64,000 nt of DNA from Streptomyces sp. SUK 48. GTDB taxonomy: Bacteria > Actinomycetota > Actinomycetes > Streptomycetales > Streptomycetaceae. The notes under the pieces were generated by a model that saw only the letters and a list, made by a program, of their open reading frames with translations, searched no databases and had not been told where the DNA came from. Of this stretch, positions 1 through 64,000 are shown one piece after another. The stretch is from NCBI RefSeq assembly GCF_009650765.1, contig NZ_CP045740.1, positions 6,176,001 through 6,240,000 on the forward strand, in the 5' to 3' direction. Within the stretch, counting starts at the first letter, position 1. Each line of letters opens with the position of its first letter. Position numbers and translations under genes: made by a program.

Positions 1-60
1 TACCTAAGTGATGCAGGGCACCGTCGATGATCCCTACGGCGCTTGTCAGGCCCGGATGAA

Positions 61-87
61 TTACGCAACAATGGCGTTGTGAAAAAC
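61..87 (+). promoter_or_regulatory. SufR-type operator over the sufR start codon
   Basis: CAAC at 66-69 and GTTG at 76-79 form an inverted repeat with a 6-nt spacer. The symmetry extends imperfectly over 61-87, with 7 of 9 positions matching on each side. A CAAC-N6-GTTG palindrome is, from memory, the reported target of Streptomyces SufR. The last G of the right arm is the first base of the proposed GTG start at 79, and no Shine-Dalgarno sequence precedes that start. This fits a leaderless sufR transcript that SufR represses by blocking the transcription start. Confidence 0.7.
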
Positions 88-813
88 GTCGGCGAGGCTC
101 GGGAGGCCCTCACGGGGGCCCCGCAGGAGGAGTTCGCGACCGGTGAGCGCTCCACGCGCAACCGCGTCGTGCGATCCATCCTGGACCACGGGCCCTCGAC
201 CGTCGCCGAACTCGCGGGCCGGCTGGGCCTGACCCAGGCGGCCGTCCGGCGTCATCTGGACGCGCTGGCCGCGGACGACGTGGTGGAGCCCCGCGAGCAG
301 CGGGTGTACGGCACGCGCACGCGCGGCCGCCCCGCCAAGGTCTTCGCGCTCACCGACTGCGGCCGCGACGCCTTCGACCAGTCGTACGACAAGCTGGCCG
401 TGGACGCGCTGCGCTGGATCGCCGAGCACGAGGGCGGGGCCGGCGCGGTCTCCGCCTTCGCGCGCGCCCGGATCGCCGCCCAGGCGACGGCGTACCGCCG
501 GGCGATCGAGAGCGTGAGCCCCGACAAGCGCACGGAAGCGCTGGCCAAGGCCCTGAGCGCGGACGGGTACGCTGCTACGGCGCGCAGCGCACCGGTCGGC
601 GAGCAGCTCTGCCAGCACCACTGCCCGGTCGCCCATGTCGCGGAGCAGTACCCGCAGCTGTGCGAGGCGGAGACGGAGATTTTCGCCGAGCTGCTGGGTA
701 CCCACGTCCAGCGACTGGCGACCATCGCGCACGGCGACGGCGTCTGCACGACGTTCATTCCCAAGATTTCCACTGACGCACCTGCAAGCACGGCCGGGAG
801 GAACCCCGCATGA
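79..813 (+). CDS. sufR: SufR, Fe-S cluster-sensing transcriptional repressor of the suf operon
   Basis: A 244-aa winged-helix regulator. The helix-turn-helix lies at about residues 41-63 ([20 protein letters not shown]). The C-terminal half carries four cysteines, C178, C182, C195 and C223 counted from the GTG at 79. These are the expected ligands of the Fe-S cluster with which SufR proteins sense iron-sulfur status. An upstream in-frame TTG at 43 would add 12 residues, but it lies outside the operator, so the GTG at 79 is preferred. The stop overlaps the sufB ATG, so the gene is the first of the suf operon. Family knowledge says cluster-bearing SufR represses suf and cluster loss relieves repression. 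The exact start is the main uncertainty. Confidence 0.9.
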
Positions 814-2231
814 CTCTCCCCACGGAGACTGCCCACCCTGAGCTGGAGGGCCTGGGCAAGTACGAATACGGCTGGGCCGACTCCGACGTGGCCGGTGCCT
901 CCGCCCGGCGCGGTCTGAACGACGACGTGGTCCGCGACATCTCCGGCAAGAAGTCGGAGCCGGAGTGGATGACCAAGCTGCGCCTCAAGGGCCTCAGGCT
1001 CTTCGAGAAGAAGCCCATGCCGAACTGGGGCTCCGACCTCTCGGGCATCGACTTCGACAACATCAAGTACTTCGTGCGCTCCACGGAGAAGCAGGCGGAG
1101 TCCTGGGAGGACCTGCCCGAGGACATCAAGAACACCTACGACAAGCTGGGCATCCCCGAGGCCGAGAAGCAGCGCCTGGTCGCCGGCGTGGCCGCCCAGT
1201 ACGAGTCGGAGGTCGTCTACCACCAGATCCGCGAGGACCTGGAGGAGCAGGGTGTCATCTTCCTGGACACCGACACCGCCCTCAAGGAGCACCCGGAGCT
1301 CTTCAAGGAGTACTTCGGCACGGTCATCCCGGCCGGCGACAACAAGTTCGCCGCGCTGAACACGGCCGTGTGGTCCGGCGGCTCCTTCATCTACGTGCCG
1401 AAGGGCGTGCACGTGGAGATCCCGCTCCAGGCTTACTTCCGTATCAACACGGAGAACATGGGCCAGTTCGAGCGGACCCTGATCATCGTCGACGAGGGTG
1501 CCTACGTGCACTACGTCGAGGGCTGTACCGCGCCGATCTACAAGTCGGACTCGCTGCACAGCGCCGTGGTCGAGATCATCGTCAAGAAGAACGCCCGCTG
1601 CCGCTACACGACCATCCAGAACTGGTCGAACAACGTCTACAACCTGGTCACCAAGCGCGCCGTGGCGTACGAGGGCGCGACCATGGAGTGGATCGACGGC
1701 AACATCGGCTCCAAGGTGACGATGAAGTACCCGGCCGTCTACCTGATGGGCGAGCACGCCAAGGGCGAGACCCTGTCCATCGCCTTCGCGGGCGAGGGCC
1801 AGCACCAGGACGCCGGCTCCAAGATGGTCCACATGGCGCCGAACACGTCGTCCAACATCGTCTCGAAGTCCGTGGCCCGCGGCGGCGGCCGCACCTCGTA
1901 CCGCGGTCTGGTCGAGATCGGCGAGGGCGCCCACGGCTCCAAGTCGAACGTGCTGTGCGACGCGCTGCTCGTCGACACCATCTCCCGCTCCGACACGTAC
2001 CCGTACGTCGACGTCCGCGAGGACGACGTGTCCATGGGCCACGAGGCGACCGTCTCCAAGGTCTCCGAGGACCAGCTCTTCTACCTGATGAGCCGCGGTC
2101 TGACCGAGTTCGAGGCGATGGCGATGATCGTGCGCGGCTTCGTCGAGCCGATCGCCAAGGAGCTGCCCATGGAGTACGCGCTGGAGCTCAACCGGCTGAT
2201 CGAGCTTCAGATGGAGGGCGCGGTTGGCTGA
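810..2231 (+). CDS. sufB: Fe-S cluster scaffold subunit SufB
   Basis: A 473-aa SufB. With SufC and SufD it forms the cytosolic scaffold on which Fe-S clusters are built from SufS/SufU-delivered sulfur. Typical segments are present: the GCTAP motif with a conserved cysteine near the middle, the KSNVLCD cysteine motif, and the C-terminal block [15 protein letters not shown] shared by SufB and SufD. Length matches the family. There is no intein, unlike mycobacterial SufB. The ATG overlaps the sufR stop by 4 nt and is preceded by AGGA, so translation is coupled to the regulator. Confidence 0.98.
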
Positions 2232-2288
2232 CCGCCCACCGCCCCACCATCAAGCCACTGACCTGAGAAAGCGAGCAATACGACAGCC

Positions 2289-3473
2289 ATGGCTGAGGCT
2301 CAGAACATCCCGGTTGGCTCCACCACCGCCGGCCAGATCGCGGTGGCCGCGGAGTCGACCGTCGCCACGCGCATGAGCGTGCCCCCGTCCTTCGACGTCG
2401 CGGACTTCCCCGTCCCGCACGGCCGCGAGGAGGAGTGGCGGTTCACCCCGCTGGAGCGCCTGCGCGGGCTGCACGACGGCACCGCCGTCGCCACCGGTGA
2501 CGGCGTGAAGGTCGATGTGCAGGCCCCCGAGGGCGTCGTCGTCGAGACCGTGGGCCGCGACGACGCGCGCCTCGGCCGCGCGGGCACCCCGGTGGACCGG
2601 ATCGCCGCCCAGGCGTACTCCGCCTTCGAGCAAGCCTCGGTCGTGACCGTCCCCAAGGAGACCGTGCTCACCGAGCCGGTCCGCATCGCCGTGCACGGCG
2701 AGGGCGGCACCGCCTTCGCCCACCAGGTGATCGAGCTGGGCGCCTTCGCCGAGGCCGTGGTCGTCATCGACCACACCGGTGACGCGGTCCTCGCGGCCAA
2801 CGTCGACTACGTGCTCGGTGACGGCGCCAAGCTCACCGTCGTCTCCGTCCAGGACTGGGACGACAAGGCCGTCCACACCGCCCAGCACAACGCGCTGATC
2901 GGCCGGGACGCGTCCTTCAAGTCGGTCGTCGTCACCTTCGGCGGCGACGTCGTACGGCTGCACCCGCGCGTCGCCTACGCGGGCCCCGGCGGCGAGGCCG
3001 AGCTGTACGGCCTGTACTTCACCGACGCGGGCCAGCACCAGGAGCACCGCCTCCTGGTCACGCACAACACCCCGCACTGCAAGTCGAACGTCGTCTACAA
3101 GGGCGCGCTCCAGGGCGACGACGCGCACGCGGTCTGGATCGGCGACGTGCTCATCGAGGCCAAGGCCGAGGGCACCGACACCTACGAGATGAACCGCAAC
3201 CTGGTCCTCACCGACGGCGCCCGCGTCGACTCGGTGCCGAACCTGGAGATCGAGACCGGCGAGATCGTGGGCGCCGGCCACGCCTCCGCCACCGGCCGCT
3301 TCGACGACGAGCAGCTGTTCTACCTGATGGCCCGCGGCATCCCCGAGCAGGACGCCCGCCGCCTGGTGGTCCGCGGCTTCTTCGCCGAGCTCGTCCAGCA
3401 GATCGGCGTCCCCGACATCGAGGAGCGCCTGCTCGAAAGGATCGAGCAGGAGCTGGGAGCCTCGGTCGCATGA
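2289..3473 (+). CDS. sufD: Fe-S cluster assembly protein SufD
   Basis: A 394-aa SufD, the partner of SufB and SufC in the scaffold complex. The protein shows the SufB/D beta-helix core, including HNTPHCKSNVVYKG, and the shared C-terminal helical block (FYLMARGIPEQDARRLVVRGF). The ATG at 2289 lies 57 nt after sufB with only a weak GAGAAAG-like ribosome site, and no promoter was recognised between the genes, so read-through from sufB is likely. The stop overlaps the next start by 4 nt. Confidence 0.97.
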   Translation: MAEAQNIPVGSTTAGQIAVAAESTVATRMSVPPSFDVADFPVPHGREEEWRFTPLERLRGLHDGTAVATGDGVKVDVQAPEGVVVETVGRDDARLGRAGTPVDRIAAQAYSAFEQASVVTVPKETVLTEPVRIAVHGEGGTAFAHQVIELGAFAEAVVVIDHTGDAVLAANVDYVLGDGAKLTVVSVQDWDDKAVHTAQHNALIGRDASFKSVVVTFGGDVVRLHPRVAYAGPGGEAELYGLYFTDAGQHQEHRLLVTHNTPHCKSNVVYKGALQGDDAHAVWIGDVLIEAKAEGTDTYEMNRNLVLTDGARVDSVPNLEIETGEIVGAGHASATGRFDDEQLFYLMARGIPEQDARRLVVRGFFAELVQQIGVPDIEERLLERIEQELGASVA

Positions 3474-3787
3474 GTTTCGTACGCGCCTGTGGGCTGAGCG
3501 AGCTGACCGAGGACACCCCCAAACGGGTGGAACTCGACGGCACGCCGGTCTCGGTCGTCCGCACCGAGGGGGAGGTGTTCGCCATCTACGACATCTGCTC
3601 CCACGCGAACGTCTCGCTCTCCGAGGGCGAGGTGGAGGACTGCCAGATCGAGTGCTGGCTGCACGGCTCCGCGTTCGACCTGCGCACCGGCAAGCCGTCC
3701 GGTCTCCCCGCGACGCGCCCCGTACCCGTATACCCCGTAAAGATCGAAGGGGACGACGTGCTCGTCTCCCTCACCCAGGAGTCCTGA
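3470..3787 (+). CDS. Rieske-type [2Fe-2S] ferredoxin in the suf operon
   Basis: A 105-aa small Rieske protein of the non-heme dioxygenase ferredoxin type. The two cluster motifs are CSHANV (Cys, His) and CWLHGSAFD (Cys, His), together CxH-n-CxxH, which bind a [2Fe-2S] cluster through two Cys and two His. The gene sits between sufD and sufC, overlapping sufD by 4 nt (ATGA) and 7 nt before sufC. This insertion is standard in actinobacterial suf operons. The likely role is electron supply or a redox step in Fe-S assembly, which is an inference from position only. Confidence 0.93.
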   Translation: MSFVRACGLSELTEDTPKRVELDGTPVSVVRTEGEVFAIYDICSHANVSLSEGEVEDCQIECWLHGSAFDLRTGKPSGLPATRPVPVYPVKIEGDDVLVSLTQES

Positions 3788-3794
3788 GGCATCC

Positions 3795-4559
3795 ATGGCA
3801 ACGCTTGAAATCCGAGACCTGCACGTCACCGTCGAGGCCGACAACGCCACGAAGGAGATCCTCAAGGGCGTCGACCTGACCGTGAAGCAGGGCGAGACGC
3901 ACGCCATCATGGGCCCCAACGGCTCCGGCAAGTCGACCCTCGCCTACTCGCTCGCGGGTCACCCGAAGTACACGATCACCGAGGGCACCGTGCTGCTCGA
4001 CGGCGAGGACGTCCTGGAGATGTCCGTCGACGAGCGCGCCCGCGCCGGCCTGTTCCTGGCCATGCAGTACCCGGTCGAGGTCCCCGGCGTCTCGGTCTCC
4101 AACTTCCTGCGCACCTCCGCCACCGCCGTGCGCGGCGAGGCCCCCAAGCTGCGCACCTGGGTGAAGGAGGTCAAGGAGGCCATGGAGCGTCTCCACATGG
4201 ACCCCTCCTTCGCCGAGCGCAATGTCAACGAGGGCTTCTCCGGCGGCGAGAAGAAGCGCCACGAGATCCTCCAGCTCGAACTGCTCAAGCCGAAGATGGC
4301 GATCCTGGACGAGACCGACTCGGGCCTGGACGTCGACGCGCTGCGCATCGTCTCCGAGGGCGTCAACCGCGTCCGCGAGACGGGCGAGGTCGGCACCCTG
4401 CTGATCACGCACTACACGCGCATCCTGCGCTACATCAAGCCCGACCACGTCCACGTGTTCGCCGGCGGCCGCATCGTCGAGTCCGGCGGCCCGGAGCTCG
4501 CGGACAAGCTGGAGAACGAGGGCTACGAGGCATATGTGAAGGGTGGCGCATCCGCGTGA
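3795..4559 (+). CDS. sufC: Fe-S cluster assembly ATPase SufC
   Basis: A 254-aa ABC-type ATPase that drives conformational change of SufB and SufD during cluster assembly. The Walker A GPNGSGKST is at residues 40-48. The signature region reads GFSGGEKKRHEILQL, the Walker B MAILDETDSGLD, and the H-loop histidine lies in LLITHYTR. The insertion after Walker A and the variant signature SGGEKKR are typical of SufC rather than transporters. There are no membrane segments. The gene lies tightly between the Rieske gene and sufS, overlapping sufS by 4 nt. Confidence 0.98.
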   Translation: MATLEIRDLHVTVEADNATKEILKGVDLTVKQGETHAIMGPNGSGKSTLAYSLAGHPKYTITEGTVLLDGEDVLEMSVDERARAGLFLAMQYPVEVPGVSVSNFLRTSATAVRGEAPKLRTWVKEVKEAMERLHMDPSFAERNVNEGFSGGEKKRHEILQLELLKPKMAILDETDSGLDVDALRIVSEGVNRVRETGEVGTLLITHYTRILRYIKPDHVHVFAGGRIVESGGPELADKLENEGYEAYVKGGASA

Positions 4560-5812
4560 CACAGCTGTCGGGCCTCCTCGACACCGAGGCGATCCGCAAG
4601 GACTTCCCCGTCCTGGACCGTGTCGTCCACGACAACAGGAAGCTCGTGTACCTGGACAACGCGGCGACCAGCCAGAAGCCGCGCCAGGTACTGGACGCCC
4701 TCAACGAGTACTACGAGCGTTACAACGCCAACGTCCACCGCGGCGTGCACGTCCTCGCCGAGGAGGCCACGGCGCTGTACGAGGGCGCGCGCGACAAGGT
4801 GGCGGAGTTCGTCAACGCCCCGAGCCGCGACGAGGTGATCTTCACCAAGAACGCCTCCGAGTCCCTCAACCTCGTGGCCAACATGCTGGGCTGGGCCGAC
4901 GAGCCCTACCGGGTCGACCACGAGACCGAGATCGTCATCACGGAGATGGAGCACCACTCCAACATCGTGCCGTGGCAGCTGCTGGCGCAGCGCACCGGCG
5001 CGAAGCTGAAGTGGTTCGGCCTGACCGACGACGGCCGCCTGGACCTGTCGAACATCGACGAGGTCATCACCGAGAAGACGAAGATCGTCTCCTTCGTGCT
5101 GGTCTCCAACATCCTCGGCACCGTCAACCCGGTCGAGGCGATAGTGCGCCGCGCCCAGGAGGTCGGCGCGCTGGTGTGCGTCGACGCCTCCCAGGCCGCG
5201 CCGCACATGCCGCTGGACGTGCAGGCCCTCCAGGCCGACTTCGTGGCCTTCACCGGCCACAAGATGTGCGGTCCGACCGGCATCGGCGTGCTGTGGGGCC
5301 GCCAGGAGCTGCTGGAGGACCTGCCGCCGTTCCTGGGCGGCGGAGAGATGATCGAGACCGTCTCGATGCACTCCTCCACGTACGCCCCGGCGCCGCACAA
5401 GTTCGAGGCGGGCACGCCCCCGATCGCGCAGGCGGTCGGCCTGGGCGCGGCGATCGACTACCTCCAGGCGATCGGCATGGAGAAGATCCTCGCGCACGAG
5501 CACGCGCTCACCCAGTACGCGGTGGAGCGGCTGGCCCAGGTCCCCGATCTGCGGATCATCGGCCCGACCACGGCCGAGGACCGGGGCGCCGCGATCTCCT
5601 TCACCCTGGGCGACATCCACCCGCACGACGTGGGCCAGGTCCTGGACGAACAGGGCATCGCGGTCCGCGTCGGCCACCACTGTGCCCGCCCGGTCTGCCT
5701 GCGCTACGGAATTCCCGCGACCACGCGAGCGTCGTTCTATCTGTACTCCACGCCGGCCGAGATCGACGCTCTGGTCGACGGCCTGGAGCACGTACGGAAC
5801 TTCTTCGGCTGA
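4556..5812 (+). CDS. sufS: Cysteine desulfurase SufS
   Basis: A 418-aa group II cysteine desulfurase that takes sulfur from cysteine as an enzyme persulfide and passes it to SufU. The pyridoxal-phosphate lysine is K236 in TGHKMCGPTG. The catalytic cysteine is C376 in RVGHHCARP, in the short loop typical of group II enzymes. A GTG at 4556 overlaps the sufC stop by 4 nt. The direct downstream neighbour is sufU, its expected sulfur acceptor. Confidence 0.97.
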   Translation: MTQLSGLLDTEAIRKDFPVLDRVVHDNRKLVYLDNAATSQKPRQVLDALNEYYERYNANVHRGVHVLAEEATALYEGARDKVAEFVNAPSRDEVIFTKNASESLNLVANMLGWADEPYRVDHETEIVITEMEHHSNIVPWQLLAQRTGAKLKWFGLTDDGRLDLSNIDEVITEKTKIVSFVLVSNILGTVNPVEAIVRRAQEVGALVCVDASQAAPHMPLDVQALQADFVAFTGHKMCGPTGIGVLWGRQELLEDLPPFLGGGEMIETVSMHSSTYAPAPHKFEAGTPPIAQAVGLGAAIDYLQAIGMEKILAHEHALTQYAVERLAQVPDLRIIGPTTAEDRGAAISFTLGDIHPHDVGQVLDEQGIAVRVGHHCARPVCLRYGIPATTRASFYLYSTPAEIDALVDGLEHVRNFFG

Positions 5813-5829
5813 GAGGCGTGTCGAAAACC

Positions 5830-6297
5830 GTGAAGCTGGACTCCATGTACCAGGAAGTCATCCTGGACCACTACAAGAACCCGCACGGGCGTGGTCTCCG
5901 GGATGGCGACGCCGAGGTGCACCATGTGAACCCGACGTGCGGCGACGAGATCACGCTCCGTGTGAAGTACGACGGCACGAAGATCGCGGACGTCTCGTAC
6001 GAGGGCCAGGGCTGCTCCATCAGCCAGGCATCGGCCTCCGTGCTGAACGACCTCCTGGTCGGCAAGGACCTGTCCGACGCGCAGAAGATCCAGGAGACCT
6101 TCCTGGAGCTGATGCAGTCCAAGGGCAAGATCGAGCCGGACGACGCGATGGAGGAGGTGCTGGAGGACGCGGTCGCGTTCGCCGGTGTCTCCAAGTACCC
6201 CGCGCGGGTCAAGTGCGCCCTCCTGAGCTGGATGGCGTGGAAGGACGCGACGGCCCAGGCGCTGGGTGGCGCCGAAGCCGAAAGGAAGACCGCATGA
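5830..6297 (+). CDS. sufU: SufU sulfur-transfer protein
   Basis: A 155-aa zinc-dependent sulfurtransferase partner of SufS. The three ligand/acceptor cysteines are C37 (NPTCGDE), C62 (GQGCSISQ) and C129 (RVKCALL), with D39 as fourth zinc ligand. The 18-residue insertion that separates SufU from IscU is present between C62 and C129. The GTG at 5830 (MKLDSMYQ) is chosen by family start. A GTG at 5818 would add four residues but has GAGAGG only one base away, which is too close. The stop overlaps the next gene by 4 nt. Confidence 0.94.
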   Translation: MKLDSMYQEVILDHYKNPHGRGLRDGDAEVHHVNPTCGDEITLRVKYDGTKIADVSYEGQGCSISQASASVLNDLLVGKDLSDAQKIQETFLELMQSKGKIEPDDAMEEVLEDAVAFAGVSKYPARVKCALLSWMAWKDATAQALGGAEAERKTA

Positions 6298-6626
6298 GCG
6301 ACACCGTCGAGATGAAGCCGGCCTCGGAAGAGGAACTCCGCGAGGCCCTGATGGACGTGGTCGACCCCGAGCTGGGCATCGACGTCGTCAACCTCGGCCT
6401 GATCTACGGCATCCACGTGGACGACTCCAACGTGGCCACCGTGGACATGACCCTGACCTCCGCGGCCTGCCCGCTGACGGACGTCATCGAGGACCAGGCC
6501 AAGTCCGCCACGGACGGCATCGTCAACGAGCTCCGGATCAACTGGGTCTGGATGCCGCCGTGGGGCCCGGACAAGATCACGGACGAGGGCCGCGAGCAGC
6601 TGCGCGCGCTGGGCTTCAACGTCTGA
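6294..6626 (+). CDS. SufT-like metal-sulfur cluster assembly factor (MIP18/PaaD domain)
   Basis: A 110-aa single MIP18/DUF59-domain protein, last gene of the suf operon. It has the family pattern DPELGIDVVNLGLIYG near residues 25-40, SAACPLTDVIEDQ with the conserved cysteine, and WMPPWGPDKIT near the C-terminus. Members act as maturation or carrier factors for Fe-S proteins. The 4-nt overlap with sufU and the terminator directly after it place it in the same transcript. The name sufT is used in related operons, but I leave the symbol blank because the family is broad. Confidence 0.93.
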   Translation: MSDTVEMKPASEEELREALMDVVDPELGIDVVNLGLIYGIHVDDSNVATVDMTLTSAACPLTDVIEDQAKSATDGIVNELRINWVWMPPWGPDKITDEGREQLRALGFNV

Positions 6627-6654
6627 CCCAGGGTCTGGCACAGGGCTTGTGCGA

Positions 6655-6685
6655 GGGGCCGCGGCAGGGCTGCCGCGGCCCCTTT
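6655..6685 (+). terminator. Rho-independent terminator of the suf operon
   Basis: A perfect 12-bp stem pairs 6655-6666 with 6671-6682 around a 4-nt loop (GGGC), followed by TTT. It begins 29 nt after the last suf stop codon. Confidence 0.9.
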
Positions 6686-6742
6686 CGCATGCCCGCCGCC
6701 CGTTCCGGCCCCTCCTGTTCGCCGTCCCGTCGCCCCGTCGTT

Positions 6743-6779
6743 ATGTACGGTCGTACATACGATATGTACGCTCGTACGC
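6743..6779 (+). promoter_or_regulatory. Twin TetR-type operators before the SMR pump gene
   Basis: ATGTACGGTCGTACAT at 6743-6758 is a perfect 7-bp-arm palindrome with a 2-nt centre. A second copy at 6764-6779, ATGTACGCTCGTACGC, matches it at 14 of 16 positions. The copies start 21 bp apart, two helical turns. The second touches the ATG at 6780, which has no Shine-Dalgarno sequence. TATGTA at 6763-6768 could be a -10 box, which would make the transcript leaderless and fully covered by repressor. The TetR-family protein at 7103-7675 is the obvious candidate ligand. Confidence 0.75.
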
Positions 6780-7103
6780 ATGGGATATCTGACGCTCGCC
6801 GGTGCCATAGCCGCCGAGGTGGCCGCCACGACGGCGATGAAGTACAGCCACGGCTTCAGCAGGCTCGGGCCCTCGCTGGTGACGGCGCTGGGGTACCTGG
6901 TGTCCTTCCTGCTGCTGGCGCAGACGCTGAAGACGGTGCAGATCGGCACGGCGTACGCGATCTGGTCCGGGGTGGGGACCGCGGCCATCGCCGTGCTCGG
7001 GCTGCTGCTGTTCGGGGAGGGGCTCGACGCGGTCAAGATCGCGGGAATCCTGCTGATCATCGGGGGCGTGGTGGTGCTGAATCTCGGCGGGGCGAGCCAC
7101 TGA
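6780..7103 (+). CDS. Small multidrug resistance (SMR) family efflux protein
   Basis: A 107-aa membrane protein with four predicted transmembrane helices, the size and layout of EmrE/QacE/SugE proteins. The essential membrane-embedded glutamate is E13 (AIAAEVAATTAMKYS). The region SGVGTAAIAVLGLLLFGE matches the family. It should exchange protons for quaternary ammonium or other cationic compounds in the plasma membrane. It overlaps the downstream TetR-type gene by 1 nt (TGATG), so pump and repressor are co-expressed. Substrate cannot be read from sequence; guanidinium-type exporters have a similar size. Confidence 0.92.
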   Translation: MGYLTLAGAIAAEVAATTAMKYSHGFSRLGPSLVTALGYLVSFLLLAQTLKTVQIGTAYAIWSGVGTAAIAVLGLLLFGEGLDAVKIAGILLIIGGVVVLNLGGASH

Positions 7104-7675
7104 TGGCCCGGCGCTACGATCCGGACCGGCGCCGGCGGATCATCGACGCGGCGATCCGGGTGGCCGGGCGGGACGGTCTCGCCGGGCTGAGCCATCGCAC
7201 GGTCGCGGCCGAGGCGGATGTGCCGCTCGGCTCCACCACGTACCACTTCGCCACCCTGGACGATCTGCTGGTGGCCGCCCTGGGCCAGGCGAACGAGGGG
7301 TTCGCGGCGGCGCTCGACGCCGGCGGGGTGCCGGCCGACGGCGACCTCGCGGCCGGGCTCGCCCGGGTCCTCGGCGACTGGCTGAACGGCGACCGCCCGG
7401 GCGCGGAGCTGGAGTACGAGCTGTACCTCGCCGCGCTGCGCCGCCCGGCCCTGCGGCCGGTCGCCGCGCAGTGGGCCGAGGAGACCGGCGCCCGCCTGTC
7501 CGCCCGGGTCGACGCGGTGACGGCGCGGGCGCTGCTCGCGCTGATGGACGGGATCTGCCTCCAGGTGCTGCTGACCGGCGGGTCCTACGACGAGGAGTAC
7601 GCGCGGGAGGCGCTCGCGCGGGTGATCGGCGGCGGTGCGGACCGGGCGCGGCCGGATCAGCCGCCCGGCACATGA
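7103..7675 (+). CDS. TetR-family transcriptional repressor
   Basis: A 190-aa TetR-family regulator. The N-terminal helix-turn-helix is at about residues 28-50 (GLSHRTVAAEADVPLGSTTYHF), followed by an alpha-helical ligand domain. It is co-transcribed with the SMR pump by a TGATG junction. The two palindromes before the pump gene fit an autoregulated repressor-pump pair induced by the pump's substrate. That link is inferred from gene order and operator symmetry. Confidence 0.92.
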   Translation: MARRYDPDRRRRIIDAAIRVAGRDGLAGLSHRTVAAEADVPLGSTTYHFATLDDLLVAALGQANEGFAAALDAGGVPADGDLAAGLARVLGDWLNGDRPGAELEYELYLAALRRPALRPVAAQWAEETGARLSARVDAVTARALLALMDGICLQVLLTGGSYDEEYAREALARVIGGGADRARPDQPPGT

Positions 7676-7707
7676 GACACGGTTCGCCCCCGCACCCCGT
7701 GCCACGT

Positions 7708-7713
7708 TAGGTT
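7708..7713 (+). promoter_or_regulatory. Possible -10 box of dapD
   Basis: TAGGTT lies 7 nt before the dapD ATG at 7721. A weak -35-like TTCGCC lies at 7683-7688. No ribosome binding site separates it from the ATG, so the transcript may be leaderless. Confidence 0.4.
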
Positions 7714-7720
7714 TTGTCCC

Positions 7721-8707
7721 ATGACCGACACTGCTTCCCGTACCACCGGCGCCGTCGCCGCCGGCCTCGCCACGATCGCCTCCGACGGCACCGTTCTCGA
7801 CACCTGGTTCCCCGCGCCCGAGCTGGTCGCCGAGCCGGGCCCGGCCGGCACCGAGCGGCTGTCCGCCGAGCGCGCGGCGGAACTGCTGGGCGGCGGCGCG
7901 ACCGCGGCGATCGGCCCGGACGCCCGCAGGGGCGTCGAGGTGGTCGCGGTCCGTACGGTCATCGCCTCGCTGGACGAGAAGCCGCTGGACGCGCACGACA
8001 CCTATCTGCGCCTGCACCTGCTCTCGCACCGCCTGGTCAAGCCGCACGGCCAGAACCTGGACGGCATTTTCGGCCACCTCGCCAACGTCGCCTGGACCTC
8101 GCTCGGCCCGGTCGCCGTGGACGACGTCGAGAAGGTGCGGCTGAACGCCCGCGCCGAGGGCCTGCACCTCCAGGTCACCTCGATCGACAAGTTCCCCCGC
8201 ATGACGGACTACGTGGCCCCCAAGGGTGTCCGCATCGCCGACGCCGACCGGGTCCGCCTGGGCGCGCACCTGGCCGAGGGCACCACCGTGATGCACGAGG
8301 GCTTCGTCAACTTCAACGCCGGAACGCTCGGCACCTCGATGGTCGAGGGCCGTATCTCCGCCGGTGTCGTGGTCGGCGACGGCTCGGACATCGGCGGCGG
8401 CGCCTCCACCATGGGCACCCTGTCCGGCGGCGGCAATGTGATCATCGCCATCGGCGAGCGCTGCCTGGTCGGCGCCGAGGCGGGCGTCGGCATCGCCCTC
8501 GGCGACGAGTGCGTGGTCGAGGCCGGTCTGTACGTCACCGCCGGTACCCGCGTCACCATGCCCGACGGCCAGATCGTCAAGGCCCGCGACCTGAGCGGCG
8601 CGTCCCACATCCTCTTCCGCCGCAACTCGGTCACCGGCGCGGTCGAGGCCCGCCCGAACAACGCGGTCTGGGGCGGTCTGAACGACGTCCTGCACAGCCA
8701 CAACTGA
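7721..8707 (+). CDS. dapD: 2,3,4,5-tetrahydropyridine-2,6-dicarboxylate N-succinyltransferase DapD
   Basis: A 328-aa actinobacterial-type DapD. It transfers succinyl from succinyl-CoA to tetrahydrodipicolinate in the diaminopimelate/lysine pathway, supplying peptidoglycan and protein synthesis. The C-terminal half is a left-handed beta-helix built from hexapeptide repeats, seen from about residue 170 to 285 (for example [20 protein letters not shown]). The N-terminal domain includes the family segment [20 protein letters not shown]. Its transcript ends at a strong shared hairpin. dapA of the same pathway lies 0.6 kb downstream on the other strand. Confidence 0.97.
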
Positions 8708-8723
8708 TCAGCCAGGCAGGTCC

Positions 8724-8758
8724 GGAGCGCCCCTCACCCACGTGGTGCGGGGCGCTCC
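8724..8758. terminator. Bidirectional terminator between dapD and the HAD gene
   Basis: GGAGCGCCCC at 8724-8733 pairs with GGGGCGCTCC at 8749-8758, with an additional inner CACC/GGTG pairing. It lies between convergent genes and starts 17 nt after the dapD stop. Confidence 0.85.
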
Positions 8759-8759
8759 G

Positions 8760-9269
8760 TCATGACGCGGACAGGCCGGCCGCGAACTCCGCCAGGGTGG
8801 TGAAGTCGCCCTCGCGCAGGCCGATACGGGGGTCCACATGGTGGAGCAGGGCCGGGGCGGGGTGGTGGTCGGCCACGAACACCGCGTCCGCGGTGCTCTG
8901 TTCGTCGTCGACCCAGGCGAACGGCCGGCCCCCGGCGTACGCCACGATCGCCTCCGTCTTCCAGTGCACCCCGTCGGGCCGGTGCGCGAACAGGCCCGTG
9001 CCGAAGTCGACGTACGGCAGTTCGGGCAGCCCGAGGACGGGGGCGATCCAGTGGTCGGCCTCGGCCATCCAGGTCGTCGCCCAGCACAGCTCGTAGCCGA
9101 GGGCCAGCAGCGCGGGGCCGTGGGCCGGGTTCAGCCGGACCCGCAGGGGGCTGCGGGAGGAGGCCACCGGCACCTGGATCGTCGTGTATCCCTCGGGCCG
9201 GCGCTCCGGCGGGGCCGCGTACGGGTTCAGCGGACCGTCGACGTCCAGGAAGAGCAGGGGGCGGCTCAC
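8760..9269 (-). CDS. HAD-domain protein of unknown substrate
   Basis: A 169-aa protein. The N-terminus reads LLFLDVDGPLNPY, the HAD motif I DxDG with the two catalytic aspartates. Later it has WATTWMAEADHW, and WVDDEQSTADAV, consistent with the motif IV acidic pair. It is short for a phosphatase with a cap. Related Streptomyces genes are annotated only as HAD-domain or hypothetical secreted proteins. No partner is evident; it lies between dapD and dapA on the strand of dapA, 34 nt after it. Hydrolase function is inferred from the motif only. Confidence 0.82.
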   Translation of the reverse strand: MSRPLLFLDVDGPLNPYAAPPERRPEGYTTIQVPVASSRSPLRVRLNPAHGPALLALGYELCWATTWMAEADHWIAPVLGLPELPYVDFGTGLFAHRPDGVHWKTEAIVAYAGGRPFAWVDDEQSTADAVFVADHHPAPALLHHVDPRIGLREGDFTTLAEFAAGLSAS

Positions 9270-9303
9270 GGGGACACCGTACGGCAGGCCAGGGGAGCGC
9301 GGT

Positions 9304-10203
9304 TCAGGATTCGGTCAGTTCCTCGAAGCGCGCGTGCAGTTCGGCCGTCACCTCCGGGGACGCGGGCAGCAGCGGGGCGCGGACCGGGCCCGCGGGCAGG
9401 CCGAGCCGGGACAGGAGGGCCTTGGCGGTGACCGTCCCGGGCAGTCCCGCCGCCATCATGGACTCGATCAACGGGGTCGCCCGCAGCTGGAGTTGCCGGG
9501 CCCGCGCGGTGTCGGCCGCGTCGAAGGCGTCGAGGACGGCGCGGACCTGGCGCGGGGCCGCGTTGGCGACGGTGCTGACGCAGCCGGCCGCGCCGACGGC
9601 GTACAGGGCGAGGTTGTGTTCGTCGCAGCCCGCGTAATAGGCCAACTCCGTGCGGGCCAGCACCTTCTGGGCGCCCAGGAGGTCGTACGAGCAGTCCTTG
9701 ACGCCGACGATCCGGGGGTGCTCGGCCAGGCGGAGGACCGTCTCCGGTTCGATACGGGTGCCGGTGCGGCCCGGGATGTCGTACAGCAGCACCGGCAGTC
9801 CGGCGGCGTCGGCGACGGCGCGGAAGTGCGCGGCGACGGCCTCCTGCGGCGGCCTGCTGTAGTAGGGCGCCACGACCAGCACGGCATCGGCACCCGCCTT
9901 CCCGGCCGCGAGGGCCAGTTCGGTGGTGTGCCGGGTGTCGGCGGTGCCGACGCCCGCGATCAGGGGGACCCGCGCGCCGACCGCCTCCCGTACGGCCGTG
10001 ATCAGCTCCGCCTTCTCGCCGTCGGTGGTGGTCGGCGACTCGCCCGTGGTGCCGTTGAGGACCAGCCCCTCGCAGCCCTCCGCCACCAGGCGGGCGGCGA
10101 GCTCCTGGGCGCCGGCCCGGTCCAGCGCCCCCTCCTCGGTGAACGGGGTGATCATCGCGCAGAGGACGCGGCCGAAGGGGGAGGGACTGTGTGTGATCGT
10201 CAT
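9304..10203 (-). CDS. dapA: 4-hydroxy-tetrahydrodipicolinate synthase DapA
   Basis: A 299-aa TIM-barrel aldolase that condenses pyruvate with aspartate semialdehyde, the first committed step of lysine and diaminopimelate synthesis. The Schiff-base lysine is K169 (IVGVKDCS). The catalytic tyrosine is Y141 (LLYDIPGRTG), and the GTTGE substrate loop is at residues 51-55. Streptomyces carry several DapA-like paralogues, so some related aldolase role is possible. Location beside dapD favours the lysine pathway. Confidence 0.9.
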   Translation of the reverse strand: MTITHSPSPFGRVLCAMITPFTEEGALDRAGAQELAARLVAEGCEGLVLNGTTGESPTTTDGEKAELITAVREAVGARVPLIAGVGTADTRHTTELALAAGKAGADAVLVVAPYYSRPPQEAVAAHFRAVADAAGLPVLLYDIPGRTGTRIEPETVLRLAEHPRIVGVKDCSYDLLGAQKVLARTELAYYAGCDEHNLALYAVGAAGCVSTVANAAPRQVRAVLDAFDAADTARARQLQLRATPLIESMMAAGLPGTVTAKALLSRLGLPAGPVRAPLLPASPEVTAELHARFEELTES

Positions 10204-10371
10204 ACCCGTCAGTGTCGGCAGGTCCTCCGTGTAGATCTACTTAATTCTCCTTCAGGGTATTCGTAAGCTTGCTTACATGTTCGGGAGTGGCGCAAGGTCG
10301 TGTGTCCAACTCGGCCGTTCATGGGTCACTATGGGCGAAGGGTCATCACCGACGTCAGCCATGGAGGCACC

Positions 10372-10518
10372 ATGAAGCTCGGCAAGGCACTGGCCACCGG
10401 GGTCGCCGAGGAGCGGCCGGACATCCACGACGAGGAAGAGACGGTCCGGCGGCCCGCCGAGGCCGCCCGTACCGCACCGGCCGAGCCGGCCCGCGAAGAG
10501 GTCCCGGCCGGCCGATGA
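10372..10518 (+). CDS. Small hypothetical protein, 48 aa
   Basis: A short, charged protein (MKLGKALATGVAEERPD...) rich in Glu, Arg, Ala and Pro, with no membrane segment or known domain. The ATG is preceded by GGAGG at 10363-10367 with a 4-nt spacer, and its stop overlaps the next start by 4 nt (ATGA). These two signs make it a real translated gene. Function unknown; it heads a four-gene unit with the Cys-rich, holin-like and DUF3618 proteins. Confidence 0.65.
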   Translation: MKLGKALATGVAEERPDIHDEEETVRRPAEAARTAPAEPAREEVPAGR

Positions 10519-11210
10519 GGCTCCGGCTCCCGGCGGAACGCCCCGCGGAGCCGCCGACCGGCTACAAGATCGCCCACCCGGTGCTGTCCCAGGACGGTAC
10601 CCGGGCGGGGTTCACCGGGGTGTCGCTCGGCGGTGCGCTTCCGTACGGGGTTCTCGACCAGGCGTCCTGCGTCTACGGCCGCAGGCACCGCCCGCCCGCG
10701 CGCCTGTGCGACTGCGGTTTCCACTGCGTCCACGACCGCGCCACCGCCGACGCCCTGCGCTGCACCGCCGAGCACCGCACCGCGCTGCTGCTCGAAGTCT
10801 CCGTGCTCGGCGCCTACCTCCGCTTCGAGCGCGGATTCCGCTACGCCCGCCAGCGGGTGCGCACCGCCACCGCGGGCCCCTGCGCCTGCGGCGCCACCGC
10901 GTCCCTGCTGGCCGACGCCGGCTGGGGCCGGCCCGGCTGGCGCGCCCTGGCCCCCGGCTGCGCGGGCTGTACGCGCGGCCGTACGTCCGTCACCCTCGCG
11001 GAGTTCGCCCGGCTCGCCGGGGAGGGCCTGCGGGTACGGGCGGACGACGGCGCCCCGGCCGGGACCGTCGCCCTGCTGGGTGCGGGCACCGGAATGGGAG
11101 TGCCCGAACTGGTCGCCGAGGCAGCCCTGTTGCAGGCGCGGCTCGACTGGTTCCAGTCCCAGCTGGCACGGCTCGGCGACCGCGGGACCGGGGGAGCGGA
11201 CAAGGGCTGA
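10515..11210 (+). CDS. Cys-rich hypothetical protein
   Basis: A 231-aa protein of unknown function. Nine cysteines cluster as C52, C65-x-C67-x3-C71, C83, C123-x-C125 and C149-x2-C152, with nearby histidines (H70, H73), suggesting one or more zinc sites. The N-terminal block (GYKIAHPVLSQDG ... ASCVYGRRH) resembles small actinobacterial proteins with an HxAP-CxCGxxx signature, but I cannot name the family. The C-terminal third is helical. The start overlaps the 48-aa gene, so expression is coupled to it. Confidence 0.75.
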   Translation: MRLRLPAERPAEPPTGYKIAHPVLSQDGTRAGFTGVSLGGALPYGVLDQASCVYGRRHRPPARLCDCGFHCVHDRATADALRCTAEHRTALLLEVSVLGAYLRFERGFRYARQRVRTATAGPCACGATASLLADAGWGRPGWRALAPGCAGCTRGRTSVTLAEFARLAGEGLRVRADDGAPAGTVALLGAGTGMGVPELVAEAALLQARLDWFQSQLARLGDRGTGGADKG

Positions 11211-11264
11211 CGCTCCCCGGCCCGGGTACCCGGACGTTCCCGTACAGGAAGGAGGCGGGACACC

Positions 11265-11696
11265 GTGACCATGACCTCGCACACGCGACCGCACACGCGC
11301 CCCGCACTCGACGGGCACCCCTCCACGGGGGAACTCGTCAATCGCGCCACCGAACAGCTCTCCCTGCTGCTGCGGCAGGAGGTGGCCCTCGCCAAGGCGG
11401 AGCTGGCCCAGAAGGGCAAGCGCGCCGGAACCGGCGGCGGGCTGCTGGGAGCCGCGGGCGCCCTCGGCTACGTCGGACTGATCGTGCTGGCCGGCGCGGC
11501 CACCGCCGCCCTCGACCTGGTGCTGCCCCTGTGGGCGGCGGCGCTGATCGTCGCGGCCGTGCTGTTCGCCGTGGCCGCCGTCCTGGCCGCCACCGGACGC
11601 GCCCAGCTGCGCCGCGCCGGATCGCCCGTGCCCGAGGAGACCCTCGGCAGCGTCCGGGCCGATGTCGACGTGATCAAGGAAAGGGCACATCGATGA
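11265..11696 (+). CDS. Holin-superfamily membrane protein (DUF1469-like)
   Basis: A 143-aa protein with an N-terminal soluble helix (ELVNRATEQLSLLLRQEVALAKAEL) followed by two transmembrane helices at about residues 60-85 and 88-110. This layout and the RQEVALAKAEL motif are typical of the actinobacterial phage-holin-III-like family, which is chromosomal and usually unrelated to prophage. The GTG at 11265 follows AGGAAGGAGG with a 9-nt spacer; an ATG two codons later is possible. It overlaps the DUF3618 gene by 4 nt, its usual partner. Function unknown, perhaps envelope stress. Confidence 0.85.
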   Translation: MTMTSHTRPHTRPALDGHPSTGELVNRATEQLSLLLRQEVALAKAELAQKGKRAGTGGGLLGAAGALGYVGLIVLAGAATAALDLVLPLWAAALIVAAVLFAVAAVLAATGRAQLRRAGSPVPEETLGSVRADVDVIKERAHR

Positions 11697-12337
11697 CCCA
11701 CAGGAACCCGCACGGTTCGGGCGCCAAGGGCCCCGACGAGCTGCGCGCGCAGATCGAGCAGACCAGGAACCAGCTCGGCGACACCGTGGCCCAGTTGGTG
11801 GACCGCGTCGATGTGAAGGGGCGCGCGCGGGCCCGGGCCGCCGATCTGAAGGACAAGGCCGGCGCCATGAAGGTGCAGCTGCGCTCCAGCGCCGCCCAGG
11901 CCGGGCACGGCGCCCAGGGCAGGGCCACGCACGCGGCGCACGCGATGAAGGGGCGGGCCGCGCAGGCGGGCCACGCGGTGCAGGGCACGGCCGCGCGCAC
12001 CGGGCACACGCTCCAGAGCCGGGCCGCCCAGCACGGCGGCGCCCACGACGGGCAGCCCCTGCGCGATCGCGCCCTGGAGGCCGGACGCCACGCCCAGAGC
12101 AGGGCGGTGGACGCCGGGCACCGCGTGCAGGACCGGGCCGCCGTGGCCCAGCGGCAGCTCGCGCCGCCCGCCCGCAAGGCCGCCGAGGGCCTGCGCGGGG
12201 TGCCCCGCCCGGTGCTGATCGCGGGCGCCGCCGGGGTGGTCGCCCTGATCGCGGCCGGGGTGCTGCGCGGCGCCACGAGCCGCGGCACGACCCGTGGCGC
12301 GACCCGCGTCATGCGCCGCCGCCCCTGCTCCTGCTGA
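11693..12337 (+). CDS. DUF3618-domain protein with Ala/His-rich repeats
   Basis: A 214-aa protein. The N-terminus PDELRAQIEQTRNQLGDTVAQLVDRVDV is the DUF3618 signature. The middle (about residues 65-145) is a degenerate repeat of RAAQAGHAVQG-like units, likely helical and amphipathic. One transmembrane helix follows at about residues 178-196, then a basic C-terminal tail. It pairs with the holin-like gene by a 4-nt overlap, an arrangement common in actinobacteria. Function unknown; a membrane-anchored coiled structure is an inference. Confidence 0.85.
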   Translation: MTHRNPHGSGAKGPDELRAQIEQTRNQLGDTVAQLVDRVDVKGRARARAADLKDKAGAMKVQLRSSAAQAGHGAQGRATHAAHAMKGRAAQAGHAVQGTAARTGHTLQSRAAQHGGAHDGQPLRDRALEAGRHAQSRAVDAGHRVQDRAAVAQRQLAPPARKAAEGLRGVPRPVLIAGAAGVVALIAAGVLRGATSRGTTRGATRVMRRRPCSC

Positions 12338-12416
12338 GCGCCTGAGCGCCTGGGTGCCTGAGCACCTGCGCGCCTGAAGGGCTCGACGGCGCACCCACCG
12401 TCCCCGGCCTGCCGTT

Positions 12417-12478
12417 CCCACCCTCCCACCGAAAACTGAGTCCGTCTGGACAATAAAAGTTTTCGGTGGGAGGGTGGG
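12417..12478 (+). promoter_or_regulatory. Perfect 21-bp inverted repeat, likely operator, before the ArsR-type gene
   Basis: The 21 bases at 12417-12437 are the exact reverse complement of 12458-12478, separated by 20 nt that contain a nested GTCC-GTCT-GGAC. The right arm holds GGGAGG (12468-12473), the ribosome site for the ATG at 12482. As DNA it is a large operator; as RNA it would bury the ribosome site. It also follows the DUF3618 gene by 80 nt and might stop its transcript. An operator of the adjacent regulator is the favoured reading. Confidence 0.7.
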
Positions 12479-12481
12479 CGC

Positions 12482-13102
12482 ATGCTGGATGTGACCGTGA
12501 TCGAGGACCCCGAGGCCGCGGCCGTGTCGCTGGACCCCGTCCGGGCCCGGCTGCTGGCCGAACTGGCCGCCGGACCCGCGTCGGCCGCGATGCTGGCCGG
12601 CAAGGTCGGACTGCCCCGGCAGAAGGTGAACTACCACCTCAAGACGCTGGAGCGGCACGGCCTGGTCGAGCTGGCCGGGGAGCGCCGCAAGGGCAATGTC
12701 ACCGAGCGGCTGATGCGCGCGAGCGCCGCGTCGTACGTCATCTCGCCCGCCGCCCTGCCCGCCGTGCAGCCGGACCCGGACCGCTTCCGGGACCAGCTGT
12801 CCGCGCGCTGGCTGCTGGCGCTCGGCGCCCGCCTGGTGCGCGACGTCGGCACCCTGATCGGCGGCGCGGCCCGGGCCCGCAAGCCCCTCGCGACGTACGC
12901 CCTGGACGGCGGGGTGCGGTTCGCCTCCGCCGCCGACCGCGCGGACTTCGTGCGGGAGCTGACGGCGGGCGTCGGCGCGCTGATCCGCAAGTACGACGCC
13001 CCGGACGCCGAGGGCGGCCGCGACCACCGGATCGTCGTCGCCCTGCATCCCGCGGTCGAGGACCGGCCCGCGGCCGTGGAACCCGCACCGGAAGCCGAGT
13101 AG
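12482..13102 (+). CDS. ArsR-type helix-turn-helix regulator
   Basis: A 206-aa regulator. The winged helix covers about residues 15-75 (AAMLAGKVGLPRQKVNYHLKTLERHGLVEL). No metal-binding cysteine motif is seen, so it is not a metal sensor of the classic type. The C-terminal 110 residues are a ligand or dimer domain. The next gene, an SRPBCC (AHSA1-like) protein, follows after 10 nt. ArsR/SRPBCC pairs are common in actinobacteria, and the pair is probably co-regulated through the 21-bp inverted repeat upstream. Confidence 0.88.
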   Translation: MLDVTVIEDPEAAAVSLDPVRARLLAELAAGPASAAMLAGKVGLPRQKVNYHLKTLERHGLVELAGERRKGNVTERLMRASAASYVISPAALPAVQPDPDRFRDQLSARWLLALGARLVRDVGTLIGGAARARKPLATYALDGGVRFASAADRADFVRELTAGVGALIRKYDAPDAEGGRDHRIVVALHPAVEDRPAAVEPAPEAE

Positions 13103-13112
13103 GAGCCCCGCC

Positions 13113-13850
13113 ATGAGCAAGGAATTCGAGATCGTCCGCGCGTTCGAGGTCGATGTGCCGCCGGAGCGGGTCTGGGCGGCGATCACCACCGGGACCGGGG
13201 CGTATCTGTGGCCGATGGAGCCGCCCGAGCCGCGGGAGGGCGGGCGGGGACCGTTCGGCTCGACCGTCGTCGTCTGGGAGCCGCCCCACCGCTACGTCAA
13301 CCGCAGCGAGGACACGGGCATGCCCGCGCAGTCGCTCAACCAGCTCGACCACACCATCGAGCCGCGCGACGAGGGCCGCCGCGCCTTCGTGCGCTATGTC
13401 CACAGCGGGATCTTCACCGACGACTGGGACGCCCAGTACGACGGCGCGAGCAAGCACACCGACTTCTATCTGCACACCCTGCGCGCGTACCTGACGCACT
13501 TCGCGCCGGCCCCGGTCGCCTTCGCGCAGGCGACCGGGCCCGCCGTCTCGGCCGTACCGGAGGCGCTCGGCGCCGCGGCCCGCGCGCTCGGACTGCCGGA
13601 CGACGCGGCCCCGGGGACGAGGGTGAGCGTCCGCGGACCCGGCGGGCGGGCCCTGGACGCCGTGCTCGACTACCGCGAACCGGAGTTCATCGGACTGCGC
13701 ACCGACAGCGCCCTCGTCCGCTTCTTCGGCCGGGGCCGCTGGGGCGCGCCGCTCGGCATCAGCGTGCACGACTTCGCGCCGGGCGCCGACGCCGGGGCGG
13801 AGGGGGCCGCCTGGCAGGACTGGCTGAACGGGGTGTTCAGCCAGTCCTGA
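13113..13850 (+). CDS. SRPBCC (AHSA1-like) domain protein
   Basis: A 245-aa protein with a START/SRPBCC fold in the N-terminal half: EIVRAFEVDVPPERVWAAIT at residues 5-24, then GTGAYLWPMEPPEP, and WEPPHRYVNRSE. The C-terminal 100 residues repeat a weaker similar pattern, so it may be a two-domain form. Proteins of this type bind hydrophobic ligands. The upstream ArsR-type regulator is its likely controller. GGAG lies just before the ATG. The ligand is unknown. Confidence 0.88.
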   Translation: MSKEFEIVRAFEVDVPPERVWAAITTGTGAYLWPMEPPEPREGGRGPFGSTVVVWEPPHRYVNRSEDTGMPAQSLNQLDHTIEPRDEGRRAFVRYVHSGIFTDDWDAQYDGASKHTDFYLHTLRAYLTHFAPAPVAFAQATGPAVSAVPEALGAAARALGLPDDAAPGTRVSVRGPGGRALDAVLDYREPEFIGLRTDSALVRFFGRGRWGAPLGISVHDFAPGADAGAEGAAWQDWLNGVFSQS

Positions 13851-13860
13851 ACCCCCGGGG

Positions 13861-15684
13861 TCAGGGGCGGAAGCGCAGCACCTGCGGGTCGTGGTCGCTG
13901 ATCTGGTCGTTGAACTCCGAGTTGATGTGCACGCTGTCGTACTGGAACGAGTCGCGGCGCACCGCCGGGCTGATCAGGATCTGGTCCAGGACCTGCGAGT
14001 TGCCCTGGTAGTCGTAGGTGTAACGCTCGCTCCGGGGCAGCGACTTGATCGCCGACCACAGCTCGCCGTCACCCTCCAGGATCTTCGCGGTGCCGGAGAA
14101 CTCGAAGTCGTTCATGTCGCCGAGGGCGAGCACGTTCGCGTTCCTCTGGACCTTCAGGATGTCCTTGACGAACGCGTTGACCTCCTGCGCCTGGGCGTGG
14201 CGCTGGGTCTCCGAGCTGCGCGTGACCGGCTGGTACTGCGCGGTCAGGCTCTGGTCGCCGCCCTTGGAGATCAGGTGGTTGGCGATCACGAAGACGGTCT
14301 TGCCCTGGAAGGCGAACTGACCGACGAGCGGCTTGCGGCTGTCCTTCCAGGCGGCGTCGGCCGGGTCGATCCGGCCCGGGGACGCGGTCAGCTGGGCCTC
14401 GCCGTGCTCCTTGACGACGCCCACCGCGGTGGTGGAGTCGCCGCCCGCGCGGTCCACGAAGGACACCCGCTCGGGGTTGAACAGGAACACCTGGCGGATG
14501 TTGCCGCCCGGCTGGCCGCCGTCCTGGTCGTTGACCGGGTTGATGGAACGCCAGTCGTACTTCGGGCCGCCCGCCGCGACGATCGCGTCGATCAGCTTGT
14601 TCACGGTGACGCTCGCGTCGACCGTGCCGTCGTCCGTGACGCCGTTGTTGTCCTGGATCTCCTCCAGGGACACGATGTCGGGGGACTGGAGGTTGTTCAC
14701 GATCGCCGCGGCGTGCTGGTCGAACGTCTTGTCCGACGGGTCGAGGTTCTCGACGTTGTACGTGGCGACCGCGAGCTGCCTGCCGGTCTGCTTCTTCGTG
14801 GTCTCGCGCTGGAGGCCACCGCTCTTGAGCGTCCCGAGCCGGCCGGCGACCAGGGTGTAGCCGCCGTACTGGTTGAAGTCCAGCGGGCCGGTGGTGGTGC
14901 CGGTCAGCGTGTCGCCGACGTTCGCCTTCGGGAAGTCGGCGGTGGCGCCCAGCGACTGGATCTGGAGGCGGCCGGTGTTCTGCGAGTCGTAGGACCCGTA
15001 GACCGTGCCACCGCGGCGGTCGTGGTGCTCGTGCGGCTTCACCGTGACCCACAGCTCGCTGTAGGGGTCGGTGGCGGTGACCACACGGGCGTTCTTGACC
15101 TGGACGTTCATGCCCTCCAGGGACTCGTAGTAGTCCAGGGCGTACTTCTTGGGCTGGAGCGGCAGGCTGTTGATCGAGCCGCCGTTCGCGGTGTCGCCCT
15201 GCGGCGTGTACCGGCTCGGCACCGACCGCGCGTCGATGACGACCGGCGCCGGGACGGCGTTGCCGGTGGAGACCGTGGTGACGGTGGGCTTGGTGATCTC
15301 CGTGACGGACTGCTCGCCGGAGGCGGCACCGCCCGGGACGTACTCGGAGACCGTGCCGGTCACCGTCACCGAGTCGCCGACCGCGGCCTTCGGCGCCGAG
15401 CCGGTGAAGACGAATATGCCCTCGCTGGTGGCCGGGTCGTCGTCGGGCGTCGCGTCCTGGAGCCAGAAGCCCTTGGACGAGCCGTAGGTACGCGTGGCGG
15501 TCACGATGCCCGGCACGTCCGTCACCTTCTGCCCGGCGTACGGCGACAGCCGGGTGGTGCCCTGGATGTCGTGGATACGCACCGCGTCGGCGTGCGCGGG
15601 GGAGGTGAGGACGACGGCCGACGCGGCGGAGCAGACGGCGGCGACGGTGAGCGCGGCGAGACGCGCGGTGGACCTGCTCGGCAA
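13861..15684 (-). CDS. Secreted endonuclease/exonuclease/phosphatase family protein
   Basis: A 607-aa exported protein. The signal peptide spans residues 1-32, ending in AHA-DA. An OB-fold-like nucleic-acid-binding region (about residues 35-290) precedes the catalytic EEP domain, which starts at ATYNVENLD (308-315). Further EEP motifs are LEEIQDNNG (metal-binding Glu), ALGDMNDFEF and ISDHDPQVLRF near the end (catalytic His). Architecture resembles bacterial extracellular DNases of the ExeM/YhcR type. It should act outside the cell, probably for nucleic-acid breakdown and phosphate or carbon salvage; the substrate is inferred. Confidence 0.88.
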   Translation of the reverse strand: MPSRSTARLAALTVAAVCSAASAVVLTSPAHADAVRIHDIQGTTRLSPYAGQKVTDVPGIVTATRTYGSSKGFWLQDATPDDDPATSEGIFVFTGSAPKAAVGDSVTVTGTVSEYVPGGAASGEQSVTEITKPTVTTVSTGNAVPAPVVIDARSVPSRYTPQGDTANGGSINSLPLQPKKYALDYYESLEGMNVQVKNARVVTATDPYSELWVTVKPHEHHDRRGGTVYGSYDSQNTGRLQIQSLGATADFPKANVGDTLTGTTTGPLDFNQYGGYTLVAGRLGTLKSGGLQRETTKKQTGRQLAVATYNVENLDPSDKTFDQHAAAIVNNLQSPDIVSLEEIQDNNGVTDDGTVDASVTVNKLIDAIVAAGGPKYDWRSINPVNDQDGGQPGGNIRQVFLFNPERVSFVDRAGGDSTTAVGVVKEHGEAQLTASPGRIDPADAAWKDSRKPLVGQFAFQGKTVFVIANHLISKGGDQSLTAQYQPVTRSSETQRHAQAQEVNAFVKDILKVQRNANVLALGDMNDFEFSGTAKILEGDGELWSAIKSLPRSERYTYDYQGNSQVLDQILISPAVRRDSFQYDSVHINSEFNDQISDHDPQVLRFRP

Positions 15685-15949
15685 GGGATCCCTCCGGGGA
15701 TGTGACGGGGTGCCGGGACGAGGTGGATCGGTTGCGTGTGGGGGCCGTTGCCCTCCGTGACACGCGCAGGGCCGAGTGAACGGTCGTTCCCCCGACTTCT
15801 ACGCGCGTCAATCTCCAGCCTGCGCACGGGACTTGTCAAGGTTTCGGCCATGTACCGGGGTTGACGAGGAGATGAACCGGGCGGCATGGGACCAAATCCG
15901 TCTAGGCTGAGGGGCTGAGCACGTTTCACGGTCCGAGGAGATCCAGCCG

Positions 15950-17374
15950 ATGTCAGACAGCTCCCCCCTGCCGCCCGTACGGCTGCACTCCGAAGCGGAG
16001 CTGGCACGCGCCGCGCTGTCCACGCCCCTGCTGGAGCGGGCGGCCCGGCTCGCCCGCTGGGCCGGCCCCGGCACCCGGGTGGACGCGGGCGGCAGCCTGG
16101 TCGAGGAGCAGCTTCCCGCCGCGGCCGGCCAGCTCGGACTGACCGGCGACGACGCGGCCGCCTACGCCGCCGAGGCATGGCGCATCGCGCTGGACTCCGG
16201 CCTGGTCGAGATCGCCGACGAGGAGAGCGGGACGGTCCGCACGGGCGAGGCGCTGGCCCTGCTCACCGGTTCCCCGCACGAGGTGCTCACGGTGTGGCTC
16301 GCCGCGCTGGAGACCGTGCTCGCGGACGCGAGCGTGCCCGATCTGGACGGCCTGGTGGACGCGCTGGACGAGGGCGGGGAGATCGATTTCGCGTCACTCG
16401 ACTGGGACCCCGAGGCCGAGTCCGACTTCCTCGACGGGGTGCTCGGCAACCTCTACCTCCTGACGGTGAGTGAGGACGGCGCCGGGGACGAGCCGGTGCC
16501 GCTGCCCGCCCTGGCCGCGTCGATGATCGTGCCGGACGACATGGACGAGCCCACCGACGACGTCCTTGAACAGGTGTCCGACGCGATGATGCGGCTGGAC
16601 GACCAGTTCCGGACGCTGGAGCCGGTCGGCCTGGTCGAGTACCGGCCGGTGGACGAGGCGTTGATGGCGGAGGCCGACGAGGAACTCGCCGCGCCGGTGG
16701 AGGAGGCCGACGTCTCCCGCTACGGCATGGTGCGCCTGACCCCGCTCGGCGCGTACGGGCTGCGGGCGCGGCTGATGGAGGCCGGCTTCGAGGCCCCGGT
16801 GGTCGGCGAACTCGCCGACAAGGGCGCGGACGTACTGCTCGACGGCACCGCCGGGTTCGGGCCCGCGGCCGCCCTCGCCGAGACGGAGCTGTGGCTGAAC
16901 CGGCACGAACCGCTCTCCGGCGCACGGGAGTTGCTGGCCGCGGCCCGGGGCGCCGACGCCGGGGGGCCGCTGCGCCGGCTGCGCTGCCAGCAGGCGCTGT
17001 CCCTGGTCGGCGGGGAGGCGGAGCCCGCGCTGCGGGAGGTGCTGGACGACCCCGAACTCGGCGGGCTCGCCCGGGTGTGGCTCAGCGAGCGGGGCGCCGC
17101 CGAGGTGCCCGCGCCCTCCGAGGACCTGGTGTTCTGGCTGACCATCGACACCGTCGCGGCCCAACTGGCCGCCGAGGGCAACTCCGAGGAACTCCAGGCC
17201 CTGGTGGAGGGGCTCGCCGAGCAGCACAGCGGGTTCTTCGCGGCCGCGTGGCGGGTGGAGCACCCGGCGACGGCCGATGTGCTGGAGGCGATGGGCCGGC
17301 TGCACCCGGACAAGAAGGTGGCCAAGGAGGCCCGTAAGGCGGCGTTCAAGGCACGGTCGCAGCACGGAGGTTGA
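15950..17374 (+). CDS. Conserved hypothetical acidic protein
   Basis: A 474-aa soluble, very acidic and Ala/Leu-rich protein with no signal peptide or membrane helix. A winged-helix-like segment may occur around residues 225-280 (YGMVRLTPLGAYGLRARLMEAGF), and an armadillo/HEAT-like helical C-terminal part follows. I do not recognise the family; similar proteins are annotated as hypothetical in Streptomyces. It is monocistronic, followed by a tandem repeat tract. The start at 15950 follows GGAG at 15937-15940. Confidence 0.75.
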   Translation: MSDSSPLPPVRLHSEAELARAALSTPLLERAARLARWAGPGTRVDAGGSLVEEQLPAAAGQLGLTGDDAAAYAAEAWRIALDSGLVEIADEESGTVRTGEALALLTGSPHEVLTVWLAALETVLADASVPDLDGLVDALDEGGEIDFASLDWDPEAESDFLDGVLGNLYLLTVSEDGAGDEPVPLPALAASMIVPDDMDEPTDDVLEQVSDAMMRLDDQFRTLEPVGLVEYRPVDEALMAEADEELAAPVEEADVSRYGMVRLTPLGAYGLRARLMEAGFEAPVVGELADKGADVLLDGTAGFGPAAALAETELWLNRHEPLSGARELLAAARGADAGGPLRRLRCQQALSLVGGEAEPALREVLDDPELGGLARVWLSERGAAEVPAPSEDLVFWLTIDTVAAQLAAEGNSEELQALVEGLAEQHSGFFAAAWRVEHPATADVLEAMGRLHPDKKVAKEARKAAFKARSQHGG

Positions 17375-17378
17375 GCGG

Positions 17379-17446
17379 GCCGGTGGGGTGACCCGGCCGG
17401 TGCGGTGACCGGGCGGGTGGAGTGACCCGGCCGGTGGGGTGGCCGG
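17379..17446 (+). repeat. Tandem 17-bp repeat, four units
   Basis: Four head-to-tail units of about 17 bp at 17379, 17396, 17413 and 17430 follow GCCGGTGGGGTGACCCG with one to four changes each. They start immediately after the stop codon of the preceding gene. Confidence 0.85.
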
Positions 17447-17562
17447 GTCGGAGTGGGTGAGCGTGGCGGGAGCCGGTGCGGGACCGGCCCGCCGCGGTGC
17501 TTGGTCCGCCCTTGGGGTGGCGCATACGGTTTCTTGAACAAGGGTGTCCCTGGTGGCCCCGC

Positions 17563-17584
17563 GTTCAACTCCCGTTCAGGCGCC
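17563..17584 (+). promoter_or_regulatory. PHO-box-like direct repeat before the PhoX-type gene
   Basis: GTTCAACTCCC (17563-17573) and GTTCAGGCGCC (17574-17584) are two adjacent 11-bp units beginning with GTTCA. Streptomyces PhoP binds 11-bp direct repeat units of the form G(G/T)TCAYYYR(G/C)G. The element lies 69 nt before the ATG of a phosphatase-like gene, where phosphate-starvation control would make sense. The tails of the units fit the consensus only partly. Confidence 0.5.
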
Positions 17585-17653
17585 GCCGGGAGCGTGTGCG
17601 CCGAACGAGGTCCGCCGCCCTCCACGGCCCACCCATCCGTCACAGGAGACACC

Positions 17654-19135
17654 ATGTCGCTCACCCGCAGGGACTTCGCCAGAACCTCCGCGATCACCGG
17701 TGCCGGAATCGCCCTGGCGGGCAGCGCCGGCGTGCTCGCCACCGCGCCGAACGCCCTCGCGTCCACGGAGACCGAGGCCGCGCACGGGGACGCGGCGGCC
17801 CATGGCCGGGGTCCGGGACACGGTCAGGGCCATGGCCACGGCCTGCCCGGCGTCGGCTACGGCCCCCTGGAGCCCGACCCCGAGGGCCTCCTCGCGCTGC
17901 CCGCCGGCTTCGGCTACCAGATCATCACCTACAGCGGCCGGACCCGCCTGGAGTCGGGCGAGTTCACGCCGTCCAACCACGACGGCACCGCCCCCTTCGA
18001 GGGCCCCCGGGGCGCCACCCTCCTCGTCAACAACCACGAGCTGGCGGGCCCGCGCGCCAAGTGGGCCCACCCGGTGCCGCTCGCCGAGGGCCTGGTGTAC
18101 GACCCCGCCGCGGCCGGTGGCTGCACGGTGGTCGAGGTGCGCCGCGACCGGGTCGCCGAGTGGGTCGGCATCGCCGGTACCTCCACCAACTGCGCGGGCG
18201 GCAGCACTCCGTGGGGAACCTGGCTGACCTGCGAGGAGACCGAGGACAAGGCCGGCCACAACGGCATGACCAAGGACCACGGCTACGTCTTCGAGGTGGA
18301 CCCGGCCGACCGCCGGGCCAACCGCGCCCCCGAGCCGGTCAAGGCGCTGGGCCGGTACGCCCACGAGGCCGTCGTGGTCGATCCCCGGCGCGGCCACCTC
18401 TTCCTCACCGAGGACGCCGCGGGCCCCAACGGCCTGCTCTACCGCTGGACCCCGCCCACCGGCTTCCGCCACGGCCGCGGCAGGCTGCGCACCCTCGCCG
18501 ACGACGCGGGCGTCCTCCAGGCGTTCAAGTGCTTCGACTCCGGCGGCCGGTTCGTGGACGACCTCTCCCGCGCCACCAGGACCGGCACGGTCTACGGCGT
18601 CGACTGGGTGGACGTGCCCGACCGCGACGCCCGGCAGGTCTCCACGCGCAAGCAGTTCGGCGAGGGCCAGGTCACCCGCGCCCGCAAGCTGGAGGGCATG
18701 TGGTGGGGTGACGGCGGCGTCTACGTCGTCTCCTCCTTCGCCCGCGCGGAGAGCCCGGTCCAGCACGACGGCCAGGTCTGGTTCTACGACCCCCGGCGCC
18801 GGACCCTCACCCTCAAGGTGCTGCTCGGCGTGAACCAGGACCCGGGCGAGGACGGCGCGTTCGACGGCCCGGACAACATCACCGTCTCGCCGTACGGCGG
18901 TCTGGTCGTCGCCGAGGACGGCGAGGGCGTCCAGCACCTGTTCGGGGCCACCGACAGCGGCCGCACCTACCCGATCGCGCGCAACGAGCTGAACATCGGC
19001 ACCGCGGCGGAGCCGGAGTACAGCGAGTTCACCGGCGTCACCTTCTCGCCCGACGGGCGGACCCTGTACGCCAACATCCAGACGCCGGGCATCATGGTGG
19101 CCATCACCGGGCCCTGGAAGCGGCACAAGAGGTGA
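17654..19135 (+). CDS. PhoX-type (DUF839) Tat-exported phosphatase-like protein
   Basis: A 493-aa protein. The N-terminus SLTRRDFARTSAITGAGIAL is a twin-arginine signal, so the protein is exported folded. A His/Gly-rich segment (HGRGPGHGQGHGHG) follows at about residues 50-67. The rest is a beta-propeller of the PhoX/DUF839 family, with TWLTCEETED and YAHEAVVVDP holding acidic metal-binding residues and FDGPDNITVSP near the C-terminus. PhoX enzymes use calcium and iron to release phosphate from organic esters. The ATG follows CAGGAGA. The upstream PHO-box-like repeat supports phosphate control. Confidence 0.87.
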   Translation: MSLTRRDFARTSAITGAGIALAGSAGVLATAPNALASTETEAAHGDAAAHGRGPGHGQGHGHGLPGVGYGPLEPDPEGLLALPAGFGYQIITYSGRTRLESGEFTPSNHDGTAPFEGPRGATLLVNNHELAGPRAKWAHPVPLAEGLVYDPAAAGGCTVVEVRRDRVAEWVGIAGTSTNCAGGSTPWGTWLTCEETEDKAGHNGMTKDHGYVFEVDPADRRANRAPEPVKALGRYAHEAVVVDPRRGHLFLTEDAAGPNGLLYRWTPPTGFRHGRGRLRTLADDAGVLQAFKCFDSGGRFVDDLSRATRTGTVYGVDWVDVPDRDARQVSTRKQFGEGQVTRARKLEGMWWGDGGVYVVSSFARAESPVQHDGQVWFYDPRRRTLTLKVLLGVNQDPGEDGAFDGPDNITVSPYGGLVVAEDGEGVQHLFGATDSGRTYPIARNELNIGTAAEPEYSEFTGVTFSPDGRTLYANIQTPGIMVAITGPWKRHKR

Positions 19136-19160
19136 CGGCAGGCGGCGGAGCGGCCACCGA

Positions 19161-19193
19161 GGGGGGCGCGGTCGCGGTCCCCGCGCCCCCCTT
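19161..19193. terminator. Terminator between the PhoX-like and TerD genes
   Basis: An 11-bp stem GGGGGGCGCGG (19161-19171) pairs with CCGCGCCCCCC (19181-19191) around a 9-nt loop, followed by TT. It sits between convergent genes and serves at least the plus strand. Confidence 0.8.
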
Positions 19194-19196
19194 CGC

Positions 19197-20399
19197 TCAG
19201 AGGGCCTTCGCCGCCGGGTCCACCATGTTGCGGACCGTCCTCGCCTTCACGAAGTCGCCGATCGCGGTCATCTCCCACTCGCCCGAGAACTGGCGGATCA
19301 GCTTGGCCATCAGCACCCCGGTGCGGGGCTCGGCCTGCGTGAGGTCGAAGCGGACCAGTTCCTCCTCCGTCGCGGCGTCCACCAGGCGGCAGTACGCCTT
19401 GGCGACATCGGTGAACTTCTGGCCGGAGAAGGAGTTGACCGTGAAGACGAGACCGCTGACCTCCTCGGGGATGCGGCCGAGGTCGACCACGATCACCTCG
19501 TCGTCGCCCGCGCCCTCGCCCGTGAGGTTGTCGCCGGAGTGCTTGACCGCGCCCTTGAGGATGGTCAGCTTGCCGAAGTAGCAGCTGTCGATGTGGTTGC
19601 GCTGCGGGCCGAAGGCGATGACGGAGGCGTCGAGGTCGATGTCGCCGCCCCGGAACGCCGGCTCCCAGCCGAGTCCCATCCGCACCTGGGAGAGCAGCGG
19701 CCGGCCGCCCTTGACCAGCGACACCGTCTGGTTCTTCTGGAGGCTCACCCGGCCCTTGTCCAGGTTGATCTTCCCCGCGCCCGCGCCCGGGGCCGGCGCC
19801 GGGGGCGCGGCCGGCGCGGCGGGCACCGGCGGGGCCGTCGAGGGCGCCACCGGCGGTGCCACCGGCTGCGGTGCCACCGCCGGGGCGGCGGCCGCCGGTT
19901 CCTCGACCGTGACACCGAAGTCCGTCGCGATGCCCGCGAGTCCGTTCGCGTACCCCTGGCCGACCGCGCGGGCCTTCCACTGACCGCCCCGCCGGTAGAT
20001 CTCCACCACCACGAGCGCGGTCTCGGCGCCCAGCTGCGGGGGTGTGAACGTGGCCAGCACCGCGCCGCCGTCCGCGTCGCGAAGGGTGGCGGTCGGCTCG
20101 ATGCCCTGGAAGGTCTGGCCGGCCGCGTCCGGGCTGGCCGTGACCACGATCTTCTCGATGTCCGGCGGCACGGCCGCGGTGTCGACCGTGATCGCGTCGG
20201 GCGCGGCACCGCCGCCGGACCGGTAGGCCACGCCCGGTCCGGACGGCTGGTTGTAGAAGATGAAGTCGTCGTCCGAGCGCACCTTGCCGCCGCCCGTGAG
20301 CAGCAGGCCCGAGACGTCCAGCCGCACCGGAGCGGCCACGTCCACCGTGATGCGCGCGGCGGAGAGCGGAACGTTCGAGCCAGGGGTCATAGCTGTCAT
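19197..20399 (-). CDS. Double TerD-domain protein
   Basis: A 400-aa protein with two TerD domains. The first covers about residues 1-175 (DDDFIFYNQPSGPG, IYRRGGQWKARAVGQGYANGL). A Pro/Ala linker of about 40 residues follows. The second covers about residues 210-400 (GLGWEPAFRGGDIDLDASVI, DNLTGEGAGDDEVI), with the acidic calcium-binding segments expected of TerD. TerD proteins are linked to tellurite and general stress responses, and Streptomyces have many. No ter partners are nearby. An ATG at 20390 is an alternative start; neither has a clear Shine-Dalgarno. Confidence 0.9.
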   Translation of the reverse strand: MTAMTPGSNVPLSAARITVDVAAPVRLDVSGLLLTGGGKVRSDDDFIFYNQPSGPGVAYRSGGGAAPDAITVDTAAVPPDIEKIVVTASPDAAGQTFQGIEPTATLRDADGGAVLATFTPPQLGAETALVVVEIYRRGGQWKARAVGQGYANGLAGIATDFGVTVEEPAAAAPAVAPQPVAPPVAPSTAPPVPAAPAAPPAPAPGAGAGKINLDKGRVSLQKNQTVSLVKGGRPLLSQVRMGLGWEPAFRGGDIDLDASVIAFGPQRNHIDSCYFGKLTILKGAVKHSGDNLTGEGAGDDEVIVVDLGRIPEEVSGLVFTVNSFSGQKFTDVAKAYCRLVDAATEEELVRFDLTQAEPRTGVLMAKLIRQFSGEWEMTAIGDFVKARTVRNMVDPAAKAL

Positions 20400-20473
20400 G
20401 TGGGGGGTAACGAACGAAACCGCTTTACCGTTCCCTTACCACCGGCCTCACCCGTCACTCGCGGCAGCGCCCC

Positions 20474-21463
20474 TCACGGCACGACGACGATCTTCCGTCC
20501 CACCCCTGCCGCGAACTGCTCCAGCGCCTGCGGATACCGCGCGAGCGGCAGCCGGTCGCTGATGAAGACCCCCGGGTCGAGGACGCCGTTCGCGAACAGT
20601 TCCGCCGCCCGCTCGTAGCTGTGCAGCACCGCCATCGAACCGGTGATGGTGATCTCCTGGTTGTAGATGCGGTACGGGTCGATCTGCACCCGGGTGGCGT
20701 AGTCGGCGACCCCGAACTGAAGGAAGGTGCCCGCCTTCGCCACCCGGCCCAGACCGTCCTGGATCGCCGCCGCGTTGCCGGTCGCGTCCACCACCACGTC
20801 CCAGCCCCCCGGCCGGTCGAGCTCGTCCGCGCCGGCCGCCGCGCCCGAGACGCCGAGCAGCCGGGCCGTCTCCAGGCGGGCCGGGTTCAGGTCCACCATG
20901 TCCACGCTCGCCGCGCCGGTGCGCTTGGCCAGCTCCAGCATCATCAGGCCCATGGTCCCGGAGCCGTAGATCAGGACGTGGGAGCCGAGCCGGGTGCGCA
21001 GCACGTCGTAGCCGCGCACCGCGCAGGACAGCGGCTCGATCAGGGCCGCGTCCTCGGTGCGCACATGCTCGGGCAGCTTGACGCAGTTGGCGACGGGGGC
21101 GACGGCGTACTGCGCGGCCCCGCCCGCCGTGGTCACGCCGATCGCGGCCCAGCGTTCGCACAGGTTGTTGTGGCCGCTGCGGCAGTAGCGGCACTCGTAG
21201 CAGTACAGGGACGGGTCGACGGCCACCCGGTCGCCGGTGGTGACCTCGGTGACCTGGGCGCCGGTGGCGACCACCGTGCCCGCGAACTCGTGGCCCGGCA
21301 CGATCGGCAGCTTGGGCGCGAACTCGCCCTGGAGGATGTGCAGATCGGTGCCGCACAGCCCGCAGGCGGCGACCTCGACGACGACCTCGCGGGGTCCCGG
21401 CGCCGGGTCGGGGACCTCGGTGACGACGGCGCGGCCCACGGACTCGATGACGGCGGCCTTCAT
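20474..21463 (-). CDS. Zinc-dependent alcohol/polyol dehydrogenase (MDR family)
   Basis: A 329-aa medium-chain dehydrogenase. Catalytic zinc ligands appear in ACGLCGTD and the GHE of VPGHEFAG. The structural zinc site is YCYECRYCRSGHNNLCE. The NAD(P)-binding Rossmann motif is YGSGTMGLMMLELA. It is the last gene of a sugar ABC-transporter operon, overlapping the permease by 4 nt, so it most likely oxidises the imported sugar alcohol or a derivative, as sorbitol/arabitol dehydrogenases do. The exact substrate is not visible. Confidence 0.9.
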   Translation of the reverse strand: MKAAVIESVGRAVVTEVPDPAPGPREVVVEVAACGLCGTDLHILQGEFAPKLPIVPGHEFAGTVVATGAQVTEVTTGDRVAVDPSLYCYECRYCRSGHNNLCERWAAIGVTTAGGAAQYAVAPVANCVKLPEHVRTEDAALIEPLSCAVRGYDVLRTRLGSHVLIYGSGTMGLMMLELAKRTGAASVDMVDLNPARLETARLLGVSGAAAGADELDRPGGWDVVVDATGNAAAIQDGLGRVAKAGTFLQFGVADYATRVQIDPYRIYNQEITITGSMAVLHSYERAAELFANGVLDPGVFISDRLPLARYPQALEQFAAGVGRKIVVVP

Positions 21464-22284
21464 TTCACGGCTCCCAACGACAGGCCCTGGACCAGCTTGT
21501 CCTGGGCGGCGAACCCCGCGGCGAGCACCGGCAGGGAGATGACGAGCGAGGCGGCGCACACCTTGGCCAGGAACAGGCCCTGGCTGGTGATGAAGCCGGT
21601 CAGGAAGACGGGCGCGGTCTCGGCGACGACGCCGGTGAGCACCCGGGCGAACAGCAGCTCGTTCCAGCTGAAGATGAAGCAGATCAGGGCCGTCGCCGCG
21701 ATGCCGGGCAGCGCGATGGGGGCGACCACCCGGGCGAGGATCGTCGGCAGCCGGGCCCCGTCCACCCGGGCCGCCTCGATCACCGCGACGGGCACCTCGG
21801 CGAGGAAGGACTGCATCATCCACACCGCGATCGGCAGGTTCATCGCGGTGTAGAGGACGACCAGCAGCCAGATGTCGTCGAGCGTCCCGGTGTGCTTGGC
21901 GAACAGGTAGATCGGCAGCAGTCCCGCGACGGCCGGGAGCATCTTCGTGGACAGGAAGAAGAACAGCACGTCCGTCCATTTGCGCACCGGCCGGATGGAC
22001 AGCGCGTAGGCGGCGGGGAGCGCGAGCAGCAGTACGAGGAGGGTGGAGACCACCGATGCCACCGCCGAGTTGACCAGCGCGGGCCAGGGGCTCGCCCCGC
22101 CGCCGGCGCCGAAGAACTCGCGGTAGCCGTCCAGGGTGAGGGCGGCGCCGAAGGAGGGCGGGTTGGTCGCCGCGTCCTGCTCGGAGTGGAAGGAGGTCAG
22201 CGCCATCCAGGCGATGGGCAGGAAGAAGACGATGCCGGCCAGCCAGGCCACGAGGCCCAGGCCATGGCGTCGCAGCGCGGTCAT
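21460..22284 (-). CDS. Carbohydrate ABC transporter permease (MalG-type)
   Basis: A 274-aa membrane protein with six predicted helices. The EAA loop, which contacts the ATPase, reads EAARVDGARLPTILARVVAPIALPG. It overlaps the MalF-type permease upstream by 4 nt and the dehydrogenase downstream by 4 nt. No ATPase gene is in the operon; in Streptomyces such importers use the shared ATPase MsiK encoded elsewhere. Substrate is predicted to be a polyol or monosaccharide from the dehydrogenase partner. Confidence 0.93.
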   Translation of the reverse strand: MTALRRHGLGLVAWLAGIVFFLPIAWMALTSFHSEQDAATNPPSFGAALTLDGYREFFGAGGGASPWPALVNSAVASVVSTLLVLLLALPAAYALSIRPVRKWTDVLFFFLSTKMLPAVAGLLPIYLFAKHTGTLDDIWLLVVLYTAMNLPIAVWMMQSFLAEVPVAVIEAARVDGARLPTILARVVAPIALPGIAATALICFIFSWNELLFARVLTGVVAETAPVFLTGFITSQGLFLAKVCAASLVISLPVLAAGFAAQDKLVQGLSLGAVK

Positions 22285-23219
22285 GAGCGGGCCACCTCCT
22301 CGCGGAACAGGGACGAGACCACGCGCAGGGCGAAGGTCGCGATGACGATCGAGCCGATGACGACCAGGACGCCCGCGGCCGAGGCGAGTCCGTTCTCATG
22401 GGCCTGGTAGAAGCTCTGGTAGACGGTGTACGGCAGGTTCGCCGTGCCGAGGCCGCCGGAGGTGATGGTGAACACCGCGTCGAAGTTCTGCACGATGTAG
22501 ATCGAGCCGAGCAGGGCGCCCAGTTCGAGGTAGCGGCGCAGGTGCGGCAGGGTGAGGTGGCGGAAGATCTGCCAGTCGCTCGCGCCGTCGACCCGGGCCG
22601 CCTCCAGCTGCTCCCGGTCCCGGCTCTGCAATCCGGCCAGCAGGATCAGCATCATGAACGGCGTCCACTGCCACACCAGGGACGCCTCCACCGCGAGCAG
22701 CGGGGTGTTCGAGATCCAGTCCGGCTGGGGGCCGCCGACGTAGTGCAGCAGCCCGTTGAGCAGGCCGTACTCGGGGTTGTAGAGCACATGCTTCCAGAGC
22801 AGCGCGGCGGCCACCGGGACCACCAGGAAGGGCGCGATCAGCAGGGTGCGGACGAGGCCCCGGCCGCGGAAGCGCCGGTCCAGGAGCAGGGCGAGGAGCA
22901 GCCCGAGCACCAGGCTGGCCAGCACCACCGCCACGGTGAGCAGGACCGTCGTCCACACCGAGTGGCGCAGGTCCGCGTCGGTGAGCACCTGGCGGTAGTT
23001 GGCGAGGCCGGTGAAGCGGCGGGCCTTGGGGTAGAGGGCGTTCCAGTCGAAGAACGAGATCACCAGCGTGGCCACGAAGGGCAGTTGGGTGACCGCGATC
23101 ATGAAGACGAGGGCGGGGAGCAGCGGGGCCCGGGTGGCCCAGGCGCGCAGCCGGGCCGGGGGCCGTTTCACCGGCCGGGCGGGCGCGGCCGGGTACGGGG
23201 CCGTGGTGGTGGCGGTCAT
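22281..23219 (-). CDS. Carbohydrate ABC transporter permease (MalF-type)
   Basis: A 312-aa membrane protein with about six helices after a Pro/Ala-rich cytoplasmic N-terminus. The EAA loop is EAARVDGASDWQIFRHLTLPHL. It forms the membrane channel with the MalG-type permease. The gene overlaps the binding-protein gene upstream by 4 nt. Sequence character (FFDWNALYP, NYRQVL) resembles polyol (sorbitol/mannitol) permeases, which agrees with the co-encoded zinc dehydrogenase. Confidence 0.93.
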   Translation of the reverse strand: MTATTTAPYPAAPARPVKRPPARLRAWATRAPLLPALVFMIAVTQLPFVATLVISFFDWNALYPKARRFTGLANYRQVLTDADLRHSVWTTVLLTVAVVLASLVLGLLLALLLDRRFRGRGLVRTLLIAPFLVVPVAAALLWKHVLYNPEYGLLNGLLHYVGGPQPDWISNTPLLAVEASLVWQWTPFMMLILLAGLQSRDREQLEAARVDGASDWQIFRHLTLPHLRRYLELGALLGSIYIVQNFDAVFTITSGGLGTANLPYTVYQSFYQAHENGLASAAGVLVVIGSIVIATFALRVVSSLFREEVARS

Positions 23220-24586
23220 CGTCCCTCGTACTCCTTGGAGATCTTCTCGGCGAGCTGCTGGGACTTCCTCAGGGCCGTGTCGACGGACTGGCGTCCGGCG
23301 ATGGCCGCGCTGATCTCCTGGGAGACCCGGGTGCCGAGGTCGGTGAACTCGGGGATGTCGACGAACTGGATGCCGGGCGCGGGGCGGGGCTGCACGCCGG
23401 GGTCGTCCGGGCGGCTGTTCTCGATGGCCTGCCGGGTCATCTCCTGGAAGGCGGCGGCGGACCGCCGGTAGTCGGCGTTCCCGTACGTCGAGGCCCGCTT
23501 GCCCGCCGGGACGTCCGGCCAGCCGCTGGTCTCGCCGACCAGCCGCTCGTACTCCTTGCTCGACGCCCAGGAGACGAACTTCCACGCCTTGTCGGGGTTG
23601 TGGGAGGCGTGCTGGATGCCCCAGGCCCAGGTGTAGAGCCAGCCGGAGGACCGGGTCCGCTCGACGGGGGCGGGGGCGTAGCCGAGCCTGCCCTTGACCG
23701 GGGAGCCCTTCGCCTCCAGGGAGCCGGCCGCGGACGTGGCGTCGTACCACATGGCGACCTTGCCCTGCGTCATGTCGTTCAGGCATTCGGCGAACCCGGA
23801 CTGCGCGGCGCCGGACTCGCCGTGCGCGCGGACCAGGTCGACATAGAACTTCGTCGCCTTCTCGAAGGCGGGCGAGTCCAGCCGCGCCTTCCAGTCCTTG
23901 TCGAACCAGGTACCGCCGAAGGTGTTCACGACCGTGGTCAGCGGCGCCGCCATCTCGCCCCAGCCGGGCAGCCCGCGCAGGCAGATGCCGCGCATGCCGG
24001 GCCTGGCGCCGTCCGTCTTCGCGGCGAGGTCGGCCACCTGCTGCCAGGTCGGGTGGGCGGGCATGGTCAGGCCCTTCGCCGCGAAGACGTCCTTGCGGTA
24101 CATCAGGAAGGACGACTCGCCGTAGAAGGGCTGCCCGTAGAGCCTGCCGTCGTCGCCGGTGAGGGACGTGCGCATCGGCGCCAGTACGTCCTTCTCGTCG
24201 TACGACGGGTCCTTCGCGACGTAGCCGTCCATCGGGCGCAGCCAGCCGTTGCGGGCGTAGATCGGGATCTCGTAGTTGGAGAGGGTGGCGACGTCGTACT
24301 GGCCCGCCTGGTTGGCGAAGTCCTGGCTGATCTTGTCGCGGACGTCGTTCTCCGGCAGCACGGTGAAGTTCACCTTGATGCCGGTCTCCTTGGTGAAGTG
24401 CGCGGCGGTGAGCTTCTGGAGCTCCACCATCTGGGGGTTGTTGACCATCAGTACGTTGATCGAGTCGCCGCCGGATCCGGCTCCGCCCGCCCCGACCCAG
24501 CAGCCGGACAGCAGGGGGGTGAGCAGCGTCCCTGCGGCGGCCAGGACGAGCGTGGCTCGTGGCCTCCGTCGGCTCGGGGTGCGCAT
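23216..24586 (-). CDS. Sugar/polyol ABC transporter substrate-binding lipoprotein
   Basis: A 456-aa family 1 extracellular solute-binding protein. Residues 1-28 are a lipoprotein signal with lipobox LLSGC and the lipid-modified cysteine C29. The mature protein follows the usual two-lobe pattern, with YDVATLSNYEIPIYARNGWL and GKVAMWYDATSAAG near the ligand cleft. It is first in a four-gene operon with two permeases and a zinc dehydrogenase. The DeoR-type gene at 24665-25432 is upstream on the same strand and likely controls it. Confidence 0.92.
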   Translation of the reverse strand: MRTPSRRRPRATLVLAAAGTLLTPLLSGCWVGAGGAGSGGDSINVLMVNNPQMVELQKLTAAHFTKETGIKVNFTVLPENDVRDKISQDFANQAGQYDVATLSNYEIPIYARNGWLRPMDGYVAKDPSYDEKDVLAPMRTSLTGDDGRLYGQPFYGESSFLMYRKDVFAAKGLTMPAHPTWQQVADLAAKTDGARPGMRGICLRGLPGWGEMAAPLTTVVNTFGGTWFDKDWKARLDSPAFEKATKFYVDLVRAHGESGAAQSGFAECLNDMTQGKVAMWYDATSAAGSLEAKGSPVKGRLGYAPAPVERTRSSGWLYTWAWGIQHASHNPDKAWKFVSWASSKEYERLVGETSGWPDVPAGKRASTYGNADYRRSAAAFQEMTRQAIENSRPDDPGVQPRPAPGIQFVDIPEFTDLGTRVSQEISAAIAGRQSVDTALRKSQQLAEKISKEYEGR

Positions 24587-24664
24587 GGATCACTCCTGGA
24601 TGTATGGGGAGATAAAGGATGTTCGGTGGGCGGGGGATGCCCATGGGGGACGGGGCCGGGCGGC

Positions 24665-25432
24665 TCAGACCCGGATGACCTGCGGGCCCAGCAGGGCGTA
24701 GCGGTGGGCCTCGGCCACGGGGAGCTGGGTGCTGGTCACGACCGCCTCCAGCGCGCCGACGTCCGCGAACCGGCAGAAGCTCGCCGCGCCGAACTTGGTG
24801 TGCACGCCCGCGAACACGGTGCGCCGCGCCGCCCGCATCGCCTGTGCCTTGACCTCGCCGACCGCCGGGTCGGGTGTGGTCAGGCCGTGTTCGCGGGAGA
24901 TGCCGTTGGCGCCGACATAGGCGAGGTCGAGGACGAAGCCGGACAGCATCGTGGTCGTCCAGTGGTCGACGGTGGCCAGCGTGCCGGCCCGCACCCGGCC
25001 GCCGAGGAGCAGGACCTGGATGTGGTCCGCCCCGGCGAGGGCGCCCGCGACCGGCAGGGACGCGGTGACCACGGTCAGCGGCCGGTCCCTCGGCAGGGCC
25101 TCGGCGATGAGCTGCGGGGTGAAGCCCTCGTCGACGAAGACCGTCTCGGCGTCGCCCAGCAACTCGGCCGCGGCGGCGGCGATCCTGCGCTTCTCGGGCA
25201 CCTGGCTGGTGGCCCGGAAGGCCAGCGTGGTCTCGAAGCCGGCGCTCTCCACCGGGTAGGCCCCGCCATGGGTGCGGCGGATCAGCCCGTGGTCCTCCAG
25301 CGCGCGCAGATCGCGCCGGACGGTCTCCTTGGCCACGCCCAGTCCGGCGGCGAGCGCGGTGACATCGACCGCGCCGGTGGCGCGCGCGGCCCGCACGATC
25401 TCGCGCCGGCGTTCCTCCGCCGATCCGGTCAT
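24665..25432 (-). CDS. DeoR/GlpR-family transcriptional regulator
   Basis: A 255-aa regulator. The N-terminal DeoR helix-turn-helix is at residues 20-55 (VTALAAGLGVAKETVRRDLRALEDHGLIRRTHGGA). The C-terminal sugar-phosphate-sensing domain includes VFVDEGFTPQLIAEALP, VLLLGGRVRAGTLATVD and YVGANGIS. Start at 25432 is preceded by GGGGAGGAGGG. DeoR proteins usually sense a phosphorylated sugar and repress catabolic operons; the adjacent polyol importer is the likely target. A 423-bp gap upstream holds candidate binding sites. Confidence 0.93.
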   Translation of the reverse strand: MTGSAEERRREIVRAARATGAVDVTALAAGLGVAKETVRRDLRALEDHGLIRRTHGGAYPVESAGFETTLAFRATSQVPEKRRIAAAAAELLGDAETVFVDEGFTPQLIAEALPRDRPLTVVTASLPVAGALAGADHIQVLLLGGRVRAGTLATVDHWTTTMLSGFVLDLAYVGANGISREHGLTTPDPAVGEVKAQAMRAARRTVFAGVHTKFGAASFCRFADVGALEAVVTSTQLPVAEAHRYALLGPQVIRV

Positions 25433-25855
25433 CTCGTCACCCTCCTCCCCGCAAAACTGCCCGTTCGGGCCCATGGGGCAAAGTTCTACCGCCGCTCCGC
25501 CGCCCTGACCAGGCTTGTTGCCCGCCCGATGCTGCCCGCTTGAGCCCGTTTGCCGGGCACACCGCCCGTCGCGGACCTGCGCGGCGGTGCCGGACGGGGT
25601 GGAAACGGGCGGCCCGCGTGCCCGGATGCGGTGCCGGGCGGGCCCGTTCGGCGCCCGTCCGCCCGTGTGCGCCCGGCGCGGTGCGGCCCGGTGTGGCTGG
25701 ATACGGCGCGGTACGGCGCTCCGCAGACCGGCACCGACCGGCAGGCGACCGGTGTTGACCGCCCCTCGGAGGCCCCTTAGCGTGAGGCAGCTCATGCGTA
25801 TGGACGCCGGTCAGAGGAATGTACGAGGCAGAGGAATGTACGCCGAGGAGTCCGC
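25433..25855. other. Divergent intergenic region with TGCCCG repeats
   Basis: No convincing gene lies in this 423-bp stretch. It holds TGCCCGCCCGA at 25519-25529 and TGCCCGCTTGA at 25533-25543 as a 14-bp-spaced direct repeat, and a GCCCG-TT-CGGGC palindrome at 25459-25470. These are candidate DeoR-type binding sites. The remaining part is GC-rich and featureless. Confidence 0.4.
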
Positions 25856-27019
25856 GTGAAGGCCGCCGCGTTCGTCTACCCCTGGGACGTCAACGGGGAC
25901 CCGGACGCCCCCGCCCGCATCGCCGGGCTCGGCGTCGAGCAGGTGACCCTCGCCGCCGCCTACCACTCGGTCCGCGCCCTGACCCCGCGCCACCCCCGTC
26001 ACCGCATCGTCACCGCCGAGCACGCGGCCGTCCTCTATCCGCCGGGCGGCCACTGGAGCGGCCGTGTCCCGCGCCCGTACCCGGCCGGCCGCTGGGCCCC
26101 CGGTGACGCCCACGGCGAGGCGGCGCGGGCGCTCGCCGGCGCCGGTCTCGCGGTGCACACCTGGGTGGTCCTCGCGCACAACTCCCGCCTGGGCGCGGAG
26201 CATCCGGGCACCTCCGTCGTCAACGCCTACGGCGACCGCTACCCCTGGGCGCCCTGCATCGCCCAGGAGGCCACCCGCGCCTATCTCACCGACCTCGCCG
26301 CCGAGGCCGCCGTCCGCCCCGGCGCGCAGGGCACCGAACTGGAGTCCCTCGGCTGGTACGGGCTGCCGCATCTGCACGCCCACGACAAGATCTCCGGTGT
26401 GCCCCTCGGCGAGGCGGGGGAGTACCTGATGTCCCTCTGCTTCTGTCCCTCCTGCCGCAGGGGCTACGGCGGGCAGGGCCTGGACGCCGAGGAACTGGCC
26501 GCGGCCGTGCGGGCCGCCCTGGAGCCGCTGTGGCGGGGCGCGGCGGCCGACCGGGGCCTGCCGATGGTGGCCGAACTGCTCGGCGAGGAGTGGGCCGCCG
26601 CCGTCCGGGCCTGGCGGGACGGGACCGCCCGCGGCCTCCAGGAGGAGGCCGTGGCCGCCGTGCGCGCCGCCGCGCCCGCCGGGTTCCAGGTCCTGCTGCA
26701 CGCCGACCCCGTCCCCGAGCACTGCGGCGCGAACGCGGGCACCGACCCCGCCCACATCCTCTCCGTGGCCGACGGTGTCGTGGTCCCCTGCGCCACGGGC
26801 ACCTCCCTGCTGGCGCCCTTCGCGGCGCACGCGGGCGAGCGGACCGTGCTGGCCGCCAACTTCACCGTCGTCTCCCAGATGGGCGGCAGCCCCCGCACCC
26901 TCGCGGCGGACGCGGCCCGCGCCCGGGCGGCCGGTGCCACCGAACTGCGGCTGTATCACGCCGGGTTGGCGTCGGACGGGGACCTCGCGGCGGTGCGCGA
27001 GGCGCTGGCGGCGCGCTGA
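25856..27019 (+). CDS. Conserved protein, possibly a glycosidase-like TIM barrel
   Basis: A 387-aa soluble protein starting at GTG 25856 (MKAAAFVYPWDVNGDPD). It shows alternating strand/helix character of a TIM barrel. Conserved-looking segments are YPWAPCIAQEATRAYL, ELESLGWYGLPHLHAHDK with clustered acidic and His residues, LCFCPSCRRGYGG with a Cys pair, and QVLLHADPVPEHCGANAGTD. It resembles uncharacterised proteins distantly related to glycoside hydrolases. It is divergent from the DeoR regulator and polyol transporter operon, so a role in the same sugar catabolism is plausible but inferred. Confidence 0.7.
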   Translation: MKAAAFVYPWDVNGDPDAPARIAGLGVEQVTLAAAYHSVRALTPRHPRHRIVTAEHAAVLYPPGGHWSGRVPRPYPAGRWAPGDAHGEAARALAGAGLAVHTWVVLAHNSRLGAEHPGTSVVNAYGDRYPWAPCIAQEATRAYLTDLAAEAAVRPGAQGTELESLGWYGLPHLHAHDKISGVPLGEAGEYLMSLCFCPSCRRGYGGQGLDAEELAAAVRAALEPLWRGAAADRGLPMVAELLGEEWAAAVRAWRDGTARGLQEEAVAAVRAAAPAGFQVLLHADPVPEHCGANAGTDPAHILSVADGVVVPCATGTSLLAPFAAHAGERTVLAANFTVVSQMGGSPRTLAADAARARAAGATELRLYHAGLASDGDLAAVREALAAR

Positions 27020-27137
27020 CGCGGCGGGGCCGCGGTCGCAGGCGCCTCACGCCGCGCCGCCGGACCCGCGCGGGCGGGGTGGACCTGTCCGGCGCGGTCG
27101 CGGGCGGGTAACACGGCTTGATGCCCGAATTCCCTTA

Positions 27138-27156
27138 CCGGAACACAGAGTTCCGG
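27138..27156 (+). repeat. 7-bp inverted repeat CCGGAAC-N5-GTTCCGG
   Basis: CCGGAAC (27138-27144) and GTTCCGG (27150-27156) flank ACAGA. It lies in the 268-bp gap before the acid phosphatase gene. No T-run follows, so it could be an operator or a weak transcript end of the preceding gene. Nothing else was recognised in the gap 27020-27287. Confidence 0.4.
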
Positions 27157-27287
27157 CAGGGCGCTCGGACATGGCCGGAAAAAGACGTCCGTATCGATCG
27201 GGTAACAGCCCTCGCGTCACCGCTTGTTATGCGCGTAGACAATCCGTGACCTGGTCACTCACTCTAGCCACCAGATCCGGAGAATCC

Positions 27288-28085
27288 ATGCGGAAGTCCC
27301 TCAGAGCGGCCGCCGCCGGCGCCGCCTGCGTCGTCGCCGGTGCCGCCCTGTACGGCGCGGGCGCGGCCACCGCCGGTCAGTCGACGGCCAACTCGACCCA
27401 CGAGCCCTACAACATCGGGCTCCTGACGAAGGACATCGACACCTACTACGGCACCACCGCCGACAGCAACGGCGTCTACCAGGCGTCGCCGACCAGCCCG
27501 TACGCCAAGGACCTGGCGCGGATCGACGCGGACGCCAAGAAGTACATCGACCGGGCCGCCCGGAGCTCGCGCGCGCACCACCAGAAGCCCGCCGTCATGT
27601 TCGACATCGACGACACGGTGCTGCTGAGCCTCGACTACGAGAAGCGCAACAACTACGGCTACAACTCGGCCACCTGGAACGACTACGTCAACCAGGCCGG
27701 CCGCCCCGCCGTCTTCGGCAGCCCCGAGCTGATCCGGTACGCCCAGTCCAAGGGCGTCACGGTCTTCTACAACTCGGGTCTCACCGAGGCGCAGCGCGGT
27801 GCCGCGGTCGCCAACCTGAAGAAGGTCGGCGCCGACGTCAACCTGGACGCGGACCACATGTTCCTCAAGGACCCGGCCAACCCGCCGGCGTACCTCCAGG
27901 ACTGCGCCACCCCGGGTGCCTGGAAGTGCACGACCGTCCAGTACAAGGCCGGTACCCGCGAGCACGTCGAGGACGACCTCGGCTACCGGATCATCGCGGA
28001 CTTCGGCGACCAGTACTCGGACCTGGACGGCGGCTACTCCGGCCGTACGTACAAGCTGCCGAACCCGACGTACTTCGTCTCCTGA
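27288..28085 (+). CDS. Secreted HAD-family acid phosphatase
   Basis: A 265-aa exported protein. Residues 1-30 are a signal peptide ending in ATAG. The HAD catalytic motif is FDIDDTVLLS (DxDxT) at about residues 105-114. Motif II is FYNSGLTEAQR, and the acidic motif lies near the C-terminus (IIADFGDQYSDLDGGY). This is the class B/class III acid phosphatase pattern, related to plant storage-protein phosphatases. It would free phosphate from phosphomonoesters outside the cell. GGAGA lies 5 nt before the ATG. Confidence 0.92.
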   Translation: MRKSLRAAAAGAACVVAGAALYGAGAATAGQSTANSTHEPYNIGLLTKDIDTYYGTTADSNGVYQASPTSPYAKDLARIDADAKKYIDRAARSSRAHHQKPAVMFDIDDTVLLSLDYEKRNNYGYNSATWNDYVNQAGRPAVFGSPELIRYAQSKGVTVFYNSGLTEAQRGAAVANLKKVGADVNLDADHMFLKDPANPPAYLQDCATPGAWKCTTVQYKAGTREHVEDDLGYRIIADFGDQYSDLDGGYSGRTYKLPNPTYFVS

Positions 28086-28130
28086 GGTCCCCCGGGCCTC
28101 CGTCCGGGGCCCGGTAGGGCCCGCTGACGC

Positions 28131-28182
28131 CCGCGCCCCCGCCACCGGCCGCCGCATGGACGGCGCCGTGGCGGGGGCGCGG
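28131..28182. terminator. Bidirectional terminator between acid phosphatase and PBP genes
   Basis: A perfect 15-bp stem pairs 28131-28145 with 28168-28182 around a 22-nt loop. It lies between two convergent genes, 46 nt after one stop and 35 nt after the other. Confidence 0.85.
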
Positions 28183-28216
28183 CGGTTCTCGCCGGCGGCC
28201 GGTGCCTCTGTCTGCC

Positions 28217-29674
28217 CTACTTCTTCAGCGCCGCCGCCATCATGGCCCGCGCCACCGGCGCCGCCAGCCCGTTGCCGCTGACCTCCGAGCGCGCCGCGTC
28301 CGACTGCTCGACCATCACCGCGACGGCCACCTCCTTGCCGGTGCTGTCGGACTTGCCGAACGAGGTGAACCAGGCGTACGGCGTCTTGCTGTTGTTCTCG
28401 CCGTGCTGCGCGGTACCGGTCTTGCCGCCGACGGTCACGCCGTCGATCAGCGCGTTGGTGCCGGTGCCGTCCTTGACCACGGTCTCCATGGCCGACTGGA
28501 GCTGGCTCGCGGTCCGGGAACTGATGATCCGCTTGGTGCCGGTGTCGCCGTCGTCGTCGTGCACCACGTCGCCGCCGCTGTCCACGGTCCGGGACACCAT
28601 GTGCGGCGAGGGCAGCTCACCGCCGTTCGCGATCGCCGCGGACACCATGGCCATCTGGAGCGGGGTCGCGGTGACGTTGTACTGGCCGATGCCGGTCAGC
28701 CCGGTCGACGACTTGTCCATGTCCTTCGGATAGACGCTGGGGTAGGCGCGCACCGGCACGTCCTGGTGGTCGTCGTTGAAGCCGTACTTCTCCGCCATGG
28801 CCCGCACCTTGTCCTGGCCGAGGTCGACGGCCATCTTGGCGAAGACGTTGTTGCAGGAGTACTGGAGCGCCACCCGGATCGGGGCGTTGCGGCACGGCGC
28901 CGAGCGGTTCTCGTTGGCCAGGTCGGTCACCGTGCCCGGCAGCCGGTACGGATCGGGGCTGTCGGTGTGCTGGTCGACGTTCTTGTACAGCCCGCTCTCC
29001 AGCGCGGCCGAGGCCACGACCAGCTTGAACGTCGAACCGGGCGGCAGCGGCTGGCGCAGCGCGCGGTTGTTCATCGGCTTGTCCGGGTCCGCGTTGAGCC
29101 GCTTCCAGGCGCCGCCCGCCGTGTTGGCGTCGGTGAGCTGCGAGGGGTCGTACGACGGCGTCGACACGGCGGCCAGGATGCGGCCGGTCTTCGGGTCGAT
29201 GGCGACGGCCCCGCCCTTCTTGTCGCCGAGCGCGTCGTAGGCGGCCTTCTGCACCGCCGGGTCGATGGTGGTGACCACGTCGCCGGGGTCGGCCCGCTCA
29301 CCGGTGAGGGTGTCCATGATCGTCTTCAGGCCCGGGTCCGTGCCGTTGAGCAGATCGGTGTAGATGCCCTCCAGCTGCGTGGGCGCGTACGCCTGCGAGG
29401 CGTAGCCGGTCACCGCCGCGTACAGCTTGCCGTTCTTGTACGTGCGCTTGTAGGCGAGGTCGCCTCCCTTGGTCCGGGCCGAGCCGGTGACGGCGTTTCC
29501 GGCCACGATGATGTTCCCGAGCGGCTGCGAGTAGGTCGCGATCGCGTTGCGCCGGTTGTTCGTGTCGTCCGCGAGGGCCTGTCCGTCGTAGAACTGCACC
29601 CAGGTCGCCCTGACCAGCAGGGCGACCACGAGCAGCAGCGAGAAGACGGACGCTCGCCTGATCGTCTTGTTCAT
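28217..29674 (-). CDS. Penicillin-binding protein, transpeptidase (class B type)
   Basis: A 485-aa membrane-anchored transpeptidase. One transmembrane helix is at about residues 8-25. A dimerisation domain follows, then the penicillin-binding domain with all three active-site motifs: S214-T-F-K217, S273-C-N275 and K418-T-G420. It cross-links peptidoglycan and resembles mycobacterial/streptomycete PbpA. No ftsW/rodA partner is adjacent here. The start at 29674 (MNKTIRRAS) fits the family; an ATG three codons upstream at 29683 arises from a 9-bp duplication (GGGATGAAC twice). Confidence 0.92.
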   Translation of the reverse strand: MNKTIRRASVFSLLLVVALLVRATWVQFYDGQALADDTNNRRNAIATYSQPLGNIIVAGNAVTGSARTKGGDLAYKRTYKNGKLYAAVTGYASQAYAPTQLEGIYTDLLNGTDPGLKTIMDTLTGERADPGDVVTTIDPAVQKAAYDALGDKKGGAVAIDPKTGRILAAVSTPSYDPSQLTDANTAGGAWKRLNADPDKPMNNRALRQPLPPGSTFKLVVASAALESGLYKNVDQHTDSPDPYRLPGTVTDLANENRSAPCRNAPIRVALQYSCNNVFAKMAVDLGQDKVRAMAEKYGFNDDHQDVPVRAYPSVYPKDMDKSSTGLTGIGQYNVTATPLQMAMVSAAIANGGELPSPHMVSRTVDSGGDVVHDDDGDTGTKRIISSRTASQLQSAMETVVKDGTGTNALIDGVTVGGKTGTAQHGENNSKTPYAWFTSFGKSDSTGKEVAVAVMVEQSDAARSEVSGNGLAAPVARAMMAAALKK

Positions 29675-29774
29675 CCCGTTCATCCCGCACGGAAGACGTC
29701 CGGGGAGGGCATGAACGTTCCCTCGCGCCGGGAATTCTCATGTCCCGTTCATCCCGAGCGCCCCCGTTCATCCC
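29669..29774 (+). repeat. Four copies of GTTCATCCC around the PBP start
   Basis: Exact copies of GTTCATCCC lie at 29669, 29678, 29747 and 29766, so GGGATGAAC on the PBP strand. The first two are directly adjacent and duplicate the PBP start codon. The other two lie upstream with a 19-nt period. GTTCATCC resembles half of a PhoP repeat unit, but spacing does not match. Confidence 0.7.
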
Positions 29775-29792
29775 GTACTCATCCGTCCGGTA

Positions 29793-30278
29793 TCAGCTGT
29801 CCGGGGCTCCCGCGTCCAGGATCAGCACGACCTCCTCGATCTCCTCGCCCCGGCCGTTGGCGAAGCCCCGGGCCTGGACGGACTCGCGGAAGCCGCACTT
29901 GGCCAGGACCCGCAGCGAGGCGGTGTTGTCGGCCGCCGCCCGCGCGTAGAGCGGGCGCTCGGGGACCTCGGCGAGCAGGGCGCGCAGCGCGGCCGTCGCC
30001 ACGCCCCGGCCCCAGTAGGCGCGGTCGATCCAGTACGTCACCTCGCGCTCGCCGGGCTCCCCGTAGACCGCCGCGCTGCCGGCCACCCGCCCGTCGGCCA
30101 GCACCGTGCGCAGCACGTCACGGGAGGCGCGGACGCGTTTGAGGCGGGCTTCGAAGGCGTCCCGGTCGGTCGGGTCCTGAGGGCCGAAGGCGGCCATCCG
30201 CAGGGCCACCGGGTCGGTCATCTGCCGGAAGAACACCGGCAGATCCTCGTCGTGGACGCTCCGCAGCGCGATCTTCAT
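29793..30278 (-). CDS. GNAT-family N-acetyltransferase
   Basis: A 161-aa GNAT acetyltransferase. The N-terminus is ALRSVHDEDLPVFFRQMTDP. The acetyl-CoA-binding motif A is YWIDRAYWGRGVATAALRALL at about residues 82-102, and NTASLRVLAKCGFRES is the C-terminal motif B. This looks like the RimJ/RimL subtype that acetylates small amines or protein N-termini; the acceptor is unknown. ATG at 30278 is chosen; no strong ribosome site is visible. Confidence 0.88.
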   Translation of the reverse strand: MKIALRSVHDEDLPVFFRQMTDPVALRMAAFGPQDPTDRDAFEARLKRVRASRDVLRTVLADGRVAGSAAVYGEPGEREVTYWIDRAYWGRGVATAALRALLAEVPERPLYARAAADNTASLRVLAKCGFRESVQARGFANGRGEEIEEVVLILDAGAPDS

Positions 30279-30410
30279 GGGGCCCGAGACTACGGCGGCG
30301 GGACCGTCACGCCGGTCCGCGCCGCGCGCACGGCCCCGGGCGGCGTCCCGGTCCGGTGCGCGCCCCCGGTCCGCGCCCGGCCCCCGGCGCGCCCAGAGCC
30401 CGCGCGTCGC

Positions 30411-30720
30411 CAGGGCCAGCCGGTCGCGGGCCCCGGACAGCGCGTCCTCGGCCGTCCGCTCATGGGCGGGGGTCGGCCGGGCCACCGGCACCGAGCAGCT
30501 GACCGCGTCCCGGGGCCGGGGTGCGGTACGGCAGGGCCACGCCGAAGCAGCGCAGCCCCGCCGTGTTCTCCTCGCGGTCGAGCGCGAAGCCCCGCTCCCG
30601 CGCCCCGATGCCGTACCGCGTGCCCGTCGCGTCCGCAGGCTGGGCGTGGGGTGGCCGAGGGTCTTCTGCACGGCCGCGAGGGAGTGCAGGCCGGGGCGGC
30701 CGGCGTTCAGCGGAGAGGAA
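30411..30720 (-). pseudogene. Remnant of an IclR-family regulator, frameshifted
   Basis: On the minus strand, one frame reads LHSLAAVQKTLG and another reads GIGARERGFALDREENTAGLRC and then PYRTP (about 30612-30517). The reading shifts to a second frame with DAVSCSVPVARPTPAHERTAEDAL (30509-30411). Together they match the C-terminal effector domain of IclR regulators (RERGFAxDxEEN-xGxRC...). At least one frameshift occurs near 30510 in a CCGGGG-rich run, and the DNA-binding N-terminus is missing. It is a decayed gene between two GNAT genes. Confidence 0.65.
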
Positions 30721-30760
30721 GGCCCGGAACCGGCGGCACGGACGCGGCGTCCTCCCTCCC

Positions 30761-31273
30761 ATGATCAGTGAACCCGCGAGCACCCTGGAGATCCGCGCCG
30801 CGCTGCCCGCCGAGGCCGAGGTCATCGCCGCACTGCACCTGCGCGCGCGCTCGACGTACTACCCGGACGGTGTCCCGCAGGCGGAGGTCGACTGGACGCA
30901 GGCGTGGCGGGGCTCCATCGAGCGGCCCGACGGGCGGGTGCTGTGCGCCGTCCGGGAGGGCCGGCTCGCCGGGGTCGCCTCCTTCCGGACCCCCGACGGA
31001 GCCGGCCCGGACACCGTCAAGCTGTTCCAGTTCCATGTGGACCCCGACCGCTGGCGGGGCGGCATCGGTACGGCCCTGCACGCCGCCTGCGCGGAGCGGT
31101 GGCGGGCGGCCGGGCGGCGCACGGCCGTGCTCGACGTGCACGTGGACAACCTGCGGGCCCAGGCTTTCTACGCCCGGCAGGGCTGGGTGCCGGACCCGGA
31201 GAACCCGCCCGCGGCGGGGGACCACCACCTGTTTCTGCGGTACGCGGTGGGTCCGGGGGCGCCGGGGGAATGA
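30761..31273 (+). CDS. GNAT-family N-acetyltransferase
   Basis: A 170-aa GNAT enzyme. It opens with LEIRAALPAEAEVIAALHLRARSTYY. The acetyl-CoA motif A is FHVDPDRWRGGIGTALHAAC at about residues 87-106. The C-terminal motif B, VDNLRAQAFYARQGWVPD, is typical. A TTT-free GC region with CCTCCC precedes the ATG, so translation initiation is unclear. Substrate unknown. It is next to a decayed IclR regulator gene rather than an obvious pathway. Confidence 0.87.
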   Translation: MISEPASTLEIRAALPAEAEVIAALHLRARSTYYPDGVPQAEVDWTQAWRGSIERPDGRVLCAVREGRLAGVASFRTPDGAGPDTVKLFQFHVDPDRWRGGIGTALHAACAERWRAAGRRTAVLDVHVDNLRAQAFYARQGWVPDPENPPAAGDHHLFLRYAVGPGAPGE

Positions 31274-31348
31274 CCGGCGGCATTTGAACGTTCACGTACT
31301 CGGCGGAGATCGCCTCCGTACCCGTACGACCTGGAAAGAGCCGAAGAC

Positions 31349-32068
31349 ATGCGCGTCGAGATCTGGAGCGACATCGCCTGCCCCTGGTGCTATGTGGGCA
31401 AGGCCCGCTTCGAGAAGGCGCTCGCCGCCTTCCCGCACCGCGAGGACGTCGAGGTGGTGCACCGCTCCTTCGAGCTGGACCCCGGCCGCGCCAAGGGCGA
31501 TGTCGAGTCCGTGCTCACCATGCTGACCAGGAAGTACGGCATGAGCGAGGCACAGGCCGAGGCCGGGGAGGACAACCTGGGCGCCCAGGCCGCCGCCGAG
31601 GGCCTGGACTACCGCACCCGGGGCCGCGACCACGGCAACACCTTCGACATGCACCGCCTGCTGCACCTGGCCAAGGAGCGCGGCCGGCAGGACGAGCTGA
31701 TCCAGGCCCTGTACCGGGCCAACTTCGCCGAGGAGCGGTCCGTCTTCAGCGAGGGCGACGAGCGGCTGGCCGAGCTGGCCACCGGAGCCGGGCTCGACGC
31801 GGCCGAGGTGCGCGCCGTGCTCGCCGACCCGCAGGCGTACGCCGACGCGGTGCGCGAGGACGAGCGCGAGGCCGCCGAGCTGGGCGCGAACGGAGTCCCC
31901 TTCTTCGTGCTCGACCGCAAGTACGGCGTCTCCGGCGCCCAGCCCGCCGAGGTCTTCACCCAGGCGCTCGGCCAGGCATGGGACGAGCGCGCCCCGCTGA
32001 AGCTGGTCGACCAGGGCGACGCCGACGCCTGCGGGCCGGACGGCTGCGCGGTGCCGCCGAGGGGCTGA
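31349..32068 (+). CDS. DsbA-family oxidoreductase (FrnE-like)
   Basis: A 239-aa cytoplasmic thioredoxin-fold protein of the DsbA superfamily. The active site C11-P-W-C14 lies directly after the first strand (VEIWSDIACPWC). The conserved cis-proline segment is NGVPFFVLDRKYGVSGAQP. FrnE-type proteins act as disulfide isomerases or in polyketide pathways. No signal peptide is present. GAAAGAG precedes the ATG. The role is inferred from family only. Confidence 0.92.
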   Translation: MRVEIWSDIACPWCYVGKARFEKALAAFPHREDVEVVHRSFELDPGRAKGDVESVLTMLTRKYGMSEAQAEAGEDNLGAQAAAEGLDYRTRGRDHGNTFDMHRLLHLAKERGRQDELIQALYRANFAEERSVFSEGDERLAELATGAGLDAAEVRAVLADPQAYADAVREDEREAAELGANGVPFFVLDRKYGVSGAQPAEVFTQALGQAWDERAPLKLVDQGDADACGPDGCAVPPRG

Positions 32069-32178
32069 CCGCGCGGGACGCGAACCCGCAGGCCGGCGCG
32101 GTCGTATAAGAAAACCTTGGTGCGTCCCTGTGACAACACGCGATGGACGGGGACCCCGCCGACCCGCACAGTGGGCTC

Positions 32179-33231
32179 ATGGAGACCTTCGAGAGCCTCG
32201 TCCGCGCCGAGTTCCGCCCGGAGAACACCTATCTGAACACCGCGACCAGTGGCCTGCTCCCGGCCCGCACCCTCACCGCGCTCCAGGAGGCGATGGCGAT
32301 CCGGGCCGAGGGGCGGCCGCTGGACCCGCTGTTCGAGGACGTCGAGCGCGCCCGCGCCGCCTTCGCCCGGCTGGCCGGGGTCCCGGCGAGCCGGGTCGCG
32401 GCCGGCCCCTCGGTCGCCGCGCAGACCGGCCTGATCGCGGCCTCGCTGCCCGCCGGCGCCGAAGTCCTCACCGCCGAGGACGACTTCACCTCCGTGGTGA
32501 ACCCCTTCCATGTGCGCGGCGACCTCAAGGTGCGCGCCGTGCCGCTGGAGCGGCTCGCCGAGTCGGTGCGTCCCGGGACCGCGCTGGTCGCGGTCAGCGC
32601 CGCGCAGTCCGCCGACGGCCGGGTCGCCGACCTGGCCGCCCTGCGCGCGGCGGCCCGCACCCATGGCGCGCGCACCTATGTCGACTTCTCCCAGGCCGCC
32701 GGCTGGCTGCCGATCGACGCGGACGGCTACGACTACACCGTCACCACCACCTTCAAGTGGCTGCTCGGCCCGCACGGCGCCGCCTTCCTCGTCGTACCCG
32801 AGGACCTCGGCGGGCTGACCCCGCTGCTCGCGGGCTGGGTCGCGGCCGAGGACCCCTGGCGCAGCTGCTACGGCCCGGTCGCCGAACTCGCGCGCTCCGC
32901 ACGCCGGTTCGACGTCAGCCCCGGCCTGTTCACCTACAGCGGGGTGTACTCCTCGCTCACCCTGATCGAGGAGCTGGGCGTGGCCGCCGTGCACGCGCAC
33001 GACCTGGCGCTCGCCGACCGCTTCACCAAGGGGCTCGCCCGGCTGGGGCACGAGCCGCTGCCCGCGCCCGGCTCGGCGATCGTCTCGGTGCCCGGACTCG
33101 GCGCGCGGCAGGCCGAGTTGAGCCGCGCGGGTATCCAGGTGTCCGACCGGGCGGGCAATCTGCGGGCGTCCTTCCACCTCTACAACACGGCGGCGGACGT
33201 GGACCGGCTGCTCGACGCGCTGGCCGGCTGA
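32179..33231 (+). CDS. Class V aminotransferase (pyridoxal phosphate-dependent)
   Basis: A 350-aa fold-type I PLP enzyme. The PLP-binding lysine is K193 in TTTFKWLLGPHG. YVDFSQAAGWLPID holds the aspartate that contacts the cofactor ring nitrogen. The N-terminus NTYLNTATSGLLP resembles isopenicillin N epimerase/EgtE-like members. Two starts are possible: ATG 32143 adds 12 residues, but ATG 32179 (METFESLVRAEF) fits the fold better. GGTCGTATAAGA at about 32099-32110 may contain a -10 box. The substrate is unknown. Confidence 0.87.
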   Translation: METFESLVRAEFRPENTYLNTATSGLLPARTLTALQEAMAIRAEGRPLDPLFEDVERARAAFARLAGVPASRVAAGPSVAAQTGLIAASLPAGAEVLTAEDDFTSVVNPFHVRGDLKVRAVPLERLAESVRPGTALVAVSAAQSADGRVADLAALRAAARTHGARTYVDFSQAAGWLPIDADGYDYTVTTTFKWLLGPHGAAFLVVPEDLGGLTPLLAGWVAAEDPWRSCYGPVAELARSARRFDVSPGLFTYSGVYSSLTLIEELGVAAVHAHDLALADRFTKGLARLGHEPLPAPGSAIVSVPGLGARQAELSRAGIQVSDRAGNLRASFHLYNTAADVDRLLDALAG

Positions 33232-33247
33232 CACCGTCCGGACATGA

Positions 33248-33291
33248 CCGGGCCGGGGCCTCCCGTCCCACACGTGGAGGCCCCGGCCCGG
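33248..33291. terminator. Terminator between the aminotransferase gene and ectD
   Basis: A perfect 16-bp stem pairs 33248-33263 with 33276-33291 around a 12-nt loop, between convergent genes. It probably ends both transcripts. Confidence 0.87.
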
Positions 33292-33304
33292 TGTCGGAAG
33301 GCGC

Positions 33305-34198
33305 CTACCTCACCGGGGTGAAGTCGCGCGCGCCGATGAACTCCGGCCGGCGCACCGGCGCGGCGAACGGCTCCACGGCCGTGTTCTCCACGCTGTTGAA
33401 CACGATGAAGACGTTGCTGCGCGGGAACGGGGTGATGTTGTCCCCGGAGCCGTGCATGCAGTTGCAGTCGAACCAGGTGGCCGAGCCCGGCTTGCCGGTG
33501 AACAGCTTGATGCCGTGCTCGCCCGCCAGCTCCGTCAGCGCCCCGTCGGAGGGGGTGCCCGCGTCCTGCATCTGGAGCGACTTCTTGTAGTTGTCCTTGG
33601 GTGTCTCGCCCGCGCAGCCCAGGAACGTCCGGTGCGAGCCCGGCATGATCATCAGGCCGCCGTTGGTGTCGTGGTTCTCGGTCAGCGCGATCGAGACGGA
33701 CACCGTGCGCATGTTCGGCAGGCCGTCCTCGGCGTGCCAGGTCTCGAAGTCCGAGTGCCAGTAGAAGCCGCTCGCGCCGAAGCCCGGCTTGACGTTGATC
33801 CGCGACTGGTGGACGTACACGTCCGAGCCGAGGATCTGGCGGGCCCGGCCGACCACGCGCTCGTCCCGCACCAGCCGGGCGAACACCTCGCTGATCCGGT
33901 GCACCTCGAAGACCGACCGGATCTCCTGCGAGGACGGCTCCACGATGGAGCGCTCGTCGAAGCGGATCGCCGGGTCGCTGACCAGCCGGTCCAGCTCCTG
34001 CCGGTAGATCCCGACCTCGTCGGGACCGATCAGCTGGTCGACGGCGAGGAAGCCGTCACGCTCGTACGAGTGGAGCTCGGCCGCCGCGATCGGCCCCGGG
34101 GTGTCCGGAGCGCCCCACAGGACCGGGTCCTGGCGGGGGACGGTCACCTCGGTGGCGCCGCGGGTCGGGTAGAGGTCCTTCACGGTGGCGGTGGTCAT
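33305..34198 (-). CDS. ectD: Ectoine hydroxylase EctD
   Basis: A 297-aa Fe(II)/2-oxoglutarate dioxygenase that converts ectoine to 5-hydroxyectoine. The iron triad is H148, D150 (FYWHSDFETWH) and H249 (NCMHGSGDN). The segment YWHSDFETWHAEDG is an EctD signature. Last gene of ectABCD, 6 nt after ectC, so it is made with the ectoine enzymes. The product is a compatible solute protecting against salt and heat stress. Confidence 0.97.
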   Translation of the reverse strand: MTTATVKDLYPTRGATEVTVPRQDPVLWGAPDTPGPIAAAELHSYERDGFLAVDQLIGPDEVGIYRQELDRLVSDPAIRFDERSIVEPSSQEIRSVFEVHRISEVFARLVRDERVVGRARQILGSDVYVHQSRINVKPGFGASGFYWHSDFETWHAEDGLPNMRTVSVSIALTENHDTNGGLMIMPGSHRTFLGCAGETPKDNYKKSLQMQDAGTPSDGALTELAGEHGIKLFTGKPGSATWFDCNCMHGSGDNITPFPRSNVFIVFNSVENTAVEPFAAPVRRPEFIGARDFTPVR

Positions 34199-34204
34199 GG
34201 TCGC

Positions 34205-34615
34205 TCACACCTCCTCGGGCTCGGGCTCCGTGAGCAGCGGGTAGACGCCGTTCTCGTCGTGGTCCTCCCGTCCGGTGACGGGCGGGTTGAACACGCAGAT
34301 GCAGTGGAAGTCCTCCTTGACACGCAGCGTGTGCCGCTCGTGCCCGTTCAGGAGGTACATGGTGCCGGGCGTGATGGTGTACGTCTGCCCGGTCTCGCGG
34401 TCGGTCAGTTCGGCCTCGCCCTTGGTGCAGACGACGGCCTCGATGTGGTTGGCGTACCACATCTGGGTCTCGGTCCCCGCGTACAGGATGGTCTCGTGCA
34501 CGGAGAAGCCGACCCGCTCCTTGGCCAGAACGATGCGCTTGCTCTCCCAGGTGCCCGACTTCGCCTTGACGTGCCGGTCGGTGCCTTCGATGTCCTTGAA
34601 CGATCGGACGATCAC
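34205..34615 (-). CDS. ectC: L-ectoine synthase EctC
   Basis: A 136-aa cupin-fold enzyme that closes the ring of N-gamma-acetyl-diaminobutyrate to form ectoine. Typical blocks are [18 protein letters not shown], the cupin segment [19 protein letters not shown] and [18 protein letters not shown], containing metal-binding residues. It ends with an acidic tail. GGAGGAA lies just before the start. It is the third gene of ectABCD. Confidence 0.98.
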
Positions 34616-34669
34616 GGTGGTGCTTCCTCCTGGTTGGACGGTGCGGTCAGACGGTGTGGTTCAGGTGGT

Positions 34670-35941
34670 TCAGGCGGTTTCCCGGACGGCGCGGGCGAGG
34701 ATGCTCAGGCCCTCGTCCAGCTCGTCGGGGGTGATGGTCAGGGCCGGCAGCAGCTTGACGACCTCGCTCTCCGGCCCCGAGGTCTCGATGAGCAGGCCCA
34801 GTTCGAAGGCCCGCCGCGCGATGCGCCCGGCGCGGTCCTTGGCGTGGAACTCCAGGCCCCACACCAGACCGCGGCCGCGGTACTCCTTGACGTCGGCGAG
34901 GTTCTCCTCGGTGATGGAGATCAGCGCCTGCTCGACCTGCTCGCCACGGGTGCGGGTCTGCTTCTCCATGGCCGAGCCGTCGGTCCAGTACGCCTCCAGG
35001 GCCGCGGCGGCGGTGACGAACGCGGGGTTGTTGCCGCGGAAGGTGCCGTTGTGCTCGCCCGGCTCCCAGACGTCCAGCTCGGGCCGGAACAGGCACAGCG
35101 ACATCGGCAGGCCGTAGCCGCTGATGGACTTCGACACCGTGACGATGTCGGGGGTGATCCCGGACTCCTCGAAGGAGAAGAAGGCGCCGGTACGGCCGCA
35201 GCCCATCTGGATGTCGTCGACGATCAGCAGCATGTCCTGCCGCTCGCACAGCTCCTTGAGGGCGCGCAGCCACTCGGGCCGGGCCACATTGATGCCGCCC
35301 TCGCCCTGCACGGTCTCCACGATCACCGCGGCGGGCTTGTTCAGGCCGGAGCCCTGGTCCTCCAGCAGCCGCTCGAACCACAGGAAGTCCGGGACGGTGC
35401 CCTCGAAGTAGTTGTCGAACGGCATCGGGGTGCCGTGCACCAGCGGTATGCCGGCGCCGGCCCGCTTGAAGGCGTTGCCGGTCACCGCGAGCGAGCCGAG
35501 GGACATGCCGTGGAAGGCGTTGGTGAAGGACACGATGGCCTCGCGGCCCTTCACCTTGCGGGCCAGCTTCAGCGCCGACTCCACCGCGTTGGTGCCGGTC
35601 GGGCCGGGGAACATGACCTTGTACGGCAGGTCGCGCGGGCGCAGCACCAGGTTCTGGAAGGTCTCCAGGAAGCGGCGCTTGGCCGTGGTCGACATGTCCA
35701 GGCCGTGGGTGACCCCGTCCCGGGACAGGTAGTCGATCAGCGCCCGTTTGAGCACCGGGTTGTTGTGGCCGTAGTTGAGCGATCCCGCGCCGGCGAAGAA
35801 GTCGAGGTACGCATGGCCGTCCTCGTCGTACATCCGGCTGCCCTGCGCGCGGTCGAACACGACGGGCCAGCCGCGGCAGTAGCTGCGCACCTCGGACTCG
35901 AGGGTCTCGAAGACGCTGAGGTCGGGCTGGGTGATGGTCAC
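34670..35941 (-). CDS. ectB: Diaminobutyrate--2-oxoglutarate transaminase EctB
   Basis: A 423-aa class III PLP aminotransferase that makes L-2,4-diaminobutyrate from aspartate semialdehyde, the first step of ectoine synthesis. The PLP lysine is K271 (VTVSKSISGYG). VDDIQMGCGRTG carries the aspartate of the cofactor site. A GTG at 35941 is the start; it follows ectA by 13 nt. Aspartate semialdehyde is also the DapA substrate, linking it to the dap genes in this window. Confidence 0.97.
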   Translation of the reverse strand: MTITQPDLSVFETLESEVRSYCRGWPVVFDRAQGSRMYDEDGHAYLDFFAGAGSLNYGHNNPVLKRALIDYLSRDGVTHGLDMSTTAKRRFLETFQNLVLRPRDLPYKVMFPGPTGTNAVESALKLARKVKGREAIVSFTNAFHGMSLGSLAVTGNAFKRAGAGIPLVHGTPMPFDNYFEGTVPDFLWFERLLEDQGSGLNKPAAVIVETVQGEGGINVARPEWLRALKELCERQDMLLIVDDIQMGCGRTGAFFSFEESGITPDIVTVSKSISGYGLPMSLCLFRPELDVWEPGEHNGTFRGNNPAFVTAAAALEAYWTDGSAMEKQTRTRGEQVEQALISITEENLADVKEYRGRGLVWGLEFHAKDRAGRIARRAFELGLLIETSGPESEVVKLLPALTITPDELDEGLSILARAVRETA

Positions 35942-35954
35942 GGTGATTCGCTCC

Positions 35955-36473
35955 TCAGTGGGCGTGGGAATCGGTCAACGGGCCGATGCGGTAGAGGACT
36001 TCGGAGTCGTGCGGGCCGTCCGGGAACAGCTCGGCGGGGAACAGCACCTCGCGGGAGAGGTGCGCGCCGTGCCGCTCGGCGAACGAGGTGAACAGCCGCT
36101 CGGAGGCGGTGTTGCCGGGCGTGATGGTGGTCTCGATGCCGGTGACCCCGCGCTCGGCGGCGAGGCGCGCGGTCAGTCCGTCCAGCAGGGCGGCGGCGAT
36201 GCCGCGGCCGCGGTGGGCGCCGTCCACGGCGACCTGCCAGACGAGCAGGGTGTCCGGGCGGTCGGGCCGCACGTACCCGGTGATGAATCCGACGGGGGTG
36301 CCGTCCGCATCACGCGCCACCGCCGAGGTGCCGGCGAAGTCCCGGCACCACAGCAGATAGCTGTAGGACGAGTTGAGATCGAGCGTTTTCGAGTCCTTGG
36401 CGAGGCGCCAGAGCGCGGCGCCGTCGGCCGTTTCCGGTCGGTCTATGAGCAGGTCTGCGGATGCGGCGGTCAT
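35955..36473 (-). CDS. ectA: Diaminobutyrate acetyltransferase EctA
   Basis: A 172-aa GNAT enzyme that acetylates L-2,4-diaminobutyrate at the gamma amino group. The acetyl-CoA motif is WQVAVDGAHRGRGIAAALLDGL at about residues 79-100. Also typical are NSSYSYLLWCRDFAGTSAVA and TITPGNTASERLF. First gene of the ectABCD operon. No Shine-Dalgarno precedes the ATG at 36473, and a TAAATT box lies 8 nt upstream, so the transcript may be leaderless. Confidence 0.97.
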   Translation of the reverse strand: MTAASADLLIDRPETADGAALWRLAKDSKTLDLNSSYSYLLWCRDFAGTSAVARDADGTPVGFITGYVRPDRPDTLLVWQVAVDGAHRGRGIAAALLDGLTARLAAERGVTGIETTITPGNTASERLFTSFAERHGAHLSREVLFPAELFPDGPHDSEVLYRIGPLTDSHAH

Positions 36474-36728
36474 GCGGCACGAATTTAGCGAGGCAAATTA
36501 AAAAATGCACGACCGTGGATGCGGCGTCGCTCGGGATGATGCGTGAAATGCCGGTTTTGCCCTATGGCAAACCCGGACAAAACCCTGGGATTGTGGGGTC
36601 TGTCACACCCCTGAAACCGTCGGAAATCTCCCGGAAAACTGGCCCGTTTAGTCGTGCAAAAAGCGGGCAGAAGACTATGGGAAGCTACCGTCCGGGAAAT
36701 TGGCGGGAATTGTGAATCCAAATTGAAT
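36474..36728 (-). promoter_or_regulatory. AT-rich ectABCD promoter region
   Basis: This 255-bp gap is far more AT-rich than its surroundings. On the minus strand TAAATT at 36487-36482 is a -10-like hexamer 8 nt from the ectA ATG, preceded by an A/T run. Short ORFs in it have no ribosome sites and look like chance. It probably holds the salt/temperature-controlled ectA promoter, which is an inference. Confidence 0.5.
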
Positions 36729-37289
36729 TCAAGCCCCGGTGGTTCCGTCTATTCGTTCACGGAGAATGTCCGCGTGTCCGTTGTGACGGGCGTACTCCTC
36801 GATGAGATGGATCAGCACCCACCGCACACTGACCTCCGTCCCGGCCATCGGACCGTCCGCGATCCTGCCGGTGGCCTCCAGCGGCCGCCCGGCGCACAGC
36901 TCACGGCCGCGCGCGATCTCCCGGTGCCAGACGGTCAGCGCCTCGTCCAGCCCGCGCGCCGGATCGAGGCCGTACCCGGACTCCTCCTCGAACAGCGGCG
37001 GCAGGTCGAGGCCGCCCAGCACCCGCTGGAACCAGGTCCGCTCGACCTCCGCGAGATGCTGCACCAGACCCAGCGGGGTCAGCGCCGACGGCTCGGCCGA
37101 GGCGGTCCTCGCCTGCGCGTCGGACAGGCCGCGGCACTTCAGCTCCAGGGTGGCCCGGTGGAAGTCGAGCCAGCTCTCCAGCATGGGGCGCTCGGGGCCG
37201 GTCGGCAGGGGGACCGGACGGCCGTCGGGAAGGGTCGGGCGCGCGGGGGTGTGTTCCGGCCGCGAGGTGTGATCACTGGCACTGGTCAT
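36729..37289 (-). CDS. DinB-like (DUF664) protein
   Basis: A 186-aa four-helix protein of the DinB/YfiT-like fold. It opens with a Pro-rich stretch, then RPMLESWLDFHRATLELKCRGLSD. The conserved metal histidines are in GLVQHLAEVERTW and HLIEEYARHNGHADILRE, the last being strongly conserved in the DUF664 group. Such proteins are putative bacillithiol/mycothiol-dependent transferases, but the function of this subgroup is unproven. ATG 37289 is used. Confidence 0.88.
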   Translation of the reverse strand: MTSASDHTSRPEHTPARPTLPDGRPVPLPTGPERPMLESWLDFHRATLELKCRGLSDAQARTASAEPSALTPLGLVQHLAEVERTWFQRVLGGLDLPPLFEEESGYGLDPARGLDEALTVWHREIARGRELCAGRPLEATGRIADGPMAGTEVSVRWVLIHLIEEYARHNGHADILRERIDGTTGA

Positions 37290-37317
37290 GGGCGCAGCAT
37301 GGCAGCCGGGTATGACA

Positions 37318-37345
37318 ACGGCCCGCGCCACCGGGCGCGGGCCGT
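37318..37345 (-). terminator. Terminator after the class V aminotransferase gene
   Basis: A perfect 12-bp stem ACGGCCCGCGCC (37318-37329) with GGCGCGGGCCGT (37334-37345) around ACCG. It lies 25 nt after the aminotransferase stop on the minus strand and before the DinB-like gene. Confidence 0.8.
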
Positions 37346-37370
37346 CGTCGTGCCCGGGGATGCGCGGCGG

Positions 37371-38471
37371 CTACCGCCAGGCCCGCTCCACGGCCTGCCG
37401 GGCGGCCGCCGGGTCCACCGTCGCGCCCCGCGCGGCGAGGGCCGCGCCCAGGGCGGCCAGCGAGGCGTGGACGGCGGACTCGGTGGCGTCGGGGCCGTAG
37501 TGGTTGACCCGGATCATCTCCTTGGCCAGGGCGCCGCCGCCCGCGGCCAGCGGCAGGGCGGGGTCGTCGGCCAGCGCGGCGGCGACCAGGCCGGAGGCCG
37601 TGAGCGAGGAGGGGACACGCAGGGTCGTGGCGACCGGGGCGGCGTCCGCGGCGTCGTGGACGTACGGCTCCAGGCCGCCGCCGAGGGCCAGCGCACCCGC
37701 GCGGGTGGCCTCGGCCGCCCGGCGGTGGCGGGCCATCACCGCGTCCGGGCCGTCCGTCTCGATCCGCTCCAGGCAGGCGTCCAGCGCCAGCATCTCCAGC
37801 TGGGCCGGGGCGTGCGGCAGGGCCGTGCGGCCGGCGTCCAGCCAGCGCTCCTTCCAGTCCAGCAGGGAGAGGTAGGAGCGGCGCGGCGCGTCCGGGTTCG
37901 CCGCCATCCGGGCCCAGGCGCGCTCGCTCACCGAGATCGCCGAGACGCCCGCCGGACCGCCCATCGCCTTCTGCGCGCCGATCACGCACAGGTCCACGCC
38001 CCACGCGTCCGGCAGCACCGGCTCGGCGCCCACCGAGGCGACCGCGTCCAGGTAGAACAGGGCGCCCTGCTCCCGTACCGCCGCGCCGATCTCCGCGACC
38101 GGGTTGGTGTTGCCGGTCGCCGCCTCCGCGTGCACCAGCGAGACGAAGTCGATCTCCGGGTGCTCGGCGAACGCGGCACGGATCTGCTCCGCCCGCACCG
38201 CCGTGTGGAAGGGGACCGAGAGGTCGTACACGGTCGCGCCGGTGTCCCGCAGCCAGTCGCCGAAGGTCTGCCCGTAGGGGCCTGTGATCACGTTCAGCGC
38301 CACCGTGCCCGGACCGGCGGCGGCGCGGATCGCGCCCTCCAGCGGCAGCAGCGCCTCGCCCTGGGTGATCAGTACGTCCTGCCGGGTGTCCAGCAGCCGG
38401 GCCACCCGGTCCTCGATGGCGGCGAAGCGCCGCGCGGTCAGCGGGGGCAGGTCGAGGAGGGGGTGCGTCAC
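37371..38471 (-). CDS. Class V aminotransferase, alanine--glyoxylate type
   Basis: A 366-aa PLP enzyme of fold type I. The PLP lysine is in LCVIGAQKAMGGPAG. LFYLDAVASVGAEPV supplies the cofactor-contacting aspartate, and LITQGEALLPLEGAI is at the start of the large domain. The pattern matches alanine--glyoxylate/serine--glyoxylate aminotransferases. It is divergent from the amino-acid transporter at 38630 with a shared 158-bp control region, suggesting linked amino-acid catabolism. GAGAG lies near the start. Confidence 0.9.
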   Translation of the reverse strand: MTHPLLDLPPLTARRFAAIEDRVARLLDTRQDVLITQGEALLPLEGAIRAAAGPGTVALNVITGPYGQTFGDWLRDTGATVYDLSVPFHTAVRAEQIRAAFAEHPEIDFVSLVHAEAATGNTNPVAEIGAAVREQGALFYLDAVASVGAEPVLPDAWGVDLCVIGAQKAMGGPAGVSAISVSERAWARMAANPDAPRRSYLSLLDWKERWLDAGRTALPHAPAQLEMLALDACLERIETDGPDAVMARHRRAAEATRAGALALGGGLEPYVHDAADAAPVATTLRVPSSLTASGLVAAALADDPALPLAAGGGALAKEMIRVNHYGPDATESAVHASLAALGAALAARGATVDPAAARQAVERAWR

Positions 38472-38558
38472 GGCGGTGCTCTCTCTTCGTCGGGCGGTTC
38501 GCAGGGGTCACAGCGGCCTGCTCCCCCCGATCTTAGGTCCAGGCCCCCAGGGCCATGG

Positions 38559-38593
38559 GTTTGGTTTGAGATACCCAAACATTTCCTTATAAT
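38559..38593 (+). promoter_or_regulatory. Promoter with overlapping inverted repeat for the amino-acid ABC operon
   Basis: TATAAT at 38588-38593 is a consensus -10 box. TTGAGA at 38566-38571 is a fair -35 with a 16-bp spacer. An inverted repeat GTTTGG (38559-38564) and CCAAAC (38575-38580) covers the -35, so a dimeric repressor bound there would block transcription. The ATG lies 37 nt beyond the -10. Confidence 0.7.
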
Positions 38594-38629
38594 CGGAACC
38601 TATTGTTCCCCCCTCAGGAGACTTCCGCC

Positions 38630-39472
38630 ATGAAAACGCCCCTCGGACGCCGGACCCGCCTGCTGGCCGCCACCACCGCGACCGCGGGCCTCGTGCTCGT
38701 CGTGGCGGGCTGTTCCTCCGGCGGCTCGGGAAGCGGCCAGACCGTGGCGGGCGGTGTCCACCTCGCCAGGGCCGGGCAGCTCACCACCTGCACCCACCTG
38801 CCCTACCCACCGTTCCAGTCCGTGGTCCACGGCAAGGTGCAGGGCTTCGACGTCTCCCTGATCGACCTGGTCGCCAAGGACCTCGGCGTCAAGCAGCAGA
38901 TCGTGGACACGCCGTTCGAGAACTTCAAGACCGGCGCCTTCCTGAACTCCGGCCAGTGCGACCTGGCCGCCGCCGGTATGACGATCACCCCCGAGCGCGC
39001 GAAGAACGTGGACTTCTCCGACCCGTACTTCGAGGCCACCCAGGCCGTGCTGGTCGCCAGGAACAGCGGGATCACCTCGCTCGACGGCGCCAAGGGCAAG
39101 AAGCTCGGCGCCCAGGCGCAGACCACCGGTGAGGACTTCGCCAAGAAGAAGGGCCTCGACCCGGTCTCCTTCGCCTCCTCCGACGCCGTCCTCAACGGCC
39201 TGCGCACCGGCCAGGTCCAGGCCGTCATCATCGACTACCCGGTGGTCCAGGGCTGGCTGAAGGACAAGGCCACCGCGGACAAGTTCAAGGTGGTCGGCAA
39301 CCTGAAGACCGGCGAGCAGTACGGCTTCACGGTCAAGAAGGGCAACAAGCCCCTGCTGAACGCCATCAACAAGGCGCTCAAGGACGCCAAGGCCGACGGC
39401 ACCTACAAGAAGATCTACGAGAAGTGGATCGGCCCGTACGACTCCTCCGTCGCCTCCCCGGCCGGTTCCTGA
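38630..39472 (+). CDS. Amino-acid ABC transporter substrate-binding lipoprotein
   Basis: A 280-aa family 3 solute-binding protein. Residues 1-27 form a lipoprotein signal with lipobox VVAGC (lipidated C28). The fold includes YPPFQSVVHGKVQGFDVSLIDLVAKDLG and MTITPERAKNVDFSDPYFEATQ, motifs for polar amino-acid binding. CAGGAG precedes the ATG. It is first of a three-gene importer operon with permease and ATPase, probably for a polar amino acid. Confidence 0.93.
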   Translation: MKTPLGRRTRLLAATTATAGLVLVVAGCSSGGSGSGQTVAGGVHLARAGQLTTCTHLPYPPFQSVVHGKVQGFDVSLIDLVAKDLGVKQQIVDTPFENFKTGAFLNSGQCDLAAAGMTITPERAKNVDFSDPYFEATQAVLVARNSGITSLDGAKGKKLGAQAQTTGEDFAKKKGLDPVSFASSDAVLNGLRTGQVQAVIIDYPVVQGWLKDKATADKFKVVGNLKTGEQYGFTVKKGNKPLLNAINKALKDAKADGTYKKIYEKWIGPYDSSVASPAGS

Positions 39473-39476
39473 CCCC

Positions 39477-40310
39477 ATGGCGGACACGGACACCGGCATC
39501 CAGCCGAAGCGCACGGGGCTGACGCGCACGCAGAAGCGCAGGCTCTCGCGCGGCGCCCAGTACACCGTCCTCGCCGCCGCGGTGATCGCCTTCGCGCTCA
39601 CCGCGGACTGGGGGCGGCTCCAGAACCAGTTCGCGCAGCCCGCCATCGCCAAGCAGCTGTTCCCCGACCTGATCACGGTCGCCCTGAAGAACACCGTGCT
39701 GTACACGCTGTCCGGGTTCGTCGTCGGCCTGGCCCTCGGCATGGTCATCGCCCTGATGCGGCTGTCCTCCGTGGGCCCCTACCGCTGGCTCGCCGGCATC
39801 TACATCGAGATCTTCCGCGGCCTGCCCGCGCTGCTGATCTTCATCTTCGTCGGCGTCGGGGTGCCGCTGGCCTTCCCGGCCGTCCAGTACCCCGGCGGCA
39901 CCTACGGCAAGGTCGCCGTCGCGCTCGGCCTGGTCTCCGCCGCCTATATGGCCGAGACCATCCGGGCCGGCATCCAGGCGGTGCCCAAGGGGCAGATGGA
40001 GGCGGCCCGGTCGCTCGGGTTCTCGCCCGCGCGGGCCATGGTCTCGATCATCCTGCCGCAGGCGTTCCGCATCATCCTGCCGCCGCTGACCAACGAACTC
40101 GTCCTGCTCTTCAAGGACTCCTCGCTGGTGCTGTTCCTCGGGGTCACCCTGGAACAGCGCGAACTGTCCAAGTTCGGCAACGACCTGGCCAGCCAGACCG
40201 CCAACTCCACGCCGATCCTGGTCGCGGGCCTGTGCTATCTGCTGATCACGATCCCGCTCAGCCTCGTCGTACGCCGTATGGAAACCAAGGCCCTCAGGGA
40301 GATCAGGTGA
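39477..40310 (+). CDS. Amino-acid ABC transporter permease
   Basis: A 277-aa membrane protein of the HisM/GltK type, about five to six helices. [24 protein letters not shown] is the first conserved helix region. The ATPase-contact loop is [28 protein letters not shown]. It sits 4 nt after the binding protein and overlaps the ATPase gene (GTGA), forming one importer. A single permease implies a homodimeric channel. Confidence 0.94.
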
Positions 40311-41101
40311 GCACCCCCGAGATCCGCGTCCAGGGTCTGCACAAGTCCTTCGGCGACAACCACGTGCTGCGCGGCATCGACCTGGAGATCGCCCAGGGCG
40401 AGGTCGTCTGCGTCATCGGCCCGTCCGGCTCCGGCAAGTCCACGCTGCTGCGCTGTGTGAACCTGCTGGAGGAGCCCACCGAGGGGCGGGTCTTCGTCGG
40501 CGGCACCGAGGTCACCGACCCGGATGTCGACATCGACGCCGTCCGCCGCCGGATCGGCATGGTCTTCCAGCAGTTCAACCTCTTCCCGCACCTCAGCGTC
40601 ACCGAGAACCTCACGCTGCCGCAGCGCCGGGTGCTCAAGCGGGACAAGGGGGACGCCGAGCGCGTCGCCGCCGAGAACCTGGCCCGGGTGGGCCTCGCGG
40701 AGAAGGCGGCCGCCTACCCCTCCGCCCTCTCCGGCGGCCAGCAGCAGCGGGTGGCCATCGCCCGCGCGCTCGCCATGGGCCCCGAGGTGATGCTCTTCGA
40801 CGAGCCGACCTCGGCGCTCGATCCCGAGCTGGTCGGCGACGTCCTCGCGGTGATGCGGGGCCTCGCGCGGGAGGGCATGACGATGATGGTCGTCACCCAC
40901 GAGATGAGCTTCGCGCGCGAGGTCGCCGACCGGGTCGTCTTCATGGACGGCGGCGTGATCGTGGAGGAGGGCCGCCCCGAGCAGGTCATCGGCGCCCCCC
41001 GGCACGAACGCACCCGCCACTTCCTCTCCCGCCTGCTCGACCCGGCGATGGCCGAGGTGGAGGAGGGGGTCGCGGACCAGGGGGGAACCGGCCCGGCCTA
41101 G
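40307..41101 (+). CDS. Amino-acid ABC transporter ATP-binding protein
   Basis: A 264-aa GlnQ/HisP-type ATPase. Walker A is GPSGSGKST from residue 38. The Q-loop is [13 protein letters not shown], the signature [15 protein letters not shown], Walker [15 protein letters not shown] and H-loop VVTHEM. A GTG at 40307 overlaps the permease stop by 4 nt. It energises the amino-acid importer encoded by the three genes. Confidence 0.95.
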
Positions 41102-41110
41102 GGTGCCGGT

Positions 41111-42202
41111 ATGAGCGATCAGCCGGTGCTGCATGTCAAGGGCAGGGTCCTCGTCGGACCGCGGGACGAACGCGACGAACTGTGGGTGGTCGGCGGCCGG
41201 GTGTCGTACGACCGCCCCGCCGGGGCCCGGGACGTCCGGACCGTGACGGGCTGGGCGCTGCCCGGCCTGGTCGACGCCCACTGCCATGTGGGCCTCGACG
41301 CGCACGGCCCGGTCGACGCGGAGACCGCCGAGAAGCAGGCGCTCACCGACCGGGAGGCGGGCACCCTGCTGATGCGGGACGCGGGCTCGCCCTCCGACAC
41401 CCGCTGGATCGACGACCGCGCCGATCTGCCGAAGATCATCCGGGCCGGGCGGCACATCGCGCGCACCCGCCGCTACATCCGCAACTACGCCTGGGAGATC
41501 GAGCCGGACGACCTCGTCGCCTACGTCGCCCAGGAGGCCCGGCGCGGTGACGGCTGGGTCAAGCTGGTCGGCGACTGGATCGACCGCGAGGCCGGCGATC
41601 TCTCCCCCTGCTGGCCCCGGGAGGCGGTCGAGGCCGCGATCGCCGAGGCCCACCGGCTGGGCGCCCGGGTCACCGCGCACTGCTTCGCCGAGAACTCCCT
41701 GCGCGATCTGGTCGAGTCGGGCATCGACTGCATCGAGCACGCCACCGGTCTCACCGAGGACCTGATCCCGCTGTTCGCCGAGCGGGGCGTCGCCATCGTC
41801 CCCACCCTCGTCAACATCGCCACCTTCCCGCGGCTCGCGGACGGCGGCGAGAGCAAGTTCCCGAACTGGTCGGCCCATATGCGCCGGCTGCACGAGCGCC
41901 GCTACGACACCGTGCGCTCCGCGTACGACGCCGGCATCCCGGTGTTCGTCGGCACCGACGCCGGCGGCTCGCTGCCGCACGGCCTGGTCGCGGCGGAGGT
42001 CGCCGAGCTGGTCACCGCGGGCATCCCGCCGGTCGAGGCGCTCGGGGCGACCACCTGGGCCGCGCGCGCGTGGCTCGGGCGGCCCGGCCTGGAGGAGGGC
42101 GCCCCGGCGGACCTCGTGGTGTACGACGAGGACCCCCGGGCCGAGGTGGGGGTGCTGGCGGCACCGCGCCGGGTGGTGCTGAACGGAGCGGTGGTGGAGT
42201 AG
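41111..42202 (+). CDS. Amidohydrolase-family metal-dependent hydrolase
   Basis: A 363-aa amidohydrolase-superfamily protein. Metal motifs are DAHCHVGLD (HxH), a carboxylate/lysine region WVKLVGDWID, then VTAHCFAE and CIEHATG for two further histidines and FVGTDAGGSLPHG for the final aspartate. The pattern resembles imidazolonepropionase/prolidase-like members. It is 9 nt after an amino-acid importer, so hydrolysis of an imported amide or cyclic peptide derivative is plausible but inferred. Confidence 0.9.
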   Translation: MSDQPVLHVKGRVLVGPRDERDELWVVGGRVSYDRPAGARDVRTVTGWALPGLVDAHCHVGLDAHGPVDAETAEKQALTDREAGTLLMRDAGSPSDTRWIDDRADLPKIIRAGRHIARTRRYIRNYAWEIEPDDLVAYVAQEARRGDGWVKLVGDWIDREAGDLSPCWPREAVEAAIAEAHRLGARVTAHCFAENSLRDLVESGIDCIEHATGLTEDLIPLFAERGVAIVPTLVNIATFPRLADGGESKFPNWSAHMRRLHERRYDTVRSAYDAGIPVFVGTDAGGSLPHGLVAAEVAELVTAGIPPVEALGATTWAARAWLGRPGLEEGAPADLVVYDEDPRAEVGVLAAPRRVVLNGAVVE

Positions 42203-42361
42203 GGCGGCGCGCGCATGAGGGAACGCGTGTGCAAGATGATTCGAAGAGGCGTGCGGAATTTCCACGTTTGAGTGAAGTGACCCAGGTTTGCTGACCGTTC
42301 ACCCACACTGACGACAAGGTTGACGGGTCCCAAGCAGTTTCAAGTGGGGGGTCCCACCGCC

Positions 42362-43303
42362 TTGAACAGCACCAACTTCCTGTTGCCCGTGCGCCGTCTG
42401 GCCGCCGCGGCGACCGTCACCGCGCTGGCCGCCGCGCCCGCCGTCCTCGGCGCGGGCGCGGCGCACGCGTCCGGGAATCCCGGCCGCGCCACCGCCTCCG
42501 TCCTGCACACCGGGCTCGACGTGTCCCTGCTCGACAAGTCCGTCGACGTCCCGCTCGCCGTCTCCCTCAACGAGGTCACGGCACCGCGGAGCGCCGACCG
42601 CACCGCCCTGTCCACCCGCCTCGACGGGGTGTCCGGCGGCCACCCGTTCACCGTCCTCAGCGCGGACGTGGCCCAGTCCCGGGCCACCGTCACCGACCGG
42701 CGCGCCGAGGGCTCCGTCCGCCTCGTGCACGCCAGGCTGCACGTCCCCGGCCTGCCGTTGCTGTCCCTGATCGAGGTCGACACCGTCACCGCGCGGGCCA
42801 CCTGCGACGCCGGCAAGGCACCGAGCGCCGACGCGAAGATCGTCGGCACGGTCACCGTCCTCGGCCGCAAGGTCTCGGTCACCGCCGGGGGGCCGGTCGA
42901 GGTCACGGTGCCCGGCGTCGGCGAGGTCCGCCTCGACCTGGCGCGGCACGGCACCACGTCCCGCACGGCCGCCGCGACCGCGCTCCAGCTCAAGGTCTCC
43001 GTCAACCCGCTGAAGCTGAACGTGGCGGACGTCGAGGGCACGGTCACGCTGGCCAAGGCGACCTGCCGGTCTCCGATGGCGCCGCCCTCGAAGCCCCCGA
43101 CGCAGAGCCACGACCCGGGCTCCGGCACCAAGCCCGGCTCGGCCGCCCCGGTCTCCGACGTGAAACCGCAGGGCGGCGCCTCGGACACGAACCTCGCGGA
43201 GACGGGAGGCGACCCGGCGACGCCGTACATCGCGGGCGGCGCGGTGGCGCTGCTGGCGGCGGGCGGCGGCGCGGTGCTGGTGGCGCGCCGGCGCAGGAGC
43301 TGA
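42362..43303 (+). CDS. SCO1860-type LAETG-anchored surface protein
   Basis: A 313-aa secreted protein. Residues 1-37 are a signal peptide (RRLAAAATVTALAAAPAVLG). A beta-rich Ser/Thr/Val domain covers residues 40-235 with two cysteines (C148, C235). A Pro/Ser linker follows. The sortase signal is LAETG at 278-282, then a hydrophobic helix and RRRRS tail. Sortase E-type enzymes anchor such proteins to the Streptomyces wall. The start is a TTG at 42362; a TTG at 42320 is the alternative. Function unknown. Confidence 0.85.
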   Translation: MNSTNFLLPVRRLAAAATVTALAAAPAVLGAGAAHASGNPGRATASVLHTGLDVSLLDKSVDVPLAVSLNEVTAPRSADRTALSTRLDGVSGGHPFTVLSADVAQSRATVTDRRAEGSVRLVHARLHVPGLPLLSLIEVDTVTARATCDAGKAPSADAKIVGTVTVLGRKVSVTAGGPVEVTVPGVGEVRLDLARHGTTSRTAAATALQLKVSVNPLKLNVADVEGTVTLAKATCRSPMAPPSKPPTQSHDPGSGTKPGSAAPVSDVKPQGGASDTNLAETGGDPATPYIAGGAVALLAAGGGAVLVARRRRS

Positions 43304-43415
43304 CGGCAGGAGGAGGAACGGGGGCGGGACCGGAGGGGCCAGGGGAGCCTCACCGGTCCTGCCTCGCGCCGGGGCTCTGCGCGGACCGGGGGCCGTCAGT
43401 CCGGGGCGGCTGTCA

Positions 43416-44234
43416 ATGCGGTGCGGTCAGGAAGGTGTCCGTCGTGGGGTGTTCGCCCTTGGGGCGGGCGCCGGCGCGGAGGTCCCTCGGCCGGACCGGT
43501 CCCGCTCTGCGCCGGGGCCTGTGCGGGCCGGGGGGCGATGCACGGAGGTCCCTCGGCCGGTAGCGCCCCGCGCCCGGGCCTGTGCGGGTCGGGGTGTGGC
43601 CTCCCTCAAATCCCGGGCGCGCGTCGGCGCGGTCCGGGAGGCGGTGGTCGGTCGTGGGCGGTGGAGGCGTCCGTCGGTCGAGGGCGGTGGCCAGCGCGGT
43701 CAGGAGGGCGTTGGTCGTGGGGTGCTCGCCCCCGGGACGCGCCCCAGCGCGGAGGTCCCTCGGCCGGACCGGTCCCGCTCTGCGCCGGGGCCTGTGCGGG
43801 TCGGGGTGTGGCCTCCGCCAGATCCCGGGCGGGCGCGGTCCGTTAGGCGTTCGTCGTGGGGTGCTCGCCCTTGGGGCGGGCGCCAGCGCGGAGGTCCCTC
43901 GGCCGGACCGGTTCCGCCCTGCGCCGGGGCCTGTGCGGGCCGGGGGTCGCTTCGGGGGCGGCGATGCACGAAGGTCCCTCGGCCGGTAGCGCCCCGCGCC
44001 CGGACCGAGGCGCGGCCTCCGCCACATCTCGGGCGGGCGCGGGCGTGGTCCGGGAGGCGTCCGTCGAGGGGGGGCTCGCCTCCGGGACGGGCGCCGGCGC
44101 GGAGGTCCCTCGGCCGGACCGGTTCCGCCCTGCGCCGGGGCCTGTGCGAGCCGGGGCGCGGCCCCGTCAAATGCCGGGCGGCCGTCGGCGCGGTCCGGGA
44201 GGCGGTGGTCGGTCGTGGGCGGTGGAGGCGTCCG
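43416..44234. repeat. Mosaic repeat array beyond cobC, no convincing gene
   Basis: About 800 bp of GC-rich repeats. GGAGGTCCCTCGGCCGG recurs at 43478, 43544, 43751, 43890 and 44101, with a one-base variant at 43970. These sit in two longer contexts, one with ACCGGTYCCGCYCTGCGCCG after it (four copies) and one with TAGCGCCCCGCGCCC (two copies). The segment 43634-43722 nearly equals 44188-44280, which covers the last codons of cobC. So units look like decayed copies of the cobC 3' end plus flank. ORFs across it lack starts and are treated as chance. Confidence 0.85.
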
Positions 44235-45293
44235 TCAGTCGAGGGCGGTGGCCAGCGCGGTCAGGAAGGCGTTGGTCGTGGGCCGGTCGCGGACGGCGAG
44301 GCGTATCCAGTCGGCGCCGAGCCCGGGGAAGGTGTCCCCGCGGCGCACGGCGTAGCCGAGCTCGCGCAGCCGCTGTCGTACACCGGCCGCTCCCGGCACG
44401 CCCACCAGCACGAAGGACCCCTCGGCGGGCCCCGCGACCCGCACCCCGCGAAGGGCGAGCGCGGACAGGCCCGCGACCAGGTGCGCCCGGTCGCTCGCCA
44501 GGCGATGGGCCGCGTAGCCCGCCTCCGCCAGGGCACGGGCGGACACGCACGCCTCGGCGGCGGCCAGCGCCGGTGTGGACACCGGCCACAGCGGCTGGGC
44601 CCGCTCCAGCTCGGCGATGATCTCGGGCTCGGCCAGCGCGTAGCCGATGCGCAGACCCGCGAGCCCCCAGGTCTTGGTGAGGCTGCGCAGCACCACGAGA
44701 CCGGGCACGTCCGTCCGCCCGGCCAGCGCCTCCCGCTCGCCCGGCACCGCGTCCATGAACGCCTCGTCGACCACCAGCACCCGCCCGGGCCGGGCGAGCG
44801 AGGCGATCACCGGGGCGGGATGCAGGACCGACGTCGGGTTCGTCGGGTTGCCGATCACCACCAGATCGGCCCGCTCCGGTACCAGCGCGGCATCCAGCCG
44901 GAAGCCGTCCTCGGCCCGCAGCAGCACCCGCTCCACCGTGTGCCCGGCGTCCCGCAGCGCCGCCTCCGGCTCGGTGAACTGCGGGTGCACCACGACCGGT
45001 TGGCGGACCTTCAGCGCCCGCGCGAGCAGCACGAACGCCTCCGCCGCGCCCGCCGTCAGCAGCACCCGCGACACCGGCAGCCCGTGCCGCGCCGCCACCG
45101 CCGCCCGCGCGGCCCGCCCGTCCGGGTAGGCCGCGAGGGAGGTCAGCGAGGCGGCGATCCGCTCCCGCAGCCACGGCGGGGGCGTGTCCGACCGTACGTT
45201 GACGGCGAGGTCGACCAGCGCCGCGCCGTCGTCCCGTACCTCGGCGTCCCCGTGGTGGCGCAGATCGGGCCCGGGGGAGTCCTCAGTGGGCAT
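44235..45293 (-). CDS. cobC: CobC-type threonine-phosphate decarboxylase-like aminotransferase
   Basis: A 352-aa fold type I PLP protein of the Rv2231c/CobC family, which supplies the aminopropanol part of cobalamin. The PLP lysine is in VLRSLTKTWGLAGLRIGY. VVIGNPTNPTSVL and VLVVDEAFMDAVPGE match the family. Last gene of the second cob operon; its start overlaps the cbiX end. The C-terminal codons recur in the repeat array downstream. True decarboxylase activity is not proven from sequence. Confidence 0.87.
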   Translation of the reverse strand: MPTEDSPGPDLRHHGDAEVRDDGAALVDLAVNVRSDTPPPWLRERIAASLTSLAAYPDGRAARAAVAARHGLPVSRVLLTAGAAEAFVLLARALKVRQPVVVHPQFTEPEAALRDAGHTVERVLLRAEDGFRLDAALVPERADLVVIGNPTNPTSVLHPAPVIASLARPGRVLVVDEAFMDAVPGEREALAGRTDVPGLVVLRSLTKTWGLAGLRIGYALAEPEIIAELERAQPLWPVSTPALAAAEACVSARALAEAGYAAHRLASDRAHLVAGLSALALRGVRVAGPAEGSFVLVGVPGAAGVRQRLRELGYAVRRGDTFPGLGADWIRLAVRDRPTTNAFLTALATALD

Positions 45294-46200
45294 GGCTGTG
45301 CGTGTGCCCGCCGTGGTGGTGATGGCCGTGCCCGTGGTCGTGGCCGTCGTCGTCCGGGTGGAAGTGCGGCTGCTGCGGCAGGCCCACCTTGTCCTCGAAG
45401 CCCGGCAGCGCGATCCGGTACACGCACGAGTCGCAGTTCATGCGCAGATCGCCCTGGACGGCCTCCTCGTACCGTTCGAGCACCAGGTCGAGCAACTCCG
45501 GCTCGGGGCCGATGACATCGGCCGAGGACACGGGGGTCTCCGGGTGCGCGGCGGCCCACTCCTCGGTCTGCCGCCGCACCCGGTCCGGGAGGATGCCGGT
45601 GAACAGGAAGTAGGGGAGCACGACGATCTTCCGCGCCCCCAGCGCCACACAGCGGTCCAGGCCGCTCGGCACGTCCGGCGCCGCGAGGGACACGAACGCC
45701 GTCTCCACGCCGGCGTACCCCCGGCCCTCCCAGAGCAGCCGGGCCGCCTTGAACACCTCCGCGTTGGCGTCCGGGTCGGTGGAGCCGCGACCGACCAGCA
45801 GCACGGTCACCTCCGCCCGGTCCTGGTCGCCGATCACGTCGTCCAGGCGCCGCTCCAGCACGTTCAGCAGCGCCGGGTGCGGGCCCAGCGGGCGGCCGTA
45901 GGTGTACGAGATGCCCGGGTGCCGTTCCTTCTCACGGGCCAGCGCGGCCGGGATGTCGCCCTTGGCGTGCCCGGCGGACACCAGCATCAGCGGCACCGCC
46001 GCGAACCGGCGTACGCCCCGCTCCACCAGCTCGGCCACCGCGTCGCCGAGCGGCGGCGGGGACAGTTCGATGAAGCCGCCCGCGACGGGCAGGTCGGGAC
46101 GGCGCAGGCCCAGCTCCCGGACGAAGGCACGGAACGCCTCGGCTCCGGCGTCGTCACGGGTGCCATGGCCGGCGATGAGCAGGGCGGGCGGGGTGGTCAC
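45283..46200 (-). CDS. cbiX: Sirohydrochlorin chelatase CbiX-like with His-rich tail
   Basis: A 305-aa two-lobed chelatase that inserts cobalt or iron into sirohydrochlorin. It starts with PALLIAGHGTRDDAGAEAF, with the catalytic H12. The second half has VTVLLVGRGSTDPDAN. The last 25 residues (DDDGHDHGHGHHHHGG...) are a metal-storing His tail. Iron chelation for siroheme is possible, but the cob operon context favours cobalt. GTG 46200 overlaps the cobH stop by 4 nt. Confidence 0.9.
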   Translation of the reverse strand: MTTPPALLIAGHGTRDDAGAEAFRAFVRELGLRRPDLPVAGGFIELSPPPLGDAVAELVERGVRRFAAVPLMLVSAGHAKGDIPAALAREKERHPGISYTYGRPLGPHPALLNVLERRLDDVIGDQDRAEVTVLLVGRGSTDPDANAEVFKAARLLWEGRGYAGVETAFVSLAAPDVPSGLDRCVALGARKIVVLPYFLFTGILPDRVRRQTEEWAAAHPETPVSSADVIGPEPELLDLVLERYEEAVQGDLRMNCDSCVYRIALPGFEDKVGLPQQPHFHPDDDGHDHGHGHHHHGGHTHSHAH

Positions 46201-46784
46201 AGGGTCTCCTCGGGGGAAATCGGTTGGTACAGCAGGGCGTTGAGGGCGGCGGCCGCGACCGCCGAGCCGCCCTTCTCGGACACGTTGCTCACGGCGGGCA
46301 GCCCGCTCTCGCGCAGCGCGGCCTTGGACTCGGCCGCGCCGACGAAGCCGACGGGCAGGCCGATGACGAGCGCCGGGTCGGCGTCCAGGGTCAGCAGCTC
46401 CTCCAGGGCGGTCGGCGCGCAGCCGATCACCCACAGGGCGCCGGGCCCGACCTCCTCGTAGGCGAGCCGGATCGCGTGCGCCGAACGGGTGAGCCCCGGG
46501 CCCGACCTGGCGTCCTTGAGCCGGCACACGGTCGCGCGCCGGGTGATGCCGGCCGCGACCATCTCCACGTCCACCACGACCGGCGCCCCGGCGTGCAGCG
46601 CGGCGTGCGCCGGCACCAGGTCCGCCTCCGCGAGGACGAGGTCGCTCGCGTACTCCAGGTCGGCGGCGGAGTGGATGACCCGCTCCACCACCGCCCGGGT
46701 CAGCGGCGGGAAGTGCGAGGTGTCCAGGCGGGCGCGCAGCCGCCGGAAGGACTCCTGCTCGATGGGGTGCACGATCCGGCTCAC
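46197..46784 (-). CDS. cobH: Precorrin-8X methylmutase CobH/CbiC
   Basis: A 195-aa enzyme that moves the methyl from C11 to C12, giving hydrogenobyrinate or cobyrinate. The catalytic histidine is H38 in VERVIHSAADLEY. Other family blocks are VVVDVEMVAAGI and VIGLPVGFVGAAESK. GTG start 46784 overlaps the upstream cbiG/cobJ stop; its own stop overlaps cbiX. Confidence 0.94.
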   Translation of the reverse strand: MSRIVHPIEQESFRRLRARLDTSHFPPLTRAVVERVIHSAADLEYASDLVLAEADLVPAHAALHAGAPVVVDVEMVAAGITRRATVCRLKDARSGPGLTRSAHAIRLAYEEVGPGALWVIGCAPTALEELLTLDADPALVIGLPVGFVGAAESKAALRESGLPAVSNVSEKGGSAVAAAALNALLYQPISPEETL

Positions 46785-48484
46785 CGGGTCTCCTCCGTCT
46801 CCTGCGGCCGCCCGCTCTGCCAGCGGTAGCCGCGCGGGGTCACCATGCGCCCGGCGACGGTACGGGTCGCGGTGTTCCCCACGGTGACGACCGTCATCAT
46901 GTCGACGCTCGCCGGATCGAGCCCGGCGAGCGTGGTGACCCGGCTCGACCCGTCCGGCCGGGAGGCGTTGCGTACGACACCCACGGGCGTCGTCGGCGCG
47001 CGGTGCTCGGCGAGGATGCCGAGCGCCTTGGGCAGCTGCCAGTCCCGGCCCCGGGAACGGGGGTTGTAGAAGGTGACCACGAGGTCCGCCTCGGCCGCCG
47101 CCCGCACCCGCCGCTCGATGACCTCCCACGGCGTGTGCAGGTCGGAGAGGCTGATGGACACGTGGTCGTGGCCCAGCGGCGCGCCCAGGATCGCGGCGGC
47201 GGCCAGCGCGGCCGTCACCCCGGGCACCCCGATCACGTCGATGTCGTCGGACGCCTCGGCGAGCGCGGGCGAGGCCATGGCGTACACGCCCGCGTCCCCG
47301 CTGCCGATCAGTGCCACCGCGTGCCCGCGCCGGGCCTCCGCCACGGCGGTGCGGGCCCGCTCCTCCTCGGCGCCGAGCCCGGACTCCAGCACCCGGGTGC
47401 CGGGCCGCAGCAGATCGCGGATCTGGTCCACGTACTGGTCGAGCCCGACCAGCACCGAGGCGCGGCGCAGCTCGGCCGTCGCGCGCGGGGTGAGCAGATC
47501 CCGGGCACCGGGCCCGAGCCCGACCACCGCGAGCCGCCCGCGCCCGGCCCTGCGCACCACGGCGCAGGTCGCCATCGCCGGGACGGCGTCCGACTTCCGC
47601 TTGGGGACGAGGAGTTCACCGCCGCCGAGCAGCGCGGCCGCCTCGGCGACCGACGGGGTGCCGACGGCCGCGAGCGGGGCGGCGGAGGGGTTGGGCACCT
47701 CCACGGCGGCCAGCTCCTCGGCGGAGTACGTCACCACGGGCACGCCCAGCCGCTCGGCGGCGCCCAGGATGCCCGGCTCCTCCGACTTGGCGTCCACCGT
47801 GGCGAGTTCGGCCACGGACCGCGGGGACAGCCCCGCCTCCCGCAGCGTGCTCTCGATCAGGGCGAGCACCTCGTCCACCGGGGCGCCCCTGGACGCGCCG
47901 ACCCCGACGACGAGGGACGGCGGCCGCAACAGCACTTCCCGGGGGCCGGGTTCGACGTCCCGGTCGGTGAGCCGGATCGTGTACTCCCCCCGCGGCGACA
48001 CCGGCAGCGGCGGCAGCGGCCACGCCGATTCGGCGTCGAGCGCGACCGGCTCGCCGTCCAGCAGGGCCCGGGACACGGCGGCGACCGCGCCCTCGCAGGG
48101 CAGCCCGAGCGTGTCGAGACCGGCCAGTCCCACGGCGTCCGTGGCGGTCGTCACCACCGGCTCGGCGCCGAGCAAGCCGCCCACTTCCCGGGCGAGTTCG
48201 TTGGCGCCGCCGCCATGGCCGCCGAGCAGCGACACCGCGAACCGGCCGCCCTCGTCCACACAGACCACGCCGGGGTCGGCCGCCTTGCCGGCGAGCAGCG
48301 GCGCGAGCAGCCGTACCGTCGCGCCCGTCGCCAGGAAGCACACCAGCTGCTCGCACTCGGCGAACGCGGACCGTACCGCCTGCCCGGCCGGACCCTCGTA
48401 CACCCGGGTGCGGTACGGCCAGGCCGCGGCCAGCCGGTCCCGTGCCGCCGCCCCCGCCGCGGTGGCGGAAATCAGGCCGATCAC
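46781..48484 (-). CDS. cobJ: CbiG-CobJ fusion (cobalt-precorrin-5A hydrolase / precorrin-3B C17-methyltransferase)
   Basis: A 567-aa fused protein. The N-terminal half (about 1-310) is CbiG-like, with CFLATGATVRLLAPLL, GGHGGGANELAREV and a C-terminal subdomain VVGVGASRGAPVDEVLALI. The C-terminal half (about 318-560) is the CobJ/CbiH methyltransferase, with SAM-site segments AVVGLGPGARDLLTPRA and ALIGSGDAGVYAM. The fusion joins the ring-contraction methyltransferase with the lactone-opening partner. It overlaps cobL by 4 nt. Confidence 0.92.
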   Translation of the reverse strand: MIGLISATAAGAAARDRLAAAWPYRTRVYEGPAGQAVRSAFAECEQLVCFLATGATVRLLAPLLAGKAADPGVVCVDEGGRFAVSLLGGHGGGANELAREVGGLLGAEPVVTTATDAVGLAGLDTLGLPCEGAVAAVSRALLDGEPVALDAESAWPLPPLPVSPRGEYTIRLTDRDVEPGPREVLLRPPSLVVGVGASRGAPVDEVLALIESTLREAGLSPRSVAELATVDAKSEEPGILGAAERLGVPVVTYSAEELAAVEVPNPSAAPLAAVGTPSVAEAAALLGGGELLVPKRKSDAVPAMATCAVVRRAGRGRLAVVGLGPGARDLLTPRATAELRRASVLVGLDQYVDQIRDLLRPGTRVLESGLGAEEERARTAVAEARRGHAVALIGSGDAGVYAMASPALAEASDDIDVIGVPGVTAALAAAAILGAPLGHDHVSISLSDLHTPWEVIERRVRAAAEADLVVTFYNPRSRGRDWQLPKALGILAEHRAPTTPVGVVRNASRPDGSSRVTTLAGLDPASVDMMTVVTVGNTATRTVAGRMVTPRGYRWQSGRPQETEETR

Positions 48485-49719
48485 TGGTCAACTCCTTCGA
48501 TGGGAACGGGGGTTCTGACGCCCCAGAGCAGAAACACCGGGTTGGTGGCCGCGAGCCGGGTGACCTCACCCGGCAGCGGGGCGAGCCGCGAGGACTGGAG
48601 CAGCACGCCCTCGCAGCCGAACCCGGCGCCGGTCAGCGCCTCGCGGGCCGCGGGCACCCGGTCCAGGGCGGCCATGGCCACCACCACGGACCGGCGCGCG
48701 CGCAGCGCGCACGCCCGGATGACGGCGGGCAGCTCGCGCCCCCCGCCGCCGATGAACACGGCGTCCGGGTCGTCGGCCAGCGTGGCCAGCGCGTCGGGCG
48801 CGGTGCCGTGCACGACGTCCACCTCGACGCCGTGGGCACGGGCGTTCTCCCGGATCCGGTCCACCCCGTCCGCGGCCTTCTCGACCGCGACGACGGCCGC
48901 GCCGAGCCGCGCGCACTCCACCGCGACCGACCCGGACCCGGCACCGACGTCCCAGACCAGATCACCGAGCCGCGGCCCGAGCCGGGCCAGCGCGAGCGCG
49001 CGCACCTCGAACTTGGTGATCATGGAATCGCGGTGGGCGAACGCGGCTTCCTCCAGGGCCCAGCGGGCGGGACCCGCCGGCACCCCCGCGACGGTGCGCG
49101 GCGGGCCCGGCGCCGAGGGCTCCGCCAGACACAGCACCACGCTCACCGCCGTACCCCAGTCCCGTGCCGCCGCCTCGGCGGGCGTCACCCGCTCCACCCG
49201 CTCCCGCTCCGGATCGCCCAGCGCGGTGGCCACCACGAGGGTCCGGTCGCGGCCGGCGAGCGCGGCGCCCAGCTCGGCCGGACCCGCGCCCGGGCCGGTG
49301 AGGACGGCGACCTTCGGATGCGCGCGGCAGACGTTCGCGGCGGTGCGCGGGTCCCTGCCGTGCGCGCTGACCACCAGCGCGTCGTCCCAGGGCAGCCCGA
49401 GCCGCGCGAACGCGGTGGCCACCGAGGAGACCCCGGGGCGCACCGCCAGCGGCTCGGGGCCGAAGCGCTCGGCGAGCGCCCGCACGATCCCGAAGAAGCC
49501 GGGGTCCCCGGAGGCCAGCACAAGCACCGGCAGCCCCTTGCCGACGTATTCGGCGACGGCCTCCAGCGCGGGCGCCAGCGGGCCGAGCACGATCCGCTCG
49601 GCCCCGGCGGGCAGCCGTACCGACTCCAGGTGCCGCCGCCCGCCGACGACGAGCGCGGCGCCCGCCGCGACGTCCTCCGGAAGCGGTGCCCCCGTCCCCG
49701 TACCGACGACCGTGATCAC
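48481..49719 (-). CDS. cobL: Precorrin-6Y C5,15-methyltransferase (decarboxylating) CobL
   Basis: A 412-aa bifunctional enzyme. The N-terminal CbiE-like half (about 1-205) has VLASGDPGFFGI and RPGVSSVATAFARLGL. The C-terminal CbiT-like half (from about 230) has the SAM motif VWDVGAGSGSVAVE and DAVFIGGGGREL. It methylates C5 and C15 and decarboxylates the acetate at C12. GTG start 49719 overlaps the cobM stop. Confidence 0.95.
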   Translation of the reverse strand: MITVVGTGTGAPLPEDVAAGAALVVGGRRHLESVRLPAGAERIVLGPLAPALEAVAEYVGKGLPVLVLASGDPGFFGIVRALAERFGPEPLAVRPGVSSVATAFARLGLPWDDALVVSAHGRDPRTAANVCRAHPKVAVLTGPGAGPAELGAALAGRDRTLVVATALGDPERERVERVTPAEAAARDWGTAVSVVLCLAEPSAPGPPRTVAGVPAGPARWALEEAAFAHRDSMITKFEVRALALARLGPRLGDLVWDVGAGSGSVAVECARLGAAVVAVEKAADGVDRIRENARAHGVEVDVVHGTAPDALATLADDPDAVFIGGGGRELPAVIRACALRARRSVVVAMAALDRVPAAREALTGAGFGCEGVLLQSSRLAPLPGEVTRLAATNPVFLLWGVRTPVPIEGVDQ

Positions 49720-50603
49720 CTGCCCGCCCCGCGCTCGCGCAGCGCACGCCGGGCCCCCGGGTCGGCCTTGCGGAAGCCGTGGAAGTGCCCGGGGTGGTAC
49801 AGGTGCGAGCGGGTGCCCCGCGCCGCCAGCGCGGGGCCGACCAGGAACAGCGTGTGCTTCCAGAGCTTGTGCTCCTTGACCGTCTCCTCCAGGGTGTCGA
49901 TCGTGCACCGCACGATCAGCTCCTCCGGCCAGGTCGCCTGGTAGGCGACGATCACCGGCGTGGACGTCGGATAGCCGCCCTCCAGCAGCTCCCGCACCAG
50001 CTGACCGCTGCGCGCCGCCGACAGGAAGAGCGCCATCGTGGTGCCGTGCCGGGCGAACTCGCGCACCTCCTCGCCGGGCGGCATCGGCGTCTTGCCGCCG
50101 CCGAGCCGGGTGAGCACGACGGACTGCGCGACCTCGGGGATCGTCAGCTCGCGCTGCGCGAGGGCGGCCACCGCGGAGAACGACGACACCCCGGGCACCA
50201 CCTCGGTGGCGATGCCGAGCTCCGCGCACCGGTCCAGCTGCTCCTGGGTGCCGCCCCACAGCGCCGGATCGCCGGAGTGGATCCGCGCCACCCGCAGGCC
50301 CTCGGCGCGCGCCCGCGCGTAGACCGCGACGACCTGCTCCAGGGACATCGCCGCCGAGTCCAGCACCTCCGCGTCCGCGCGCGCGTGCTCCAGCACCTCC
50401 GCCTGGACCAGGCTCGCCGCCCAGATCACCACGTCCGCCTCGGCGATCGCCCGCGCGGCCCGGAAGGTCAGCAGATCGGCGGCGCCGGGACCCGCCCCGA
50501 CGAACGTCACTTTTCCGCCACCGTCGCCCTGGGGGGTGGCGGCGGCCTCGGCAGTGGTCTCGGTGGGGGCGCCGGCAGCGGCGTCGGGGACGGCGTCGGC
50601 CAT
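49716..50603 (-). CDS. cobM: Precorrin-4 C11-methyltransferase CobM
   Basis: A 295-aa tetrapyrrole methyltransferase. It starts at MADAVPDAAAG after AGAGGA, with an Ala/Thr-rich N-terminal extension of about 30 residues before VTFVGAGPGAADLLTFRA. Family blocks are RIHSGDPALWGGTQEQLD and VVPGVSSFSAVAAL. First gene of the second cob operon. No riboswitch was seen in the 119 bp upstream. An ATG ten codons earlier (50633) is less likely. Confidence 0.94.
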   Translation of the reverse strand: MADAVPDAAAGAPTETTAEAAATPQGDGGGKVTFVGAGPGAADLLTFRAARAIAEADVVIWAASLVQAEVLEHARADAEVLDSAAMSLEQVVAVYARARAEGLRVARIHSGDPALWGGTQEQLDRCAELGIATEVVPGVSSFSAVAALAQRELTIPEVAQSVVLTRLGGGKTPMPPGEEVREFARHGTTMALFLSAARSGQLVRELLEGGYPTSTPVIVAYQATWPEELIVRCTIDTLEETVKEHKLWKHTLFLVGPALAARGTRSHLYHPGHFHGFRKADPGARRALRERGAGR

Positions 50604-50681
50604 CGGGAAAGTCCTCTCGTACGGAAAGCACACGGCAGTAGCGGGGTGAAATGTCAGGATGCGAGGCGATATGTGAGGTGC

Positions 50682-50709
50682 CCGATGTGCGCGAAGGCGC
50701 CTTCATCGG
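50682..50709 (+). promoter_or_regulatory. Nested inverted repeat between cobM and the ZIP gene
   Basis: CCGATG (50682-50687) pairs with CATCGG (50704-50709), and GAAGGCGCCTTC (50693-50704) is a perfect 12-bp palindrome inside. It lies in the short region between divergent cobM and ZIP genes, 14 bp before the ZIP start. It may be a regulator site. Confidence 0.4.
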
Positions 50710-50722
50710 ATAGCAAGTGCCT

Positions 50723-51454
50723 ATGGCGGTCTTCGTCGCGCTCGGCGCGTTCCTGATGACGCTGGCCGGCGGCTGGACGGCTCAGCGGGTTACCGACCGT
50801 CGGCATCTCGTCCTGGGACTCGCCGGCGGCCTGATGCTGGGCGTGGTCGGCCTCGACCTGCTGCCGGAGGCGCTGCGCGCCGCCGACCGCGAGATCTTCG
50901 GCGTCCCCGCGGCCCTGCTGCTGTTCGTGGCCGGTTTTCTCCTCGCCCATCTCGTGGAACGCACCCTCGCCGCGCGCCAGGCCGCCCACGGCGGGGCCGA
51001 GCACGACCACCACCGGGCGCCCGAGGTGGGCCTCACCGCGGCCGGCGCCATGGTGGGCCACAGCGCCATGGACGGCGTCGCCATCGGCGCCGCCTTCCAG
51101 GTCGGCAGCGGCATGGGCACGGCCGTCGCGCTCGCCGTGATCGCCCACGACTTCGCCGACGGCTTCAACACCTTCACCATCACCAGCCTGTACGGCAACG
51201 CCCGCCGGCGCGCCATCGGCATGCTGGTCGCGGACGCCTGCGCACCCCTGGTGGGCGCGCTGTCGACCGTCTTCTTCCACATCCCCGAACCGGTGCTCGG
51301 CGGCTATCTCGGCCTCTTCGGCGGCGTCCTGCTCTACCTCGCCGCCGCCGAGATCCTGCCCGAGGCCCATCACGAGCACCCCGCCCGCTCCACCCTGCTG
51401 TGCACGGTGGCCGGGGCCGCGTTCATCTGGCTGGTGGTCGGCATCTCCGGCTGA
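50723..51454 (+). CDS. ZIP-family metal transporter
   Basis: A 243-aa integral membrane protein with about eight helices. The metal pathway motifs are AMVGHSAMDGVAIGAAF and VIAHDFADGFNTF, the His/Asp-rich TM4-TM5 pair of ZIP carriers. A His-rich loop (HDHHRAPE) lies between helices 3 and 4, and LPEAHHEHP later. It sits alone on the plus strand between two cob operons, suggesting cobalt or zinc supply. Metal specificity is not readable. ATG 50723; a GTG two codons upstream is possible. Confidence 0.88.
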   Translation: MAVFVALGAFLMTLAGGWTAQRVTDRRHLVLGLAGGLMLGVVGLDLLPEALRAADREIFGVPAALLLFVAGFLLAHLVERTLAARQAAHGGAEHDHHRAPEVGLTAAGAMVGHSAMDGVAIGAAFQVGSGMGTAVALAVIAHDFADGFNTFTITSLYGNARRRAIGMLVADACAPLVGALSTVFFHIPEPVLGGYLGLFGGVLLYLAAAEILPEAHHEHPARSTLLCTVAGAAFIWLVVGISG

Positions 51455-51477
51455 CCACGCCGGGCGCCGGACACCGT

Positions 51478-52208
51478 TCACAGCTTCCCGCCCCGCCCGC
51501 CGTCCCGCCGCGGCGGCGCGATCAGCGTCGACAGATACGGCAGCGGCGAACCGTCCAGCTCCGCCGCCCGCCGCACCGACTCCTCCGGCAGCCCCAGCGC
51601 CGAACCCCACACCGCGTCCTCCAGCCGCCCGGCCCGCGCCAGCGCCCCGGCGACCTCCGCGGCCTGCCGCCCGAACTTGTACGCCACCACCGTCCCCGGA
51701 CCGGCCAGCGCCTCCTCCAGCACCGCCGCGCCCGCCGTCACCGGCACCAGCGTCAGCGGCTCGGTGCCCTCGGTCAGCACCGCACCGGAGCGCGCCGCGA
51801 GATCCTGCATGGCGGTGATCCCCGGCACGGTCTCCACGACGACCCCGGGCACCAGCCCGGCGATGGTCTGCGCGAGATACGTGAACGTCGAGTACACGTT
51901 CGGGTCCCCGATGGTGGCGAACGCGACCGAGCCGTGCCGCCCCAGCAGCTCCGCGACCCGCGCGCCCGCCGCGTCCCAGGCGGCCTCCCGGCGCGCCCGG
52001 TCGGACCGCTCGTTCAGCGCGAACACCACGCGGACGATCTTCTCCCCGGACACGTAGTGCGCCACGGTCGCCTCGGCCCGCCCGCGCTCACCGCTGTCCA
52101 TCACGGGTACGACGACCACCTCGGCCGCCCGCAGCGCGTTGACCCCCTTCACGGTCACCAGCTCCGGGTCCCCGGGCCTACCCCGACACCGATCAGCCTG
52201 CTGCTCAT
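51478..52208 (-). pseudogene. cobI: Precorrin-2 C20-methyltransferase CobI with a one-base frameshift
   Basis: The gene starts at ATG 52208 (MSSRLIGVGVGPG) and overlaps cobB by 4 nt. After GVGPG the frame runs into a stop. The expected DPELVTVKGVNALRAAEVV continues in the next frame and goes on intact to 51478, with FATIGDPNVYSTF and VETVPGITAMQDLAA. One G is missing on the coding strand, at the C-run 52170-52173 of the plus strand. Without the shift the product would be about 243 aa and normal. This is either a true mutation or a sequencing error in a homopolymer; the rest shows no decay. Confidence 0.85.
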
Positions 52209-53653
52209 GACGTCCGGCACCTCTCCACGAACCGACGGGCCACACCGGGCTCGGACGCCCAGTGCGTGTGCAGATAACTCGCGTGCACGCCCCGCTGTAC
52301 AAAACCCTCGACCCGCCGCTCCCGGCCCCGGATGCCCCAGGCGGGCGCGGCACCGGCGGCCGGCTCGACCACGGTGCGGTGGAACTCGTGCCCCCGCATC
52401 CGCGTCCCGGCGGCGGCCAGCACACTGTCCCCGACGGCCACGGCGTCCCGGTACCCGAGCGTGAGCCGCTCCGCCATCCGCGCGGTGGCGTCCAGCACGC
52501 CGCACATGGGACTGCCGTCCAGCTCCCGGCACAGGTAGAGCAGTCCGGCGCATTCGGCGGCGACCGGCGCGCCACGCCCCGCGAGTGCGGAGACGGCCGC
52601 CCGCAGCGGCTCGTTGGCGGACAGCTCGGCCGCGTACACCTCGGGGAACCCGCCGCCGACGACCAAACCGGCGGTGCCGTCGGGCAGTTCCTCGTCGTGG
52701 AGCGGATCGAAGGTGACGACCTCGGCGCCGGCGGCGGCGAGCAGTTCGGTGTGCTCGGCGTAGGAGAAGGTGAAGGCGGGGCCACCGGCGACGGCGATAC
52801 GGGGCTCCGGCCCTCCGGCGGACGGCGTTGGGCGGTCAGCCGCACTCCCGGCCGACCGAGCCAACCCTTGGTCCAGCCTTCCAGCCGACCGAGCCGGCTG
52901 GTCGTGGGTGGGCGAGAAGCCGGGGGTCCAGGGAGCGGCGCCCCCGGGGACGGCACCCGCGGAACGCGCCAGCTTCTCCAGCGCGGACAGATCACACCCC
53001 CGGGACACCAGCGCCGCCATCTCCGCGACCGCGTCCACCGCGAGCGCCCGCCGCTCGGCGACCGGCACCAGCCCCAGGTGCCGGGACGGCGTCTCCACCG
53101 GCCGCGCCCGCCGCAGCGCGCCCAGCACCGGCACCCCGACGGAGTCCAGCGCGTCCCGCAACAGCTCCTCGTGCCGCGCCGACCCCACCTTGTTCAGGAT
53201 CACGCCCCCGACCCGCACCTGCGGATCCCACGACACGAACCCGTGCACCAGCGCCGCCACCGACCGCGACTGCGCGGACGCGTCCACCACCAGCACCACC
53301 GGCGCCCCCAGCAGCTTCGCCACCTGCGCCGTGGACGCCAGCTCACCCTCCCCGGCCGCACCGTCGTACAGCCCCATCACGCCCTCGACCACGGCGATGT
53401 CGCACCCCCGCGCCCCGTGCAGGAACAGCGGAGCGACCAGCTCGGGGCCGCACAGGTACGCGTCCAGGTTCCGCCCCGTCCGCCCGGTCGCGAGCGCGTG
53501 GTACCCGGGGTCGATGTAGTCCGGCCCGACCTTGTGCGGGGACACGGCGAGCCCCCGCGCGGCGAACGCGGCCATCAGCCCCGTGGCCACGGTGGTCTTG
53601 CCGCTGCCCGAGGAGGGCGCGGCGACGACCAGCCGTGGCGTCGACGGTGTCAC
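52205..53653 (-). CDS. cobB: Cobyrinate a,c-diamide synthase CobB
   Basis: A 482-aa ATP-dependent amidotransferase. The P-loop is VVAAPSSGSGKTTVATG at residues 8-24. Also present are HKVGPDYIDPGYHALATGR and the glutaminase cysteine in VAAECAGLLYLC. It amidates the a and c side chains of cobyrinate. Between the two domains lies an unusual linker of about 50 residues rich in Ala, Ser, Pro and Arg (about 52800-52950), longer than I expect for the family. GTG start overlaps cobO by 4 nt. Confidence 0.93.
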   Translation of the reverse strand: MTPSTPRLVVAAPSSGSGKTTVATGLMAAFAARGLAVSPHKVGPDYIDPGYHALATGRTGRNLDAYLCGPELVAPLFLHGARGCDIAVVEGVMGLYDGAAGEGELASTAQVAKLLGAPVVLVVDASAQSRSVAALVHGFVSWDPQVRVGGVILNKVGSARHEELLRDALDSVGVPVLGALRRARPVETPSRHLGLVPVAERRALAVDAVAEMAALVSRGCDLSALEKLARSAGAVPGGAAPWTPGFSPTHDQPARSAGRLDQGLARSAGSAADRPTPSAGGPEPRIAVAGGPAFTFSYAEHTELLAAAGAEVVTFDPLHDEELPDGTAGLVVGGGFPEVYAAELSANEPLRAAVSALAGRGAPVAAECAGLLYLCRELDGSPMCGVLDATARMAERLTLGYRDAVAVGDSVLAAAGTRMRGHEFHRTVVEPAAGAAPAWGIRGRERRVEGFVQRGVHASYLHTHWASEPGVARRFVERCRTS

Positions 53654-54249
53654 CACTCGATGCCCTTCTGGCCCTTCTGCCCCACGTCCATGGGGTGCTT
53701 GACCTTGGACATGTCGGTCACGAGATCCGCGAAGTCCACCAGCGGGGCCGGCGCGTTCCGCCCGGTGATCACCACATGCTGGGTACCGGGACGGCCCCGC
53801 AGGACCTCCACGACCTCCTCGGTGTCCACCCACCCCCAGTGCATCGGGTACGCGAACTCGTCGAGGACGTAGAACCGGTACGTCTCGGCCGCCAGGTCCC
53901 GCTTGACCTGCTCCCAGCCCTCCCGCGCCTTCTCCTCGTTGTCCATCTGCGCGTCCCGCTGCACCCAGGACCAGCCCTCGCCCATCTTGTGCCAGTCGAC
54001 GCGCCCGCCCTCGCCGGAGGCGCCGAGCACACGCAGCGCGTTCTCCTCGCCGACCTTCCACTTCGCCGACTTGACGAACTGGAACACCCCGATGGGCCAC
54101 CCCTGGTTCCAGGCCCGCAGCGCGAGCCCGAACGCGGCGGTGGACTTCCCCTTGCCGACGCCCGTGTGCACCACGACCAGCGGCCGGTTGCGGCGCTGAC
54201 GGGTCGTCAGCCCGTCGTCCGGTACGACACTCGGCTGTCCCTGCGGCAT
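53650..54249 (-). CDS. cobO: Corrinoid adenosyltransferase CobO
   Basis: A 199-aa ATP:cob(I)alamin adenosyltransferase of the CobO/BtuR type. The P-loop is VHTGVGKGKSTAAFG at about residues 27-41. YVLDEFAYPMHWGWVD is the acidic block and VVITGRNAPAPLVDFADLVTD the C-terminal motif. It attaches the adenosyl group to cobyrinic acid a,c-diamide. ATG start overlaps the end of the chelatase gene. Confidence 0.96.
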   Translation of the reverse strand: MPQGQPSVVPDDGLTTRQRRNRPLVVVHTGVGKGKSTAAFGLALRAWNQGWPIGVFQFVKSAKWKVGEENALRVLGASGEGGRVDWHKMGEGWSWVQRDAQMDNEEKAREGWEQVKRDLAAETYRFYVLDEFAYPMHWGWVDTEEVVEVLRGRPGTQHVVITGRNAPAPLVDFADLVTDMSKVKHPMDVGQKGQKGIEW

Positions 54250-56245
54250 TACGCGGCCCTCCTCGTCGTCCCCTGCACATCCCGCACCAGACCGGCGATG
54301 GAGTCCGCCCGCAGCTCGTCCAACGTGACCGCCGTACCCGCGAGTTCACCCGCGAGCTGCCCGGCGAGCCCGAGCCGCACCGGCCCCGACTCGCAGTCCA
54401 CGACCACCGAGGCGACCTGCTCGGCCGCGAACAGCCGCGCCGCCCGCCCCGCGAGCGCGACCGGCTCGGGACCGCCGGTCGCCCGGCCGTCCGTGACGAC
54501 GACCAGCAGCGCCCGCCGCGCCGGGTCCCGCAGCCGCTCCACCCGCAGCACCTCGTGCGCCTTGAGCAGCCCGGCCGCGAGCGGCGTACGGCCGCCCGTC
54601 GGCAGCGACTCCAGCCGTACGGCCGCCGCGTCCACCGAGGACGTCGGCGGCAGCGCCACGTCCGCGCCGGAACCCCGGAAGGTCACCAGGCCCACCTTGT
54701 CCCGCCGCTGATAGGCGTCGAGCAGCAGCGACAGCACGGCACCCTTCACCGCGCCCATCCGCTGCCGGGCCGCCATCGACCCCGAGGCGTCCACGGCGAA
54801 CAGCACGAGATTGCCCTCGCGGCCCTCCCGGCCGGCCTGCCGCAGATCGTCCCGGCGGATCACCAGCCCGGGTCCGGACCGGCCGCGCGCCCGCTGGTGC
54901 GGCGCCGCCGCCCGCACGGTCGCCGACAGATGCAGCTTGGTCAGGGCGCCCCGCGGCCGCAGCGCCCCCGTGGTCCGCCCGTGCTCGGTCCGCGCCCGCG
55001 AACGCCGCCCGGCGGCACCCTCGCCGATCCCGGGCACGCTGAGCACCTTCGTCCGGAACGGCTCGGCCGCCCGCGCCGGGGCCTGCTCGCCCGCACCGGC
55101 GCCGGCGGGCTGCGGTTCCCCGCCCTCACCGGCCTCGGGCCGCGCGGCGGTGTCCCCGCCGCCCTCGGGACCGGACTCGGGCGCCGGCCGCCCGCCGCCA
55201 CCGGGACCGTCGGGGTCGTCGTCGCCGTCCCCGTCCTGGCCGGCGGACTGCTCCAGCGTCTCGTCCAGCTTGTCCTCGTCCAGGCCCGGCGCGTCGAAGG
55301 GGTTGCGGCGCCTGCGGTGCGGCAGCGCGAGCAGCGCCGCCTGCCGTACGTCCTCCGCGAGTACGTCCGTCCGCCCGGCCCACGCGGCCAGCGCGGTCGC
55401 CGTGCGCGCCATCACGATGTCGGCGCGCATGCCGTCCACCTCGAAGGCCGCGCAGGTCGCCGCGATCTGCCGCAGCGCCGCGTCACCCAGGCGCACCTGG
55501 GGCAGCAACTGCCGTGCCGCGACGATCCGTTGCCGTACGGCGGCCTCCTCGCCGGCCCAGCGCGCGGCGAAGGCGGCGGGGTCGTCGTCGTACGCGAGGC
55601 GCCGTCGTACGACCTCCACCCGCTGGTCCGGCTCCCGCGAGGCGGCGACCTCGACGGTGAGTCCGAACCGGTCGAGCAGCTGCGGCCGCAGCTCGCCCTC
55701 CTCCGGGTTCATGGTCCCGACGAGCAGGAACTTCGAGGCGTGCCGCACGGAGACGCCCTCGCGCTCCACGTAGGAGGCGCCCATCGCCGCCGCGTCCAGC
55801 AGCAGATCGACCAGGTGGTCGTGGAGCAGGTTGACCTCGTCCACGTACAGGATGCCGCGGTGCGCGTCGGCCAGCAGGCCCGGCTCGAACGCCTTCACGC
55901 CCTCCGCGAGCGCCCGCTCGATGTCCAGCGCGCCGACCAGCCGGTCCTCCGAGGCGCCGACGGGCAACTCGACCATCCGCGCGGCCCGTTCACCGCCGGG
56001 ACCCGTCTCGTGCGGCCCGTCCGGGCACCCCGGGTCCGGCGCCGCGGGGTCGCAGGAGAACCGGCACCCGGGCACCACGGCCACCTCGGGCAGCAGCGCC
56101 GACAGGGCCCGCACGGCGGTGCTCTTCGCGGTGCCCTTCTCGCCGCGCACCAGCACGCCGCCGACCGCCGGGGACACGGCGTTCAGCAGCAGCGCGAGCC
56201 GCAGATCGTCCTGGCCGACCACGGCCGTGAAAGGAAAGGGGGTGG

Positions 56246-56249
<4 letters not shown>
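54249..56249 (-). CDS. Putative cobaltochelatase subunit, fused ChlI/ChlD type
   Basis: A 666-aa protein. The N-terminal AAA+ domain has Walker A VRGEKGTAKSTAVRAL and Walker B GILYVDEVNLLHDHLVDLLLDA. An acidic/Pro-rich linker lies around residues 330-400. The C-terminal von Willebrand A domain has the MIDAS motif FAVDASGSMAARQRMG. Such ChlI-ChlD fusions pair with CobN for late cobalt insertion, replacing CobS/CobT. GTG start overlaps cobN by 4 nt. Confidence 0.92.
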
Positions 56250-59898
<3,649 letters not shown>

Positions 59899-59902
<4 letters not shown>

Positions 59903-61407
59903 GCGGGCGCTCCCGGTGGGATGAAGGGCAGTCCTTGCGGCGCGCCGGACTCGATGAGCCGCCACAGCGCGTCCGTGTCCGCGTGCTGTTCGATCAGGTC
60001 GCCGAGCCGGTCGAGCTGCTCCTCGCGCAGCGCGGCGAAGGAGGTGTCCGGCGCGGGCACGAAGCGGCGGCCCGCGGCGGCGGCCACCTCGCGCAGAAAG
60101 GCCCGGCGGAAGCCGTCCGACTCCAGGGAGCCGTGCCAGTGGGTGCCCCAGGTGGCGCCCACCCGGCAGCCGTCCAGGAAGGGTTCGCCGCCGCCGACCC
60201 GGGCGACGCCGTGATGGATCTCGTACCCCTCGACCGGTTCGCCGAGGGCCCGGCCGGTGGGGCGGGTGAGGGTCTTCTCGCGGGCGAACCGCACTCGCAC
60301 GGGCAGCAGCCCGAGGCCGGGGACGGCGCCGGCCCGCGACTCCACGTCGTCCTCGATGTGCTCGCCGAGGATCTGGAAGCCGCCGCAGACGCCGAGCACG
60401 GGCCGGTGTTCGGCGGCCCTGCGGGCGAGCGCGTCGGCGAGGCCGCGCTCGCGCAGCCACCGGAGCGCCCGGACGGTGCCCCGGGTGCCGGGGACGACGA
60501 CCAGGTCGGCGTCGGCCAGCTCCTCCGGGCGGTCCACGAACCGCACCACGACGCCGGGTTCGGCGGCCAGCGCGTCCACGTCGGTGAAGTTGGACATCAG
60601 CGGGATCGCGCACACGGCGACGCGCAGCACGTCCGCGCCGAGCGGGGGAGCGACGGCCGACTCCCGCACCGCGCCCCGCAGGGAGACGCGGAGGCCGTCC
60701 TCCTCGTCGATGCCGAGCCCGTGCCGGAACGGCAGCACGCCGTACGCCGGCCGCCCGGTGAGGCCCTTGAGCATGTCCAGCCCCGGCTCCAGCAGCGAGA
60801 CATCGCCGCGGAACTTGTTCACCAGGAACCCGGCGACCAGCTCCTGGTCCTCGGGCGAGAGCAGTGCGAGGGTGCCGAAGAAGGAGGCGAAGACGCCGCC
60901 GCGGTCGATGTCGCCGACGACGAGCACGGGCAGCCGGGCGCCGCGCGCGATCCCCATGTTGACGATGTCGGTGCGGCGCAGATTGATCTCGGCCGGGCTG
61001 CCCGCGCCCTCGCAGATCACCGCGTCGTACTGTCCGCGCAGCTCGGCCAGACAGTCGAGGACCGTGCCCAGCAGCCGCTGCTGGCGTCCGCCGTGGTAGC
61101 CGCGCGCGCTCATCTCGCCCACCGGCTTGCCCAGCAGCACCACCTGGCTGCTCTGTTCGCCGCCCGGCTTGAGCAGCACGGGGTTCATCAGCGCGGTCGG
61201 CTCGATCCGGCACGCCTGGGCCTGCATGGCCTGGGCCCGCCCGATCTCGGCGCCCTCGCGGGTGACGAAGGAGTTGAGGGACATGTTCTGCGCCTTGAAC
61301 GGCGCGACTTTCACGCCCTGGCGCACCAGCCAGCGGCAGATCCCGGCCGTCACGACGCTCTTGCCGGCGTCGGAGGTGGTGCCGGCGACGAGGAGCCCAC
61401 CGTTCAC
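59899..61407 (-). CDS. cobQ: Cobyric acid synthase CobQ
   Basis: A 502-aa ATP-dependent amidotransferase that amidates the b, d, e and g side chains of adenosylcobyrinate a,c-diamide. The N-terminus [18 protein letters not shown] carries the P-loop. [12 protein letters not shown] is the CobQ signature. The glutaminase part has the cysteine in [12 protein letters not shown] and a histidine in GYEIHHG. GTG 61407 overlaps the cobD stop by 4 nt. Confidence 0.96.
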
Positions 61408-62357
61408 TTCCCGCGTCCCTTCCGTGCGTTGACGAGGAGGCGCGCGGCGACCGTGGTGCCGAGCGCGAGCAGGCCGACGCGCCGGGAGAGCCGTACGGCC
61501 CGCCCGATGTCGGCGACCTGTACGGCCCGTCCGGTGGCGCCGCCCAGCACGGGACGGTGCTCGACGCGGCCGCCGTAGGAGAGGGTGCCGCCCAGGCGTA
61601 CGCCGAGGGCGCCCGCGAAGGATGCCTCCACGGGACCGGCGTTGGGGCTCGGATGGCGGCGGGCGTCGGCGCGCCAGGCCCGCAGGGCGCGGCGCGGATC
61701 GGGTCCGGCCGCGGCGGCGAGGACGGCGGTCAGCCGGGCTCCCGGCCAGCCGGCCACGTCGTCCAGGCGCGCGGACGCCCAGCCGAAGCGGCGGTACCGG
61801 GCGGACTTGTGACCCACCATCGCGTCCAGGGTGTTGACGGCCCGGAAGCCGAGCAGCCCCGGCACGCCGGCGGCGGCGCCCCACACCAGGGCGCCCACGA
61901 CCGCGTCGGAGGTGTTCTCGGCGACCGACTCGACCACGGCCCGCGCGATCCCGTCGGCGTCCAGCGCCTGCGGGTCCCGGCCGCACAGATGCGGCAGCCG
62001 GGCGCGGGCTCCCTCGATGTCCCCGGCGGTCAGGGCGGCCCCGATGGCCTCGGCCTCGCGGGCGAGGGAGGTGCCGCCGACGACGGCCCAGGCGGCCGCG
62101 GCGGTCAGGGCGGCGGAGGCGGCGGGGGAGGGGCGTACGACGCGTGCGGCCAGCGCTCCGAGCGCGACGGCGCCACCGGCGCACACGGTGGTGTGCAGGG
62201 TGCCCCAGCCGCGGTGGTCGTGCCACAACGCGCCCTCGACGGCGGCGGCCGCACGCCCGAACGCGGCGACCGGGTGCCCGCGGCGGGGATCGCCGAGGAG
62301 GAGGTCGCCGAGGAGTCCGGCGGCGGCGCCGTACGCGTAACTGCGATCGGCGGCCAT
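61404..62357 (-). CDS. cobD: Adenosylcobinamide-phosphate synthase CobD/CbiB
   Basis: A 317-aa membrane enzyme that joins aminopropanol (phosphate) to adenosylcobyrate. Family blocks are [18 protein letters not shown] near the start, [19 protein letters not shown] and [26 protein letters not shown]. Several hydrophobic helices are present. The ATG at 62357 lacks a ribosome site but follows the stop of a 19-codon ORF by 4 nt, suggesting coupled translation. First main gene below the cobalamin riboswitch. Confidence 0.95.
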
Positions 62358-62361
62358 CGGC

Positions 62362-62421
62362 TCAGCCGGCCGTGGTCACCGCGGCAGTGGTGCTGGTACT
62401 GGTCCTTCGGCAGCCGAGCAT
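62362..62421 (-). CDS. 19-aa leader peptide between riboswitch and cobD
   Basis: ATG at 62421 opens MLGCRRTSTSTTAAVTTAG and stops 4 nt before the cobD ATG. GAGGA lies 9 nt upstream (62435-62431), a good ribosome site that cobD lacks. The peptide is Thr-rich with no known relative. It may only couple ribosomes to cobD below the riboswitch. It is proposed from its translation signals, not from homology. Confidence 0.5.
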   Translation of the reverse strand: MLGCRRTSTSTTAAVTTAG

Positions 62422-62461
62422 GGCGATGTGTCCTCACTCAGGGTGTCCGCGCCCTGGTTCG

Positions 62462-62612
62462 ACGTGATCCGGCGGCGAGAGTTCCTGGCTACCCGGGGAG
62501 TTCTTCCCCGGTGACAGTGGCGGGACCGCGCCGGATTCGCACCGGCTTCCTCTTCTGCTGCCGTAGATGGCGTGGGCAGTCCACCACGCCCCCGGAACGG
62601 CCGTCAACTTGC
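62462..62612 (-). promoter_or_regulatory. Cobalamin riboswitch of the cobD-cobI operon
   Basis: On the minus strand the core reads GGTGCGAATCCGGCGCGG (from 62543), then GCCACTGTCACC (62521-62510), then the B12-box-type GCCAGGAAC (62489-62481). These are the conserved aptamer segments of B12 riboswitches in order and spacing. The expression platform lies at about 62360-62460. High adenosylcobalamin would shut down the operon. Exact ends are estimated. Confidence 0.92.
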
Positions 62613-62671
62613 CGTTGACCTGCGGGAGTGTGCAGATTCCCACACCACGAGGGGTGGCCGGGGCATGCGAG

Positions 62672-62737
62672 AGGCTCCCCTGCCGCGGGCGCGGAGGGGA
62701 GCCTTCGGGGAACTGCCGGGGCCGACGCGGGCCCCGG
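62672..62737 (-). terminator. Tandem hairpins ending the phosphate transporter transcript
   Basis: CCGGGGCC (62716-62723) pairs with GGCCCCGG (62730-62737) right after the stop of the small membrane protein gene. A second 10-bp stem, 62672-62681 with 62695-62704, follows. Both lie downstream of the minus-strand transcript. Confidence 0.7.
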
Positions 62738-62739
62738 GC

Positions 62740-62967
62740 TCAGGGCTTGGCGACGATCAGGAGGATGCCGTACGCCACCGCCGCCGCGCAGGCCGCGAAG
62801 CAGACGTAGGCGCCGGTGACGGCGAGCGTGGCGGAGCCGCCCTCGGCCGCGGCCTTCTCGCGCCGGGCGAGGCCGTTGACGCCGAGGGTGAACAGGACCA
62901 CCAGGCCCACGGTGAACGCGAGGCTGACGCCGAAGACGGAGCCGATGGCCGCCCAGTCGATCTTCAT
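62740..62967 (-). CDS. Small two-helix membrane protein
   Basis: A 75-aa protein with two transmembrane helices, at about residues 8-30 and 47-70, joined by a short charged loop (NGLARREKAAAEGG). Most likely a small accessory protein, as it follows the phosphate transporter gene by 33 nt on the same strand and is regularly found there in Streptomyces. GGAAGCGACCC precedes the ATG. Function unknown. Confidence 0.8.
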   Translation of the reverse strand: MKIDWAAIGSVFGVSLAFTVGLVVLFTLGVNGLARREKAAAEGGSATLAVTGAYVCFAACAAAVAYGILLIVAKP

Positions 62968-63000
62968 GGGGTCGCTTCCTTGGTGAACGGGGCTCGGGGG

Positions 63001-64000
63001 TCAGACGGTGGCGGGCGGGGCCGTGGCGGCGGCGGAGGCCGTCGCTTCGGCGGCCGGGGCCTGCGCGGGGGCCGGGATGGTGGCCGTCAGGTCCTCGGTG
63101 ATCGTGCCCGCGGGCGGGGGGCTCACCGCGGCGATGGCGGTGGTCACCACGCCGGAGGGCTCCGCGGCCGGGTCGGCGACCACGTTGGTGTGGTCGATGA
63201 CCTCGCGCCGGGACAGCTTGTAGATCCAGGCGCTCGCGGCGACCAGGAAGACGGCGACCGCGGCGGTGCCCCCGTCGCCGAGTCCGGTGACGGCCTCGGC
63301 GCCCGCGCCGACCAGCGCGGCGGCCGGCAGGGTGAGCACCCAGGCGACGGCCATCCGGGTCGCGGTGGACCAGCGGACCACACCGCCCTTGCGGCCGAGG
63401 CCCGAACCCATCACCGCGCCGGAGACGACGTGGGTGGTGGAGAGGGAGAAGCCGAGGTGGGAGGAGGCCAGGATGGCGGTCGCGGCGCTGGTCTGCGCGG
63501 CGAAGCCCTGGCGGGGCTCCAGATCGGTGAGGCCGGTGCCCATGGTGCGGATGATGCGCCAGCCGCCGATGTAGGTGCCGAGCGCGATGGCGAGGCCCGC
63601 GGAGAGGATCACCCAGGTGGGAGGGTTGGAGCCGGGGGCGATGGCGCCGCCCGCGATCAGCGCGAGGGTGATGATGCCCATCGTCTTCTGCGCGTCGTTG
63701 GTGCCGTGCGCGAGGGAGACCAGCGCGGCGGAGGCGACCTGTCCGGCGCGGAAGCCCTTGCGGGTGGCCTCGCCCTCGGTCCTGGTGCCGGCCCGGTAGG
63801 AGAGCCGGGTCGCCACCAGCGCGGCGAGACCCGCCACGACCGGCGCGGCGACCGCGGGCAGCAGCACCTTGGTGACCAGCACCTCGCCGTGCACGGCGCC
63901 GAATCCGGCGGAGGCGACGGCGGCGCCGATCAGACCGCCCATCAGGGCGTGCGAGGAACTGGAGGGCAGGCCCACCAGCCAGGTCAGCAGGTTCCAGAGG
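63001..64000 (-). CDS. PiT-family inorganic phosphate transporter, 5' part outside the window
   Basis: The visible 332 codons are the C-terminal part of a phosphate permease; the frame stays open to position 64000, so the N-terminus is cut off. PiT motifs are GLPSSSSHALMGGLIG, SLAHGTNDAQKTMG and GFSLSTTHVVSGAVMG, which hold the sodium/proton-coupled phosphate site. The last 60 residues are an Ala/Pro-rich cytoplasmic tail. About ten helices are visible. It is co-transcribed with the small membrane protein downstream. Confidence 0.94.
   Translation of the reverse strand, partial: LWNLLTWLVGLPSSSSHALMGGLIGAAVASAGFGAVHGEVLVTKVLLPAVAAPVVAGLAALVATRLSYRAGTRTEGEATRKGFRAGQVASAALVSLAHGTNDAQKTMGIITLALIAGGAIAPGSNPPTWVILSAGLAIALGTYIGGWRIIRTMGTGLTDLEPRQGFAAQTSAATAILASSHLGFSLSTTHVVSGAVMGSGLGRKGGVVRWSTATRMAVAWVLTLPAAALVGAGAEAVTGLGDGGTAAVAVFLVAASAWIYKLSRREVIDHTNVVADPAAEPSGVVTTAIAAVSPPPAGTITEDLTATIPAPAQAPAAEATASAAATAPPATV

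What the first reader, a model, noticed from the sequence alone, without database searches (positions are those of the whole stretch)
43416..44280. Mosaic repeat array built from the cobC 3' end
The last codons of cobC and the sequence after its stop recur in several diverged copies over 800 bp. In one copy (about 43634-43722) nearly 90 bp match the true cobC end, but the stop TGA has become CGA. A 17-bp core recurs six times. This looks like repeated partial duplication with gene conversion, and it might create long C-terminal extensions of CobC or serve as an RNA or recombination element.
Basis: seen in the sequence. Interest (0 to 1): 0.7.

Follow-up and report, generated by a model that had tools for sequence, protein, structure and literature searches.

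The report
Recurrent tandem-duplication hotspot after cobC
The repeats after this Streptomyces cobalamin gene are real, decayed head-to-tail copies of the gene's own end and the DNA beyond it, and the same gene junction carries tandem duplications, mostly of unrelated sequence, in about one in seven of the related genomes examined.

Summary
On the minus strand, between cobC and the convergent SCO1860-family gene, about 870 bp (43420-44290) consist of diverged copies of the last cobC codons and downstream DNA. One copy matches the true end at 118 of 127 positions, TGA now CGA. The 17-bp core occurs six times here (one with a mismatch) and once elsewhere in 8.34 Mb, with a mismatch. The nearest relative, S. 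griseofuscus, has an 86-bp gap and no array. Local tandem duplication, decay and exchange between copies explain it best. Nothing supports a CobC extension or an RNA element.

The new point is recurrence. Strong tandem duplications follow cobC in 21 of 150 distinct convergent loci, against 3 of 164 random convergent gaps. The rate is 19 of 102 where the partner is SCO1860, 2 of 48 otherwise; a second method confirms the excess but not, by itself, the partner effect. Gaps after other LAETG genes have none (0 of 31). The arrays need 18 changes on a cobC tree. Terminator strength does not explain the bias. The cause is unknown.

The parts
44235..45293 (-). cobC, intact, stop TGA at 44235-44237; its last codons are the source of the A copies
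   Evidence: ORF; NF005915 CobC 514.7 bits
42320..43303 (+). Convergent partner gene, SCO1860-family LAETG-anchored surface protein (start codon uncertain)
   Evidence: ORF; NF041527 397.4 bits, NF041528 63.6 bits
44164..44290 (-). A1: true cobC end and about 70 nt after the stop
   Evidence: family D4; 118/127 match to A3
44085..44163 (-). B1: unit with the 17-bp core (core at 44101)
   Evidence: family D1, core positions
44015..44075 (-). a2: shortened A copy
   Evidence: families D3 and D7
43956..44006 (-). V1: variant core unit (core with one mismatch at 43970)
   Evidence: family D9, 94% to V2
43870..43950 (-). B2: core unit (core at 43890)
   Evidence: family D1 91%
43811..43868 (-). a3: shortened A copy beginning CCCACGACGAACGCC
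   Evidence: families D1 and D7
43735..43810 (-). B3: core unit (core at 43751)
   Evidence: family D1 86%
43603..43729 (-). A3: near-complete copy of the cobC end in which the stop has become CGA (43674-43676)
   Evidence: family D4; 118/127
43530..43580 (-). V2: variant core unit (core at 43544)
   Evidence: family D9
43460..43537 (-). B4: core unit (core at 43478)
   Evidence: family D1
43395..43455 (-). A4: most distal, decayed cobC-end copy, next to the original gap; perhaps descends from the ancestral end (read by eye)
   Evidence: sequence read against L004; family D8
43322..43363 (.). Original hairpin between the convergent genes; in the window it no longer stands out from shuffles (z -0.43 and -0.97 on the two strands), unlike its S. 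griseofuscus counterpart (z -4.39)
   Evidence: folds; comparison with L004

Best explanation
The array is a non-coding tandem-duplication array. An ancestral junction of under about 120 bp (cobC stop, one hairpin, SCO1860 stop), as kept in S. griseofuscus, was tandemly duplicated more than once, most simply in the window's own lineage; the units took in the cobC tail and the DNA after it. Because the genes converge, the copy next to cobC keeps cobC whole and the far end keeps the partner whole, so the copies between are free to decay (stop lost, deletions) and to exchange segments. The same junction is a recurrent duplication hotspot across Streptomyces. Shown: anatomy, confinement to this locus, absence in the three nearest relatives found, recurrence, and excess over the controls used. 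Inferred: that units arise by replication slippage, template switching or end joining without long homology, and are then reshuffled by unequal recombination or gene conversion. The cause of the junction's excess is not known; hairpin strength alone does not explain it.
For: Copies of cobC tail plus downstream DNA. Array absent in the nearest relatives on the cobC tree: L004 S. griseofuscus gap 86 bp, L205 118 bp, L206 189 bp. cobC identity to S. griseofuscus is 985/1056, similar to A1-A3 118/127, so the array is about as old as that split or younger. Recurrence: 21 of 150 distinct convergent cobC gaps; with gaps up to 2.5 kb, 21 of 149 against 3 of 164 random convergent (Fisher p 5.6e-5), 7 of 637 co-directional and 2 of 166 divergent gaps; without the window p = 1.1e-4. 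Higher cut-offs hold: 15 of 149 against 1 of 164 at score 100, 11 of 149 against 1 of 164 at 150. Second method, TRF (period >=40, score >=100): 19 of 149 cobC gaps against 2 of 164 (p 4.3e-5). Partner: 19 of 102 with SCO1860, 2 of 48 without (p 0.021). Gaps after other LAETG genes 0 of 31 (p 0.007). Other convergent gaps in the same loci 2 of 125, one of them (L215) carrying the cobC gap's own repeat. Tree: 21 array tips need 18 changes. Most similar copies, L228: 141-bp unit, 98.6% identical, from 71 nt before the end of the cobC stop to 35 nt inside the partner gene; no clear microhomology at its breakpoints by eye.
Against: The controls are random or neighbouring gaps, not a census; other junctions may be equally hot. 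The cobC loci are those most similar to the window's cobC, not a random species sample. The cut-off of 60 was set after a first pass. TRF alone does not show the partner effect (16 of 102 against 3 of 47, p 0.18), and it shares only 14 of its 19 loci with the first method, which has 7 more. Gap lengths differ (arrays lengthen gaps); at 200-1000 bp the contrast is 19 of 48 against 2 of 30 random and 1 of 8 neighbouring. Hairpins at array-free cobC|SCO1860 gaps are no stronger than at random convergent gaps (p 0.42). Of 210 possible pairs among the 21 arrays, 9 share a match at E < 1e-3, so origins are fewer than 21; the 18 changes may include losses. Genes were called by my own script; about 12 cobC gaps near 1.9 kb probably hide an uncalled gene.
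Confidence: 0.76

Rival explanations
1. The array is a functional reiterated element (extra terminators, a 3' UTR RNA or protein-binding sites insulating two convergent transcripts), kept by selection.
For: Convergent Streptomyces gaps do carry strong hairpins (median excess over shuffles -8.9 kcal/mol in 57 array-free cobC|SCO1860 gaps and -8.1 in 83 random convergent gaps, against -1.7 in 120 co-directional gaps). Core copies are well conserved within the array.
Against: B units fold like shuffles; no Rfam match; the simple promoter and terminator scans found nothing, though they expect nothing in such DNA either; of 210 pairs of arrays only 9 share a match; the nearest relatives do without it.
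Confidence: 0.1
2. The copies are silent 3'-end cassettes that rewrite or extend the CobC C-terminus (or, in L251, the SCO1860 sorting tail) by gene conversion.
For: A3 is in frame with cobC (offset 561, a multiple of 3) and would give an 87-residue extension. In L251 a unit with the partner gene's tail is repeated.
Against: CobC tail lengths do not differ in array loci. The copies have decayed stops and deletions. None of the 21 array loci shows an extended CobC (tails 10-21 residues).
Confidence: 0.04
3. The copies are scars of mobile elements that integrated at the cobC 3' end and were lost, each leaving a duplicated gene end.
For: Many integrative elements use gene 3' ends (recalled, no call).
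Against: In L228 and L251 the unit runs through cobC tail, whole gap and partner tail, not a short att core. My gene caller found no gene between cobC and SCO1860 in the window. No common core is shared by the arrays.
Confidence: 0.03
4. Assembly artefact.
For: No reads could be examined.
Against: The copies differ by 7-30% or more, unlike duplicated or collapsed reads; the genome is a single contig; comparable arrays occur in other assemblies.
Confidence: 0.03

Closest known systems
Bacterial minisatellites / VNTR loci (general notion recalled)
   Same: Head-to-tail intergenic copies with units of tens to hundreds of bp, divergence and length change.
   Different: In the cases looked at closely the units are made from the tails of the flanking genes and the gap between, differ between species, and the same junction has been duplicated repeatedly. 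Strain-level length variation was not testable.
Mycobacterial interspersed repetitive units (MIRU; recalled)
   Same: Tandem copies at gene ends that can overlap a stop codon.
   Different: MIRUs share one consensus at many loci of a genome; here the core is confined to one locus.
Satellites in prokaryotes (PMC6749651, passages seen)
   Same: That survey tabulates satellites in bacteria, 38 for S. coelicolor.
   Different: The word 'convergent' does not occur in its text, and the passages seen do not mention this junction; the rest was not read.

Membership tests
Tandem-repeat array (minisatellite/VNTR) | Three or more head-to-tail direct copies at one locus | tested here: met
   Families D1-D9; seven self-matches
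Tandem-repeat array (minisatellite/VNTR) | Copy number varies between strains of the species | not testable with these tools
   One genome per species is held; between species the array is absent in the nearest three relatives found
MIRU / dispersed intergenic repeat | Same consensus at many loci of the genome | tested here: not met
   Whole array: only two other hits of 37 and 33 bp; core: one other site, with a mismatch, in 8.34 Mb
MIRU / dispersed intergenic repeat | Same consensus in related genomes | tested here: not met
   Of 392 genus genomes searched, 271 have some match at E <= 0.001, but in the listed ones, apart from the own genome, all are short or weak (best by E-value 79% over 88 query bases; the match list was cut off)
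Curated RNA element / riboswitch | Match to a described RNA family | tested here: not met
   0 matches up to E = 1 in 42000-46000, 4227 families
Curated RNA element / riboswitch | More stable fold than shuffled sequence | tested here: not met
   Four B units, z -0.17 to 1.40; V2 0.50; A1 and A3 parts 1.54 and -0.58
Integrative-element scar | Duplication limited to a short att core | tested here: not met
   Units span both gene tails in L228 and L251
Integrative-element scar | Integrase or element genes at the site | not tested
   No gene called in the window gap; integrase families were not searched

The most novel reading that the evidence does not exclude
The cobC|SCO1860 junction carries a local property (transcription conflict, DNA structure or a break-prone site) that makes it a genus-wide hotspot for new tandem duplications whose units are built from the two genes' own 3' ends and the gap between, arising independently in perhaps 15 or more lineages.
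Probability: 0.42. Interest if true: 0.55.

Novelty: new variant of a known kind. Interest (0 to 1): 0.4.

Why it matters
How tandem repeats are born in bacteria is usually inferred from old arrays. An orthologous junction that has duplicated many times within one genus, with young (98.6% identical) and old examples and empty sister species, is a natural series for studying where and how such duplications start. It also warns annotators that gene tails lying beyond cobC, with or without a stop, are debris rather than genes.

Tried and rejected
Dispersed repeat: rejected (weak matches only). CobC extension: rejected. RNA element: no support. Terminator strength as cause of the hotspot: not supported (p 0.42). 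The LAETG-coding tail as a general cause: not supported (0 of 31, of which 4 are from other genera of the order). A first pass with a weaker criterion (any repeat >=40 bp at >=75%, gaps >=60 bp) gave 16 of 63 cobC gaps against 8 of 97 random convergent gaps; several of the 16 were weak hits in gaps near 2 kb, so the later cut-off is a score of 60. Cross-locus tail comparison: 5 of 78 loci, the window included, stood more than 10 above their best cross-locus score. Head-on transcription: dnaA lies at 4.217 Mb and the window at 6.18-6.24 Mb, so cobC would be head-on to the fork if replication starts there; every convergent pair has one such gene, so this explains nothing by itself. Literature: searches (listings only, apart from passages of PMC3276577, PMC10924467 and PMC6749651); in what I saw nothing reports repeats at this junction, which is no proof of absence.

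Rows dropped: of 170 cobC loci (window, 80, 29, 60), 3 lacked enough downstream sequence, 14 were near-identical to another (98% over at least 850 nt), 3 of the remaining 153 were not convergent, and one gap over 2.5 kb was left out of the Fisher tests (149). Of 50 LAETG loci, 14 were SCO1860 family and 5 gave no usable gap (31 kept). CobC tails were measured in 146 of 150 loci.

Full report
WHAT IS THERE. The window is part of a single-contig 8.34-Mb chromosome, placed in Streptomyces by its relatives. cobC (44235-45293, minus) converges with a plus-strand gene ending at 43303 that belongs to the SCO1860 family of LAETG-anchored surface proteins. Between them lie 931 bp, most of it repeats. 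Read on the minus strand from cobC, my segmentation is A1 (true end) - B1 - a2 - V1 - B2 - a3 - B3 - A3 - V2 - B4 - A4 - original hairpin. A is the last cobC codons plus about 70 nt beyond the stop; B carries the 17-bp core; V is a variant of B; lower-case a marks shortened A copies. A3 matches A1 at 118 of 127 positions, with the stop changed to CGA.

IS IT MORE THAN CHANCE. Yes. The core is found six times in the array (one with a mismatch) and once elsewhere in the chromosome, with a mismatch. Shuffled cobC gap regions reached the score cut-off in 0 of 309 cases.

HOW OLD AND HOW LOCAL. The nearest cobC relative, S. griseofuscus (L004), has an 86-bp gap with one strong hairpin (z -4.39) and no array; the next two (L205, L206) have 118 and 189 bp and no array. 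cobC DNA identity to S. griseofuscus is 985 of 1056, close to the A1-A3 identity, so the duplications are about as old as that split or younger; loss in the relatives is not excluded. In a 392-genome genus sample 271 genomes have some match to a 771-bp array query at E <= 0.001, but apart from the own genome the listed ones are short or weak (best by E-value 79% over 88 query bases; list cut off).

MOSAIC. The four main B copies have nine informative sites; five, two and two support the three possible pairings. Three of them rest on an uncertain stretch of alignment; without these the counts are three, two and one. Exchange between copies explains this best, but the sites are few and repeated mutation cannot be excluded.

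RECURRENCE. I collected cobC loci from a genome scan (80), from a whole-genome protein search (29 of its 30 loci, one being the own genome) and from 60 stretches of up to 20 kb taken from the same search's list, and added the window. All were picked as the loci most similar to the window's cobC. 167 of 170 were usable, 153 distinct, 150 with a convergent next gene. With a self-comparison score of 60 or more (at least 40 bp, at least 75% identity), 21 of 150 carry strong tandem duplications: 8 of 65, 4 of 26, 8 of 58, and the window. Controls with the same code: in 60 random 20-kb stretches of 11 genomes, convergent gaps 3 of 164, co-directional 7 of 637, divergent 2 of 166; in the cobC neighbourhood, convergent 2 of 91, co-directional 2 of 870, divergent 0 of 111. 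One of the 2 of 91, L292, spans the cobC stop, so it is the cobC gap with cobC uncalled. Fisher p for 21 of 149 against random convergent gaps is 5.6e-5; without the window 1.1e-4. At score cut-offs 100 and 150 the counts are 15 and 11 of 149 against 1 and 1 of 164. Tandem Repeats Finder, a second method, gives 19 of 149 cobC gaps against 2 of 164 random convergent, 7 of 637 co-directional and 3 of 166 divergent (p 4.3e-5 against convergent). It shares 14 loci with the first method, adds 5 (L217, L231, L264, L279, L284) and misses 7 (L019, L028, L232, L249, L271, L272, L285).

SPECIFICITY. With the SCO1860 partner the rate is 19 of 102, with other partners 2 of 48 (p 0.021); by TRF it is 16 of 102 against 3 of 47 (p 0.18), so the partner effect is suggestive only. 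Gaps after other LAETG genes have none (0 of 31, of which 23 convergent and 4 from other genera). Grouped by flanking proteins, the cobC|SCO1860 junction has 18 of 97; cobC with another right-hand partner (the group holding L239, whose partner is the amidohydrolase) 1 of 16; other conserved convergent junctions in the same loci 0 of 43, 0 of 19 and 1 of 14 (the first two have short gaps, medians 20 and 29 bp). Two further groups (0 of 13 and 0 of 5) look like cobC loci in which my caller lost cobC.

INDEPENDENCE. On a cobC DNA tree of 150 rows the 21 arrays need 18 changes, gains or losses. Of 210 possible pairs among the 21 arrays 9 share a match at E < 1e-3: the clade L019, L028, L233, L249; the pair L036/L271; and a few short ones, among them 43 bp at 84% between L019 and the window, which I did not follow up.

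ANATOMY OF OTHER CASES. L228 has one duplication with a 141-bp unit at 98.6%, running from 71 nt before the end of the cobC stop, through the gap, 35 nt into the partner gene; L251 has about three copies of a 193-bp unit that includes the partner's tail; L010 has two copies of 111 bp with 40 nt of cobC and a hairpin. In 9 of the 21 arrays a copy starts 9 nt or more before the end of the cobC stop codon (L251, L051, the window, L228, L293, L010, L028, L271, L272). At the L228 breakpoints I see no clear microhomology (by eye).

MECHANISM. A duplication that spans both 3' ends of convergent genes leaves each gene whole, so such events are tolerated and the copies between decay. That follows from the arrangement. 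It does not explain the excess, since random convergent gaps are not rich in arrays. Hairpins at 57 array-free cobC|SCO1860 gaps are no stronger than at 83 random convergent gaps (p 0.42). SCO1860 is named among secretory proteins normally made in large amount (PMC3276577, passages), and cobC would be head-on to replication if it starts near dnaA; conflict between transcription and replication is a possible cause, not tested.

VERDICT. A real array, most likely without function, produced by serial tandem duplication, decay and exchange; part of a recurrent hotspot at the cobC junction in Streptomyces.

Noticed in passing
L251, cobC gap (from G193): The tail of the partner gene (about 168 nt, which should include its sorting region) is repeated beside the intact gene at about 95-98% identity; by eye the cobC stop in the copies reads CGA, as in the window.
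   Followed up: partly
L025, L030, L035 cobC gaps (printed): A shared sequence around CCGTCCGGCGTTTGAGG occurs in several species' gaps; it looks like a dispersed Streptomyces intergenic repeat.
   Followed up: no
Random gaps in loci L144-L203: Convergent gaps carry much stronger hairpins than co-directional ones (median excess over shuffles -8.1 in 83 gaps against -1.7 kcal/mol in 120).
   Followed up: partly
L195 14003-14608, L157 4580-5409, L282 about 7.7 kb past cobC: Other strong intergenic tandem arrays at unrelated junctions (90-98% identity); possible further hotspots.
   Followed up: no
12 cobC loci (e.g. L023, L040, L237, L259): Gaps of 1.8-2.05 kb after cobC that probably hide a gene missed by my gene caller.
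   Followed up: no
window 17372-17460: A 34-nt tandem repeat, 2.5 copies, GC-rich.
   Followed up: no
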